Source: a virus
Length of the DNA stretch: 45,712 nt
Strand: one strand, 5' to 3'
IMG/VR virus record: IMGVR_UViG_3300024262_000004
Location: 1 to 45,712 of that record
The translations under genes and the position numbers were made by a program. This document shows positions 1 through 45,712 of the stretch, in pieces; position 1 is the first letter of the stretch; each line of letters opens with the position of its first letter. Under the pieces are notes generated by a model. It made no database searches. It was not told the origin of the DNA and was given only the letters and a program-made list of their open reading frames with translations.

Positions 1-127
1 GACTTGGCGAAGGAATAGTTTATATTTTGATGGCGGGGATTATGTAACTCTAACAGGAATTAATCATGGGATAAGTACTGGTGGATTGACGTTTTGTTGT
101 AGTCTAAGTAATTTTAGTGATAGTAAC
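1..127. repeat. Terminal direct repeat, left copy
   Basis: These 127 bases are identical to 45586-45712. The length equals a common maximal assembly k-mer, so this is best read as the overlap left by assembling a circular or circularly permuted molecule, not as a biological terminal repeat. Unit length is 45,585 bp. Confidence 0.95.
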
Positions 128-502
128 TATTTATTTGACCAACAAACAGTAAGATTTATTGTAAATTCTTCCGATGATAAAATACGTTCATATCAGGACT
201 CACTGGGATATTTACTCACCGATAGTGGGATTTCTTCTATTACTCCAATTAGTTCTCAAGTCACAAGAGATAATTCTGGAAATTTAGAGTGTTATGTTAA
301 TGGAAAGAGTTCCGCAAAAGGATTAAGTGCCAGCACAGATGTAACTTATAATGGGACTTCAGAAATAAGATTGGGCTCAAGTTATACTGGAAGTAATCGG
401 TTTACTGGCACAATGTATTCTTTCCGCATTCTCAATAAAGGCTTATCAGGGATAGAGGCACAACAGATTTACTTATCGAATAAATTTAGAGGAAATAATT
501 AA
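1..502 (+). CDS. LamG/concanavalin A-like virion protein (3' part)
   Basis: This is the C-terminal part of a 230-residue protein whose start lies at 45395, across the circle junction. The sequence shows the jelly-roll pattern of LamG/concanavalin A-like domains: a hydrophobic strand series beginning YFDGGDYVTL, a central YVNG turn and a late FRILNKGLS segment. The family often binds sugars in phage tail or decoration proteins. It lies between small virion genes and the head-tail adaptor, so a receptor-binding or surface-decoration role is inferred. The frame is open from position 2, so no start inside this part is needed. Confidence 0.75.
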   Translation, partial: TWRRNSLYFDGGDYVTLTGINHGISTGGLTFCCSLSNFSDSNYLFDQQTVRFIVNSSDDKIRSYQDSLGYLLTDSGISSITPISSQVTRDNSGNLECYVNGKSSAKGLSASTDVTYNGTSEIRLGSSYTGSNRFTGTMYSFRILNKGLSGIEAQQIYLSNKFRGNN

Positions 503-526
503 TATGATAATTAAGGAAGTGATTGA

Positions 527-616
527 ATGGCTAACAAAAATGGAAAAGGACCAAGAAAGAGAAGCCCAAGACCAAGCAAACCTAAAGGTGGTTTAAAAAG
601 AGGTAAATGTAAATAG
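527..616 (+). CDS. Small highly basic peptide
   Basis: This 29-residue peptide is dominated by Lys, Arg, Gly and Pro (starts MANKNGKGPRKRSPRP) and is preceded by AAGGAAG at 513-519. Small basic peptides of this look are frequent between phage structural genes; nucleic-acid binding is inferred only from charge. An overlapping alternative frame at 504-596 (starts MIIKEVIEWL) has a weaker ribosome site. Both are short, so the call is tentative. Confidence 0.45.
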   Translation: MANKNGKGPRKRSPRPSKPKGGLKRGKCK

Positions 617-626
617 AGGTGATTAA

Positions 627-1250
627 ATGATATTAAAATCAGAACTCATAACTAAAGTAAATAAAACTTTAGGTAGAAATTACGATACAACAGGTACGGA
701 TTTAGACGCTATGATAACAGCTACATTGAAGGATTTAAGTAAGCGTGGTAATTTTTTGACTGAAGAAAGTACAAGGTCAACCGTAGCAGGAACAGCTTAT
801 TATTCTATACCTGACCATTATAAAGATAAACTTCTTATTATGGTAGATGACTACTATCCTTTGGGGTGGGAAACCTTTAAAGAATATCAGGAAGAATTTT
901 CCCTGAGTCCAGATAGTTCAGATTGTCCTCGTGTGTTTTCTAAAATGAACAGGTTCTATTACTTAAGACCGACTCCTGACAAAATTTATACTTTAAGACA
1001 ATTCTTTGCCTGTTATCACCCTGAGATAGTTTCTGTTGACGGTGTAGATACCCCTGCCTGTGACGCAATATTATTTAATGATATTTACCGGACAGCGATA
1101 GAAGAAAGACTTCTTTGTCTGGTAGCAAGAAGTTTGAGTTTGTATGACATAGCTAAAGAACATAATGCTTATTATCTCCAAGATGAGATACCGAGCTTGA
1201 TAAACGTGTTAGATGACGATCCTTCGATTTGCGAATATCCTGACGATTAA
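627..1250 (+). CDS. Head-tail adaptor-like protein
   Basis: This 207-residue, mainly helical protein has the look of phage adaptor proteins that sit under the portal: a short N-terminal helix pair, then an 'AYYSIPDHYKDKLLIMVD' strand segment and a later 'FYYLRPTPDK' strand. Its ribosome site is GAGGTGA. It is followed by a hub/stabilisation-like protein and preceded by head genes. That order matches gp4-then-gp10 in P22-like phages. The adaptor role is inferred from position and general fold pattern, not from a specific catalytic motif. Confidence 0.6.
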   Translation: MILKSELITKVNKTLGRNYDTTGTDLDAMITATLKDLSKRGNFLTEESTRSTVAGTAYYSIPDHYKDKLLIMVDDYYPLGWETFKEYQEEFSLSPDSSDCPRVFSKMNRFYYLRPTPDKIYTLRQFFACYHPEIVSVDGVDTPACDAILFNDIYRTAIEERLLCLVARSLSLYDIAKEHNAYYLQDEIPSLINVLDDDPSICEYPDD

Positions 1251-1259
1251 GGAGAAGAT

Positions 1260-2792
1260 ATGGCTGGAACCAAAGAACGATTTGGAATTATGTCTCCTGT
1301 TTCCGGTATAAAAAAGAATGTACCTATCATCTTAACCTTAACTCCTGACAATATTAATGTTCTGTTAAAAGACGGGAAGATATTAAGAAGGTTAATGAGG
1401 GAAGCGACCTTACTTGATGCAGAGGAAGTTAAAGTTCAGACACCTGACGCTAATCCTATTATTCATTATCACCGTTTTGTCAAGCGGTCAACAGGGACAG
1501 AATATTTATTAGCTTTTACTAAAGCACACATCTATCATTGGAATCCAGATGATTTAGCTTTTGACTTGAAATTTACCTGTTCTGAAGATTGTGAAAATTG
1601 GGAGACAGTTAGTTATAACGATAAAGTCATCGCCACTAATAACGTAGATTTTGTTTTAGTCTGGGACACAACGGGCGATTTTGTGGCACTTGATGACGAA
1701 ACTTACGGGATTGAATACAGTCGGGGTTATACCAATGAAACAAATGTAGATGAAACTTCTGAAGCTGACCAGAAAGTTTTAAGTGTTAAAGCTACTACAG
1801 GATATGCAGCTGGAGATAAGGTCATTGTCGGAAGAGGGGGAGATAAAGAAGAGGAATGTGTAGTAGCAACCGTTCAAGCTGGAATATCTTTAACAATGGT
1901 AGAGGACTTAACTTATGAACATACCGCAAACGCTGAAACCACTGTTGACGCTGATAGTGCAGACGGACAAAAAGTATTAAATGTTGCTTCTACCACAGGG
2001 TTTGAGGTAGATGAACTTGTGACTATAAATGTAAACGGAGACAGGGCAGAAACAAGAAAAATCTATACCATACAAGACGGTATTTCTCTAACCTTTACTG
2101 TAGACCTTAGTTACATTCACACTCAAGCACAAGGTGATGAAGTAGTTGGGAGTAACGGAGATGAAGATGTTGTAGAAGAATATACACCGTATTACTTAAC
2201 TAAAGCAAAACATATAACAGTTTATGAGAATTATCTTTTAATCGGGAATACTTATGAGAACTCTGTTTATCATTATCAAAGGGTTAGGTGGAATGATATA
2301 GGAGACGAAACTAATTGGTTAAGTGGTTCAAGAGGAAGTATGGAGGTTGGTGAATCGGATAAAATTACAGGGTTTGGTCATTATCAAGGGTTCTTAATTA
2401 TATTTAAGGATAGCAGTCACTTTAAGGTTTGGCTTGTGGGCTTACCTTATGTCTTTAATAAAGTGCAGTTATCTACGGAGATTGGCTGTAAGTGCAGTGG
2501 TTCGATTGTAAACGACAGCAAGGGAAGATTATACTTCTTCTCTTCTGAAGGAACGTTTAAAGAAATAACAGCAGGGACTATCAGTGATGACATTCAGACT
2601 GACATCGTGGCTAAAATACAACCTGCTTATGTGGAGTTAATTAAGAGTTCTTTTATCAATGAAACTGAAGAAGTGGTTTGGAGTATTCCGGTGGAAAGTG
2701 ATAAAAACAATACATTAGTGGCTTTTAAAGAAGGCAAATGGTTAGTGATAGACTCGGCAGTTCCAGCTTTCGGCGAATTTATGGAGGGATAA
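1260..2792 (+). CDS. Packaged-DNA stabilisation (gp10-like hub) protein
   Basis: This 510-residue beta-rich protein follows the adaptor after a 9-bp gap and overall resembles P22 gp10-type tail hub proteins that plug the portal after packaging. Residues about 160-300 contain two tandem copies of a roughly 60-residue unit (DQKVLSVKATTGYAAGD..., then GQKVLNVASTTGFEVDE...), each ending in a 'DL[TS]Y.H' strand. The unit looks like an inserted domain duplication. The C-terminal part (from about residue 310) resumes the propeller-like pattern. Assignment is by family resemblance and gene order. Confidence 0.6.
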   Translation: MAGTKERFGIMSPVSGIKKNVPIILTLTPDNINVLLKDGKILRRLMREATLLDAEEVKVQTPDANPIIHYHRFVKRSTGTEYLLAFTKAHIYHWNPDDLAFDLKFTCSEDCENWETVSYNDKVIATNNVDFVLVWDTTGDFVALDDETYGIEYSRGYTNETNVDETSEADQKVLSVKATTGYAAGDKVIVGRGGDKEEECVVATVQAGISLTMVEDLTYEHTANAETTVDADSADGQKVLNVASTTGFEVDELVTINVNGDRAETRKIYTIQDGISLTFTVDLSYIHTQAQGDEVVGSNGDEDVVEEYTPYYLTKAKHITVYENYLLIGNTYENSVYHYQRVRWNDIGDETNWLSGSRGSMEVGESDKITGFGHYQGFLIIFKDSSHFKVWLVGLPYVFNKVQLSTEIGCKCSGSIVNDSKGRLYFFSSEGTFKEITAGTISDDIQTDIVAKIQPAYVELIKSSFINETEEVVWSIPVESDKNNTLVAFKEGKWLVIDSAVPAFGEFMEG

Positions 2793-2793
2793 T

Positions 2794-4968
2794 ATGGCAA
2801 ATGAATATATTTCACCGACTGGTTTTAATGACCCTACTGGGTCTTGGAGTGATGAGACAAAGGCTTATGATGGGAATATACTCTCATCCGCAGTTACCAC
2901 TATCCCTGCACATAGTTGGAGCAATTTTTTAGAATTAACACACGAAGATTTTTATTGTTCTAAAATAAAGTTTATTACCAGGTATCATAATCAAATGCAA
3001 ATTGATATAGATGTCTATTCTTCTGAAGATGCTTGGGTTCATATCTTCCAAGGTTCGTATTTAGATCAAGTTTGGATGGAGAAAACTTTCACCGATACTT
3101 ATAAGATTTCTAAAGTAAGATTTAGGGTATATAATGCTTCGAGTATGGTGGATATGGGCGGTATGCTTGAATTTATGTTCTATGAGACGATAGGTTACCC
3201 CGCTGTAACTACTAAGGCAGCTACAGGTGTAACGGGTGAGGAAGCTACTCTAAACGGAAGTATCACAAATACAGGTGGAGAAGCCTGTACTGCAAGAGGG
3301 TTTAGTTATAGAGAGGGGATAGAAGGTGTCCCAGTAGAAGAAATGGAGTATGGTTATTTTCCAGTTGGTAATTTTAGTAAAACTATAACTGGACTTGATT
3401 CTACTAAGAAATATTACTTCGTTGCTATTGCTGCTAATTCAACAGGAAATAGTCATGGAGATGTATTAAGTTTTGGTGTAGATGTTGATTTACCCACAGT
3501 CACATCAAGTGCAGCTACCTCAGTTGATCACGAAAAGGCTACTCTAAACGGAAATGTAACTGCCACAGGTGGACAAGACCCTACTGAAAGAGGCTTTGAA
3601 TGGAAAATTGCAGGTGGAACTTTCTCTAAACTTCCTGAAACTGGAACTTTCGGGATTGGTACTTATTCACTTTTACTTTCTGAACTTGACGCTAATAAAA
3701 CTTATTATTTTAAGGCTTATGCTAAGAATGGTGCTGGAACTGCTTATGGTAGTGAACTTAATTTTACTACCGATATAACTGACCCCGTAGTAATTACTCA
3801 TAATGCAACCGATGAGCTAACTACTCAGGTAACTGGAAACGGTCAGATAGTAAAAACTGGTGGTCAGGATTGTTTTGAGAGAGGTTTTGAATACGGGCTA
3901 TCTAAGGTGGCTACTTGGAAAAAGGAAGAGACTGCTGGGGGTTACGGGGTAGGATTTTTTGATATTGTCATAGATGGTTTGACCGCTAATACCGAATACT
4001 GGTATAGGGCTTATGCAAAAATGAAAACTTGGTCAGGGGGAAATTGGTTATATCCTACTGGATTTAATGACCCTGATGAGGGCTGGCACGATGAGACAAA
4101 AGCCTATGATTTTTTATCTACAACTTGGGCTGAAGAAGATTATATTAGTTCACAATCTTGGAGCAGTTATCTCGAACTTACTCGTGCTGCTATGTATTGT
4201 GATAAGATTCGTTTTATAGCTGATTATAGTGCTTTAAAAATAAGTTCTGTCTGGATAGATGCTTATTATGATGATGATTGGCACAAAATATACGAAGGGG
4301 CTTTTGAAGGTAGTTTAAATTGGAATGAAATATCTTTAGGTTTTCCTAAGTTAGTTACAAAAATTCAATTTAGATTTTTTAATAATAAAGCAAGCGGTTA
4401 TGCTGAGGCATGTTTGCGAGAAGTTCAATTTAATGAGATTACAGAAGAAGACATAGATGAATATATAGGCTATGGTGAATGGGTAAAGTTTATAACCGCT
4501 GCTCCTGGTTCTCCTGGAGACAAACCAACAGGTTATAAGAATGATATCTGTTCCGATGATTCTGGATTTACCTATATCTTAAATCGTTCCTTAACTGATG
4601 ACGGAGCAACTTACGAGTCTTATTTTGTCTTATCTACCGACTTATCAGGGAAGCAGACTTTACATACTAATAAACGATTATTAGACATATTCTCTTATTT
4701 TGCCAACAAAGGGACAGGGACAGCTAAAGTATATGTTAAACGTGACACTGAACCAGCTTGGCAATATGCAGGGGAAATTACCTTAACAGGTGAACAGGAG
4801 ATTATTGTTAAACATTTACCAAGTGAAAATCAAGATACTGAAGGTGATGTAGATTTTATGGCTAAAACATTTTTGATTAAATGGGTTTTTGAAAACGATT
4901 TTGAGTTTATTGGAACGATATTAGAATCTGTTGTAATAGGCGACCGACCGAGGGTAGATGAAAAATGA
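2794..4968 (+). CDS. Tail fibre/appendage protein with FN3-like repeats
   Basis: This 724-residue protein has a visible repeat architecture. A roughly 125-residue beta-sandwich unit occurs twice: residues about 1-130 (starts NEYISPTGFNDP) and about 415-555 (starts GNWLYPTGFNDP). Both contain a 'W..[FY]LELT....YC.KI.FI' core and resemble discoidin/galactose-binding folds. Between them lie three FN3-like repeats of about 90-100 residues with 'A..[VE].A.LNG..T.TGG....RGF' and 'L.AN..Y.[FY].AYA' motifs. About 160 further residues close the protein. The flanking duplicated domain suggests modular exchange. Binding to host glycans is inferred. Confidence 0.65.
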   Translation: MANEYISPTGFNDPTGSWSDETKAYDGNILSSAVTTIPAHSWSNFLELTHEDFYCSKIKFITRYHNQMQIDIDVYSSEDAWVHIFQGSYLDQVWMEKTFTDTYKISKVRFRVYNASSMVDMGGMLEFMFYETIGYPAVTTKAATGVTGEEATLNGSITNTGGEACTARGFSYREGIEGVPVEEMEYGYFPVGNFSKTITGLDSTKKYYFVAIAANSTGNSHGDVLSFGVDVDLPTVTSSAATSVDHEKATLNGNVTATGGQDPTERGFEWKIAGGTFSKLPETGTFGIGTYSLLLSELDANKTYYFKAYAKNGAGTAYGSELNFTTDITDPVVITHNATDELTTQVTGNGQIVKTGGQDCFERGFEYGLSKVATWKKEETAGGYGVGFFDIVIDGLTANTEYWYRAYAKMKTWSGGNWLYPTGFNDPDEGWHDETKAYDFLSTTWAEEDYISSQSWSSYLELTRAAMYCDKIRFIADYSALKISSVWIDAYYDDDWHKIYEGAFEGSLNWNEISLGFPKLVTKIQFRFFNNKASGYAEACLREVQFNEITEEDIDEYIGYGEWVKFITAAPGSPGDKPTGYKNDICSDDSGFTYILNRSLTDDGATYESYFVLSTDLSGKQTLHTNKRLLDIFSYFANKGTGTAKVYVKRDTEPAWQYAGEITLTGEQEIIVKHLPSENQDTEGDVDFMAKTFLIKWVFENDFEFIGTILESVVIGDRPRVDEK

Positions 4969-5126
4969 GCATACAAAGAACTCAACCAACTGTTATGTTA
5001 CCTCGTATAGATGTGGAAGATGAAAAGATAAGAAAAATCCTTGAGGAGTATAACAAAATATTAAATGAGTTAGTAACAAATATATACTCTGATATTAAAT
5101 CAATAATAGATTTGGAGAGTCAATGA
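4965..5126 (+). CDS. Small helical protein, translationally coupled
   Basis: This 53-residue peptide (starts MSIQRTQPTVMLPRID) overlaps the stop of the fibre gene in an ATGA junction, so it is probably made by translational coupling. The C-terminal two thirds is a predicted amphipathic helix. I do not recognise a family. Its place in the tail block suggests a minor structural or chaperone role. Confidence 0.55.
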   Translation: MSIQRTQPTVMLPRIDVEDEKIRKILEEYNKILNELVTNIYSDIKSIIDLESQ

Positions 5127-5145
5127 TAGAAAGGGAGAATTGGTT

Positions 5146-5619
5146 ATGCCAAAAGCTAATGAAATATATATTATTAATAAATCTAACTTTTCAAATTGTG
5201 TTAGCGTATTAGTAAAAGTTTGTGGAACTCTTAAATTTGCAAAACGAGAACCTACTAACCCGAACATATTTATTGATAATGTAACCAAAGCTCTGGCTTT
5301 TGGGAATTGTATTATTCTTGTTTCGTTTAACGAGAAGCAGGAATTGAATACTTGTATAGTTATGTTTGTTAAGAATAACCCTGTAAAGGGCTTAATTCTC
5401 TGGATAGAGTGGGCTTGGAGTGATGGGAAGAATTTGAGTTTGAGTAAAAATGTATGGAATAGAGTGGAAGAAATAGCACAAACAATAGGGGCTAAAAAAA
5501 TTGCAGGTGCTATGGTAAAAGGATTTAAAGCAGTAGGAAGAAGATACGGTTTAACCGAGGAATATCGAGTGATGTCAAAGAACGTAAAGAACGTAAAGGA
5601 AGTGATTAAAAATGATTAA
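5146..5619 (+). CDS. GNAT-fold-like protein
   Basis: The start is taken at ATG 5146 because AAGGGAG at 5131-5137 is 8 bases away; the in-frame TTG at 5140 is too close. The 157 residues show a GNAT-like order: a strand around CIILVSF, a long strand 'NTCIVMFVKNNPVKGLILWIEWAWS', a helix 'WNRVEEIAQTIGAKKI' and a final 'GFKAVGRRYGLTEEYRVM', like the end of acetyltransferases. A clear acetyl-CoA loop (Q/RxxGxG/A) is not evident, so activity is uncertain. GNAT-like proteins near tail genes are known in several phages. Confidence 0.5.
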   Translation: MPKANEIYIINKSNFSNCVSVLVKVCGTLKFAKREPTNPNIFIDNVTKALAFGNCIILVSFNEKQELNTCIVMFVKNNPVKGLILWIEWAWSDGKNLSLSKNVWNRVEEIAQTIGAKKIAGAMVKGFKAVGRRYGLTEEYRVMSKNVKNVKEVIKND

Positions 5620-6451
5620 CTTAAAAAGAATGTTAAGGAATATATTAATGTTCCCTGTGTTGGTGGCTTTTGCTGAGAAAGGAAGTTATGAAGATGACCC
5701 TGCACCGGTACAATTAACGACACCTGAATCAGAAGCAGCAGTTGGGCAATTACAGAATTTATCTACAACTACACCTAACTTACCTGATATTAGTTTACCT
5801 GGGACAACTGGGGCAGAAAACCAACTTCTGCAACAGGGTATGAGTTTAATTCAACAGTTGATATCAGGTAAAATGCCAGAAGCCTATACCTTGGGAATGA
5901 ATAAAATTAAAAGCGTATTAGGTGGGGAATATAATCCTTTGACTTCACCTTATTATAAAGGACTTAAAGAAGAAGCAGGCAGAATCGAATCTAAAGGGGT
6001 AAGTGATATAAGAAACAGAAGTCAATTAGGTGGTATGTTATACAGCGAACCTGCTATGGGAATTGAATCAGGTTTTAAAAGTGAAGTGGGGACTGGTTTA
6101 CTTCAGACTTTAGGAAGTTTATTTGAGTCTAATGTAAATAGAGAAACCAGTATGATACCCCAGTTATTAGGATATTCCAATGCAAAGACTAATATGATGG
6201 GAACTGCACTTTCAGGGATAGGGGCTATATCCCCACTTGCAGGGAAAGGTGGAGATATAGCCAGAGAAGAAACAAGTTTAAATTGGCAGCAAGATACTAA
6301 CCAAGAAATGTTCCCTTGGACTACACAAGCACCTATTTTAGAAAGTCTTGCTAATTATGGGACTTTCTATCAACCGACACAACATTATGAAAAAGGATTC
6401 TGGGATTATGTTTTACCTATAGTAGGGGCTGGAGCAAGCATTTTAAAATAA
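5612..6451 (+). CDS. Internal virion/ejection protein candidate 1
   Basis: This 279-residue protein has a hydrophobic N-terminus, a Thr/Pro-rich stretch and then helical segments rich in Gly, Gln and Met. It overlaps the GNAT-like gene by 8 bases and precedes two larger genes in tandem. In P22-like phages the same place holds the DNA-transfer (ejection) proteins. The segment 'IRNRSQLGGMLYSEPAMGIESGF' with following helices resembles internal virion proteins of several short-tailed phages. Role inferred from position and composition. Confidence 0.5.
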   Translation: MINLKRMLRNILMFPVLVAFAEKGSYEDDPAPVQLTTPESEAAVGQLQNLSTTTPNLPDISLPGTTGAENQLLQQGMSLIQQLISGKMPEAYTLGMNKIKSVLGGEYNPLTSPYYKGLKEEAGRIESKGVSDIRNRSQLGGMLYSEPAMGIESGFKSEVGTGLLQTLGSLFESNVNRETSMIPQLLGYSNAKTNMMGTALSGIGAISPLAGKGGDIAREETSLNWQQDTNQEMFPWTTQAPILESLANYGTFYQPTQHYEKGFWDYVLPIVGAGASILK

Positions 6452-6466
6452 AGGAAGTGATATTCA

Positions 6467-8062
6467 ATGCAAGCGTTAAGTTTTCCTTCTCCATATAGAC
6501 AAGGAGAAGCACCATACGATATATTTCAAAATAGAATGACTGCAATAACTTCTATAATAACAGGTGTAAAGGGTATCATAGCGAATAAATACATCAATAA
6601 TCAACTTAACCAGATTGCTGATGGTATTCTAAATCAAGTTGATGAGAATAAAGCAAATGAGTTGATTAACCTGATTAATGAAGATCCTCCTGAAGGTATC
6701 TATCCTTCTGAACTTGAAAAGACCATAGGACAGTTTGTAGATAAAGCTATGGGTAAAATGGCACAGAAAGAACAGATGATGGGAACTCTAAACCAGACTG
6801 GTTTACCTCAAAATCCACAGACAGGACTTCCTCAATTAGGACAACAATCTCAAGCTGGATTGCCTCAAGTTGGATTACCTCAAGCTGGGACTCAACAAGG
6901 AACTTCAGAAACCATGATACCAAAGGGAGATATGTTTCAGTTATACAACGCAGTCAAATCTATGGATTCAGGACAGGTTAACTGGGCTAACTTGTTTAAA
7001 ACTATGACAGCTAAAAAACCCTATTTCATGGGAACAACTGGGGCAGAAGAGTTTGTTATGAACCAAATGCAAACCCAGATAAAAGACCCAAGAGAAGAGA
7101 TGTCGAAAAATATTGATTTAGCTGCAAAATATAAAGAAGCTTTCTATCCTGAAGAAGAGGGAGTAGGAGAAGTTTTTGATCCTAACCAATTCAAGAAAGA
7201 CCATCCTGATATGGAGATAACAGGATATAACTCTAATACAGGTGGTTATAGTTTCAGTAAAAAAGAGGGAACAGGTTCTAAATTAGATATGGATAAGTTA
7301 AATGAAGATATAGCTAAATTTGGTTTAAATGTAACTGGAATGAGTGTAAATCCAACTACTGGTAATGTGTCTTATTCTTTAGGTAAGGAAGGAATGTCTT
7401 TTGAAGAAAAATTAGATAAGGGTATTAACTTTGTAAGAGAAAATCCTGAATATGAAATAAGTTCTCTTAATTCAGGGACGGGGAATGTTTCAATAACAAA
7501 AATATCAACAGGGGGGACAGGGGGAACTAATGACAAAGTAATCTTAGGTGAAGCTAATTTTGCAGAGAAACAATTTGAGGGAGTAAAGACAAATGCTGAA
7601 TATGATAAAGCACTTGCCAAAGTAAGACAGATTGACCAAAGTGTTATTGTGCCTTCAAAAATTGAATTATTTGAAGGTAATTATAATTTCGCAATAAATT
7701 ATATGCGTTCAGCTATAGATGAGAACGGAAAGATAAAGGAAGGTGTAGACCCTACAAGTAAAAGCGGGCTTACCTACGAACAGGGATATTCTCTACATTA
7801 TAATTATCTGGAACAAGCCATTAATGAATACCGTATTGCAACAGGGGAAACTTTAGATAATCCTTTTGTTTCTTTTGAGGAGTATAAAAAAATGGATACT
7901 AAAAAAACAAATTTATTACACTTGCCTTCTACTTTAGGGCAACAAAGGTCGGTATTCAAAAGTGAAAGCAATTATAAAGACGGAGAGATTAAAGTAATTA
8001 GTGGGAAGAAACTTAAATATGATGCAGGGAGGGACGCATGGGAGAAACTGGAATCTTTATAA
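6467..8062 (+). CDS. Internal virion/ejection protein candidate 2
   Basis: This 531-residue protein has a helical N-terminus and a low-complexity Gln/Leu/Pro/Gly stretch at about residues 105-145 with repeats of 'GLPQ' (eight or so, spaced by 'TGLPQNPQ', 'AGLPQV'). Two degenerate repeats follow at about 240-345, each built on 'EI.[GS]...[NS].TG..S.....G'. It overlaps the next gene by 25 bases. Probably an ejected virion protein with a flexible linker; no catalytic motif seen. Confidence 0.5.
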   Translation: MQALSFPSPYRQGEAPYDIFQNRMTAITSIITGVKGIIANKYINNQLNQIADGILNQVDENKANELINLINEDPPEGIYPSELEKTIGQFVDKAMGKMAQKEQMMGTLNQTGLPQNPQTGLPQLGQQSQAGLPQVGLPQAGTQQGTSETMIPKGDMFQLYNAVKSMDSGQVNWANLFKTMTAKKPYFMGTTGAEEFVMNQMQTQIKDPREEMSKNIDLAAKYKEAFYPEEEGVGEVFDPNQFKKDHPDMEITGYNSNTGGYSFSKKEGTGSKLDMDKLNEDIAKFGLNVTGMSVNPTTGNVSYSLGKEGMSFEEKLDKGINFVRENPEYEISSLNSGTGNVSITKISTGGTGGTNDKVILGEANFAEKQFEGVKTNAEYDKALAKVRQIDQSVIVPSKIELFEGNYNFAINYMRSAIDENGKIKEGVDPTSKSGLTYEQGYSLHYNYLEQAINEYRIATGETLDNPFVSFEEYKKMDTKKTNLLHLPSTLGQQRSVFKSESNYKDGEIKVISGKKLKYDAGRDAWEKLESL

Positions 8063-11000
8063 CAACTGAAGAAATGCTTGAACTCGAAAAACAGGAAGAA
8101 GAAGAAAAAAGGAAAACATCTGGTAGTTATTACGCTGGGGACATTCCTAAGAAAGAACCTGTCAAAGAAGTTCAATCAGGTGGCGGTGGAACTGCTGGTG
8201 CTATTAAAGAACCTAAATTCATAACTACCGCTGAAATGCTTGAACTCGAAAAGAAAGATGTTCCTGAACAGTCAACCTTTGATTATCTTAATACTTCTAT
8301 TGAGAAAAACTATAAAACTGCTATGAAACTTGAAAAGGAATTAACCGAATTTGACACTTCTATGGAAGGTATACCCGAAGAGTTTAAACCTTCTTTTGTA
8401 TCTAACTACAATAAGAAATTAACAGATTTTAATACTTTAGTCTCCGGTATAAAAGATGATATCAGTAAGAGAGATGAAATAATAAAGAATAAGAATATGC
8501 AGATATTCATTAAAAATAAGCAGTTAGGATTTAACCAACCTCAAGGAGAAGTTATGCCCGAACCTACTTGGGGAGAAGTAATAAAACATCGTCTTACAGC
8601 AGGAACAGCAGGGTTTCAGGCAAGTTTAGTAAATCTTTTCAGATTGGTTGATATGGGAGTAACTAAACTGACTGACCCTATTAATAAATTAATTCCTATT
8701 GATGACGAAAAAATGAAAGCCTTTGAGGAAAAGTATGGTGAAAAGCCCAACCTGAACACGACCGATATGTTAACCAAAATAGTAGAAGAGTCGGAATCAA
8801 TAGAGAGTATGAATAGACAACAAGCAGAGAGTAAGAATTGGTTAAAAAAATTAATTGGAACAGGATTAGAGGCTATGCCTCAAATAGTAGGGTCAACAGT
8901 ATTAGGTGCTGGTATGCCTCTTCTTGGAGAACTTTCTTCTACTAAACCTTTATACGAAATTACTAATAGAGTTATACAGATGATACCTTTTGGAGTAAGT
9001 TCAGGAGCCGGACACGCAAGAAATTTTGAGAAAGAGTTTGAAGCATTAGATAAAGAAGCTCCTTATTTAAGTATGGTATTAGCTGGGGTATTAGGCGGTG
9101 CGGGTGAAACAGCTACCGAATTACCTATCTTTATGGGATTGGCAAGTTTAGTAAAAGGTGGAATGAAAGGGATTGTTAATGAAGGTGCTAAAACATTGGT
9201 TGGTAAATATGGTAAAGCAGGAATTGAAGTTATAAAAGATATGGCTTTGCAACCTTGGCAAGAAGCTGAAATGGTTTCCATAGAAAAAGCAATTAAAGAA
9301 GCTCTGGGATTACCACAGGATTGGTCGTTTAAACCTATGATTAAAGAAATGGGCGAAGCTGCTTATGGTGGTTTTGCTATGTTTTTAGTTACGTTTGGTT
9401 TAGGTGGTGCTGTTGGGGGGAGTGCTATGGTTGCAAACAAGACACTACAAAAAGTAGATGACTTTATGCAGAACAAAGATGATATCAGGGGAACATTATT
9501 GAAGATAGCACAACTTCAAGGTGTTTTACCTGAAGGTGGAGAAGAAGTTGCTTTGGCTTATCAGGAAGAACTTTCTGAAGAAGAAAGAAAAGCCTATGCA
9601 AAAAAATATGATATTCCTTTAGAAAAAGTACCAAAAACAAAAGAGGTATTAGACAAAGCTGATGTTACTTCTGAAACGGTAAGCGAAGAGACTATAAATA
9701 AAATAGAAGAGAGATTTGGAACAAAGGCTACACCTGAAAGCGTGTTAAAAAAGGTTAAGGAAAGTGTATCGCAGGAGAAACAAACCACCGAGCAAAAGGC
9801 AGTCGAACCCATTACAGAAAAGGCAATAACTAAAGAAGAAGAAGCCGAACCTACTCCTGAAGAAATAAGAGAAACATTCAAAGGAGACTATTTAAAGACA
9901 ACCGAGAAGAACAAAGAACTCTTTTATAGTAAATATGATGAGGTCTATAGTAAAACCAAAGAAAGTTCAGAGAAACTAATCAATGAAAAAATAGCTGAAC
10001 TTAAAGAAGAAAGTGGGAAGGGTGTAGAAAGAGGTGGACTTAAAAAAGATGAAGAGGGCTATGTACAAGGGGTTATACCTACCATAAGTAATAATCCTAA
10101 ATGGTATAGGGATTTTTACGAGAGGAATAAAAAAGCACCGACTAATGAGGATTTAAGAAATATAGCCATAGACCAATTATCAAAAGGTTATACCGAAGAT
10201 TACGGAGAAGTTCCTGCTAATCAGAATTTTAATAAACTTGAAGCACAAATTGAAAGCTATGAAACTATGTTAGCTGATATTAAAGAAGGGGATTATTCTT
10301 TCGCTAAAGACCCGAATAAGTTAAATAAGAAATTAGAAGAAATGAAAAATAGTAATAAACAGATTACTTCCGAACACGCAAAAGTAACTAAAGAACTTGA
10401 GAGTTTAAAAGAAGGTTTGAAAGATAAATACATAGAGTTGAGAAAAGAAGCCTATGCCAGAGAAGAAGAGGAAATAAAGAAAGGTATTGAAAGAGGCGTA
10501 GCAAAAGAAAAAGTAAAACTAAACGAAGAAGAAGAAATAAATAAATTCTTTAAAGCGGAAGAAGAATATCCGGGAAAGATAATCAAAGAAGAAAAAAGAG
10601 ATATAAAGCAAGTCAAAATAAAAGACATTCCCAAAGATGAAATGAAAACAGGCAATAATCTCATAAGAGATATACAGGTAATGATAAAGAAAAAGGGTTT
10701 AACCGATACTCAAGTTAGCGATATCAAAATGAAAGTGGGAGGGGCAAGGCATCTATCAGGCAAGACCTACAGAATGTCACTACCGAAGCTACAGGCTGTC
10801 CTGAAGGCTATTGAGAAGGCAAGACCTAATCAGGTTGGTTATAAGAAAGTTGTTACTCTTAAAACTGAAAATAAGATACAGTCCTTAAAAGATAACCTGA
10901 TAACTAAGTTACAAATGGACGAAGCAACCTATAAAAAAATATTAGAAAGTGAAGGTGTTTATAAAGAAGCCAAATACATAGACGCTGCACACTTCATTAC

Positions 11001-13224
11001 TGAAGAACAGGGGAAGAAAATCATCTACCGTTTAATAGACGAAGCTGAAATTCTCAAAATAACGCTTCCCTTAAAACAGGCAGTAGAAAAGAACCCTGCC
11101 ATTAAAAAGATAGTAGATAAACTAATAAGTCGTATAAGAACAGAAGGGGACAAAAGAACCAAAGACCCCCATGAACTAAACTCCATGAGAAAGTATATTC
11201 AAATCATGGAGAAGATAATGAACTCACCTATCTTTTCAGTTTATCAGGACTTGATTAATTCTCATCTTGAGAACAAAGCAAAGTTGAGTGAATTTATAAA
11301 CAGTTACGAAGAATACAAAGACTTGATGAGTGATGAGAAGTCCCTCTTGAGAATAGAACATTATATTGCTTCCAAGACTAATTTATTAAATAAACCTGAA
11401 ATGCCTAAAGACATCACCGCAAGAGAAGTCGAGTTAGCTAATAAGATTGAGGAAGTTTTAGAGGACTATCAGGCAAGGGCAAGAACAGAAAAGTTTTTAG
11501 ACAACATAGATAGCTTAGACAAAATGCCTCAATATGTAGAGTATAAAAAAGAGATAGATAAAGCACTTGATATTTATGAGAGTAAAGGATATGACGATTT
11601 AGTCGAGTATATGAAAACTCAAGAGTGGGGAGTGATACAAAGCGGATACTCACCTTATCAAGTTATCTCTACTAAGGTGAGAGAATATGAACCTAAGCCT
11701 ACCACGTTTAACAAAGGGCATATCAAAGTAAGGAATGACATTGAATACAAAGAACAGGACAGGAATATCATTCAAAGATTATTCTCTTATAAAAAATCAA
11801 TGGATAACTTAGTAGTAATGAGACCAAAGATAAGAGCTTTTATGACCTTAATAAACAAAGACTTAAATAAGTTCGAGAACCCAACAAGGGTAGAGAGAGT
11901 TATTGAAACTTTTATGAACGAACTAAAAGGATATAACCGAGCAGATAACTGGTTTGACAGAGGTATAAATCGTTTATATGCACAGGCTATGCAGGTTATT
12001 ATCATGCCGAGTATCGTTTTATCAGGAAGGAATTTACTTCAGAATGCAGCCTTTGGTTTTGATAAATCTCTTTTGATAGACCCTCGAAATAAGAGTTTAA
12101 CTAAAGATGAAATAAATTATCTTAATACTTATCTTAAACAGACAGAGTTTATGAAAGCTGACTGGTTCATGGTAGGAGAGAAACCTTTATCCTTCAAGAT
12201 AGGTGGAGTACAAATAGGGTTAGAACGACTTACCAAAATGATAAACAAGATAGGTATATATCCTTACTCCGATTTAGCCAATAGACACATGGCTTTTTGG
12301 GGAAAGATAAACCAAGTGAAGAGAGCCTTTAACAAAGATGTATCACTTGAGAAACAAATGGAAGAAGCTAAATTTAGTGACATGGAATTAATTGAACAAA
12401 AGAGGGCTTTAGAGATATTAGCTAAAGACGGTAAAGAAGAAATGGCAAAATACGTGGCAAGAGTTTTTGTAGATGATATCCATTTTCTTTATGACCGTTC
12501 ACAACGTTCCCCTGCTGAAATGGGGAGAGTTGGAAAGTGGTTTGGAAACTTGATGTTATTTCCTCGTGCTTATTGGGAGATGTTACATAAACAAGGTGGG
12601 AAAATGGTAAATAAGAACATTCCCATAAAAGAAAGATTGAGGGCGTTTAAAGTATTAGCCAATGTTATTGGTGGGGGTATGTTAGTTGGAGCTGCTTTTC
12701 AAATGGTTACAGGCAGACAGGACAACCCTTATGACCCTTTACAATTATTAGCTTATGAGCCTGGTGGTTTGGCTATAGGAACGGTTCAAGCTGCTTCGGC
12801 AATATATATAGATATTATCAAAGTTGCAGGTGGAGATATGGAAGCCTTAAAGAGTTTAGCTACTGAAATACCTGCCGCAGCGGATATGTTTATACCTTTC
12901 TATGCTTATTTAGTTAGAGCTATTGAGGCTTCTACTGACAGTAAAAACATAGACCGAAAAGCGATAAGAAAGTTAATTATGTTAATTGATAAAGAATATG
13001 AAGTAAGAGGGGGTGCTTATAAATTAGAACGTAACGCTATGGAGAAATGGCAATACTTCTTATCCGGTGCTGGTATTGATGTAAAAATAAAAGAAAAAGC
13101 AAAAGCAAAGTCAATTCCAACAGGCAATATAGATATTAGAAAAGAATTTACGAATGAGGGATTTGATATTCGCAAAGAGTTTAGTAGTGGAGGATTTGAT
13201 ATTCGGAAAGAATTTGGAGATTAA
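8038..13224 (+). CDS. Giant internal virion/ejection protein (large polyvalent-type)
   Basis: This 1728-residue protein is the largest product. An 'ITT.EMLELEK' motif occurs twice near the N-terminus (about residues 7-17 and 61-71). Hydrophobic, glycine-rich, membrane-active-looking segments lie at about 272-300, 345-376, 443-465, 1314-1335 and 1539-1557. A long charged coiled-coil zone spans about 480-1150. The last 45 residues carry three copies of '[FI]DIRKEF'. Length, tandem placement after two other internal proteins and fold pattern fit proteins ejected with the DNA by podoviruses (T7 gp16 or P22 gp16 type in role) and 'large polyvalent' phage proteins. No lytic transglycosylase motif was evident. 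Confidence 0.65.
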   Translation: MGETGIFITTEEMLELEKQEEEEKRKTSGSYYAGDIPKKEPVKEVQSGGGGTAGAIKEPKFITTAEMLELEKKDVPEQSTFDYLNTSIEKNYKTAMKLEKELTEFDTSMEGIPEEFKPSFVSNYNKKLTDFNTLVSGIKDDISKRDEIIKNKNMQIFIKNKQLGFNQPQGEVMPEPTWGEVIKHRLTAGTAGFQASLVNLFRLVDMGVTKLTDPINKLIPIDDEKMKAFEEKYGEKPNLNTTDMLTKIVEESESIESMNRQQAESKNWLKKLIGTGLEAMPQIVGSTVLGAGMPLLGELSSTKPLYEITNRVIQMIPFGVSSGAGHARNFEKEFEALDKEAPYLSMVLAGVLGGAGETATELPIFMGLASLVKGGMKGIVNEGAKTLVGKYGKAGIEVIKDMALQPWQEAEMVSIEKAIKEALGLPQDWSFKPMIKEMGEAAYGGFAMFLVTFGLGGAVGGSAMVANKTLQKVDDFMQNKDDIRGTLLKIAQLQGVLPEGGEEVALAYQEELSEEERKAYAKKYDIPLEKVPKTKEVLDKADVTSETVSEETINKIEERFGTKATPESVLKKVKESVSQEKQTTEQKAVEPITEKAITKEEEAEPTPEEIRETFKGDYLKTTEKNKELFYSKYDEVYSKTKESSEKLINEKIAELKEESGKGVERGGLKKDEEGYVQGVIPTISNNPKWYRDFYERNKKAPTNEDLRNIAIDQLSKGYTEDYGEVPANQNFNKLEAQIESYETMLADIKEGDYSFAKDPNKLNKKLEEMKNSNKQITSEHAKVTKELESLKEGLKDKYIELRKEAYAREEEEIKKGIERGVAKEKVKLNEEEEINKFFKAEEEYPGKIIKEEKRDIKQVKIKDIPKDEMKTGNNLIRDIQVMIKKKGLTDTQVSDIKMKVGGARHLSGKTYRMSLPKLQAVLKAIEKARPNQVGYKKVVTLKTENKIQSLKDNLITKLQMDEATYKKILESEGVYKEAKYIDAAHFITEEQGKKIIYRLIDEAEILKITLPLKQAVEKNPAIKKIVDKLISRIRTEGDKRTKDPHELNSMRKYIQIMEKIMNSPIFSVYQDLINSHLENKAKLSEFINSYEEYKDLMSDEKSLLRIEHYIASKTNLLNKPEMPKDITAREVELANKIEEVLEDYQARARTEKFLDNIDSLDKMPQYVEYKKEIDKALDIYESKGYDDLVEYMKTQEWGVIQSGYSPYQVISTKVREYEPKPTTFNKGHIKVRNDIEYKEQDRNIIQRLFSYKKSMDNLVVMRPKIRAFMTLINKDLNKFENPTRVERVIETFMNELKGYNRADNWFDRGINRLYAQAMQVIIMPSIVLSGRNLLQNAAFGFDKSLLIDPRNKSLTKDEINYLNTYLKQTEFMKADWFMVGEKPLSFKIGGVQIGLERLTKMINKIGIYPYSDLANRHMAFWGKINQVKRAFNKDVSLEKQMEEAKFSDMELIEQKRALEILAKDGKEEMAKYVARVFVDDIHFLYDRSQRSPAEMGRVGKWFGNLMLFPRAYWEMLHKQGGKMVNKNIPIKERLRAFKVLANVIGGGMLVGAAFQMVTGRQDNPYDPLQLLAYEPGGLAIGTVQAASAIYIDIIKVAGGDMEALKSLATEIPAAADMFIPFYAYLVRAIEASTDSKNIDRKAIRKLIMLIDKEYEVRGGAYKLERNAMEKWQYFLSGAGIDVKIKEKAKAKSIPTGNIDIRKEFTNEGFDIRKEFSSGGFDIRKEFGD

Positions 13225-13227
13225 TAA

Positions 13228-13365
13228 CTATCTCATAAAGTTATTAAACCAGAAAAATATTAGAGGGTGAAAAAAGTGAACAAAGATAATTATAAGTGCC
13301 CAAACTAAAATAGCTTTTAAAAGATTGAAAAGAACATGGGGGACTTTACTTAACATGACCTTCAT
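13228..13365 (-). CDS. Antisense small membrane peptide with its own promoter
   Basis: This 45-residue peptide (starts MKVMLSKVPHVLF) has one strong hydrophobic segment, 'LLKAILVWALIIIFVHFFHPLIFFWF'-like, covering most of its length, plus a few basic residues. A perfect GGAGGTGG ribosome site (13371-13378 on the opposite strand) and a near-consensus promoter lie directly upstream. It is the only minus-strand gene in the late block and converges on the giant ejection gene. Candidates are a small lysis/antiholin or superinfection-exclusion peptide, or a type I toxin; none is proven. Confidence 0.65.
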   Translation of the reverse strand: MKVMLSKVPHVLFNLLKAILVWALIIIFVHFFHPLIFFWFNNFMR

Positions 13366-13384
13366 ACTAACCACCTCCTGATTT

Positions 13385-13413
13385 AAAATATCATAAAAAT
13401 AGGCAAATGTCAA
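13385..13413 (-). promoter_or_regulatory. Sigma70-type promoter for the antisense peptide
   Basis: On the minus strand TTGACA (13413-13408) and TATTTT (13390-13385) are separated by exactly 17 bases, followed by the ribosome site at 13378-13371 and ATG at 13365. Confidence 0.75.
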
Positions 13414-13425
13414 TAGAAAGTAAAT

Positions 13426-13830
13426 ATGCCCAATAAAAAAGAATATATGAAAAAATATTATATAAAAAATCGTCAACGAATATTAGAACGGAACGAACAA
13501 TATCATCAAGCAAATTATCAACAAATTGTAGAATATAAAAAGCAATATTATGAAATTAATCGGGAAAATTATAGGATATCATCTCAAAAACGGCGTAAAA
13601 ACAATATAGAAAAAGTTAGAAAAGCAGATTTAAAACATTACAATAAGAGAAAACGTAATTTAGGTTTTAACCCTTTAAATAAATATTTTGAAGGGTCAGA
13701 AGCTCATCATATTAATAAAAATGATGTGCTTTATATATTAAAATCATTACACCGGAGTATTTCCCATTGCTTAGAAACAGGTAGAAATATGGATAAGATA
13801 AATAGATTAGCAATGGAAAGTATTTTATAG
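13426..13830 (+). CDS. HNH-type endonuclease with repetitive basic N-terminus
   Basis: This 134-residue protein has an N-terminal lysine/tyrosine-rich helical module (repeated 'EYMKKYY', 'EYKKQYY' units, residues 1-80). A compact C-terminal HNH-like motif follows: 'EAHHINKNDVLYI' then 'LHRSISHCLETGR'. Such stand-alone HNH proteins are phage mobile endonucleases. It lies in the gap opened between the ejection gene and the tail-fibre-like gene. Four other proteins here share the same kind of N-terminal module. Ribosome site is weak. Confidence 0.7.
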   Translation: MPNKKEYMKKYYIKNRQRILERNEQYHQANYQQIVEYKKQYYEINRENYRISSQKRRKNNIEKVRKADLKHYNKRKRNLGFNPLNKYFEGSEAHHINKNDVLYILKSLHRSISHCLETGRNMDKINRLAMESIL

Positions 13831-13838
13831 GAGTAAAT

Positions 13839-14000
13839 ATGTGGACTAAAGTAGATAAAAACAAGGAAGATTGGATTAAAGAAGATAAGAGTGATTTTGG
13901 CTGGTTCCAACATGGGTGGTTCTTCGATTGGTTCTCTAATACGTTATGGAAACCAGTGGTAAAAACTATTAGTGACTGGACTAAAATAGAGAAGGAGTGA
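13839..14000 (+). CDS. Small Trp-rich protein
   Basis: This 53-residue peptide starts at ATG 13839 after a GGAG site and has eight tryptophans, clustered in 'GWFQHGWFFDWFSNTLWKPV'. Its stop lies within the ribosome site of the next gene, so the two are coupled. An amphipathic membrane-interface helix is likely. No family recognised. Confidence 0.55.
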   Translation: MWTKVDKNKEDWIKEDKSDFGWFQHGWFFDWFSNTLWKPVVKTISDWTKIEKE

Positions 14001-14005
14001 TTTAT

Positions 14006-15016
14006 ATGAAAAGATTATTCTTAGTATTATTTTTAATAAGCATAATAACAATAACTGCTTTTGGGTTATCTGGAACTACAACTTCAAATGGATATTTTTA
14101 TTTACCCGGATATGGTAGCTTTGGGACGGAAGAGTATAACGCCTATAACGCCTATATGGAGATAGCAGATAACGCCATTAAGGATAACGAAACCGCTATC
14201 GCTGCTATTGTAGGTACGAGCTTGCCTTTATACTACTTACAAACAGAGATAAATACCTTAACTAAAGTAGAGGCTATATATGAAAAAGATATTGTAGATA
14301 CAACGGAACTTGCCACCGCATTAGGTGCTTATATTTTAACAACTGAAATAGGCACTTCTGTTCAGGGATTTATGGATAATTTATATGATATTGGTGAGAT
14401 GACCCCAGGAAGTGGTGCTATCATCATTGGTAAAGGGGTAGATACTTCATTCCAACTTGTGGATGGCGTATTTAGCGATTATGATACTCACTTACTTAAA
14501 CACGAGTCAGGTGGATTAGAAGCTGATGTAAGTGCTTATGATGGATTAGTTAAAATAACAGGTGGGGCTACTTCTGCCGTTACTGATAATTCAGCTACTT
14601 GGAATAATGCTGCTGCAAGCGGTGCAAACTCCGATATAACTTCATTAACTGGCTTAACCACTCCATTATCAATGGCTCAAGGTGGTACAGGTGTAGCTAC
14701 TGGTGCTTTACTTTTATTAAGTACTACAACCGTATCGTTTGCTGCAGACGCTGATACAACTTTATATACCGTTCCTACTGGAAAGAGGTGTATTTTGACT
14801 CACGTTATTGTAGTGGCGGCAGCCGACGCAGGTGCAACTACGACACTTTCAATCGGTGCGGATGGTGCAGAAACAGACTTTATTCCTGCAAATACATTAG
14901 AAAATTTAGATGCTCAATATGACAGCGTTATTCTGCAACCTATACCTAATACTACACCATTAAAGATTAAGTCTTATGTAGCAGCAACGGTTATTGAGGC
15001 ACAAGTAGCAAGTTAA
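14006..15016 (+). CDS. Tail-fibre-like protein with signal peptide
   Basis: The start is ATG 14006, 9 bases after GAAGGAG. The 336 residues begin with a clear secretion signal (MKRLFLVLFLISIITITAFG). They then show phage fibre features: a 'DSYDTHL..H.....' type segment and the widespread fibre linker 'DITSLTGLTTPLSMAQGGTG' around residue 208. The rest is a beta-rich C-terminal domain. A signal peptide on a fibre-like protein is odd, because virion proteins normally assemble in the cytoplasm. It may be exported to modify the cell surface, or the N-terminal segment may act in the virion. Confidence 0.6.
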   Translation: MKRLFLVLFLISIITITAFGLSGTTTSNGYFYLPGYGSFGTEEYNAYNAYMEIADNAIKDNETAIAAIVGTSLPLYYLQTEINTLTKVEAIYEKDIVDTTELATALGAYILTTEIGTSVQGFMDNLYDIGEMTPGSGAIIIGKGVDTSFQLVDGVFSDYDTHLLKHESGGLEADVSAYDGLVKITGGATSAVTDNSATWNNAAASGANSDITSLTGLTTPLSMAQGGTGVATGALLLLSTTTVSFAADADTTLYTVPTGKRCILTHVIVVAAADAGATTTLSIGADGAETDFIPANTLENLDAQYDSVILQPIPNTTPLKIKSYVAATVIEAQVAS

Positions 15017-15082
15017 AGTGGGGCAGCAGGGAATACAGTTTATCTATTTGGAATATTATATTAAGTAAAAGGAGATGATGTA

Positions 15083-15334
15083 ATGGAATTAGATATCGTA
15101 GAACTTATAAAGAGCTTAGGCTTCCCGATAGCAGTATGTATTATATTGCTATGGCGACTTATACCGACAGTGAATGGACTAAAAGATGTAGTTAATGAGG
15201 CGGTAGTGGTTATAACAAAATTAGAAGGCGTAGTAGAAAAGGACAGCGAGAACACAAGAGATATGTCGATAGGTGTCAATGCCCTGACCGCTGAGATAGC
15301 AAGGCTAAGAAAAAATGGAGATAAGAAGGAATGA
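15083..15334 (+). CDS. Holin candidate
   Basis: This 83-residue protein has one N-terminal membrane segment (about residues 9-30, 'KSLGFPIAVCIILLWRLIP') and a charged coiled-coil C-terminus. It is translationally coupled (ATGA, 15331-15334) to the endolysin gene. That pairing and shape fit small class III-like or BhlA-like phage holins. There is no second candidate directly next to the endolysin. Confidence 0.65.
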   Translation: MELDIVELIKSLGFPIAVCIILLWRLIPTVNGLKDVVNEAVVVITKLEGVVEKDSENTRDMSIGVNALTAEIARLRKNGDKKE

Positions 15335-15771
15335 GTATCTTCTTCTCAAAGAACTTCAAATATTCAGAAATAGCTTGTCCTTGCTGTGGAAAGGATAGAC
15401 CGATTCATCCACAACTAACTTTTTTATTACAGGCATTAAGGGACAGAATAGGCAATCCAATTTATATTACCATCGGCGGTGGTATCCGCTGTAAAAAGTA
15501 TAACAAACGGATAGGTGGATATATAGACTCTCCTCATTTATACGGTAAGGCTGTAGATATACACGCTGGTATGGATATTGTATCGCTTGCGATACAAGCT
15601 AAAAAGATTGGCTTCTCCCGGATAGGTTTATATCCTTTTAGTCACTTTATACATGTTGATGTAGTTGAACCTTACCCAAGTGAAAGCTGGGTTAGAGATG
15701 TTAACGGTAAGTATAAATATTTTAAGACTTTAGAAGAAGCAATAAAGGAGGAAACATTTGTCAGATTATAA
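15331..15771 (+). CDS. Endolysin, M15-type peptidase
   Basis: This 146-residue protein has the zinc-peptidase pattern of the M15/VanY-like family: 'SPHLYGKAVDIH' (His and Asp zinc ligands, about residues 68-79) and 'HFIHVDV' (His, about 107-113). An N-terminal 'SEIACPCCGK' segment is typical of phage M15_3 proteins. It would cut peptide cross-links of peptidoglycan during lysis. It lacks a separate cell-wall-binding domain. It follows the holin candidate directly. A copy of the 16-nt palindromic repeat is embedded in its coding sequence at 15580. Confidence 0.85.
   Translation: MSIFFSKNFKYSEIACPCCGKDRPIHPQLTFLLQALRDRIGNPIYITIGGGIRCKKYNKRIGGYIDSPHLYGKAVDIHAGMDIVSLAIQAKKIGFSRIGLYPFSHFIHVDVVEPYPSESWVRDVNGKYKYFKTLEEAIKEETFVRL
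15580..15595. repeat. 16-nt CTTG hairpin repeat, copy in endolysin
   Basis: GTATCGCTTGCGATAC is a perfect palindromic stem around CTTG and extends to 20 bp with flanking TT/AA. It is coding here (IVSLAI). One of at least seven related copies in the genome. Confidence 0.75.
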
Positions 15772-16885
15772 ATGCCCTTTTTGTGGCTCTACAAACTTAA
15801 CAAAACGAGGCTTTAGCTCATACAATAAACAAAAATATAAATGTGAAGATTGTGGCAGATATCCGACAGAAGGGGCTAAACTAAACAGGGATAAAGAGGA
15901 TATAATATTAAAGTCTAATGATAGAAAACTAAAAGACTTATTAATAAAAAGTAGTTTTTCTATTGAGGAATTAAGCAATCAAACTGGCTTAATACCCAAA
16001 GAAATAAGAGAAAAAATCAAAGAATTAGAAGATAAACAATATAACATTAATTACACCGATAATAAAGTCGAACTTACAAAAGAAATGAAGTCAGGTAATA
16101 CTCAAAAATTAAACATAGATTACTGGAAAGGCGATTTAATAAAAATAGGCTTTGTATCCGATACTCACTTATGTTCTAAATTTGAGAGGTTAGATGAGCT
16201 TAATTTAATCTATGATGTTTTTGCAGATGAAGGAATTGAAGTAGTTTATCATGGTGGAAATTTTATTGAGGGAGAAAGTAGATTTAATAAATTCGAGATA
16301 CATACAATAGGAATGACTCCACAAGTAGATTACTTTGTAAAGAATTACCCTCAGAGAGAAGGTATATTAACAAAGTTTATAGCTGGGGACGATCATGAGG
16401 GATGGTATTCCCAAAGGGAACGGATTAACATTGGCGGATATACCCAAATGCAAGCTGAAGAAGCAGGTAGAAAAGATTTAGAGTATATTGGATATTTAGA
16501 ATGTGATATACCCTTTGAAGGTATAGAAGGTGAGTCATGGATGAGGGTTATGCATGGTGGCGGTGGCACTGCTTATGCTTTATCGTATACACCTCAAAAG
16601 ATTGTAGAGAGTTACGAAGGTGGAGAAAAACCCAGGATATTACTTTTAGGCCATTATCATAAAATAGATTACTGTTATCCGAGAGAAGTTCATGTAATAC
16701 AAATGGGTTGTTTTAAGGATCAAGATACATGGATGAGAAAAAAGAAAATACAGGCACATATTGGCGGTGGTATCCTGCACATGAGATTAGCCAAAGACGG
16801 AACGATTAACCGAATAATGCCAGAATTTATTACATTCTTTAATAAGAAATTCTATATTGGAAATGATAAATATTGGCTGCGTTGA
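15758..16885 (+). CDS. Metallophosphoesterase with N-terminal zinc ribbon
   Basis: This 375-residue protein begins at TTG 15758 (AAGGAGG 7 bases upstream) and overlaps the endolysin end. Residues 5-31 form a zinc ribbon (CPFCGS...YKCEDCG). Residues from about 128 carry metallophosphoesterase motifs: 'FVSDTHL' (D, H), 'HGGNFIEG' (in place of GD...), 'AGDDHEG' (in place of GNHE) and 'GHYHKID'. It probably acts on nucleic acids or nucleotides. The two non-canonical motif residues could shift metal use. Related proteins occur in many phages; their role is unsettled. Confidence 0.8.
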   Translation: MSDYKCPFCGSTNLTKRGFSSYNKQKYKCEDCGRYPTEGAKLNRDKEDIILKSNDRKLKDLLIKSSFSIEELSNQTGLIPKEIREKIKELEDKQYNINYTDNKVELTKEMKSGNTQKLNIDYWKGDLIKIGFVSDTHLCSKFERLDELNLIYDVFADEGIEVVYHGGNFIEGESRFNKFEIHTIGMTPQVDYFVKNYPQREGILTKFIAGDDHEGWYSQRERINIGGYTQMQAEEAGRKDLEYIGYLECDIPFEGIEGESWMRVMHGGGGTAYALSYTPQKIVESYEGGEKPRILLLGHYHKIDYCYPREVHVIQMGCFKDQDTWMRKKKIQAHIGGGILHMRLAKDGTINRIMPEFITFFNKKFYIGNDKYWLR

Positions 16886-16893
16886 GGTGATTT

Positions 16894-17301
16894 ATGTTTG
16901 ATATAAAAGAATATGGGAAACAATATCGTGGGAACCATCGGGAAGAATCCAAGAAATATGCTAAACAATGGTATAAAGATAATCGTGAAAAAGCAAGAGC
17001 CGCCATGAAAAGATATCGTGAAAACCATCGTAAAGAATTGTGTGAAATGGAGAAAATACGAAACAGAAAAAGAACTCCCTATATAGTGATAGCACAGGAA
17101 AAGATAGGTCGTGAATTAAGAGATGGTGAGGGGGTTCACCACATAGATATGAACAACAAAAATAATAATCCAGAAAATTTATATATTTATGAAAATAATT
17201 CAAAACACCAAAAAATACATGGAAGTTTAAATAGATTAGTAGCCGAACTTTTAAAGAATAATATTATTGAATTTAAAGATGATAAATATTGGATAAGATA
17301 A
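16894..17301 (+). CDS. HNH endonuclease
   Basis: This 135-residue protein has a basic, Tyr-rich N-terminal module ('EYGKQYRGNHREESKKYAKQ', with later 'KRYRENHRKE') and an HNH core 'GEGVHHIDMNNKNNNPENLYIY' around residues 83-106. That matches the HNH_3-type homing endonucleases. It sits between metallophosphoesterase and the nucleotide-metabolism-like gene, typical of an inserted mobile gene. The ribosome site is GAGGTGA. Confidence 0.8.
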   Translation: MFDIKEYGKQYRGNHREESKKYAKQWYKDNREKARAAMKRYRENHRKELCEMEKIRNRKRTPYIVIAQEKIGRELRDGEGVHHIDMNNKNNNPENLYIYENNSKHQKIHGSLNRLVAELLKNNIIEFKDDKYWIR

Positions 17302-17313
17302 TTGGAGGAAATT

Positions 17314-17643
17314 ATGAAATTTAAAAGAGTTTATGTAGCTGGAAGTTATAACGCTGACAATATTATAAAAGCATTGGATAATATTAAAAGGGGAACGAAA
17401 ATTTCTGTTGATTTGTTAAAAAAAGGTTATATCCCTTTTTGCCCTTGGTTAGATTATAACTTTCATTGGTTTGATAATTTAACTATTGAAGATTATTACC
17501 GTTATTCAATAGGTTGGTTAGAAGTTAGCGATTGTATTTATGTTTTAAAAAATAGCGAATGTTCGAGAGGAACAATAAAAGAAGTAGTAAGGGCTATGGA
17601 ATTAGGTATACCTGTGTTGTATGAGGGGAAGGATAGTTTGTAA
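17314..17643 (+). CDS. DUF4406/nucleoside deoxyribosyltransferase-like protein
   Basis: The start is ATG 17314 after GGAGG; the in-frame TTG at 17302 lies before the ribosome site. The 109 residues have the fold order of nucleoside 2-deoxyribosyltransferase-like proteins: 'VYVAGSY' at the N-terminus, a central 'LDYNFHW' region and 'SDCIYVLKNSECSRGTIKEVVRAMELGIPVLY' at the C-terminus, where the Glu before the last helix is usual. Activity on nucleotides is inferred; many phage members are uncharacterised. Confidence 0.7.
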   Translation: MKFKRVYVAGSYNADNIIKALDNIKRGTKISVDLLKKGYIPFCPWLDYNFHWFDNLTIEDYYRYSIGWLEVSDCIYVLKNSECSRGTIKEVVRAMELGIPVLYEGKDSL

Positions 17644-17787
17644 GTAATGTAAATGTAATGGAGAAAATTACAGTTGTAATGCACCAAGTGTCCCCACGAG
17701 GACACATAATGCAGTTGGAGTATAACAAACCTACGGCGAATGTTCACTATGCCGTAATATTCATTTTGGGGTGAACAAAACCTGCAC

Positions 17788-17821
17788 GTTTACAAAGAAC
17801 AGCGAAGGGGTTTACAAAGAA
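17788..17821. repeat. Two 12-bp direct repeats, 22 bp apart (operator candidate)
   Basis: GTTTACAAAGAA occurs at 17788-17799 and 17810-17821. The spacing of about two helical turns puts both on one DNA face, and the second copy contains the -35 hexamer of the promoter below. Confidence 0.6.
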
Positions 17822-17840
17822 GTGGGCGTAATGCTATATA
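17811..17840 (+). promoter_or_regulatory. Early-type promoter candidate
   Basis: TTTACA (17811-17816) is followed after 18 bases by TATATA (17835-17840). Transcription from here would give a leader of about 155 nt before the first early gene at 18004. Confidence 0.45.
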
Positions 17841-18003
17841 GTTGTTGATAAGTGTAAGCACTTGGGGACGGTTAGTTAATAAAAGTGTTAACTTGCGTGC
17901 CATAGATTATCGGCTAAATAGTTTGTGTCTCATGGTAGACAAAATAATACATACAATGGAGAGTGTCCAACTGTTAACAAATTAAGAAAGGAGGAAACTA
18001 TTT

Positions 18004-18174
18004 ATGGAACTTAAAGAAATTGAAAAAATCATTGGAGAAGCAATAGGTGAAGGTAGTATGTGTTGGAGTAAAATACCAGATGGGATATTTGATAGTAAAA
18101 ACGCAAGTAGAATTGTTGAAGAAACTGCTCTGAAAATACTTAACTTAAAAGAGAGAAATACATTAGTGTCATAA
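18004..18174 (+). CDS. Small protein, paralogue of the gene at 30656
   Basis: This 56-residue protein (starts MELKEIEKIIGEAIGEG) has a strong AAAGGAGGAAA site. Residues 3-43 are almost identical to the product of 30656-30817 (EKIIGEAIGEGSMCWSKIP core), while the C-terminal tails differ. The 16-bp sequence ATGGAGAGTGTCCAAC occurs both before (17955) and after it (18175). Function unknown; small early phage protein. Confidence 0.65.
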   Translation: MELKEIEKIIGEAIGEGSMCWSKIPDGIFDSKNASRIVEETALKILNLKERNTLVS

Positions 18175-18322
18175 ATGGAGAGTGTCCAACGAACTTGTAA
18201 CAAATTCTTACTAGTTGGTGCCAAAATGGAACCGACTGAATTACCAGACAACCTGACTTAAAATGGGGTTTGTCAGGTAAGATAAGATGTCACAGTAAAT
18301 AAGATAAATAAAGGAGGTTATT
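18175..18322 (+). other. Noncoding spacer with hairpin
   Basis: 148 bases without a gene. It begins with the second copy of ATGGAGAGTGTCCAAC, followed by a related AACAAATT, and contains CCTGAC/GTCAGG (18252-18257 with 18272-18277), a stem with a 14-base loop. It ends in the ribosome site AAGGAGG of the next gene. Confidence 0.5.
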
Positions 18323-18502
18323 ATGGAATTACAATATATAAAACCAGATATAATGGAAGTCAATATAAACCTAAATTTATCAGAATTAAAAACAATTCAA
18401 TATGCCTTAGCAATAGTGGAAGGAACAGATGACGAACTTAGAATGTTTTTTTATGAATTATGTTTAAAAACTGAAGAATTACGCAACAATAAAATTAGGT
18501 AA
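18323..18502 (+). CDS. Small hypothetical protein
   Basis: This 59-residue acidic protein (starts MELQYIKPDIMEVNIN) has an AAAGGAGG ribosome site 6 bases before ATG. It is mostly helical after residue 20 ('LSELKTIQYALAIVEG'). No family recognised. Its stop overlaps the AAGGAGG site of the next gene. Confidence 0.6.
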   Translation: MELQYIKPDIMEVNINLNLSELKTIQYALAIVEGTDDELRMFFYELCLKTEELRNNKIR

Positions 18503-18512
18503 GGAGGACGCT

Positions 18513-18620
18513 ATGACCCTCGAACAGCTATTCGATAAGCTAGAAAATGGCACGCCTGCCGAAAAGAATGATGCCGAGCTGGAATTACTTGGAAGAATTT
18601 TATATTACGAGGGAGATTGA
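18513..18620 (+). CDS. Very small hypothetical protein
   Basis: This 35-residue peptide (starts MTLEQLFDKLENG) follows AAGGAGG. Its codons are visibly richer in G and C than neighbouring genes, which could mark a separate origin. Single amphipathic helix pair likely. Confidence 0.5.
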   Translation: MTLEQLFDKLENGTPAEKNDAELELLGRILYYEGD

Positions 18621-18622
18621 TT

Positions 18623-18770
18623 ATGTTTGAATTTTTAACCGAAACAATAAAAACTATTATTTTGGAGAGGATTTATAGTTGGAGTAATCTCCATTAAAAT
18701 ATTTAATTATTTATACGATATATATAGAGGGATTAAACTATATTTTGAGATGAAAGATTGGTTTAATTGA
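18623..18770 (+). pseudogene. Small membrane protein gene, apparently frameshifted
   Basis: ATG 18623 opens MFEFLTETIKTII and then stops after 24 codons. The +1-shifted frame from about 18655 continues as FWRGFIVGVISIKIFNYLYDIYRG and so on to TGA at 18770, a sensible membrane-anchored continuation without its own start codon. A one-base loss near the TTTT run (18661-18664) would explain both halves. Could be a decayed gene, a sequencing difference or recoding. Confidence 0.45.
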
Positions 18771-18788
18771 TAAAGAAGGGGATTAACC

Positions 18789-19028
18789 ATGCTTATAGAA
18801 AAAATCAAGGGTCTCAAGTTAAGCAAGCCTATCGAGGTAACAGTTGAAAAAATGTATACCGTAAAATGTAGTGATTTAGATTTAAAGGGCTATGGAAAAA
18901 CAAGAGCAGAGGCAATTAAAGATTTTCTCTCTGCAGTTATTGATATTCACGAAGATTTCGATATAAGTCATAATGAAACCGATAGCGGGAAAGAATATGA
19001 GGAGAGGTTTCTATCCTATTTCGATTAG
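18789..19028 (+). CDS. HicB-like small protein
   Basis: This 79-residue protein has the pattern of the HicB/UPF0150 fold: a strand 'YTVKCSDLDLKGYGKTRAEAIKDFLSAV' with the conserved G-[KR]-[TS]-x-x-E-A helix entry. It lacks a C-terminal DNA-binding domain and no HicA partner is adjacent, so it is probably a solitary phage version, not a full toxin-antitoxin pair. Confidence 0.55.
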   Translation: MLIEKIKGLKLSKPIEVTVEKMYTVKCSDLDLKGYGKTRAEAIKDFLSAVIDIHEDFDISHNETDSGKEYEERFLSYFD

Positions 19029-19141
19029 CCGATACAGTAACAAAACTGGACACGTTGATACCAAATAGCGACACTATTTCGTTATAGTAACCCTGCATAT
19101 TTAACTATCAATATTAAGATTATGGGGTAAAAGGGGAATAT

Positions 19142-19756
19142 TTGAGAATATTAACAGAAGAACATAAAAATAATATAAAAAAAAGTATGCTTAATTATTA
19201 TACAAAACACGAAAAAAATATAATAGATATGGTAGGAAAAAAATTTAATAGACTAACAGTAATTAAAAGGATATATCCAAATAAAAAAAATGGAAATACA
19301 AATTGGTTATGTAAATGTGATTGTGGAAATGAAAAAATAGTCGATGGATCAAATCTAAGAAGAGGAAATACTAAAAGTTGCGGGTGTTTACAGCAAAATT
19401 GGATGGAACTAAAACTCGCAAGCATGAGATATGTTATTCATGAATATAAAAAAAGTGCAAAAGGACGTGGATATGAATATAAACTAACTGAAGAACAATT
19501 TAAAGAAATAACACAAAAAAACTGCCACTATTGCGGAGCTAAACCCAGTCATCCTTCTAAGTATCAAGGTAATAATGGAGTATATATTTATAATGGTATT
19601 GACAGAATAGACAATACAAAGGGTTATATAATAGATAATGTTGTCCCTTGTTGCACAAGATGTAATTATGCAAAAAAGAATTTTGGGTTACAGAATTATA
19701 AAGATTGGATAAAGAAAAGTTATATTAAAATGTTTGCTAAAATCGACGCTTCATGA
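19142..19756 (+). CDS. HNH endonuclease with N-terminal CDC/CGC zinc module
   Basis: This 204-residue protein starts at TTG 19142 after AAAAGGGG. Residues about 32-80 form a cysteine module ('NRLTVIKR', 'CKCDCGN', 'SCGCL') common at the N-terminus of phage HNH/AP2 homing proteins. Residues about 122-182 are an HNH core with paired cysteines (CHYCG ... CCTRC) and 'GIDRIDNTKGYIIDNVVPCC'. It is flanked on both sides by about 110 bases of noncoding sequence, as expected for a recent insertion. Confidence 0.8.
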   Translation: MRILTEEHKNNIKKSMLNYYTKHEKNIIDMVGKKFNRLTVIKRIYPNKKNGNTNWLCKCDCGNEKIVDGSNLRRGNTKSCGCLQQNWMELKLASMRYVIHEYKKSAKGRGYEYKLTEEQFKEITQKNCHYCGAKPSHPSKYQGNNGVYIYNGIDRIDNTKGYIIDNVVPCCTRCNYAKKNFGLQNYKDWIKKSYIKMFAKIDAS

Positions 19757-19819
19757 TGGTTATTCTGTCTGTGAACCCATATTGACTACACACTTAGTCT
19801 GTAAATAAGTTTAAAATAG

Positions 19820-19847
19820 TTGCAGATAAAAAATAAGTCACTATAAT
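19820..19847 (+). promoter_or_regulatory. Promoter candidate for lipoprotein cassette
   Basis: TTGCAG (19820-19825), a 16-base spacer and a perfect TATAAT (19842-19847) lie 25 bases before the lipoprotein start and just before its AAAGGAGGTG ribosome site. Confidence 0.5.
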
Positions 19848-19872
19848 CAAAATCGAAAGGAGGTGAAAACCA

Positions 19873-20208
19873 ATGAGAAAGTTAATGATTGTGCTTATGA
19901 TGATAGGGATTTTATTTCTTGCAGGTTGCCTCATGGTACCCGAAGTTCCAGAAGAACCCGTTCCGCCAGTAGAAACTCCTATTATATGCGAAGGCGGACA
20001 ATATCATATTTACTGGGGCGAATGGAGTATGACAGGCTGTGAAGGCGATGAGCAGGTAGAAGGGACTTACTGGAAGAATGCAGACGGGCGAATGTTCTTA
20101 CTTGGCGATGTTGTGGAGTTTGATCCAGACGGGCAAACCCTTAATAACATAATCAAGGTTTACGGAGATTGTCCGACCAGTTTCGTTAAGGAAATTGAGG
20201 TAAAGTAA
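19873..20208 (+). CDS. Phage lipoprotein
   Basis: This 111-residue protein has a lipoprotein signal: MRKLMIVLMMIGILFLAGC, with the lipobox LAGC placing the acylated Cys at residue 19. A Pro/Glu-rich linker and a small Cys-containing domain follow. It has its own promoter candidate and the strong ribosome site AAAGGAGGTG. Separately promoted phage lipoproteins are often superinfection-exclusion or surface-modifying factors; that role is inferred. Confidence 0.75.
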   Translation: MRKLMIVLMMIGILFLAGCLMVPEVPEEPVPPVETPIICEGGQYHIYWGEWSMTGCEGDEQVEGTYWKNADGRMFLLGDVVEFDPDGQTLNNIIKVYGDCPTSFVKEIEVK

Positions 20209-20222
20209 GGAGTGATAATAAA

Positions 20223-20306
20223 ATGGGTATAATAAGCTGGTTATTAGGTGGCGGATTAATATTCGCACTAATTGTATGGTGGATAGAACTATTGAGATAC
20301 CTATAA
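20223..20306 (+). CDS. 27-residue membrane peptide
   Basis: The peptide (starts MGIISWLLGGGLIFA) is one membrane segment preceded by AAGGAGTGA. It lies 14 bases after the lipoprotein and is probably co-transcribed. Function unknown. Confidence 0.5.
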   Translation: MGIISWLLGGGLIFALIVWWIELLRYL

Positions 20307-20335
20307 TTCAAAATAAATAGAAAGGAGTAAAAATC

Positions 20336-20494
20336 ATGTGGACAATAATTTCAAAGATTTTAGATTTAATTAGCCCTGAATTAAGAAGTGCTATTGAAAA
20401 ATCTTTAAATGAATGGGAATTAAAAGCAAAAGAAACAGAAAGTAAAGTTGATGATGTAGTGGTAGCGATTGCCAAGATGTTATTAGGGTTTTGA
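20336..20494 (+). CDS. Small helical protein with possible +1 frameshift extension
   Basis: ATG 20336 follows AAAGGAG. The zero-frame product is 52 residues (starts MWTIISKILDLISPEL) and ends GGG TTT TGA at 20492-20494. The +1 frame is open from before that point and continues for about 55 codons to TAA at 20660 (DLNSRKIDTRVEQKV...EKFPEPEFTCPDI) without a plausible start of its own. The UUU-U-GA arrangement allows tRNA-Phe to re-pair one base ahead. The extended product would be 107 residues. A natural one-base insertion is the alternative. Confidence 0.55.
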   Translation: MWTIISKILDLISPELRSAIEKSLNEWELKAKETESKVDDVVVAIAKMLLGF

Positions 20495-20725
20495 TCTAAA
20501 CAGTAGAAAGATTGATACAAGAGTTGAACAAAAAGTGTTTAATAAGAAATCAAGTAATAAATTAGATGATACAGATATATATGCAAAAAGAGAAAAAGCT
20601 ATAGACGATTTAATGAAGGAGAAATTCCCTGAACCTGAGTTTACCTGCCCAGATATTTAATTGATTTGGGCTTCTGCACAAACCGCAACTAAAGCTGTAA
20701 TGATAGGGTACAGCACCTCCGGAAG

Positions 20726-20762
20726 AGCCAGTCGAGCCTGACCAACTTGGCTGGCTTTTTTT
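20726..20762 (+). terminator. Intrinsic terminator
   Basis: AGCCAG (20726-20731) pairs with CTGGCT (20751-20756), running directly into nine T residues. It ends the lipoprotein cassette and isolates the prepilin cassette. Confidence 0.8.
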
Positions 20763-20866
20763 TATTTTATTTTATTTTAAATTATTTTTATTATTTATGT
20801 CTAAAAAGTATAAAATTTGGGAATAATATATATAGAAGTAAAAAATTAAGAAAGGAGGTTCTTAAA

Positions 20867-21310
20867 ATGTTAAACTTTAGAAAAAGTAAGTTGGGTTTTA
20901 CCTTAATTGAGTTGATGGTAGTAGTGGCTATTATAGGAGTGTTAGCTTTGTTGGGATTAAGACTTTATACCGGTCAACAGCAAAAGGCTAAAAATGCTAT
21001 CGTAAAGGCGAATGCAGGCACTATACAAACCTTAATTCAGGCGGAGTTAGCAGATACTACAAGTGCAGATGTTAATGATATGTTAACTGGTACTACTGCT
21101 GACCCTATTACTTTATTCGAAAAATCAGGTATCCATATTCCAGATGGTGTAGCACAAACTGCAAATGGTACTTCTACTGACATTGGAATGGTAGTAGTTT
21201 TATATATTGACCCTAGTGCTACCGTTGTTGGTGATGAATCTTTCGAAATTAACGGAAACGCTTTTGTTACTGGAGATGTATTTGCAACTGCTTTAACAGC
21301 GAAAAAGTAA
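20867..21310 (+). CDS. Type IV prepilin-like protein
   Basis: The start is ATG 20867, with GAAAGGAGG 7 bases upstream. The 147 residues begin with a short basic leader (MLNFRKSKLG). The class-III signal GFTLIELMVVVAIIGVLALL follows, with Gly before the Phe cleavage point and Glu at mature position 5. This is the N-methylation and assembly motif of type IV pilins and type II secretion pseudopilins. A helix 'RLYTGQQQKAKNAIVKANAGTIQ' and a small beta domain follow, as in short pilins. It needs host PilD-type peptidase. It lies in a terminator-bounded cassette with a membrane protein. In a phage genome this is highly unusual; pilus interference or superinfection exclusion is inferred. Confidence 0.85.
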   Translation: MLNFRKSKLGFTLIELMVVVAIIGVLALLGLRLYTGQQQKAKNAIVKANAGTIQTLIQAELADTTSADVNDMLTGTTADPITLFEKSGIHIPDGVAQTANGTSTDIGMVVVLYIDPSATVVGDESFEINGNAFVTGDVFATALTAKK

Positions 21311-21311
21311 A

Positions 21312-21494
21312 ATGGAAAGAATAAAGAAAATTATTGTAGTCCTTATTGTAATCGTTCTTTTTGAAAGTTTAGCAATAATTACACTTTATCAAAGATGTCA
21401 AATGAATATGGACTTAATTGAACTTTTAGCAAACAGAGGTGTAACTAATAGTGAATTGATTTCCAGTTTACAAAAACAGATATCTCAAAAATAG
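21312..21494 (+). CDS. Single-pass membrane protein coupled to prepilin
   Basis: This 60-residue protein begins one base after the prepilin stop, so the two are translated together. It has an N-terminal membrane segment (about residues 7-27, 'IVVLIVIVLFESLAIITL') followed by a short helical tail 'LIELLANRGVTNSELISSLQKQ'. The topology resembles small pilus-assembly or inhibitor proteins, but no family is recognised. Confidence 0.65.
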   Translation: MERIKKIIVVLIVIVLFESLAIITLYQRCQMNMDLIELLANRGVTNSELISSLQKQISQK

Positions 21495-21501
21495 TTTTTT
21501 A

Positions 21502-21547
21502 CTCGACTTAAATTATACATTTTTTCTGCGGTCGAGAACGCAGAAAA
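21502..21547 (+). promoter_or_regulatory. Hairpin with complementary upstream strand (pseudoknot/switch candidate)
   Basis: TTTTCTGCG (21522-21530) and CGCAGAAAA (21539-21547) form a perfect 9-bp stem. The loop contains GTCGAG (21531-21536), perfectly complementary to CTCGAC at 21502-21507. The RNA can form a pseudoknot or an alternative fold just ahead of the terminator. Confidence 0.55.
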
Positions 21548-21551
21548 CTCC

Positions 21552-21587
21552 ACCACCCGGTCTGACTAACCGGGTGGTTATTTTTTA
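21552..21587 (+). terminator. Strong intrinsic terminator after prepilin cassette
   Basis: ACCACCCGGT (21552-21561) and ACCGGGTGGT (21569-21578) form a 10-bp GC-rich stem with a 7-base loop, followed by a T-rich run to 21587. Confidence 0.9.
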
Positions 21588-21670
21588 TTGAAACCTTTTC
21601 TTGATTACATCGTATTATTTAATAGCAATAGCGAACAAAAATTGAATATTATGTTTAAGGGGGTAGTCGG

Positions 21671-21955
21671 GTGGGGCAAATTAAGAAAGAAGATATTATA
21701 TCTTTTGAAATGGTCACCACGTTTTACTACAAAAATTGTGAAGTCACACTAAAAAAATATAACAATGTTACAACAGTAAAAATAGTAGGCGTTTCGGACA
21801 TGGAGAATTTGTTAGTAGATTCTCAATCGTTTTTGAAGAAGTTTAAAAAAAAAGAACTTGCCAAATATCTTTGTAAAGATGAAATGAAACTTATTAAAAA
21901 AGTTTATAAAAGCCTTGAGAATAAAGAGTATAAAAGCCTTGATAAAATATTTTAA
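21671..21955 (+). CDS. Hypothetical protein
   Basis: This 94-residue, lysine-rich protein starts at GTG 21671 (starts MGQIKKEDIISFEMV) after TAAGGGGG. It has a beta-rich first half and helices with 'KYLCKDEMKLIKKVYKSLENKEYKSL' at the end, containing a short repeat (KSLENKEYKSL). No family recognised. It immediately precedes the promoter of the HTH regulator. Confidence 0.55.
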   Translation: MGQIKKEDIISFEMVTTFYYKNCEVTLKKYNNVTTVKIVGVSDMENLLVDSQSFLKKFKKKELAKYLCKDEMKLIKKVYKSLENKEYKSLDKIF

Positions 21956-21963
21956 ATAAATAG

Positions 21964-21992
21964 TTGACAATTGCCTTTTTATATGTTACTCT
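21964..21992 (+). promoter_or_regulatory. Promoter for leaderless HTH regulator
   Basis: A perfect TTGACA (21964-21969), a 17-base spacer and TACTCT (21987-21992). The expected start point falls at about 21999-22000, the A of the ATG. Confidence 0.65.
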
Positions 21993-21999
21993 TTTTTTA

Positions 22000-22215
22000 A
22001 TGCAAAATATTCAAGAAGTTAAAACCAATCTCAAAAAAATAAAAGAACTTGTAAAGCACACCGACCTAAAGTATAAAGATGTAGCGGATACTTTAGATGT
22101 AGATATCGCAACTTTATCAAGATGGGTGAGAGAAAAACATTTTCCAACCAAAGTTTATCACCCTAAAATAGCTGAAATAGCTAAATTTTACGATAAAGTA
22201 AAAGTTAGTAAATAA
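22000..22215 (+). CDS. HTH regulator (repressor/Cro-like), probably leaderless
   Basis: ATG 22000 gives 71 residues (starts MQNIQEVKTNLKKIKEL). The helix-turn-helix lies at about 25-47: 'YKDVADTLDVDIATLSRWVRE'. No ribosome site precedes the ATG. The promoter at 21964-21992 places the transcript start on or next to the ATG, as in lambda cI from PRM. It is the best candidate for the genome's central regulator. A longer product from TTG 21964 is unlikely because that TTG is the -35 box itself. Confidence 0.7.
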   Translation: MQNIQEVKTNLKKIKELVKHTDLKYKDVADTLDVDIATLSRWVREKHFPTKVYHPKIAEIAKFYDKVKVSK

Positions 22216-22220
22216 TATAG

Positions 22221-22376
22221 GACATTCGGTAATTCTTATTTTTTAAGTGTTTCTGAACTCTACTTTACATAAGATATATAATAGGACTATTGCCAAGTTG
22301 ATTATCTGATGTAAAGAACTGAATAGGAATTGCTAAGAAAGACCGAATGTCTAAAAATGATGTTCGGTCTTTTTTT
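22221..22376 (+). promoter_or_regulatory. Aptamer-like RNA domain overlapping a terminator (attenuator candidate)
   Basis: GACATTCGGT (22221-22230) pairs perfectly with ACCGAATGTC (22342-22351). After a 2x2 internal loop, TTCTTA (22233-22238) pairs with TAAGAA (22334-22339). Inside, CTTTACAT (22263-22270) pairs with ATGTAAAG (22309-22316). The 3' strand of the closing stem is also the 5' strand of the terminator at 22339-22376, so the two folds exclude each other, as in riboswitches and other attenuators. It lies between the HTH regulator and the early operon. No known riboswitch class recognised. Confidence 0.7.
22339..22376 (+). terminator. Intrinsic terminator within attenuator
   Basis: AAGACCGAA (22339-22347) and TTCGGTCTT (22363-22371) form a 9-bp stem running into seven T residues (22370-22376). 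Confidence 0.8.
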
Positions 22377-22400
22377 ATTTAGGTCTAAAGGAGATTAAAG

Positions 22401-22601
22401 GTGAAACTATCCCCGGTCAAAGCAATCAAGAAATTCTGTTTCGAGTGTGCTGGAAGTGTCATTGGAAGAAAAGATTGTGAAATTACAAATTGCCCCCTTT
22501 ATCCCTATCGTTTAGGTAAAAATCCTAACCGAAATGGAGTTGGGGGAAGGAAGCCCTCAAAAACCCTCAGGAAGCTCTCAAAACCCCTACTCAAGTTATG
22601 A
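22401..22601 (+). CDS. Small Cys-rich phage protein
   Basis: This 66-residue protein starts at GTG 22401, 7 bases after AAGGAG. It has the four-cysteine pattern 'CFECAGS..GRKDCEITNCPLYPYRLGKNPN' (about residues 13-41), widespread among small phage early proteins and probably zinc-binding. The C-terminus is basic with repeated 'LRKLSKPLLKL'. It is the first gene controlled by the attenuator-like element. Confidence 0.7.
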   Translation: MKLSPVKAIKKFCFECAGSVIGRKDCEITNCPLYPYRLGKNPNRNGVGGRKPSKTLRKLSKPLLKL

Positions 22602-22731
22602 TTTTTCATTTTGAAGGATAGGGTTGGTATGATTGGTCGTTTAAATAGAGATTCGCTGTAGGGATAGAAATAGAGGGTGATATGAAGAAATGTTAATAAG
22701 AAGGTCTTTTTATGGAGAAAGGAGGTGAAAA
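22602..22731 (+). other. Spacer without a supported gene
   Basis: About 130 bases. Only a four-codon frame after GGTGAT is seen at 22682. It ends in GAAAGGAGGTGA of the next gene. Confidence 0.5.
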
Positions 22732-22893
22732 ATGGCTGAGTATGATGATTTAGAAAATAAGATAGAAGATTTAGCAAACGAAATTGAAACTCTTGAATCT
22801 GAAGCAAGAGAATATCAAAGTGAGATTAAAGATTTAAAAAGACAGATAGAAGAAATAAAAGATATGGGTTATGAAATTTACAAATATCAATGA
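22732..22893 (+). CDS. Small coiled-coil protein
   Basis: This 53-residue acidic protein (starts MAEYDDLENKIEDL) has a continuous heptad pattern through residue 45 and the strong ribosome site AAAGGAGGTGA. Its stop overlaps the AAGGAGGGG of the following Gam-like gene, so the two probably act together. A dimeric partner or regulator is possible. Confidence 0.65.
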   Translation: MAEYDDLENKIEDLANEIETLESEAREYQSEIKDLKRQIEEIKDMGYEIYKYQ

Positions 22894-22910
22894 AAGGAGG
22901 GGAAAATTTA

Positions 22911-23462
22911 ATGAAAGTAAAAGAAAAGTTTGATTTGGAAAAAAGTCTAAAGAAAATTAAAGATGCAGAATTAGATGTTGAGTTACTAAATAGAGAGAAT
23001 GAGAAATTATGCCATGAAAATAGTCTTGAAATAGGGAAATTAGCAATTACAATTTTGAGGGAAGAAGATTTATTACAATCTGAATTGAAAAGGTCCGGAG
23101 AAGATAAACTCGAATGTAAGTTAGGTTCGATTAGTTTTAAGGTCATGCCTGACTCTTGGGTTTATAACGAAGAAGTTTTAATGGCTTGGATTATTTCTTT
23201 ACCTGCAAGATTAAAGAATATGTTCCTCAAAGTTACCACCACAATTAAGAAAGCCGATTTAAAGAAACAAATCATGTCCGATAATGATGTGTTATTCGAG
23301 AAAAGCAAACTTATTGATTACAAGACTGATAACATTGGATTGTTTTTACTTGAGGGAGAAGTCTTTGATCCAGATAATTCAGTAAGCCATAAAGTTGAAG
23401 GAATAGAAATTAAACATCAAGATCCGAAATTTTCAATAACAATAAAGAACTTAAAGAAATAG
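22911..23462 (+). CDS. Gam-like host-nuclease inhibitor
   Basis: The start is ATG 22911 (AAGGAGGGG at 22894-22902). The 183 residues show the Mu Gam-type plan: an N-terminal coiled coil (about 5-65), the turn 'KLGSISFKVMPDSWVYNEEVLMAWI', a region of type 'TIKKADLKKQI' and a final 'VEGIEIKHQDPKFSITI'. Gam proteins bind double-stranded DNA ends and block RecBCD-like nucleases. Its place beside an ssDNA-binding protein supports a recombination and replication module. Confidence 0.7.
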   Translation: MKVKEKFDLEKSLKKIKDAELDVELLNRENEKLCHENSLEIGKLAITILREEDLLQSELKRSGEDKLECKLGSISFKVMPDSWVYNEEVLMAWIISLPARLKNMFLKVTTTIKKADLKKQIMSDNDVLFEKSKLIDYKTDNIGLFLLEGEVFDPDNSVSHKVEGIEIKHQDPKFSITIKNLKK

Positions 23463-23478
23463 AAAGAAGGTGTAATTT

Positions 23479-23643
23479 TTGATTAACTTAAAAAATCTTC
23501 GGAAAGTATTAGAAGAACAATTTAACCCATCAGGCAGGAGAGTGACCATAGAAAGAAAAAAGAAAATGGTTTTAGAAGAAATGAAGTATGGAAAGATTAA
23601 GTGTAAAAGAGTGAATTATATCAAGATTGAAATCATAGAATAA
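23479..23643 (+). CDS. Small basic hypothetical protein
   Basis: This 54-residue protein starts at TTG 23479 after GAAGGTG (starts MINLKNLRKVLEEQFN). It is rich in Lys and Arg in the middle ('RRVTIERKKKMVLEEMK'). Unrecognised. Confidence 0.5.
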   Translation: MINLKNLRKVLEEQFNPSGRRVTIERKKKMVLEEMKYGKIKCKRVNYIKIEIIE

Positions 23644-23679
23644 TGTTTAGCGGAGAAACATTTAAAAGGAGGTAAAAAT

Positions 23680-23835
23680 ATGAAAAAAGAAAAGCTCGAC
23701 CAGTTAAAACAATTAGAAATAGTTTTCCAACAAATACTTAAAAAACATTTTGGTGGTAACTATGATGATTATTACGTTAGAAATGTAACAAAAGAATTGT
23801 TACTTGAAGTAAAAATAAGGATACCTAATAAGTAA
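23680..23835 (+). CDS. Small hypothetical protein
   Basis: This 51-residue protein (starts MKKEKLDQLKQLEIVF) follows AAAAGGAGGT. Predicted helical. Unrecognised. The HNH gene begins 31 bases downstream. Confidence 0.55.
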   Translation: MKKEKLDQLKQLEIVFQQILKKHFGGNYDDYYVRNVTKELLLEVKIRIPNK

Positions 23836-23866
23836 AAAATTAAAAAATAAAAAGGGAGTGAAGTAA

Positions 23867-24292
23867 ATGCCCTGTAAAGACTTAGAGAAGAGAAGAGAAT
23901 ACCAAAATAAATATTATCATGAAAATAGTAAAAAAATAAATGAAGTTAGTAAGAGGTGGCGTGATAACACTCCTGAAAAACAGAAAGAATATTCTATAAA
24001 ATATCGTGAAAGAAAAGCAAAAACAGATAAGCAACGTCGTGAAAGAGTTAAAAAATATGTTAACTATTATAAGCTATCTAAAGGTTGTGCTATTTGTGGA
24101 TACAGAAAATGCGTAGAAGCTTTAGTTTTTCACCATATAGATAACGGAAACAAAAAATTTGATGTAGCTTCTGTTGCTAAAAATGGTGCGAATATCGAAA
24201 GAATTAAAAATGAAATTGATAAATGTATGGTTCTGTGTAGTAATTGCCATGCAGAACTACATACAAAAATAAGAAAAAAGGAGAAAAAATAA
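23867..24292 (+). CDS. HNH endonuclease
   Basis: This 141-residue protein has an N-terminal Lys/Tyr-rich module ('EYQNKYYHEN', residues about 10-65). A full HNH zinc-finger core follows: CAICG (about 76-80), 'FHHIDNGNKKFD' and 'CMVLCSNCHAELH'. It abuts the next gene with no spacer (TAA then ATG at 24293). It probably entered between the small early genes and the ssDNA-binding protein without harming either. Confidence 0.85.
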   Translation: MPCKDLEKRREYQNKYYHENSKKINEVSKRWRDNTPEKQKEYSIKYRERKAKTDKQRRERVKKYVNYYKLSKGCAICGYRKCVEALVFHHIDNGNKKFDVASVAKNGANIERIKNEIDKCMVLCSNCHAELHTKIRKKEKK

Positions 24293-25435
24293 ATGAAAAT
24301 TAATCAAGTAAAGGAATTAGATGATGGTGTTAGTGGAATCACCATCGAAGGGAAAATTATTAAAACACCAAAACCACCTAATAATGGCGAATATGGTTGG
24401 TCGCAAATGATTATCCTTAAAGACGATACAGGTGAAATAGGTTCCTGGATAAACATTGAGAGTGCAGAAAGTGCTTATAAGGTAGGACAATATCTTAAAG
24501 TTCAGGGTAAGGTGAGTAAATATAAGAAAGGGGATAAACAAGGTGTATCGCTTAATGGAAAGGTTTTAGAAGAAATTGTAAAAGATGAAGATGTTTCGCA
24601 AGAGAAAAATAGTGCAGATGAAGAAACCTCTTCAACTAATTATGGAACCAAAGACAATTACTGGGAAAAGAAATTCAAGTATGAAATCCAGAGAGACCCA
24701 AAGGTTCAATTAGTCATAGTCAGACAGTGTGCCATCAAAGCTGCTACTGAATTAGCTTGTAGTGGTAGTAGTTTTGTAAAAAACAAAAAAGATTTTTATA
24801 ATTGGGCGGATGAAATAGAAGCTCATATCTTTAGAGATATTGATTTAATGGCTGATTCTTCTGTAGCTATTTTAGGTGGGGAGATAGTCGGAACTCAAGA
24901 AGATGGAACTCCTAAAGTAGAAACCAAAGAAGCCCGTCTAACTAAAGCAAGTGAAGCAGTAGGTGAAACAAGATTTAAACCTGCCTCTACTCTACAGAAG
25001 AATAAAATCTTTGGCTATAGAGATGAAAAGGGTTGGCATAAAGGCATGATTGAATCAAGGTACATAGAGAAAGATGAAATCCGAGAAATCGGAGACCCCA
25101 AGAATTTATCTGTAGAAAAAGCAAGTGAATGGTTAGCTATGTGGTGGGGAGATATTTCAGACCCAGAGGATATCGGGGCAAGAAAGCAAAGAGAAATTGA
25201 TAACCCCAGAGATGAAAATGGGAAGCCCGTATCTGCCCTTGTAAAAGGTGATAAAACTTCTCTTTCAAAAGATATCTTAATTGATGAAATCAATGCTTTA
25301 AGAAGAGAGAATTATTTGGTTGACGATGAGAAGTTTGAGAAGGAAATGGGCTATAATCCTAAACTTGAAAATTTAACCGAGAAGGAACTTACCAAGCTAA
25401 AGGAAATATTGAAACAATATAATCCGTTAGCTTAG
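24293..25435 (+). CDS. OB-fold ssDNA-binding protein
   Basis: This 380-residue protein has an N-terminal OB-fold at about residues 8-92: 'GVSGITIEGKIIKTPKPP', 'WSQMIILKDDTGEIGSWINI', 'VGQYLKVQGKVSKYKK'. That is the pattern of RPA/tRNA-anti type nucleic-acid binding. A helical domain at about 125-190 ('DPKVQLVIVRQCAIKAATELA') is shared by phage single-strand binding proteins. The C-terminal third is unfamiliar and charged. Likely coats ssDNA at the replication fork and works with the O-like initiator and Gam-like protein. Confidence 0.65.
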   Translation: MKINQVKELDDGVSGITIEGKIIKTPKPPNNGEYGWSQMIILKDDTGEIGSWINIESAESAYKVGQYLKVQGKVSKYKKGDKQGVSLNGKVLEEIVKDEDVSQEKNSADEETSSTNYGTKDNYWEKKFKYEIQRDPKVQLVIVRQCAIKAATELACSGSSFVKNKKDFYNWADEIEAHIFRDIDLMADSSVAILGGEIVGTQEDGTPKVETKEARLTKASEAVGETRFKPASTLQKNKIFGYRDEKGWHKGMIESRYIEKDEIREIGDPKNLSVEKASEWLAMWWGDISDPEDIGARKQREIDNPRDENGKPVSALVKGDKTSLSKDILIDEINALRRENYLVDDEKFEKEMGYNPKLENLTEKELTKLKEILKQYNPLA

Positions 25436-25440
25436 AATAA

Positions 25441-25513
25441 TTGCCTGCCCTGTATAGCTCTGGTAAATATAGATTCAGAAACATATCAACGAAACAACTG
25501 TCAGGGCAGGTAA
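25441..25513 (+). ncRNA. Structured intergenic RNA, family member A
   Basis: CCTGCCCTG (25444-25452) pairs perfectly with CAGGGCAGG (25502-25510), and flanking TTG/TAA can extend the stem. The enclosed 49 bases start with TATAGC then TCTGGTAAA, a D-arm-like loop shared with member C. It occupies most of the gap between the OB-fold gene and a small membrane peptide. Confidence 0.6.
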
Positions 25514-25533
25514 ATTTAAAAGAGGTAAATAAT

Positions 25534-25620
25534 ATGATATTTTTGCGTTATGTACTTTTGCCGACTATTATTTTGGTTGCGATATGGCTTTTAATATTTA
25601 GATTAATAGGATTAATATAA
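25534..25620 (+). CDS. 28-residue membrane peptide
   Basis: The peptide (starts MIFLRYVLLPTIILVA) is one hydrophobic segment after AGAGGT. It lies between structured RNAs A and B. Function unknown. Confidence 0.45.
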   Translation: MIFLRYVLLPTIILVAIWLLIFRLIGLI

Positions 25621-25653
25621 CAAATTCTCGGAGGGAGAAAAGAGGTGAATGAA

Positions 25654-25857
25654 ATGGAATTAACAGAAAAAAATAAAAAATATATTGATAGCCTATCATA
25701 CGAACAATTATTATCTCGTTGGAGGTTTGCTCCATCAGGAGACCCTTGGTTTCAAGGAGAAACAGGAGATTATTGGGGTAGTGCCATGAATAAGAAAAAG
25801 GAAGAGATTGGACAAGTTGAGGCTGTTAATGTATCTAAAGATATTGGCTGGAATTAA
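25654..25857 (+). CDS. Small conserved phage protein
   Basis: ATG 25654 is preferred to GTG 25645 because AGAGGTG lies just before it. The 67 residues contain 'IDSLSYEQLLSRWRFAPSGDPWFQGETGDYW', a motif I recognise from small proteins in many phages of Firmicutes-type hosts. Role unknown. It lies between RNAs A and B. Confidence 0.7.
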   Translation: MELTEKNKKYIDSLSYEQLLSRWRFAPSGDPWFQGETGDYWGSAMNKKKEEIGQVEAVNVSKDIGWN

Positions 25858-25868
25858 AAAGAAAATTA

Positions 25869-25959
25869 CTTGCCCTGTAACGTGAAAGCGTTAGGTTTGG
25901 ACTACGGTAATGCAGGTGTGGAGAAGGTTACCATGTGGGGGTAGCATGGTCAGGGCAGG
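25869..25959 (+). ncRNA. Structured intergenic RNA, family member B (cloverleaf-like)
   Basis: CTTGCCCTG (25869-25877) pairs with CAGGGCAGG (25951-25959). Inside lie three hairpins: TAACG/CGTTA (25878-25893, loop TGAAAG), GGTAA/TTACC (25906-25932) and CCATG/CATGG (25931-25949). The plan resembles a tRNA cloverleaf, but there is no TTCRANT T-loop. Visibly richer in G and C than surrounding genes. Confidence 0.65.
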
Positions 25960-25970
25960 AAGGAGCAAAA

Positions 25971-26105
25971 ATGAAATCAGTCAAAAAAGTATACGAGTTT
26001 ATAATCATAATTTTACTTGCAATTATTATTGTAACACCTGAGATTATATATTCTTGTTTACTTGAGGTAAGGGATTGGATAAAGGCAGGTAAACTTAATG
26101 GCTAA
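25971..26105 (+). CDS. Small membrane protein
   Basis: This 44-residue protein (starts MKSVKKVYEFIIIILL) has one membrane segment and the site AAGGAG. Its 3' end overlaps the start of the replication initiator by 8 bases, implying coupling. Confidence 0.55.
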   Translation: MKSVKKVYEFIIIILLAIIIVTPEIIYSCLLEVRDWIKAGKLNG

Positions 26106-27126
26106 CCCCCAGAGAGAAAACGGTCATGTAGACATAGCAAATGAATTAGTAGAAGCATTTGCAAAATACTATCCCAGCCATAGTGAAGGACAGATTATTT
26201 GGGCTATCCTAAGAAAAACCTATGGCTGGCACAAAAAAGAAGATCCTATTTCAATTACTCAGATAATGGAAATGACTGGGATAAGTAGGAGAATGGTTAT
26301 TTATTCTCTACAAAATCTTGAGGCAAAAAGAATAATAATCATAAAAAGAAAGAAAGGTAGAGGTATAAAAAATGAAGTAAATACAATAAGTTTACAGAAA
26401 AACTATGATTTATGGGTAGTGCAAGAAAAAAGTAAGCAGTATCGGAAAGCATTGGAAACAAGGAAAAAATCATATAGAAAATCAAAAGATTTAGTAGTGC
26501 AAGAAACAGTTAGTAGTGCAAGAAATGAAAATTTAGTAGTGCAAGAAATCGAAAAAGAGGTTAAATTTCTTGCACCCACAAAAGAAACTAATACAAAAGA
26601 AACTATTACAAAAACAAAGGGTGATGTTTTTATCGAGGTATGGAAAGAATTTAAGGTTATGAGAAAGAAGATAAAAAAGCCAATGACAGAAAGAGCAGAA
26701 GAGTTGCTAATAAAAAAATTAAATACTTTAAGTGATGATGAAGAAGAACAGATTGCCATACTTAACCAGAGTATTATGAATTGCTGGCTGGGGGTTTTTC
26801 CGCTGAAGGAAGACCCGAAAAACGATAAGTATGATAATGAGGTTAAAGTGATAATTGACTATTTAAACGAAAAGGCAAATAAAAATTATTCAATGAACAT
26901 ACCTGATAAAACATATATCATCACTCGTTTAAAAGAAGGTCGTCCCATAGAGGACTTCAAAAAGATAATAGATATAAAGTGTGATAAATGGAGAGGTAAA
27001 TACAACAAAGAAGGCAATCCCTTAGAGGACTATTTAACGCCTAAAACTTTATTTGGAATAAATTTTGAAAATTATTTAAATGAGACTGAAGAAGATAAGT
27101 ACGCTAAATATATAAAAAAGGAGTAA
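26098..27126 (+). CDS. Replication initiator, phage O-like with DnaD-type C-terminus
   Basis: This 342-residue protein has an N-terminal winged-helix domain of the phage replication protein O type (about 5-95: 'NGHVDIANELVEAFAKYYPS', 'QIIWAILRKTYGWHKKEDPIS', 'GISRRMVIYSLQNLEAKRII'). A repetitive linker with three 'VVQE' motifs (about 107-150) follows. The C-terminal domain has the conserved phage-replisome pattern 'VIIDYLNEKANKNY...LKEGRPIEDFKKIID...YLTPKTLFG..FENYLN' (about 258-332). It binds the origin and loads the host helicase. Its linker DNA holds the iterons at 26416-26575, so the gene carries its own origin as lambda O does. Confidence 0.85.
   Translation: MANPQRENGHVDIANELVEAFAKYYPSHSEGQIIWAILRKTYGWHKKEDPISITQIMEMTGISRRMVIYSLQNLEAKRIIIIKRKKGRGIKNEVNTISLQKNYDLWVVQEKSKQYRKALETRKKSYRKSKDLVVQETVSSARNENLVVQEIEKEVKFLAPTKETNTKETITKTKGDVFIEVWKEFKVMRKKIKKPMTERAEELLIKKLNTLSDDEEEQIAILNQSIMNCWLGVFPLKEDPKNDKYDNEVKVIIDYLNEKANKNYSMNIPDKTYIITRLKEGRPIEDFKKIIDIKCDKWRGKYNKEGNPLEDYLTPKTLFGINFENYLNETEEDKYAKYIKKE
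26416..26575. repeat. Iterons: predicted replication origin inside initiator gene
   Basis: GTAGTGCAAGAAA occurs four times in direct orientation at 26416, 26494, 26513 and 26536. An inverted partial copy, TTTCTTGCAC, lies at 26566-26575. An AT-rich stretch with two copies of AAAAGAAACTAWTAC follows at about 26579-26612, a candidate unwinding element. Confidence 0.8.
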
Positions 27127-27127
27127 T

Positions 27128-27143
27128 GATTCGCAAGCGAATC
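27128..27143. repeat. 16-nt hairpin repeat upstream of ribosome site
   Basis: GATTCGCAAGCGAATC is a perfect 6-bp stem around CAAG, directly before AAAAGGAGG of the gene at 27158. Confidence 0.75.
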
Positions 27144-27157
27144 AAAAGGAGGAAAAT

Positions 27158-27556
27158 ATGATAACTGATAATTATATTAACCAGTGTGAACAGGCAGAGG
27201 AGATACAGAAGTTATGCCAATTTAAAAAAGGAGATTGGTTCTATAACGGGGAAAAACCTGTTTTATTCTGCAAGTCTGGTTTAGGAAGTTTTAATCCACA
27301 TGAACATAAATGGCTACCCACACTCGAACAGCTATTTGAGTTAGCACACAAGGAACTCAATAAAGAGGCTTATTATAAAGCTAAGGAATATGAAATTATA
27401 GCAGATTTTATTGAATGGATGCTTAATTGTGACATCGATAGATACAAAGATTTTAATTTAGATTTTAACGATACAAAAAGCTGTTTATTGATTCATATAA
27501 TGGAAAGGTTTTATAAAAAAGCCTGGACTGGCGAAAAATGGGAGGCGATAAAATAA
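27158..27556 (+). CDS. Conserved phage hypothetical protein
   Basis: This 132-residue protein (starts MITDNYINQCEQAEEI) has the order 'CEQAEEIQKLC.FKKGDWFY..', 'EHKWLPTLEQLFEL' and a C-terminal 'YKKAWTGEKWEAIK'. That plan is recurrent in small early proteins of Firmicutes phages. No catalytic residues are evident. The ribosome site AAAAGGAGG follows a 16-nt hairpin repeat. Confidence 0.65.
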   Translation: MITDNYINQCEQAEEIQKLCQFKKGDWFYNGEKPVLFCKSGLGSFNPHEHKWLPTLEQLFELAHKELNKEAYYKAKEYEIIADFIEWMLNCDIDRYKDFNLDFNDTKSCLLIHIMERFYKKAWTGEKWEAIK

Positions 27557-27967
27557 ATGGAAATAACTTCACCATCAGGACAATACTCTACGACTTTAAA
27601 TCAAATGCTTAAACAATTAAAGCACAGAGAGATAACCTTAGACGAATATCTTATAAAGTGTGCTTACTGGGGGATGAGGGCTTTAGATGATATATATTTT
27701 ATGTCTTTACCTTCTAAAACTTCAGAGGTCAGGGAGTATGAGGATTTATCTTATTATAAAAGAGAAAAGTTAACTCAAGAGTTTTATTCAGACAACCCAG
27801 GGATAATGTGGTATTACGATAAAGTTAATTATGTCAAAGTTCAAAATAAAACGAGTTTTTTTAAGTTGGAGAGTATAAAAAAGAATCTACCTAAAACTGA
27901 TATAAAAAATCATGAGAAGTTAGATATGAGAATATTAGAGTTTAAAGAAAAAATGGAGGGATATTAA
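27557..27967 (+). CDS. Hypothetical protein
   Basis: This 136-residue protein begins directly after the previous stop (TAA ATG) and is therefore coupled. It is Tyr- and Lys-rich and mostly helical (starts MEITSPSGQYSTTLNQ). No family recognised. Confidence 0.6.
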   Translation: MEITSPSGQYSTTLNQMLKQLKHREITLDEYLIKCAYWGMRALDDIYFMSLPSKTSEVREYEDLSYYKREKLTQEFYSDNPGIMWYYDKVNYVKVQNKTSFFKLESIKKNLPKTDIKNHEKLDMRILEFKEKMEGY

Positions 27968-27968
27968 A

Positions 27969-28094
27969 ATGGAAACTTTAAAGATAATGGCTTGTGTAGT
28001 AGTTTTAATTAATAGTCTTATTGAAGTTATTACACATAAGAGGATTACTGAAAAAGCCTTGTTATGGTTGATATTATTTTGGGTAATAAAATAA
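27969..28094 (+). CDS. Small membrane protein
   Basis: This 41-residue protein (starts METLKIMACVVVLIN) starts one base after the previous stop and has two short hydrophobic segments. No family recognised. Confidence 0.5.
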   Translation: METLKIMACVVVLINSLIEVITHKRITEKALLWLILFWVIK

Positions 28095-28111
28095 AAATGG
28101 AGGTTTATTAA

Positions 28112-28345
28112 ATGAAAAATGAATGGACTAAAAGATTAAAGGAATTAGAAGCGGAGAATACAAAGTTAAAAACAGAGAATGTGAAACTAAAGGCGTATAA
28201 GGCGATAGTGGAAAATATGAAATTAGGGTTTAAAAACAATAAATTCTTTTTCACTGTAATAACAGAAGACCATCCAATTAAATATGCGAGGTGGTTTTTA
28301 GAGGATTTAGAGCAAAAATACTTCCCGAAAGGAATAAACCAATGA
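28112..28345 (+). CDS. Small coiled-coil protein
   Basis: This 77-residue protein has a heptad-rich N-terminus ('ELEAENTKLKTENVKLKAYK', residues 10-30) and a C-terminal 'ARWFLEDLEQKYFPK'. It overlaps the next gene in an ATGA junction. Part of the run of small early genes. Confidence 0.6.
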   Translation: MKNEWTKRLKELEAENTKLKTENVKLKAYKAIVENMKLGFKNNKFFFTVITEDHPIKYARWFLEDLEQKYFPKGINQ

Positions 28346-28488
28346 GTTTAAAATGGGGAAATGAAAGATTAAAAGGTTTTAGTAAACCAGTCAAAAAGGC
28401 TGAACGAGATTGGTCTTGGTGGGCTTTATTTGCTACGGTAGTGCTTATGGAAGTTATCTTTATACTGAAATGGACAGGGAGGATATAA
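28342..28488 (+). CDS. Small membrane protein
   Basis: ATG 28342 overlaps the previous stop. The 48 residues (starts MSLKWGNERLKGFS) carry one C-terminal membrane segment, 'WWALFATVVLMEVIFIL'. Confidence 0.55.
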   Translation: MSLKWGNERLKGFSKPVKKAERDWSWWALFATVVLMEVIFILKWTGRI

Positions 28489-28491
28489 ACG

Positions 28492-28746
28492 ATGAATACG
28501 ATAGAGTTTTGTAAAATGGCTATTCAAATGATAATAAGTGGGAATGATATTCCTTTATTACCAGAAACTAAAGGGCATTTTGAACGAATTATATCATTAC
28601 TTGAACAAGGGGAAGAAAACAAGAAGTATAAGCAGATAGTAGAAAAAATGAAGAATAAATATGATGTGTGGGTTTCACTCCCAGGATATTTTACTAACCT
28701 AACCGACTATATAAATGACATAGAAAGAGAAGTGAGAGGAGAATGA
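28492..28746 (+). CDS. Small protein of the LLxQGEENKKYK family
   Basis: This 84-residue protein contains 'IISLLEQGEENKKYKQI' (about 34-50), also found with few changes in the products of 35844-36134 and 38153-38410 (IIRLLEQGE). The rest diverges. These are paralogous small phage proteins. Function unknown. Confidence 0.65.
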   Translation: MNTIEFCKMAIQMIISGNDIPLLPETKGHFERIISLLEQGEENKKYKQIVEKMKNKYDVWVSLPGYFTNLTDYINDIEREVRGE

Positions 28747-28991
28747 AAACACTTCATTTTCATAAATTATACACTCCCTCGGATGTATCAAAAATAATAC
28801 AAAGAAAGGAGGAGGATATAGTCAAAATACTTGAAGAGGGGAGGGCAGAAGGTAAGAATTTCAGAGGATTTTGGTATATCCGGGGGCGTGAAGTTATAAA
28901 AATTCAGAAGTTATTAAAGGAGAAAGTAAAAAATGTTAGGATTCTTAATGATGGCATACAAAAAGAAAAAGAAAAGAAAACCGAGAAGTGA
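28743..28991 (+). CDS. Excisionase-like HTH protein
   Basis: This 82-residue protein overlaps the previous stop (ATGA). Residues about 10-50 match the small winged-helix plan of MerR/Xis-type binders: 'YTPSDVSKIIQRKEEDIVKILEEG' then 'FRGFWYIRGREVIKI'. No integrase is present, so a role in transcription or DNA architecture is more likely than excision. Confidence 0.6.
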   Translation: MKTLHFHKLYTPSDVSKIIQRKEEDIVKILEEGRAEGKNFRGFWYIRGREVIKIQKLLKEKVKNVRILNDGIQKEKEKKTEK

Positions 28992-29409
28992 TTTAAAAAA
29001 GTTAAATGACCATCTTGATAAATTATGGAGAGAAATTATATTACTTCGTGATGGTAACAAATGTATGAGATGTGGAAAAAGAAAATCACCGGGAAGTGGT
29101 AACTCAATCCAACCTCATCACATTTACGGAAGATCAAACTTTAGAGTTCGCTGGTGTCCTGAAAATGGGATTGCTTTATGTGGAGGTTGCCATACTCTTA
29201 CAAATCAATCAGCCCATAAAGCCCCAATAGACTTCATTAACTGGCTAAAACAAAAACGAGGGGAAGAATGGTGGTACAAATTAAGTGAAGAAGCTAATAA
29301 GGAAGGAGGTTCCCGAAAGTGGACAATAATAGAGAAGAAGGATTTGGAGATAGAACTGGAATGGACTCTACACAAGTTACAAATGAAGCATACGACAACC
29401 ATACATTAA
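28933..29409 (+). CDS. HNH endonuclease
   Basis: This 158-residue protein has CMRCGKR (about 46-52), 'QPHHIYGRSNFRVRWCPENGIALCGGCH' and a downstream 'FINWLKQKRGEEWW'. That is the CxxC...HH...CxxC core of phage HNH proteins that may act in recombination or packaging. It overlaps the HTH gene by 59 bases and the next gene by 91, which suggests long residence and not fresh insertion. Confidence 0.8.
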   Translation: MLGFLMMAYKKKKKRKPRSDLKKLNDHLDKLWREIILLRDGNKCMRCGKRKSPGSGNSIQPHHIYGRSNFRVRWCPENGIALCGGCHTLTNQSAHKAPIDFINWLKQKRGEEWWYKLSEEANKEGGSRKWTIIEKKDLEIELEWTLHKLQMKHTTTIH

Positions 29410-29822
29410 TCATCAAGCTAAAAGGAGATATAACTAAAAGTTTTTGGAATTTAGCAGTTATGTTAAAGGTTTCCAGAGACCGGAAGTATTACAAGACCTT
29501 AGGTTATGATACCTTTGAACAATATTTAGGTACACCCGAAATAAGCCTGAGTCGTGGCTATGTCTTCAAGCTAATAAAAAACTACGAGCTTTGGGTGCAA
29601 AAGTATAATGTTTCCCCTGCTAAATTAGAAGGAATAGACTCAGAGAAACTTTATTTAGCTGGTATGATAGCCACTGAAGATAACTATGAAGAGTGGATAC
29701 AGAAAGCTAAAGACTTAAGTAGGTCTGATATTAAGAGCTTGATAAGTGGAGAAGATTATGAGTATAAAATAAAATGCCCGAAGTGTGGGTATGTAGGGAA
29801 GAAAGAAGAATTTTATTCATAA
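29319..29822 (+). CDS. ParB/DUF3102-like protein with zinc ribbon
   Basis: This 167-residue protein starts at GTG 29319 (AAGGAGG 9 bases before). The central segment 'SFWNLAVMLKVSRDRKYYKTLGYDTFEQYLGTPEISLSRGYVFKLI' is shared with ParB-like/DUF3102 phage proteins. The end (CPKCGYVG) is half a zinc ribbon. Likely DNA-binding. Confidence 0.6.
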   Translation: MDNNREEGFGDRTGMDSTQVTNEAYDNHTLIIKLKGDITKSFWNLAVMLKVSRDRKYYKTLGYDTFEQYLGTPEISLSRGYVFKLIKNYELWVQKYNVSPAKLEGIDSEKLYLAGMIATEDNYEEWIQKAKDLSRSDIKSLISGEDYEYKIKCPKCGYVGKKEEFYS

Positions 29823-29836
29823 AGGGGAGGTAGAAT

Positions 29837-30262
29837 ATGCCTTATAAAGATAAAGAACAGGAGAAAGAATATCATAAACAATATTATTTAGAGCATAATG
29901 GGAAAAATAGAATCAGATTAGAGAATATAATTTATAAAAAAGGGGGAAATAGCAATTCTTGGAAAGGGGGGAGGCAAAAACATAGTAGTGGATATATTCT
30001 AATTTGGGTTGATTCCACAAACCCATTTGCTAAAATGCGGGATCATCATGATTGTATTTTAGAACACCGTTTAGTAATGGCTAAATATTTGGGTAGATGT
30101 CTTGAACCTTGGGAATTAGTCCATCATATTAATTGGATTAAAACAGACAATAGAATAGAAAATTTAGAATTGATGGATAAAAGGGAACATGCAATTTTGA
30201 ATAATAGAACGATGTTGAGAGATATACTTGGTAGATTTGTTAAGCAAATGGTTTGGGTTTAA
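29837..30262 (+). CDS. HNH endonuclease
   Basis: This 141-residue protein has the N-terminal 'EKEYHKQYYLEHNGKN' module, then the HNH_3-type core 'CILEHRLVMAKYLGRCLEPWELVHHINWIKTDNRIENLELM' at about 74-115. Homing-type endonuclease, ribosome site GGGGAGG. Confidence 0.85.
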   Translation: MPYKDKEQEKEYHKQYYLEHNGKNRIRLENIIYKKGGNSNSWKGGRQKHSSGYILIWVDSTNPFAKMRDHHDCILEHRLVMAKYLGRCLEPWELVHHINWIKTDNRIENLELMDKREHAILNNRTMLRDILGRFVKQMVWV

Positions 30263-30265
30263 GCC

Positions 30266-30652
30266 ATGACCATGTCTAAAGAGTATTTCCAGAAGTATTA
30301 TCAGGATCATAAAACAAAATTAACCAGGAGGAATAAAATATGGCGTAGTAAAAACCCCTTAAAATTAGAAATAATACAACAAAGATACCGGGATAAATTC
30401 CTAACCAAAGGTAAAGTAACCACTAACAAAAGTGCTTACGAGGTAAAATCTTTAAGGGATTCCTTTATTAAAAGATACGGTAAGAGTCTAAACAAAATAA
30501 TGGATGATGTGACTAATGCAAAGTACAAAATAAGAGTATTTTGCCATGACTGTATAAACTACAAAGGAAGTAAGTTTTTAGATTGTCCTGGCTGGGAAGA
30601 ATGTCCGTATAAAGAAGAAGTGTTAGAAGAAATAAACAAGAAAGGAGGTTGA
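30266..30652 (+). CDS. HNH N-terminal module fused to a Cys cluster
   Basis: This 128-residue protein starts with the same basic Tyr-rich module as the HNH proteins ('EYFQKYYQDHKTKLTRRNKIW') but has no HNH core. Instead the C-terminus has 'CHDCINYKG....CPGWEECPY', a probable zinc site found in small phage proteins. A chimera of an endonuclease N-terminus and a resident protein is plausible. A second ATG at 30272 is possible. Confidence 0.6.
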   Translation: MTMSKEYFQKYYQDHKTKLTRRNKIWRSKNPLKLEIIQQRYRDKFLTKGKVTTNKSAYEVKSLRDSFIKRYGKSLNKIMDDVTNAKYKIRVFCHDCINYKGSKFLDCPGWEECPYKEEVLEEINKKGG

Positions 30653-30655
30653 AGC

Positions 30656-30817
30656 ATGGAAACTGAAAAGATTAAAGAGATTGAAAAAATCATTGGAGAA
30701 GCAATAGGAGAAGGTAGTATGTGTTGGAGTAAAATACCAGAGGGTATATTTGATAGTAAAAATGCAAGCAGGATTGTTGAAGAGACTACAAAGAAAGTAA
30801 TAGATATAATAGCATGA
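30656..30817 (+). CDS. Small protein, paralogue of the gene at 18004
   Basis: This 53-residue protein (starts METEKIKEIEKIIGEA) shares a near-identical stretch of about 40 residues with the 18004 product; DNA is near-identical too. Strong AAAGGAGG site. Function unknown. Confidence 0.65.
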   Translation: METEKIKEIEKIIGEAIGEGSMCWSKIPEGIFDSKNASRIVEETTKKVIDIIA

Positions 30818-30854
30818 TTAGAATTATTAATAAACAAGAAAGGAGGAAAAACAA

Positions 30855-31268
30855 ATGGGTAACCAAAATCAAGTTGACCGTATAGAAATGGAATTATACA
30901 CCTATAAAAATAATGTAGACACCTTAGTAAAAGTAATGGAGACATACCGTAAGAACCAAAAAGAACGTGGTAAATCTCTCAACCGGTTATGGGAAGAATG
31001 TAAGAAGCTAAGAAAAGAAATTGTAACCTTGCAGAAATACTGTGGTAAACTAACTTATGATTTATCCGTTCTACAACTGGAAAACAGGATCAATATACGT
31101 TCGGCAACAAACCCGGAAAAACAATTCTTAGTAAAAGAAATATTGAAGCAGTTAGTAGAAGAGTCAGGTTATGATTTAGAGTATAAACTATTAAGAAAAT
31201 ATCCTACTGAAAAAAAGGAATTGAAACCAGTAAACTTGACCATAATCGGAAAAGAAGTAAAGAAATAA
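30855..31268 (+). CDS. Coiled-coil hypothetical protein
   Basis: This 137-residue basic protein has a long coiled coil (about 5-75) and a C-terminal 'LVKEILKQLVEESGYDLEYKLLRKYPTE'. Last + strand gene before the convergent minus operon. No family recognised. Confidence 0.6.
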   Translation: MGNQNQVDRIEMELYTYKNNVDTLVKVMETYRKNQKERGKSLNRLWEECKKLRKEIVTLQKYCGKLTYDLSVLQLENRINIRSATNPEKQFLVKEILKQLVEESGYDLEYKLLRKYPTEKKELKPVNLTIIGKEVKK

Positions 31269-31302
31269 AAAAAAAGAGGGAAGGCGAAACCCGTCTTCCC
31301 TC
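31267..31302 (-). terminator. Terminator of the minus-strand operon
   Basis: GAGGGAAG (31276-31283) and CTTCCCTC (31295-31302) form an 8-bp stem. Read on the minus strand it runs into nine T residues (31275-31267). On the + strand there is no T run, so its main direction is minus. Confidence 0.85.
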
Positions 31303-31309
31303 ATCTACT

Positions 31310-31495
31310 TTAAAAATCAACCCCCTTTTGCTCATCATCTACCAACTTGATCCTATTCCAACCCCTTCTTTCAATCCCCCAGTAAACACATATTTGTCTT
31401 ATTCTCTCATAAGTTACACCGTACATTTTTCCAATCTCTCGTAAAGATTTGGTTTTAACTAATTCCCTTAACTCTGATTTTCTTATAGTTTTCAA
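31310..31495 (-). CDS. Small HTH protein (sigma-region-4-like)
   Basis: This 61-residue protein starts at TTG 31495 after GGGGGTGAG. Residues 9-46 look like a sigma70 region-4 type helix-turn-helix: 'LRELVKTKSLREIGKMYGVTYERIRQICVYWGI', with the 'G..YERIRQI' recognition helix. Last gene of the minus operon. It may redirect or modulate transcription. Confidence 0.7.
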   Translation of the reverse strand: MKTIRKSELRELVKTKSLREIGKMYGVTYERIRQICVYWGIERRGWNRIKLVDDEQKGVDF

Positions 31496-31573
31496 TCTCT
31501 CACCCCCTTTTAGTGATTTCAGTCAAAATTGAATGCTCAGGACTGCACCAGACGACCGTATTTAAAGACCCCC

Positions 31574-31753
31574 TTATGATTGTACCTCTAAATCTGCCAT
31601 TACCCAACCTTCATTTTTAACTCTGTCAAAGTCATCCGGAAAATTACCTTCACTTTGAAGTTTTCCCATTTTTTGATCTGCCTCTTCTTGATCCTTTGCT
31701 TCAAATTCCTTATAACCGTATTCTTCATGTGTAAAATATGCTATAAATTTCAT
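31574..31753 (-). CDS. Small acidic protein
   Basis: This 59-residue protein (starts MKFIAYFTHEEYGYKEF) follows GGGAGGTGA. The plan is a strand, then the helix 'EAKDQEEADQKMGKLQ', then a strand with 'GWVMADLEV'. Unrecognised. Confidence 0.6.
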   Translation of the reverse strand: MKFIAYFTHEEYGYKEFEAKDQEEADQKMGKLQSEGNFPDDFDRVKNEGWVMADLEVQS

Positions 31754-31798
31754 TCTTTTTCACCTCCCTTCTTTCGTATAAATTAAGTAACCACAAGC

Positions 31799-31830
31799 CA
31801 GGAGATAGAACCAAGATAAACTATCTCCTG
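31799..31830 (-). other. Intergenic hairpin
   Basis: CAGGAGATAG and CTATCTCCTG form a perfect 10-bp stem with a 12-base loop. There is no T run on the minus strand, so it is more likely an RNA-processing or stability element. Adjacent leader GGTTACT...TATACGAA is shared with the hairpin at 32990. Confidence 0.6.
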
Positions 31831-31842
31831 AGTTCTGACTGC

Positions 31843-32070
31843 TTAACCTTTCAACTTTATTACTCTTATATTATGTACTTTAGGAGTAACTTTCCATTTA
31901 GGTTCACCGGCGTATTTATCAGGGATAATTTCAATACTTGTTACATTTCTATTTTTAATATCTTTTAACCCCACTCTAATATTAACTATACAACCTTCAA
32001 CCTCGACATGATAACCATTAGCGACCTTATAAAATGGCTGACCTTCATATAATTTTCTAACACTCATCAT
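31843..32070 (-). CDS. Hypothetical beta-rich protein
   Basis: This 75-residue protein (starts MMSVRKLYEGQPFYKV) has alternating strands ('YHVEVEGCIVNIRVGLKDI', 'VTSIEIIPDKYAGEPKWKVTP'). Strong AGGAGG site. Unrecognised. Confidence 0.6.
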   Translation of the reverse strand: MMSVRKLYEGQPFYKVANGYHVEVEGCIVNIRVGLKDIKNRNVTSIEIIPDKYAGEPKWKVTPKVHNIRVIKLKG

Positions 32071-32094
32071 TATAAAACCCTCCTTTTTATTTTA

Positions 32095-32322
32095 TTATTC
32101 TGCACTTCCATAAGTATCGAGATGATCCGTAAATAACCAAGTTTCCATCTTTTGTTTAGTCTCTTTTCTTGTCTTGTATAAAGCACTAATAACATTTGGG
32201 TATGTTCTACCGTCAAAATATATTCTAAAATTCCAACCTGTTTTGTTCCCTATAAACCCCTTACCAATTTCAATTATTAATTGAATCCCTTTTCTCATTG
32301 TTTTATACTTAACCGTTCTCAT
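32095..32322 (-). CDS. Hypothetical protein
   Basis: This 75-residue basic protein (starts MRTVKYKTMRKGIQLI) has 'GWNFRIYFDGRTYPNVISAL' in the centre. The AGGAGGTC site is preceded by a 16-nt hairpin repeat at 32347. Confidence 0.6.
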   Translation of the reverse strand: MRTVKYKTMRKGIQLIIEIGKGFIGNKTGWNFRIYFDGRTYPNVISALYKTRKETKQKMETWLFTDHLDTYGSAE

Positions 32323-32346
32323 TAAATAGACCTCCTATTTATTTTT

Positions 32347-32362
32347 GTTTCTCTTGCGATAC
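32347..32362. repeat. 16-nt hairpin repeat
   Basis: GTTTCTCTTGCGATAC; on the minus strand it lies just before the ribosome site of the gene ending at 32095. Confidence 0.65.
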
Positions 32363-32365
32363 ATT

Positions 32366-32533
32366 TTATATTTTAATTTTGTTAGGATTATAATCATATT
32401 CACTAATATGGGCAGTATTATTGCATTCTTCACAAGTGATATGGTTTTTTGTTAATTTATTATCTTGATTTACTTCAACATAATTTATTTGCCCGCATTT
32501 CATACATATAACCATTTCTTTATGAATATCCAC
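32366..32533 (-). CDS. Small zinc-ribbon protein
   Basis: This 55-residue protein starts at GTG 32533 after GGAGG (starts MDIHKEMVICMKCGQI). Two CxxC pairs (CMKC ... CEEC) make a zinc ribbon likely. Unrecognised family. Confidence 0.55.
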   Translation of the reverse strand: MDIHKEMVICMKCGQINYVEVNQDNKLTKNHITCEECNNTAHISEYDYNPNKIKI

Positions 32534-32563
32534 AATATTGAACCTCCTTCATTAATATTTTAT

Positions 32564-32686
32564 TTAGATCAGTGGTATAAATAAATCCCAGTTTAACCAG
32601 TACCCACACTCACAATAACACTTAACAAACATCATAGCCCAACCAGTATACTTTTTACCACATTCCGGACAAATATATTCTTTCAT
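32564..32686 (-). CDS. Small Cys-rich protein
   Basis: This 40-residue protein (starts MKEYICPECGKKYTGW) has CPEC and CYCEC clusters, probably one zinc site. The ribosome site AAAAGGAGG is preceded by a 16-nt hairpin repeat. Confidence 0.55.
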   Translation of the reverse strand: MKEYICPECGKKYTGWAMMFVKCYCECGYWLNWDLFIPLI

Positions 32687-32701
32687 ATTAACCCTCCTTT
32701 T

Positions 32702-32717
32702 GTTTCGCTTGCGATAC
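32702..32717. repeat. 16-nt hairpin repeat
   Basis: GTTTCGCTTGCGATAC; on the minus strand it directly precedes the ribosome site of the gene starting at 32686. Confidence 0.7.
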
Positions 32718-32719
32718 AT

Positions 32720-32941
32720 TTATTCTATTATTTCTTCAAATTCATTATTCATTAAGTTACAAATTCCCATGTTTACTAATGTTTTATTATCGAGATAAAC
32801 ACCAACATCAGTACCTTTTCCAAAACAACCGAAAGGATGAGTCAAATATCCTTCCATACCATTTAGCCATTTATCTTCACCTTTCATGTTTCGGATTCTT
32901 ATTCTTGTTCCAACATCGTATTTACTATTACCTGCTTTCAT
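32720..32941 (-). CDS. Small beta-barrel-like protein
   Basis: This 73-residue protein (starts MKAGNSKYDVGTRIRI) has an SH3/KOW-like strand order ('GTRIRIRNMKG', 'WLNGMEGYLTHPFG', 'DVGVYLDNK'). Strong GAAGGAGGTGA site. Nucleic-acid or protein binding is inferred. Confidence 0.55.
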   Translation of the reverse strand: MKAGNSKYDVGTRIRIRNMKGEDKWLNGMEGYLTHPFGCFGKGTDVGVYLDNKTLVNMGICNLMNNEFEEIIE

Positions 32942-32989
32942 TTTCTTATCACCTCCTTCCTTCGTATAAAAATAGTAACCTTAATAGAA

Positions 32990-33009
32990 GGGTATAAACC
33001 AATATACCC
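32990..33009 (-). other. Intergenic hairpin
   Basis: GGGTATA (32990-32996) and TATACCC (33003-33009), 7 bp with a 6-base loop; followed on the minus strand by the shared leader GGTTACT...TATACGAA. Confidence 0.6.
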
Positions 33010-33023
33010 CTCTTTTAAGCCTG

Positions 33024-33269
33024 CTATAATGTATTGTCTATTTTATATTCTCCACTTTTAATCTTTGCTTCAGTTTCTTTTTTAGTTTCACCAAGATATA
33101 AATTTCTATATTTTCCGGTTGTCTTGTTATAATCCCAATTAGATCCTAAAGAGATATTGTTATTTATATCCCTTTTAACTATAATGGAATTATAACTCTG
33201 CAAAAACTCATTGCCTTGATCATCCTTCAATACAAATTGATTCTTGACCTTAAATTGATTTACTAACAT
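33024..33269 (-). CDS. DUF8033-like conserved phage protein
   Basis: This 81-residue protein has the order 'NQFVLKDDQGNEFLQSYNSIIVKRD', 'NWDYNKTTGKYRNLYLGETKKETEAKIKSGEYK', which I recognise from small proteins common in phages and plasmids. The group has no proven role. Confidence 0.65.
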   Translation of the reverse strand: MLVNQFKVKNQFVLKDDQGNEFLQSYNSIIVKRDINNNISLGSNWDYNKTTGKYRNLYLGETKKETEAKIKSGEYKIDNTL

Positions 33270-33321
33270 TTTAAAACCCCCCTATTAATATTTTAGTATC
33301 AGTCTAAAATAAGCTTAATAA

Positions 33322-33346
33322 TCTCCATCCCTATAAGAGATGGAGA
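33322..33346 (-). other. Intergenic hairpin
   Basis: TCTCCATC and GATGGAGA, 8 bp with a 9-base loop, between the first two genes of the minus operon. Confidence 0.6.
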
Positions 33347-33358
33347 CTATAAACCTAT

Positions 33359-33709
33359 TTACTCAGCCCGGCTAAATTCACCTATCCGGGTAGAAACACA
33401 ACCATTAAACCAGCATTGATGTAAACCACAGTTATTAATAACCTTAGTGTCTTTGTTATGCTTGCCATTTCTATTAGTTAAAGCTATATCTCCACATTGC
33501 GGGGTACTTTGACCGCTTTGGTTAAAATAAAAAGACAGCTTCCACAATAAATCAAAGGCACTCTTAGAACTATAAAAAACCTTCCCGGCTTGTTTCACTA
33601 TTCCCAACGAAGTACAATAACTAATACCTTGATCCTTTTCTTTAATGAATTTATTAACCTTTTTTAATAACTCCGGGCTTTCAATTTCTAACCTGCTTTT
33701 AATTTCCAT
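33359..33709 (-). CDS. First gene of minus operon, unknown
   Basis: The start is ATG 33709, 6 bases after AGGAGG; upstream in-frame codons lie in the promoter. The 116 residues (starts MEIKSRLEIESPELLKK) have a helical first half and a Cys/Asn-rich end ('NNCGLHQCWFNGCVSTRIG'). Being first behind a very strong promoter suggests an early host-takeover role; no family recognised. Confidence 0.6.
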   Translation of the reverse strand: MEIKSRLEIESPELLKKVNKFIKEKDQGISYCTSLGIVKQAGKVFYSSKSAFDLLWKLSFYFNQSGQSTPQCGDIALTNRNGKHNKDTKVINNCGLHQCWFNGCVSTRIGEFSRAE

Positions 33710-33748
33710 CTTTAAACCTCCTAAACTTATATTTTTTAACCTATTATC

Positions 33749-33776
33749 ATTATACACTAAATACGCTAAATGTCAA
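33749..33776 (-). promoter_or_regulatory. Strong sigma70 promoter of the minus operon
   Basis: On the minus strand a perfect TTGACA (33776-33771), a 16-base spacer and a perfect TATAAT (33754-33749). The spacer region holds a tandem near-repeat, ATTTAGCGT ATTTAGTGT, a possible operator. Confidence 0.85.
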
Positions 33777-33802
33777 GAAATACTTTAATAAAAGATATAA
33801 CC

Positions 33803-33831
33803 TTGTAGATACTTTAATTAATTGCTATATT
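33803..33831 (+). promoter_or_regulatory. Promoter for terminase/late genes
   Basis: TTGTAG (33803-33808), a 17-base spacer and TATATT (33826-33831). The expected start is at about 33838-33839, the first base of the terminase small subunit ATG. Divergent to the minus promoter, 26 bases away. Confidence 0.6.
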
Positions 33832-33838
33832 TTAACCT

Positions 33839-34435
33839 ATGAAAGAGAAAAAACTAAAACTTATCTCAGATGATCCTAAGCAGTCTAAATTAATAGTCCC
33901 CGGAGAAGATAACAAACAAAGTAAAGAGAAGGGAAAGCCAGGAAGACCCACTTTATTAACTCCGGAGATGTACAAGAAACTGATTGGATTGTTTGAAAAG
34001 CATTTCTTTATTGCTTCCGTTTCTGCTTCTTCCGGGATATATAGAGAAAGTATTAACAACTGGAGGAGGGAACAGGTCGATTTCTCTAACGCCGTTATAC
34101 ACGCTCAAGATAAATGGATCAAAAACCAGCTAAAACTCTTACAAGAATACTCTATAAACAAACGAGAAAAAGACTGGAGAGCCTTGAAATACCTGCTTTC
34201 TATAGCTGATTCAGAATTTAACGATAAGAAGTTTATGAGAGAAGCCCCAACCGGTAAAGACACCTCAATCACTATCAATATCAATCAAAAAGAGCTTACA
34301 ATAGCTAAATTAGAAGCCTCCAGGCTAATCGGATCATCCCAGAAACAAGAAAGTATCTCATTAATACCCTTTAAAACCAAAGAAAAGCCGGATATTAAGC
34401 AAATAGAGAATAATCAAGACGATGAAACCCTTTAG
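33839..34435 (+). CDS. Terminase small subunit
   Basis: This 198-residue protein has a basic N-terminus and then 'GRPTLLTPEMYKKLIGLFEKHFFIASVSASSGIYRESINNWRRE' (about 41-84), the helix-turn-helix plan of phage terminase small subunits, plus 'DFSNAVIHAQDKW' following. No ribosome site lies before ATG, and the promoter spacing predicts a leaderless mRNA. It would recognise the packaging site, which may be the repeat cluster just downstream. Confidence 0.75.
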   Translation: MKEKKLKLISDDPKQSKLIVPGEDNKQSKEKGKPGRPTLLTPEMYKKLIGLFEKHFFIASVSASSGIYRESINNWRREQVDFSNAVIHAQDKWIKNQLKLLQEYSINKREKDWRALKYLLSIADSEFNDKKFMREAPTGKDTSITININQKELTIAKLEASRLIGSSQKQESISLIPFKTKEKPDIKQIENNQDDETL

Positions 34436-34821
34436 AATTACCATTTAATGAGTTTATAGTCCCATAATAAACGTTATGTTGAGTAGATAAAAGCATTGAT
34501 TTATAATGATTATAGCTTATTTTGAGCAGAATAAGAGCATACATTGAGCCTGATTGAGCCTAAATTGAGCTTGATTAGGTGATTTGAGTAAAAATTAGAA
34601 GTGTTGGTACATAACGCTTTGGTATCACTTGCCCATCCGATGGAGACAACTTTTATTTATTAGCTTGAAAACAAGAGAGGGAGGGGTGGGGGTGCCTCGG
34701 TTATATTTTTAAATAAATATATACCGATGACCCTGTCCAACTCATTACGCATGAAGCTTTTCAAGAAAGCTATATATAACAAAGGATTCAAGTAAATAAA
34801 AGTAAAAGAAAGGAGTATAAA
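34436..34821 (+). other. 386-bp gene-free region: repeat cluster (pac candidate) and hairpins
   Basis: ATTGAGCCT (34543), ATTGAGCCT (34553) and ATTGAGCTT (34564) lie at helical-turn spacing. TTTTGAGC (34520) and ATTTGAG (34582) flank them. Two stems follow: TCGGT/ACCGA (34697-34727) enclosing an AT-rich near-palindrome, and AGCTTT/AAAGCT (34755-34771). CATAA/TTATG lies at about 34464-34479. It follows the terminase small subunit, the usual place of pac in P22-like phages. Confidence 0.5.
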
Positions 34822-35034
34822 ATGGATAAGTTAATATCTATAAAGGATATCATCATTCCAAAGGGGACAGTCTTTAGTAATGTATCTGGTTCTTCTTCTC
34901 ATTACTTTGAGGATAATTATAGGGCTTGTGTTGGTTTAGACAGGGATACTTCAGTGGATTTAGTGGTAAGTAGTGAGAATGAAGAATATTTTAAGGTTTT
35001 TATGGGGAAATTAGGGATATTAGAGAAAAAATGA
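34822..35034 (+). CDS. Hypothetical protein
   Basis: This 70-residue protein (starts MDKLISIKDIIIPKGT) is beta-rich with a central 'SGSSSHYFEDNYRACVGLDRDTSVDLVV'. AAAGGAGT site. Unrecognised. Confidence 0.6.
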   Translation: MDKLISIKDIIIPKGTVFSNVSGSSSHYFEDNYRACVGLDRDTSVDLVVSSENEEYFKVFMGKLGILEKK

Positions 35035-35106
35035 AAGTGTTGTAAACAAAGGGCAAATTACCCTTTCGTCATGGGGGGGAGTAAACGCATGGAAGGAGGT
35101 AAAGAA

Positions 35107-35244
35107 ATGATATTTAATTACATTTTAGGTTTTATGACCGGTTGGTTAATTTGTGATATTTTTAGGGACGTAAAAACAAGAATAAGAGAGTACCCACTAC
35201 AAGAAGCCATGCAAGAACAACAAATTAGATTTAAAGAAAAGTAA
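35107..35244 (+). CDS. Small membrane-anchored protein
   Basis: This 45-residue protein (starts MIFNYILGFMTGWLI) has an N-terminal membrane segment, a basic 'RDVKTRIREY' and a Gln-rich tail. GAAGGAGG site. Confidence 0.55.
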   Translation: MIFNYILGFMTGWLICDIFRDVKTRIREYPLQEAMQEQQIRFKEK

Positions 35245-35246
35245 AT

Positions 35247-35262
35247 GTTTCTCTTGAGAAAC
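35247..35262. repeat. 16-nt hairpin repeat
   Basis: GTTTCTCTTGAGAAAC, a perfect stem around CTTG, immediately before GAGAGGAGG of the gene at 35277. Confidence 0.75.
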
Positions 35263-35276
35263 GAGAGGAGGAAATT

Positions 35277-35576
35277 GTGGATATATTCGAGCTTATAGCT
35301 AAAATGACTGTTGAAGAAACCAAAGAATTTTGTGAACTTTGTGAAAAGATAGAAAAGAAAGTTATTAAAAGGGAAAAGTTAAATACAATAATTGAAAGAC
35401 ATATCATAGACGGTGCGTCTAAATTAATCAAGAAAACATATATACCTGAAATGCTTACGATAAAAGAAAAACCTGAGAGTTTAGAGAAGTGGTTTAAAAA
35501 AGAATTAAAAGCAAAGAAGATTTTAAAATATCAGAAAGATGAATGTAGTTTTAATTGGATAGTTTGGTATATATAA
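35277..35576 (+). CDS. Hypothetical protein
   Basis: This 99-residue protein starts at GTG 35277 (starts MDIFELIAKMTVEETK). It is helical and lysine-rich. The leader AAACGAGAGGAGGAAATT is identical to that of the gene at 35844. Confidence 0.6.
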   Translation: MDIFELIAKMTVEETKEFCELCEKIEKKVIKREKLNTIIERHIIDGASKLIKKTYIPEMLTIKEKPESLEKWFKKELKAKKILKYQKDECSFNWIVWYI

Positions 35577-35586
35577 GGGAGGAACT

Positions 35587-35865
35587 ATGGAAACCAGAAA
35601 AGAATTAATAAGTGATTTGGTAAGGGATATAAAAACAATTCTTTATTGTATTGGATTATTGGTTATATTTTTTGTGATGGTAATTTCTCTTGCTTGTTTG
35701 TTTGGACTGGTATTTAGTGTAGAGCTTAGTTTAATGTTTGGTATGTTACTTACTATCTTCTGTATGATTTACGGAGAAAATATCATAGCTTGTATTGAAG
35801 AAGTTTTAGATTTGTTTCGCAAGAGAAACGAGAGGAGGAAATTATGGAAACTAAAGAGGCGATAG
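35587..35865 (+). CDS. Two-pass membrane protein
   Basis: This 92-residue protein has two adjacent membrane segments (about 20-45 and 47-68) and a strongly basic tail ('FRKRNERRKLWKLKRR'). The basic tail is encoded by the hairpin repeat and ribosome site of the next gene, an overlap of signals and code. A second holin is possible but unproven. Confidence 0.6.
   Translation: METRKELISDLVRDIKTILYCIGLLVIFFVMVISLACLFGLVFSVELSLMFGMLLTIFCMIYGENIIACIEEVLDLFRKRNERRKLWKLKRR
35814..35829. repeat. 16-nt hairpin repeat
   Basis: GTTTCGCAAGAGAAAC, within the end of the membrane protein gene and directly before the GAGAGGAGG of 35844. Confidence 0.7.
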
Positions 35866-36134
35866 AAAAAGTAATAAGTGTGTTTGATGATTGGGTTTTA
35901 GAATATTCGTGTAGTGCAAGAACAAGTGATGAAAAAGAAGAAGAAAAAAATAACATCATTTCCCTACTTAAACAAGGAGAAGAAAATAAGAAGTATAAGC
36001 ATATATGGAAGGCGTTTAAAAAAGTTCATGGTGGTCAAGAGCTTGATGTATGGGATATAGAAAGCAAATTTGGTGTTTTATTAGAATTGATGGATGACTT
36101 CGAGAAAAAATACTTGAAGGAGGAAATAATATGA
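35844..36134 (+). CDS. Small protein of the LLxQGEENKKYK family
   Basis: This 96-residue protein contains 'IISLLKQGEENKKYKHIW' at about 39-56, nearly identical to the product of 28492. Overlaps the gene before and the gene after. Confidence 0.65.
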   Translation: METKEAIEKVISVFDDWVLEYSCSARTSDEKEEEKNNIISLLKQGEENKKYKHIWKAFKKVHGGQELDVWDIESKFGVLLELMDDFEKKYLKEEII

Positions 36135-36547
36135 AAAAAATATTTATAAAAGATGATAGATTGAGGGAAATTGATAGCGACTTAAATACTGAAATAACAA
36201 GATTAATGGCTTCTGGTGAATTAAAAGGTTCTTATACGATAGAACAGTCAACAAAAGAATTTAAAGACGGTATTTATTTTGGTTGGGAAGTTACCGATTA
36301 TGAGGATGGTTGGAAGATTGATGAATTGGATAATTTTGAAATTACTATCAAAAAATCAGGTGAGTTTTATTGTGCGACTTGTGGACAATTTTTTACTGAA
36401 AACGTCATCTGTCCGCTTATGGTTTGTGATAAAACAATTGAAGGAACTTTGAAGAAATTTATTAAAGAATTAAAGGCACAAAGAAAAACATTATGTGTCA
36501 GAGGTAAAGAAATAGAAGGAAAAGTAGAAAAAGCTATATATGAGTAA
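36131..36547 (+). CDS. Hypothetical protein with Cys cluster
   Basis: This 138-residue protein (starts MKKIFIKDDRLREIDS) overlaps the previous stop. The C-terminal half has 'CATCGQFF....CPLMVCDK', a probable zinc site, then a basic helix. Unrecognised. Confidence 0.6.
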   Translation: MKKIFIKDDRLREIDSDLNTEITRLMASGELKGSYTIEQSTKEFKDGIYFGWEVTDYEDGWKIDELDNFEITIKKSGEFYCATCGQFFTENVICPLMVCDKTIEGTLKKFIKELKAQRKTLCVRGKEIEGKVEKAIYE

Positions 36548-36583
36548 GAAAATAACAAAGCAAAAATACTTAAAGGAGTAAAT

Positions 36584-36733
36584 ATGGAAGTAATAGTCTT
36601 AAATCAGAAAACAAAAGAACAGCGTAAAATAGAAATAACAAAATTAAATACGAGGTATGTTAAGGTAGGCGACAATATAAATACTGAAGAAATAATAATA
36701 AAAATTATCAGAAAGAAGGAGGTGAGAACCTGA
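36584..36733 (+). CDS. Small basic protein
   Basis: This 49-residue protein (starts MEVIVLNQKTKEQRKI) ends TGA directly followed by the terminase ATG. Strand-rich. Unrecognised. Confidence 0.5.
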   Translation: MEVIVLNQKTKEQRKIEITKLNTRYVKVGDNINTEEIIIKIIRKKEVRT

Positions 36734-38139
36734 ATGTCAATGGATTTTGAGTTTAACGAAGAGAAGAAAGAGCAAATCACATTCACACCCACCCAGCTCA
36801 CTGCATTGCAGATACTTAACCAAAGTGGAGTTAGAGGTCTGTTATTCGGTGGTGCTAAGGGTGGGGGTTGAGTAAATCAGTTTTACTTTGCAGATACGCT
36901 TGGCTTTATTGTAAGTCGGTTATTGAACATTTTAAAATCCCTGTTCTTAAAAACCCCATTCCTTTATTCTTTTTAGGGAGACTTCAGGGCATAGACTTCG
37001 ATGATACTACTTTAGAAACCTGGAAAACATGGATACCAGAAGATGATTACCAGATAAAAGAAAAGAACAAAGAAATAATTATTGACAGACGAGTCAAAAT
37101 TCAGTATGGGGGATTAGACAATAAAAAGGTAGTTAAAAAGTTTAACAGTGCAGAATACGGAGCATTTGGTCTTGATCAGGCAGAAGAAATTGAGGAAGAT
37201 AAAATAACCGAGTTAAGACTATCTTTAAGAAGAAGTATCAATGGTGTGCCTTTACCGTTTAAAGAATTATACACCGCTAATCCTGCTGACTGCTGGTTGA
37301 AAGACCAGTTTGTTTTAGGGCATAATTCAAGGTTTGTTTTTTTACCTTCTTTGCCTTCGGATAATTCTTTCTTACCGAGAGATTATGTTTCTAACATGGA
37401 ATACACTTTAAGGAATAGACCTGAACTTCTAAAGGCTTACAGAGATGGAAATTGGGATGTCCTCGCTGGTGCTGATATTGTCATTCAGGATAGATGGGTG
37501 GATGCAGCAGATAAAAACGTATTCCATAAACCTGTAAAAAGGTTGATTACCTGTGACCCGGCGAAGTACGGAGATGATGAGACAGTCATTTACGCCATGG
37601 AAAACACCAACATAGCCAAAATGCCCTTTCCGAGAATATTCGGTAAAAAAGACGAGTATTACATCGCAAATGAAATGGAGAACATGGGTTTAGCTTTCAA
37701 ACCATCTTTATATGTTATAGATGGTATCGGAATAGGAAGTGGTGTAGCTGCTATTTTAAGCAATAAAGGACTTCCTGTTTTGTGTGTAAATAGTGCAGAA
37801 AAGCAGGAATCGGGAGTACCTAAACAATTTGTGAATAGACGAGCCCAAATTTGGTGGTATGCCGGTCAACAATTTGGAGATAACGAAGTAGAACTCCACC
37901 ATGATGACCAAGAACTTAAGAGGCAGTTAACCGTTCCGAGATATACTTACAAAGGTGACAAGTTTATGATTCGGTCAAGAGATGAAATAAAAAAGAGTTA
38001 CGGAAGGTCAATAGATAGAGGGAGTGCTTATGTTATGGGGCTTTGGGGTCTACAGTACGCAGAGGAAATGTCAGAACCAGCTAAAGTAGAAGATTTTTTT
38101 AGTGAAGAAGATTTGGGGCTTGATTATATGAGTGCTTAA
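36734..38139 (+). CDS. Terminase large subunit, frameshifted at the P-loop
   Basis: Two frames together encode about 467 residues. Frame one (36734-36871) ends LLFGGAKGGG then TGA. The -1 frame, open only after a TAA at 36856, continues LSKSVLLCRYAWLY to 38139. Visible motifs: Walker B-like 'GAFGLDQAEEI', coupling 'LYTANPA', nuclease 'ITCDPAKYGDDET', 'LYVIDGIG' and 'SIDRGSAYVMGLWG'. The overlap of the frames is 36859-36868, within GGGTGGGGGT. An extra G, removal of five bases (TGAGT, which gives a perfect GGGKSV), or -1 recoding would restore the protein. The TTG at 36868 alone would lack the P-loop. Confidence 0.8.
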
Positions 38140-38152
38140 AAGGAGAGAAATA

Positions 38153-38410
38153 ATGAAAAACATAAAAGGAGATAATATGAAAACAGAAAAAGCAAAGGAG
38201 CTTTTACTTAAATATGGTAGTATGTCAGACTTAACAGATGATGAATTAGGAGATATTATCAGGTTATTAGAACAAGGGGAGAAAAGTACAAGATTTTTAG
38301 AAAGATTGAATTGGAATACAATTTATGAGGCTGGTAAGATATATTTAGTAACTCGTGTGAAGTATTTTGATATTAATGAAAGAATGAAGAAAGTTGACAA
38401 TAAAACTTAA
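38153..38410 (+). CDS. Small protein related to the LLxQGE family
   Basis: ATG 38153 and ATG 38177 each have their own AAGGAG site. The product (85 or 77 residues) contains 'IIRLLEQGEKSTRFLERL', resembling the products of 28492 and 35844. It ends DNKT, as does the gene at 38827. Confidence 0.6.
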   Translation: MKNIKGDNMKTEKAKELLLKYGSMSDLTDDELGDIIRLLEQGEKSTRFLERLNWNTIYEAGKIYLVTRVKYFDINERMKKVDNKT

Positions 38411-38435
38411 TCGTCAGCTTAAAAGGAGAAAAACA

Positions 38436-38621
38436 ATGTTAGATAAATTTTTTATAACAATATTTTTGATATTATCATTTTGGGTTGTCTTGGGTATTAA
38501 GGTTGGATTTAAGAAGGAACACCCTGATTGGTTAAAATTCATATCTGCAATATTAGGGATGATATTTCAATCAGGGGTTGGGGCTTGTATTGCAATGATT
38601 ATTTATAATTTATGGAAGTAA
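38436..38621 (+). CDS. Two-pass membrane protein
   Basis: ATG 38436 after AAAAGGAG. The 61 residues have membrane segments at about 5-22 and 36-57 (starts MLDKFFITIFLILSF). Small phage membrane protein of unknown role. Confidence 0.6.
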   Translation: MLDKFFITIFLILSFWVVLGIKVGFKKEHPDWLKFISAILGMIFQSGVGACIAMIIYNLWK

Positions 38622-38638
38622 ATACCAAAGGAGAAGCC

Positions 38639-38827
38639 ATGTTAATAACTGATGAAATATTAAGAATGGCACATATTTATGGATTATATGGAAGTGTAGT
38701 TATACATAGATTAAATGGAGATGAAGGAAAAGTTATAGAAATTCAGAGGCAAATAGAAAAAGAAACTGACGAATTGCGTAAACTAAATGAAGTTGACAAT
38801 GAAAATAGATTTAAAAAGGAGAAATAA
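38639..38827 (+). CDS. Small helical protein
   Basis: ATG 38639 after AAAGGAG. This 62-residue protein (starts MLITDEILRMAHIYG) has a charged helical C-terminus. Its stop overlaps the next ATG. Confidence 0.55.
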   Translation: MLITDEILRMAHIYGLYGSVVIHRLNGDEGKVIEIQRQIEKETDELRKLNEVDNENRFKKEK

Positions 38828-39039
38828 TGGAAGAGAAAGAGTTTAAATATGTAGATAAAAATGATGAACTAGTTTATTTTGAAAGCAAAAAGAAAAAATG
38901 GGAAAAAGAATTACTTAAATACAGAGAGTCAAATGAACATAAAAGTAATTGTGCTGCTTACGGTGATAACTGTTTATGTTGTCTTGATAAAGAATGGATT
39001 TGGAAATTTATCGAGAGAATAATTGACAATAAAACCTAA
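38827..39039 (+). CDS. Small Cys-containing protein
   Basis: This 70-residue protein has 'CAAYGDNCLCCLDKEWIW' and ends 'RIIDNKT'. The 21-bp sequence around its stop is almost identical to that at the end of the 38153 gene. Unrecognised. Confidence 0.6.
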   Translation: MEEKEFKYVDKNDELVYFESKKKKWEKELLKYRESNEHKSNCAAYGDNCLCCLDKEWIWKFIERIIDNKT

Positions 39040-39066
39040 TCGTGATATTTATAAGGAGTAGTTAAA

Positions 39067-39225
39067 ATCAATAAGTTAGATAAAATAAACAAAGTTTTAA
39101 ATATAATATCAAAAGCAATAAGTGAGATACTAAATCATAATAATGATTTTACTGGCTCTATTACTATTAATTTTTGTCTTGGAGGAATTACAAGGATAAA
39201 AAAGGAAGAGAATGTAAAGGTATGA
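39067..39225 (+). CDS. Small protein with possible AUC start
   Basis: An open frame of 52 codons (reads INKLDKINKVLNIISKAI) sits behind AAGGAG at 39053-39058. No ATG, GTG or TTG lies at the right distance. ATC 39067 is 8 bases from the site, so a rare AUC start, or a mutated start, is suggested. Confidence 0.4.
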   Translation: MNKLDKINKVLNIISKAISEILNHNNDFTGSITINFCLGGITRIKKEENVKV

Positions 39226-39230
39226 AATTT

Positions 39231-39349
39231 TGTCTATCCTGTATCGTTCTGGGAAAACGTAACCAGATTACATAACCTTGAAGTGCCTATATGGTTTGTA
39301 AAATACGGATAGGGTAATCAATCAGGTTCGAATCCTGTCAGGACAGACA
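39231..39349 (+). ncRNA. Structured intergenic RNA, family member C (tRNA-like T-arm)
   Basis: TGTCTATCCTG (39231-39241) pairs with CAGGACAGACA (39339-39349), one A/C mismatch. Inside are CGTT/AACG with loop CTGGGAA (39245-39259), AACCA/TGGTT (39261-39296) and a T-arm, CAGG TTCGAAT CCTG (39323-39337). The 5' strand can alternatively pair with ATACGGATAG (39303-39312). It is about 40 bases too long for a normal tRNA. Confidence 0.65.
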
Positions 39350-39383
39350 AAATATTAAAAAAGAATAATGTAAAGGTATAAAT

Positions 39384-39623
39384 ATGAAAAAAGAATTTTA
39401 TTCTCCGATACTTGAAGAAAAGTATATAAAAAAAATGGAAGAGAATTGTTATCGTGCTTATGGTGGCAAGAAAGATAAACCAGATAAAAATGGAGAATAT
39501 CATAATTTAGATGATGGAGATAATCATATAGAAGCAGATAAGATATTAATGAGTTTACTAAAGGAACTCGGATATAAGAAGTTAGTAAAAAAATATGATT
39601 CTCTTCATAAGTGGTTTTCTTAA
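39384..39623 (+). CDS. Small hypothetical protein
   Basis: This 79-residue protein (starts MKKEFYSPILEEKYIK) contains 'DGDNHIEADKILMSLLKELGYKKLVKKY', a helix-strand plan seen in small early phage proteins. It sits between structured RNAs C and D. Confidence 0.6.
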   Translation: MKKEFYSPILEEKYIKKMEENCYRAYGGKKDKPDKNGEYHNLDDGDNHIEADKILMSLLKELGYKKLVKKYDSLHKWFS

Positions 39624-39641
39624 AGAAAAATAATAAAATCA

Positions 39642-39741
39642 GACAGTTCGAGGGTACTGTATGGAGACGTCCGAAACCCTTAAAGGTTCTACCCTACTGA
39701 TAAGAGACCAGGGGTCTCTCCGAAAGGTAGGTAGGGTAGTC
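39642..39741 (+). ncRNA. Structured intergenic RNA D
   Basis: ACAGT/ACTGT (39643-39660), then CTACCCTAC (39689-39697) with GTAGGGTAG (39731-39739), 9 bp, enclosing AGAGACC/GGTCTCT (39703-39719, loop AGG). Its internal loop is TGATA opposite CCGAAAG. GC-rich against its surroundings. Confidence 0.6.
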
Positions 39742-39777
39742 AAAAAGAATAATAATTAAGAGACTACTCTGAAGAAT

Positions 39778-39793
39778 GTATCTCTTGCGATAC
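39778..39793. repeat. 16-nt hairpin repeat
   Basis: GTATCTCTTGCGATAC, just before the terminator upstream of the portal gene. Confidence 0.65.
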
Positions 39794-39800
39794 AAACTCT

Positions 39801-39848
39801 AAAGAAGCTCGATTAACGAGAAATCGTTTTTTGGGCTTCTTTTTTTTT
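39801..39848 (+). terminator. Intrinsic terminator directly upstream of portal
   Basis: AAAGAAGC (39801-39808) pairs with GCTTCTTT (39835-39842), with inner CGATT/AATCG, running into eight or more T residues. The T run ends one base before the portal ribosome site GGGAG. Confidence 0.75.
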
Positions 39849-39858
39849 GGGAGAAAAA

Positions 39859-41712
39859 ATGGAATTATTAGAAGAAGAAAAAATAAAATCAACGGATAAA
39901 GACGAATCTGAAACTGCCCTTGTAGGTAAACTTGAGAAATTCTGGAAGGAAGCAGAAGAAGGCAATTCAAGTTGGCTAAACAGGGCAATCAAGAATTATG
40001 ACTTCTATTGTGGTAAACAATGGGACGCTAAAACTTTAGCCGCTTTAAAGAAAGAAAGAAGACCTGCTCTTACCATCAATCATATCTTACCCACTATCAA
40101 CTTACTGTCAGGAATGGAGAGAGAAAACAGAAATGATATCAATGTCTTGCCGAGAAAAGGTGGTAATCAAGTAGTCGCTGATGTATTTACAGGGTTAGCT
40201 AAACATTCTATGGATTTATCTAATGGAGAATTTGAACAGTCCATGCAGTTTTTAGACGGTGGTATAGGCGGTAAAGGTTGGGTTAAATTAGATATTTCTT
40301 ATGATAAAGACATCATTAACGGGGATTTGAACATGAGCAGGGTGTCCTCTTTTGATGTAAAAGAAGACCCCAATGCCAAAACCTATGACCTGAACAGGAC
40401 AGCTAAATATGTTATCGAATATTTCTGGGGAGATAAAGAACAAACCTGTCTACTCTATCCAAACAAAGCAGAAGATTTAGAAGATTATCTTGGAGAATAT
40501 TGTCGTAATGGAGGGAAAGATATATTTGAAATGTCAGGGGCAAAACAAACCGATACAGATAATTTAGACCCTTCCAATTTCCGTTACCGTATAAAAGAAA
40601 CATGGTGGAAGTCTTATAAAAACCAACTATTCTTAATAGATAAAAGCAACCTTCAATTTATTCCTGTTCATAAATCTCAAGAACATGTTTTAGACGCACT
40701 CCTAACTAAAGACAGAGAAATGGCAGAAAAAGAAAGAAGACCCCTTCGCTACAACACCATAGAAAGAGTAATCCCTGTAATGAATATGACCACTACTTTA
40801 GGGGATGTTGTTCTGGAAAATATTGAAGACCCCTTTAGTGGATTGACTTTATTCCCTTATGTTAGATTTTGCCCTTACTGGGCTGACGGATATACCTTCG
40901 GCGTAGTAGACAATCTTATATCCCCTCAAGAAGAAATTAATAAAACAAGTTCGGGCATACTTCATATCTTAAATAGAACTGCCAATACAGGTTGGTTGAA
41001 TAAGAAAATACAAGGTGCAGTTAAAAGTGTTTTAGAAACCTTTGGCTCAAAAGCTGGTGTAGTCATCGAGTATGGTGATGTACCTCCTACTAAGATAGAA
41101 CCTAACCAAGTCCCCGCAGGGCATTTTGTCCATAAACAAGACGCAGTCAATAACATAGACAGGATATCTGGTTTAAATAGTGCCAGTAAAGGACAGGAAG
41201 TTAAACAAGAATCAGGCATAGCCAATTTGAGACGACAGCAACAGGGCATGGTTATTTCCAATGTAGTTTTTGACAATTATAAATACACCCAACAAATCTT
41301 CGGAGAAACTTTGGTAGAGTTTATTCGTCATACCAACGTCTACTCACCGCAAGAAATAGCTGAAATATGTATTGAAGAAAAAATGAAGATAGACCCTCAA
41401 CAATTACTTCAGGCAATTAAATCATTCAGGGTCGGTCATTATGGCATCAAAGTGTCACAACGCCCATCAAGTCCGACTATTCGTTTGGCTAATTTTGAGA
41501 TGTTAGCTCGATTGACTGAAGCTGGGTTCCCGATTCCTGTAGAGTTTTTATTAGACTCAATGGACATTTCACGCAAAGATGAAATGATAGCCATTATACA
41601 AAAACAACAGGAACAGCAAAAGCAAATAGAAGCTCGACAGGCAGCGGCTGGCAACCAAGCTAAAGGGAAGGCAAGCTCACCTAAACAACAATCGCTCATA
41701 GGGCGAATTTAA
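39859..41712 (+). CDS. Portal protein (P22 type)
   Basis: The start is ATG 39859 after GGGAG; an in-frame TTG at 39847 lies in the terminator tail. The 617 residues match the P22-portal family: 'WLNRAIKNYDFYCGKQWD', 'RRPALTINHILPTINLLSGMERENR', 'DVKEDPNAKTYDLNRTAKYVIEYFW' and 'PFSGLTLFPYVRFCPYWADGYTFGVVDNLISPQEEINKTSSGILH'. The last 60 residues are Gln/Ala-rich. It forms the dodecameric DNA channel. Confidence 0.9.
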   Translation: MELLEEEKIKSTDKDESETALVGKLEKFWKEAEEGNSSWLNRAIKNYDFYCGKQWDAKTLAALKKERRPALTINHILPTINLLSGMERENRNDINVLPRKGGNQVVADVFTGLAKHSMDLSNGEFEQSMQFLDGGIGGKGWVKLDISYDKDIINGDLNMSRVSSFDVKEDPNAKTYDLNRTAKYVIEYFWGDKEQTCLLYPNKAEDLEDYLGEYCRNGGKDIFEMSGAKQTDTDNLDPSNFRYRIKETWWKSYKNQLFLIDKSNLQFIPVHKSQEHVLDALLTKDREMAEKERRPLRYNTIERVIPVMNMTTTLGDVVLENIEDPFSGLTLFPYVRFCPYWADGYTFGVVDNLISPQEEINKTSSGILHILNRTANTGWLNKKIQGAVKSVLETFGSKAGVVIEYGDVPPTKIEPNQVPAGHFVHKQDAVNNIDRISGLNSASKGQEVKQESGIANLRRQQQGMVISNVVFDNYKYTQQIFGETLVEFIRHTNVYSPQEIAEICIEEKMKIDPQQLLQAIKSFRVGHYGIKVSQRPSSPTIRLANFEMLARLTEAGFPIPVEFLLDSMDISRKDEMIAIIQKQQEQQKQIEARQAAAGNQAKGKASSPKQQSLIGRI

Positions 41713-41781
41713 AATATCCCTACCTGTGGGGCAACAAACAGGAATATTCCCTACCTCAGGGAGAAAAGGAGGTGATTAAAC

Positions 41782-42525
41782 ATGAAAGAGGAAACAATAG
41801 AAGGGCAAGAAACCGAAGTTAAAGAAGAAAAAACCTATAGCGAAGTAGAACATAAAGGCATAATCAATGATTTACAGAGAGAAAGAACAGAAAGACAGCA
41901 AAAGACTTTTGAATTGACACAAGCTCAATCCAGATTATCAGCTTTAGAAACAGAACTCAAATCAATAAAAGCAGAAAACGAATCTGCTAAAGCTAAAAAA
42001 TCTGTTATTGAAGGTGGAGATGAAGATATCTTAACCAAAAAAGAAGGAAGAGATATTGAATCAAAAGTTATGTCAAGTATTGAGAAGGCTCAGCAAGTTG
42101 TAAAAGAAGCTAACGAAAAAGTTATGCTTGATGACAATTTCAAAAAGTCTGTAAGTGCTGCCAAAACAAGATATGCCGATAAGAAAGATATAGGTTTGGA
42201 CTTCGATACAGTTTATCAGGCTGCCATAAGTAGAGTAGGTGGTAAAAAGTATAGAGAATTAGCTATCTATCATTCTGATGACCCTGGTGAAGAACTGTAT
42301 CAAGAAGGTTTAAAAGACCCTGAAATAAAAGCAAAACTTGAATTAGCTAAGAACGATAAAATCCTCGATAACATGGGAAATCGCAAAGTGGACAAGAAGG
42401 GCTTAACTGGTGAATCGAAAAAATATGGCTTTAAATTCTACACATCTGAAGAAGTAGCAGCCATGAAACCAGAAGAAGCTCGTAAGAATCTTGCAGATAT
42501 AAATAAATCCGCTGAAAAGTGGTAA
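41782..42525 (+). CDS. Scaffolding protein
   Basis: This 247-residue, highly charged coiled-coil protein (about 20-65 and 85-125) lies between portal and major capsid protein. Composition and order fit phage scaffolds. A flexible acidic N-terminus precedes the coiled coil. Strong AAAGGAGGTGA site. Small hairpins CCTGT/ACAGG and TCCCT/AGGGA fill the gap before it. Confidence 0.7.
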   Translation: MKEETIEGQETEVKEEKTYSEVEHKGIINDLQRERTERQQKTFELTQAQSRLSALETELKSIKAENESAKAKKSVIEGGDEDILTKKEGRDIESKVMSSIEKAQQVVKEANEKVMLDDNFKKSVSAAKTRYADKKDIGLDFDTVYQAAISRVGGKKYRELAIYHSDDPGEELYQEGLKDPEIKAKLELAKNDKILDNMGNRKVDKKGLTGESKKYGFKFYTSEEVAAMKPEEARKNLADINKSAEKW

Positions 42526-42602
42526 ACCTAACTGAAAGGTATTTCAGGTACACTCCGATACGGAGGCTCAATTAAAAATATTTAAGAAAGGAGTGAAACA
42601 AA

Positions 42603-43478
42603 ATGTCATTCAAAGACGCAATACCTGTAATTTTTGCTGCAACATTACTTGAGGAACTAAAGAATAAACTCGTATTTGGTAAGATTGCTGATAAAAAGTA
42701 CAGCGGATTAATTAAGGAAAAAGGCGATAGGATAAAACTGAAAGGCTATGGTGGAGTAACCATTAATGATTACTACCCTGGCGATCCTGTATGGGACGCA
42801 GCACATCTAACTGGAATTACTTATCAAGACGTTCAAGCTGCTGCCATGTTTTTGGATATTGACCATGCCAAAGACTATGCTATTAAACTACACGACATCA
42901 CAGAATTGCAAGCTGACCCTGCTGCCCGACAACATTATGCCAAAGAAGCTGCTTATGGACTGTTACAAGAGGTAGATACTTTTCTGGCTGGATTGTACAC
43001 ACAATCAGCTTATGGGACTTATGTCCTGAAGAGTACCGCCATGACGACAGCACTTATAACCAGTTACATCGGCGAATTGTGGACAGCCTTAAATGGAGTA
43101 AACGTAGATAAAAAGTTTTTAACTATACCTCCATGGGTTGCTTTGAAACTCTTGTTAGCTGGTATAGTTCAGGCTGACGACTTGAAGGGTGAATTGAAGA
43201 ATGGTTTTATAGGACACATATTACAATTCGATATGTTTATGTCAAACAACTGTCCTGCTTTAGACCCTGTTACCGCTGGATACAAGCGTAATATCATCAC
43301 CGCTGGCTCTTATCAAGCTCTCGCTTTTGCCGACCAAATGACCGAAGCTGAAAGCCTTCGTTCACAAGGATATTTCGCTGACTTAGTGCGTGGACTTCAT
43401 GTCTGGGGCGGACGGGTGGTAAAACCTAAAGAGTTATTTTACTTAGACCTCGAATTTGCACCTGAGACTGTTATCTGA
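42603..43478 (+). CDS. Major capsid protein
   Basis: This 291-residue protein has the HK97-like coat pattern: an N-terminal arm, 'GDRIKLKGYGGVTINDYYPG', 'LDIDHAKDYAIKLHDITELQADPAARQHYAKEAAYGLLQEVD' (spine helix), 'PPWVALKLLL' and a final 'GYFADLVRGLHVWGGRVVKPKELFYLDL'. It follows the scaffold gene, as expected, with AAAGGAGTGA. Confident by pattern and place. Confidence 0.85.
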   Translation: MSFKDAIPVIFAATLLEELKNKLVFGKIADKKYSGLIKEKGDRIKLKGYGGVTINDYYPGDPVWDAAHLTGITYQDVQAAAMFLDIDHAKDYAIKLHDITELQADPAARQHYAKEAAYGLLQEVDTFLAGLYTQSAYGTYVLKSTAMTTALITSYIGELWTALNGVNVDKKFLTIPPWVALKLLLAGIVQADDLKGELKNGFIGHILQFDMFMSNNCPALDPVTAGYKRNIITAGSYQALAFADQMTEAESLRSQGYFADLVRGLHVWGGRVVKPKELFYLDLEFAPETVI

Positions 43479-43490
43479 TGAGGAGATTAT

Positions 43491-43510
43491 GGGGGAGGTG
43501 ATACTCCCCC
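43491..43510 (+). other. GC-rich hairpin after capsid gene
   Basis: GGGGGAG and CTCCCCC form a 7-bp stem with loop GTGATA, with no T run. It may protect capsid mRNA. The 150-base gap that follows holds only frames without a supported start. Confidence 0.65.
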
Positions 43511-43633
43511 ATAGATGAGGATTATCATGTACAACAAAAAAGAATTGGCTATTTTAATGATAGTCCAGAGTTAATAATGAAAGTGATAAAATATCTTAAA
43601 AAATAAAAAAATTAATAAGAAAGGAGAAATAAG

Positions 43634-44311
43634 ATGGCTTATATAGATGTACCTACTAGTACAGATTTAGTAAGAGATGGCATGAAAGTTCTGACAGTTG
43701 TAGCAGCTACCTGTAATAAAACAGATACTGGAGCTGCTACTTTTACCATTGAAACTGATGGAGCTTACAGAATAGCTATGACTGGAATTGGTACTGCTTT
43801 TGCTGTTGTTGGTAACCAGATAATTGTCAGAGCTTCAGTAAGTACCGCAAAGCCTGCTATAAATAATGATGGCTGTTACATAATTGAAGCAGTAGTTAGT
43901 GCTGATGCTATCGAAGTAGTAAAACCAGTATACCCGCTGGTATGGAACGTATATGCTGACGCTGCTGCTGCCACATTTGATGAAATAGACACATTTATTT
44001 TACATCCGACCAAGAGAACTGAACAGATTTGTGTCTTTGTAATCAATAGTGCTGCAACCAGTCCACAAGTTAGTTTTGTACCTGGTGCTTTCTGGGCTGC
44101 CTCACTTAAAGGTGGCATACCCCCAATACAAGGACAACCGCTTGTGGCAAGTAGCAATTTATTCCAGGTAGAAACTGCAAAATACTTGCAGGAAGAATCG
44201 GTAGTATTAACTGGAGTAATCAACAAGAGGGGTTCAATCTTGATGAGAGTAATCCCGGCTACTGGTGTTTCTGGAGCTACAGTAAGTGTAGGTTTCATTC
44301 AACTGTACTAA
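43634..44311 (+). CDS. Virion protein, possible head decoration
   Basis: This 225-residue, Ala/Thr/Val-rich beta protein (starts MAYIDVPTSTDLVRDG) comes directly after the capsid gene, where many phages encode decoration or head-closure proteins. No specific family recognised. Strong AAAGGAG site. Confidence 0.55.
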   Translation: MAYIDVPTSTDLVRDGMKVLTVVAATCNKTDTGAATFTIETDGAYRIAMTGIGTAFAVVGNQIIVRASVSTAKPAINNDGCYIIEAVVSADAIEVVKPVYPLVWNVYADAAAATFDEIDTFILHPTKRTEQICVFVINSAATSPQVSFVPGAFWAASLKGGIPPIQGQPLVASSNLFQVETAKYLQEESVVLTGVINKRGSILMRVIPATGVSGATVSVGFIQLY

Positions 44312-44320
44312 AGGAAAATT

Positions 44321-44346
44321 GAAGGGAGGGCTTTTGCCTTCCCTTC
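44321..44346 (+). other. Intergenic hairpin
   Basis: GAAGGGAGGGC (44321-44331) and GCCTTCCCTTC (44336-44346) pair over 11 positions with one G-U and loop TTTT. Confidence 0.7.
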
Positions 44347-44361
44347 TCTAAAAGGAGAGAA

Positions 44362-44649
44362 ATGTTATTTTATAGTACCGAACCTAACCTCGTAGTGATT
44401 AGTCGAAAGACGAAACAACCTATAGCTCGATTTAATAAGGATAAGAAGTTAAATACTTATGACCCTATTTTAATTGAGAAATTGAAAAGACATTTTAAGT
44501 ATAGGAAAAATGTTATGGCTGATATTTGTAAGATAAGAAAAGAAGTTAAAGAAAAAGGAATGATATTACATAGAAATACGACAGAAGCTGAAATGTTAAA
44601 GTTTTTAAAGGAGAGTGAAGAGAATGGAGAATCAAACAGTAGTAACTAA
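44362..44649 (+). CDS. Small head-region protein
   Basis: This 95-residue basic protein (starts MLFYSTEPNLVVISRK) has an N-terminal strand pair and helices 'YDPILIEKLKRHFKYRK'. It overlaps the next gene by 26 bases. Unrecognised. Confidence 0.6.
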   Translation: MLFYSTEPNLVVISRKTKQPIARFNKDKKLNTYDPILIEKLKRHFKYRKNVMADICKIRKEVKEKGMILHRNTTEAEMLKFLKESEENGESNSSN

Positions 44650-45145
44650 TGCTGCTTTGGAAAATAAGAATGCTAATTTTGATGTATCAATATATCCCGT
44701 CAGGGCACAGGGAACAGCTGATGGAGTGCAATATAGTGCTGAAATAGTAACTGTAACCATTAATACTGATTATGAATTGTTATCTTTTAAAACAGATAAT
44801 TTTTTCCCCAGATTAACAGGAACTTTAGCTTGGGTTTATTACAATATTAGTTTTTCAGTTAAAGCTGGAAATGCCACTGCTGACGTAATATATAAATTAC
44901 AGGCAAGGAATAAAGATGGAACTTGGACTGATATGAGTGCCGCCGTAACTCTTACAGACCTTAATACCACTTATATAGCGTATAGAGTTGAAGGATATCT
45001 GGCAATTGGGGCTAATATTAATCAAATACCTTTTGAGATGAGATTAATTGTTCAATCAAATGAAGGAACTCCTGGTATTGCAACAGGAAAAGTAAAAAAT
45101 GACACTATTATAAGAGCAGTTGGCTCGGTTGGAGGGATTGGCTAA
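44624..45145 (+). CDS. Virion-associated beta protein
   Basis: The start is ATG 44624 with AAAGGAGAG 8 bases before. The 173 residues (starts MENQTVVTNAALENKN) are beta-rich, with 'VIYKLQARNKDGTWTDMS' in the middle resembling carbohydrate-binding or decoration domains of phage structural proteins. Role inferred. Confidence 0.6.
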   Translation: MENQTVVTNAALENKNANFDVSIYPVRAQGTADGVQYSAEIVTVTINTDYELLSFKTDNFFPRLTGTLAWVYYNISFSVKAGNATADVIYKLQARNKDGTWTDMSAAVTLTDLNTTYIAYRVEGYLAIGANINQIPFEMRLIVQSNEGTPGIATGKVKNDTIIRAVGSVGGIG

Positions 45146-45381
45146 TGGCGACATATAATATTAAATACAAATTAAGTAATGTTTATACAGAACAAGAACC
45201 TAATAAATTTGGCTGGAATAAAGTGGCTAATTTCTTGGTGAGTGAATTGGGTTATTCTGATTCAATTAGTTTGCCAAAGGAAGAGTTTACCGCAACCAAA
45301 GCTAAATCTATAGTAAGGGCAAAGATAATAGATTATCTGGCTAAATTAGTTTACGACGCAGAATATACAGAAGAAATATAA
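45145..45381 (+). CDS. Small structural-region protein
   Basis: This 78-residue protein overlaps the previous stop (TAATG). The plan is an N-terminal strand 'YNIKYKLSNVYTEQEP' and a helical end. Unrecognised. Confidence 0.6.
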   Translation: MATYNIKYKLSNVYTEQEPNKFGWNKVANFLVSELGYSDSISLPKEEFTATKAKSIVRAKIIDYLAKLVYDAEYTEEI

Positions 45382-45394
45382 AGTAGGTGATTCA

Positions 45395-45712
45395 ATGAGA
45401 AGAGTAGGTGGACAATGTGGGATAGGGAGTGCCTTATCCCCTAACCAAATAGGCGGCGAATCCTTTATCCGCCATATCGGCAACGATAAACTTATATATG
45501 ACTTCAAGTCAGGTTCGGGTACTGTAGTTCATGATAAATCTCATTGCGGAAATAACGGCACATTCGGAGCTGGAGCTGCCGCACCGACTTGGCGAAGGAA
45601 TAGTTTATATTTTGATGGCGGGGATTATGTAACTCTAACAGGAATTAATCATGGGATAAGTACTGGTGGATTGACGTTTTGTTGTAGTCTAAGTAATTTT
45701 AGTGATAGTAAC
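45395..45712 (+). CDS. LamG-like virion protein (5' part)
   Basis: ATG 45395 (site TAGGTGA) opens the protein whose end lies at 502 in circular coordinates (191 bases here up to 45585, then 1-502: 230 residues). The N-terminus 'CGIGSALSPNQIGGESFIRHIGNDKLIYDFKSGSG' leads into 'VVHDKSHCGNNGTF', the usual entry of LamG-like domains. Interrupted only by linearisation of the circle. Confidence 0.8.
   Translation, partial: MRRVGGQCGIGSALSPNQIGGESFIRHIGNDKLIYDFKSGSGTVVHDKSHCGNNGTFGAGAAAPTWRRNSLYFDGGDYVTLTGINHGISTGGLTFCCSLSNFSDSN
45586..45712. repeat. Terminal direct repeat, right copy
   Basis: Identical to 1-127; proves the contig closes on itself. Confidence 0.95.

Follow-up and report, generated by a model that had tools for sequence, protein, structure and literature searches.

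What does a bacteriophage gain from carrying a gene for a type IV pilin, and under whose control does that gene stand? The question is raised by a short cassette in a 45,712-base phage record (hereafter the window, meaning the whole stretch of DNA analysed), which also contains portal, terminase, and major head protein genes. A preliminary description of the window had proposed that a prepilin gene and an adjoining gene for a 60-residue membrane protein form a terminator-bounded pair, and that the pilin could enter the host pilus and block pilus-dependent infection by competitors, or re-model the adhesion of lysogens. Here we report a computational analysis of the cassette, its regulatory region, and its relatives in other phages and in the Atribacterota.

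Type IV pili commonly serve phages as receptors, and phages also disable these pili to shut out rivals (PMC11656802, PMC11436027). Phage products known to act on the host type IV pilus, including Tip, Aqs1, and Zip (PMC11656802), as well as Pf4 pVII and Gp21 (PMC11436027), act by inhibiting PilB or PilZ, by inactivating the pilus, or by reducing pilin expression, whereas the protein studied here is a pilin subunit. Receptor-converting morons, such as that of phage D3 (PMC11436027), follow the same logic as proposed below, namely alteration of a surface structure that phages bind, but the present cassette would supply a structural subunit and not an enzyme. The literature searched yielded no work on pilins encoded by phages, including those of Atribacterota phages. 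Pilin-like proteins of phages are already known as PHROG families, several of which match the present protein and one of which is named pilin, so that the earlier remark on the rarity of phage-encoded pilins holds only in part. Two of these families, phrog_3433 (pilin, moron) and phrog_27437 (unknown), are phage-encoded and carry the same N-terminal signal as the present pilin, which differs from them in being nearly identical to a host pilin helix and in having a host regulon promoter; no function study of their proteins was found in the literature searched.

The pilin cassette and its products

The features of the cassette are collected in Table 1. The prepilin starts with MLNFRKSKLG, which ends at the predicted cleavage site, and continues with FTLIELMVVVAIIGVLALLGLRLYTG. 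Residues 1-10 form the leader, Phe+1 is residue 11 and Glu+5 is residue 15, the assembly helix extends to approximately residue 63, and the variable head comprises residues 64-147. The prepilin peptidase signal is complete, with a basic leader, Gly-1, Phe+1, and Glu+5. HMM searches against pilin families gave matches above the cut-offs to Pfam N_methyl (E=7.5e-8) and NCBIfam TIGR02532, and further matches to phrog_3433 (E=9e-10, residues 6-52 only) and phrog_27437 (E=1.9e-11); together with the reading of the ORF, they confirm the previously described prepilin with its leader, helix, and Glu at mature position 5. An identity as GspG pseudopilin was rejected, since the score of 30.4 bits is below the curated cut-off of 88.85. 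A search of 50,697 INPHARED phages and of plasmids gave no match to the pilin at E 1e-3, and chance matches only at E 10.

Table 1. Features of the pilin cassette and its boundaries in the window
Feature	Position	Strand	Details
Intrinsic terminator 5' of cassette	20721..20761	+	16-bp stem followed by a T-run; -21.2 kcal/mol, z -4.5
Host-type promoter GTCTAA-N14-GGGAAT-AATATATATAG	20799..20836	+	68 nt 5' of ATG; sole copy in the window
Shine-Dalgarno AAAGGAGG	20851..20858	+	from sequence
Type IV prepilin gene	20867..21310	+	147 aa; ATG at 20867, stop at 21310; profile matches
60-aa single-pass membrane protein ORF	21312..21494	+	begins one base past the pilin stop
Small hairpin TCTGCG..CGCAGA	21525..21544	+	just after the cassette
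Intrinsic terminator 3' of cassette	21552..21578	+	within the 21525-21590 fold; -28.3 kcal/mol, z -5.5

The phage pilin shares with the major type IV pilins (PilA/PilE) the class III signal, Phe+1, Glu+5, and the long N-terminal helix, and differs from them in being phage-encoded; it contains no cysteine, unlike many pilins. Its matches in the PDB are 7tgg, 9egp, 8tum, and 6gv9, with geopilin PilA-N the best, and the head has no sequence match to any solved chain. Two AlphaFold2 runs gave low confidence for the head; they place a helix at residues 13-63, and in the deeper model the block pLDDT is 79-97 over residues 11-60 and mostly below 50 in the head. The protein is full length and intact, with a host-like C-terminal end (LTAKK; LPANKY in the related contigs L083 and L084).

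The downstream ORF encodes one strongly hydrophobic segment (Kyte-Doolittle 3.08), and the chance of a 60-codon open frame at this composition is about 0.7%. Both the ORF and its hydrophobic segment agree with the preliminary description, and the ORF is probably translationally coupled to the pilin gene. The proposed terminators were likewise confirmed by folding, their energies being far better than those of shuffled sequences (z scores in Table 1); the 3' element is terminator-like on the opposite strand too.

Recurrence of the cassette in other phages

Because it holds the genes for portal, terminase, and major head protein together with a 127-bp direct terminal repeat (positions 1-127 and 45586-45712), the window record looks complete. 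A search for the cassette in related phages recovered the promoter and the pilin in three other IMG/VR contigs, L002 (18.4 kb), L083 (43.4 kb), and L084 (46.0 kb), the phage comparison thus resting on only four phage sequences. Terminal repeats are long in the records of L083 (1,092 bases) and L084 (3,337 bases). The three contigs have a common backbone, 75-90% identical at the DNA level, and for the most part bear no relationship to the window phage; the promoter-pilin cassette is 76-78% identical in DNA between the window and these contigs. A segment of the window at positions 15730-16876, corresponding to one neighbouring gene, matches the record of L084 at 80%, and other matches to the three contigs are short or distant only, for example in the terminase. 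A further contig, L296, is syntenic with the replication module of the window and stops before the cassette site. In the L083-type phages the cassette is antisense to the structural genes, and in the window it is bounded by terminators.

The cassette resembles a host pilin locus, as would host DNA wrongly joined to a phage contig, an artefact against which the preliminary description had cautioned. However, the window record has a terminal repeat, the same cassette recurs in three other phage contigs where its flanks are phage sequence, and the short distance from promoter to start codon is common to the phages. Because of this recurrence we do not regard the cassette as an assembly join, and consider a mis-joining extremely improbable.

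In L002 the 60-aa ORF is reduced to its first eight codons and a stop (MERIKRII followed by the stop codon), and this stop is the exact point where L002 rejoins the L083 sequence. Given these breakpoints, the stub is best read as the scar of a presumed recombination, which would have brought a window-like promoter-pilin segment into an L083-like backbone, or the reverse. Nothing resembling the ORF is present 3' of the pilin in L083 and L084, and no relative of it was found in viral contigs. The idea that the 60-aa protein is a functional partner of the pilin therefore fared poorly: it has no detectable relative, is truncated in one phage, and is absent in two others.

The small hairpin occurs once per genome, just 3' of the pilin cassette, in the window and in the three other phages (L187, position 1077; L181, 5860; L185, 11892 on the minus strand). 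Its arms are TTTTCTGCG and CGCAGAAAA in the window and CCCCTGCG and CGCAGGGG in the other three phages, the changes in the stem being compensatory, and its GAG loop could pair with the CTCC that follows. A search for this hairpin in IMG/VR gave 45 matches, judged to be at about chance level.

Kinship with Atribacterota pilins

By far the best cellular match of the phage protein, at 54% over the full length, was a pilin from an Atribacteria MAG. The pilin locus of this MAG encodes PilC, a SigB/F/G-type sigma factor, a prepilin peptidase-like protein, a minor pilin, and an O-antigen-ligase-like TPR protein, and a 587-aa frame for a PilB/PilT-family ATPase is located just 5' of the locus on the same contig. 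A PilD-like protein is encoded in the host locus L003 (8911-9678). Such pilins were found in 13 of 50 Atribacterota genomes, and PilT scored above the cut-off in 35 of the 50.

Over residues 10-63, the phage pilin agrees with the UBA9904 pilin at all 54 positions, whereas the heads of the two proteins are only 27% identical. Host pilins show the same contrast among themselves, with 83-98% identity in the helix and 16-50% in the head, so the head of the phage pilin is as foreign as a head taken from another species. Judged by its sequence, the phage protein comes close to being a copy of the major-type pilin encoded in the type IV pilus locus of Atribacterota. A helix identical to that of a host pilin, combined with a different head, would also fit the earlier proposal that the protein could enter the host pilus. 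In the L003 locus, an O-antigen-ligase-like TPR protein (5553-7574) directly follows the host pilin, and host pili may for this reason be glycosylated. The head of the phage pilin is Ser- and Thr-rich.

The phage pilins cluster with the host pilus-locus pilins. In the maximum-likelihood tree, the pilins of the window and L002 fall inside one host clade and those of L083 and L084 inside another, and branches with strong support require two or more changes. Because there are two pilin clades, yet L002, L083, and L084 have one backbone and promoter, the pilin body has been exchanged within the cassette. The pilin type plausibly tracks the host infected.

Substitution counts differ sharply between the two parts of the protein. 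Between the window and L002 we counted 27 synonymous changes and 1 nonsynonymous change in the helix, where synonymous sites are saturated, compared with 22.7 and 47.3, respectively, in the head (Fisher p=2.5e-9); between L083 and L084 the numbers are 8 and 0 in the helix, and 6.5 and 29.5 in the head (p=1.7e-5). These counts point to strong purifying selection on the helix and a much freer head, and thus to a frozen assembly surface and a fast-changing exposed surface. Such a pattern would fit a protein that is accommodated in a conserved filament core and faces outside, and it argues against a neutral passenger.

The promoter and the missing c-di-GMP riboswitch

The promoter given in Table 1 precedes all four phage pilins, 68-72 nt before the start codon. 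Its relaxed form GTCTAA-N12-15-GGGAATAAT had 40 matches in 17 of the 50 Atribacterota genomes, compared with 1 match for a reversed-pattern control, and most of the 30 loci read among these 40 lead to a pilin gene or a c-di-GMP-I riboswitch. The motif marks a regulon of Atribacterota pilins and c-di-GMP riboswitches. A tighter form of the motif, scanned across the whole of IMG/VR with the window's own record left out, occurred nowhere but in the three relatives, where it precedes the pilin in every case. The motif resembles the sigma-B type consensus GTTTAA-N12-15-GGGTAT.

At three of the loci read, the motif-led gene encodes a relative of the pilus-locus sigma factor (40-42% identity), which suggests autoregulation and recognition of the motif by the pilus-locus sigma factor. 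These motif-led relatives are located in the Atribacterota loci L278, L289, and L291; the Rfam models place a c-di-GMP-I-GGC riboswitch before the first two and a c-di-GMP-I riboswitch before the third. Apparently, the regulon combines an autoregulated sigma factor with riboswitches and includes many exported lipoprotein-like genes.

In the host loci L003, L163, L166, and L171, one or two c-di-GMP-I aptamers separate the pilin gene from its promoter, and the promoters of such riboswitch-led pilins are located 434-637 nt 5' of the start codon. No c-di-GMP-I aptamer was found in the leaders of the phage pilins (approximately 30-45 nt). The absence of a riboswitch is not unique to phages, because short leaders lacking an aptamer also occur before some pilin genes of tandem-pilin hosts; the phage arrangement could have been taken over from a host of this kind or have arisen by loss of the switch. 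The pilA1 gene of C. difficile (PMC6200980) is a pilin gene led by a c-di-GMP riboswitch, like the nearest host pilins here and unlike the phage gene, which has the promoter only; the pilA1 switch is of class II (PMC6200980), in contrast to class I in the Atribacterota. Just 3' of the pilin promoter, a group II intron is present in L205 (1817-1901) and in L276 (G046:C55), at the place where related genomes lead one to expect the second tandem pilin gene.

Host and lifestyle

From the pilin and its promoter, we infer that the phage infects a member of the Atribacterota whose type IV pilus machine is retractable. The phage capsid and portal were not found as a prophage in the 50 Atribacterota genomes, and the search for CRISPR spacers gave no spacer match, only short weak DNA matches without repeat arrays around them. 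A 71% match of window positions 17323-17629 to the genome G053 was considered as a host link and set aside as weak, the matching contig piece looking phage-like. Neither a tyrosine integrase (PF00589) nor a serine resolvase-type recombinase (PF00239) was found in the window or its three relatives, which weakens the suggested re-modelling of lysogens and makes expression in lysogens uncertain. Settings in which the pilin gene could act are a slow lytic infection and a carrier state.

Proposed role of the phage pilin

On balance, and with confidence a little above even, we read the cassette as a moron, in which a host major-type pilin, with a host regulon promoter and without the riboswitch, would feed foreign-headed pilin into host pili. 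This reading draws on the gene itself, the identity of its promoter, the lack of a riboswitch, the identical helix and its purifying selection, the pilin exchange, and the host machinery; transcription, processing, and assembly in the cell, as well as a benefit to the phage, are inferred. Once phage DNA is inside, host RNA polymerase, probably with the pilus-locus SigB/F/G-type sigma factor, would transcribe the cassette independently of c-di-GMP and of phage factors. The host prepilin peptidase (PilD) would cut the prepilin after Gly10, and the identical assembly helix would let the phage subunit join the growing host pilus. The divergent head would then alter the pilus surface, with poorer attachment of pilus-dependent phages or changed adhesion of the cell as the result. 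Changed entry of pilus-dependent phages is most likely the leading benefit, since type IV pili are such common phage receptors and targets of exclusion, and altered adhesion the second. A bolder version, which we hold only tentatively, is pilus serotype conversion by Atribacterota phages: interchangeable host-matched pilin alleles behind a host promoter stripped of its riboswitch would yield foreign pili regardless of c-di-GMP, the alleles being exchanged to match the pilin type of the host.

Other explanations account for part of the same evidence. The phage may need host pili as a receptor or for aggregation, in which case a riboswitch-free pilin would keep infected or carrier cells piliated if c-di-GMP shuts the host gene, and its head would be the type of another host strain. 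The intact, full-length pilin with its host-like C-terminal ends and host-type promoter, the leader without an aptamer, and the match of the two phage pilin types to two host clades all speak for it. However, an extra receptor on the infected cell normally costs the phage through superinfection, and the explanation presumes the direction, on or off, of the host riboswitch; we consider it unlikely. The pilin might also act as a dominant-negative decoy that enters the pilus, where its head or the 60-aa protein would halt extension or retraction and pili would be lost. Phages are indeed known to disable pili against competitors (Tip, Aqs1, and Zip; PMC11656802), and the helix is identical to that of the host, but nothing in the pilin is truncated, its ends are conserved, and the 60-aa membrane protein is dispensable, which leaves a decoy distinctly unlikely.

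The promoter and gene are clearly of host origin and could have been transduced by chance and kept without benefit. Against such a passenger, the helix is under strong purifying selection, its synonymous sites being saturated, and two pilin types occur in four phage genomes, with the pilin exchanged behind a constant promoter; we regard a passenger as very unlikely. The combination of a host-matched major-type pilin, a c-di-GMP-regulon promoter without the riboswitch, exchange between related phages, and a link to the Atribacterota appears to be new. Known anti-pilus strategies of phages consist of motor inhibition or lower pilin expression; a major pilin supplied by the phage would, if true, be a different strategy in which the receptor fibre is altered from within, and a virus would have adopted the promoter of a second-messenger regulon of its host and left out the RNA switch. 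The cassette also ties these phages to the Atribacterota, a phylum that is mostly uncultured and on whose phages the literature searched says little, and the pilin with its promoter provides a sequence tag for finding further Atribacterota phages.

Other features of the phage genomes

The window phage contains a 116-bp direct repeat (18011-18126 and 30672-30787, 93% identity) and four HNH-type endonuclease-like genes (16894-17298, 19142-19753, 23867-24289, and 28933-29406). A zinc-ribbon and metallophosphoesterase-like gene at 15758-16882 is conserved at approximately 80% DNA identity across otherwise different phages and has at least 195 relatives in viral contigs. The tmRNA model was matched at both of its ends over only about 106 nt in the phages of the L083 and L084 types (L183, 1515-1620; L185, 19177-19360), and in L185 a tRNA gene adjoins this match.
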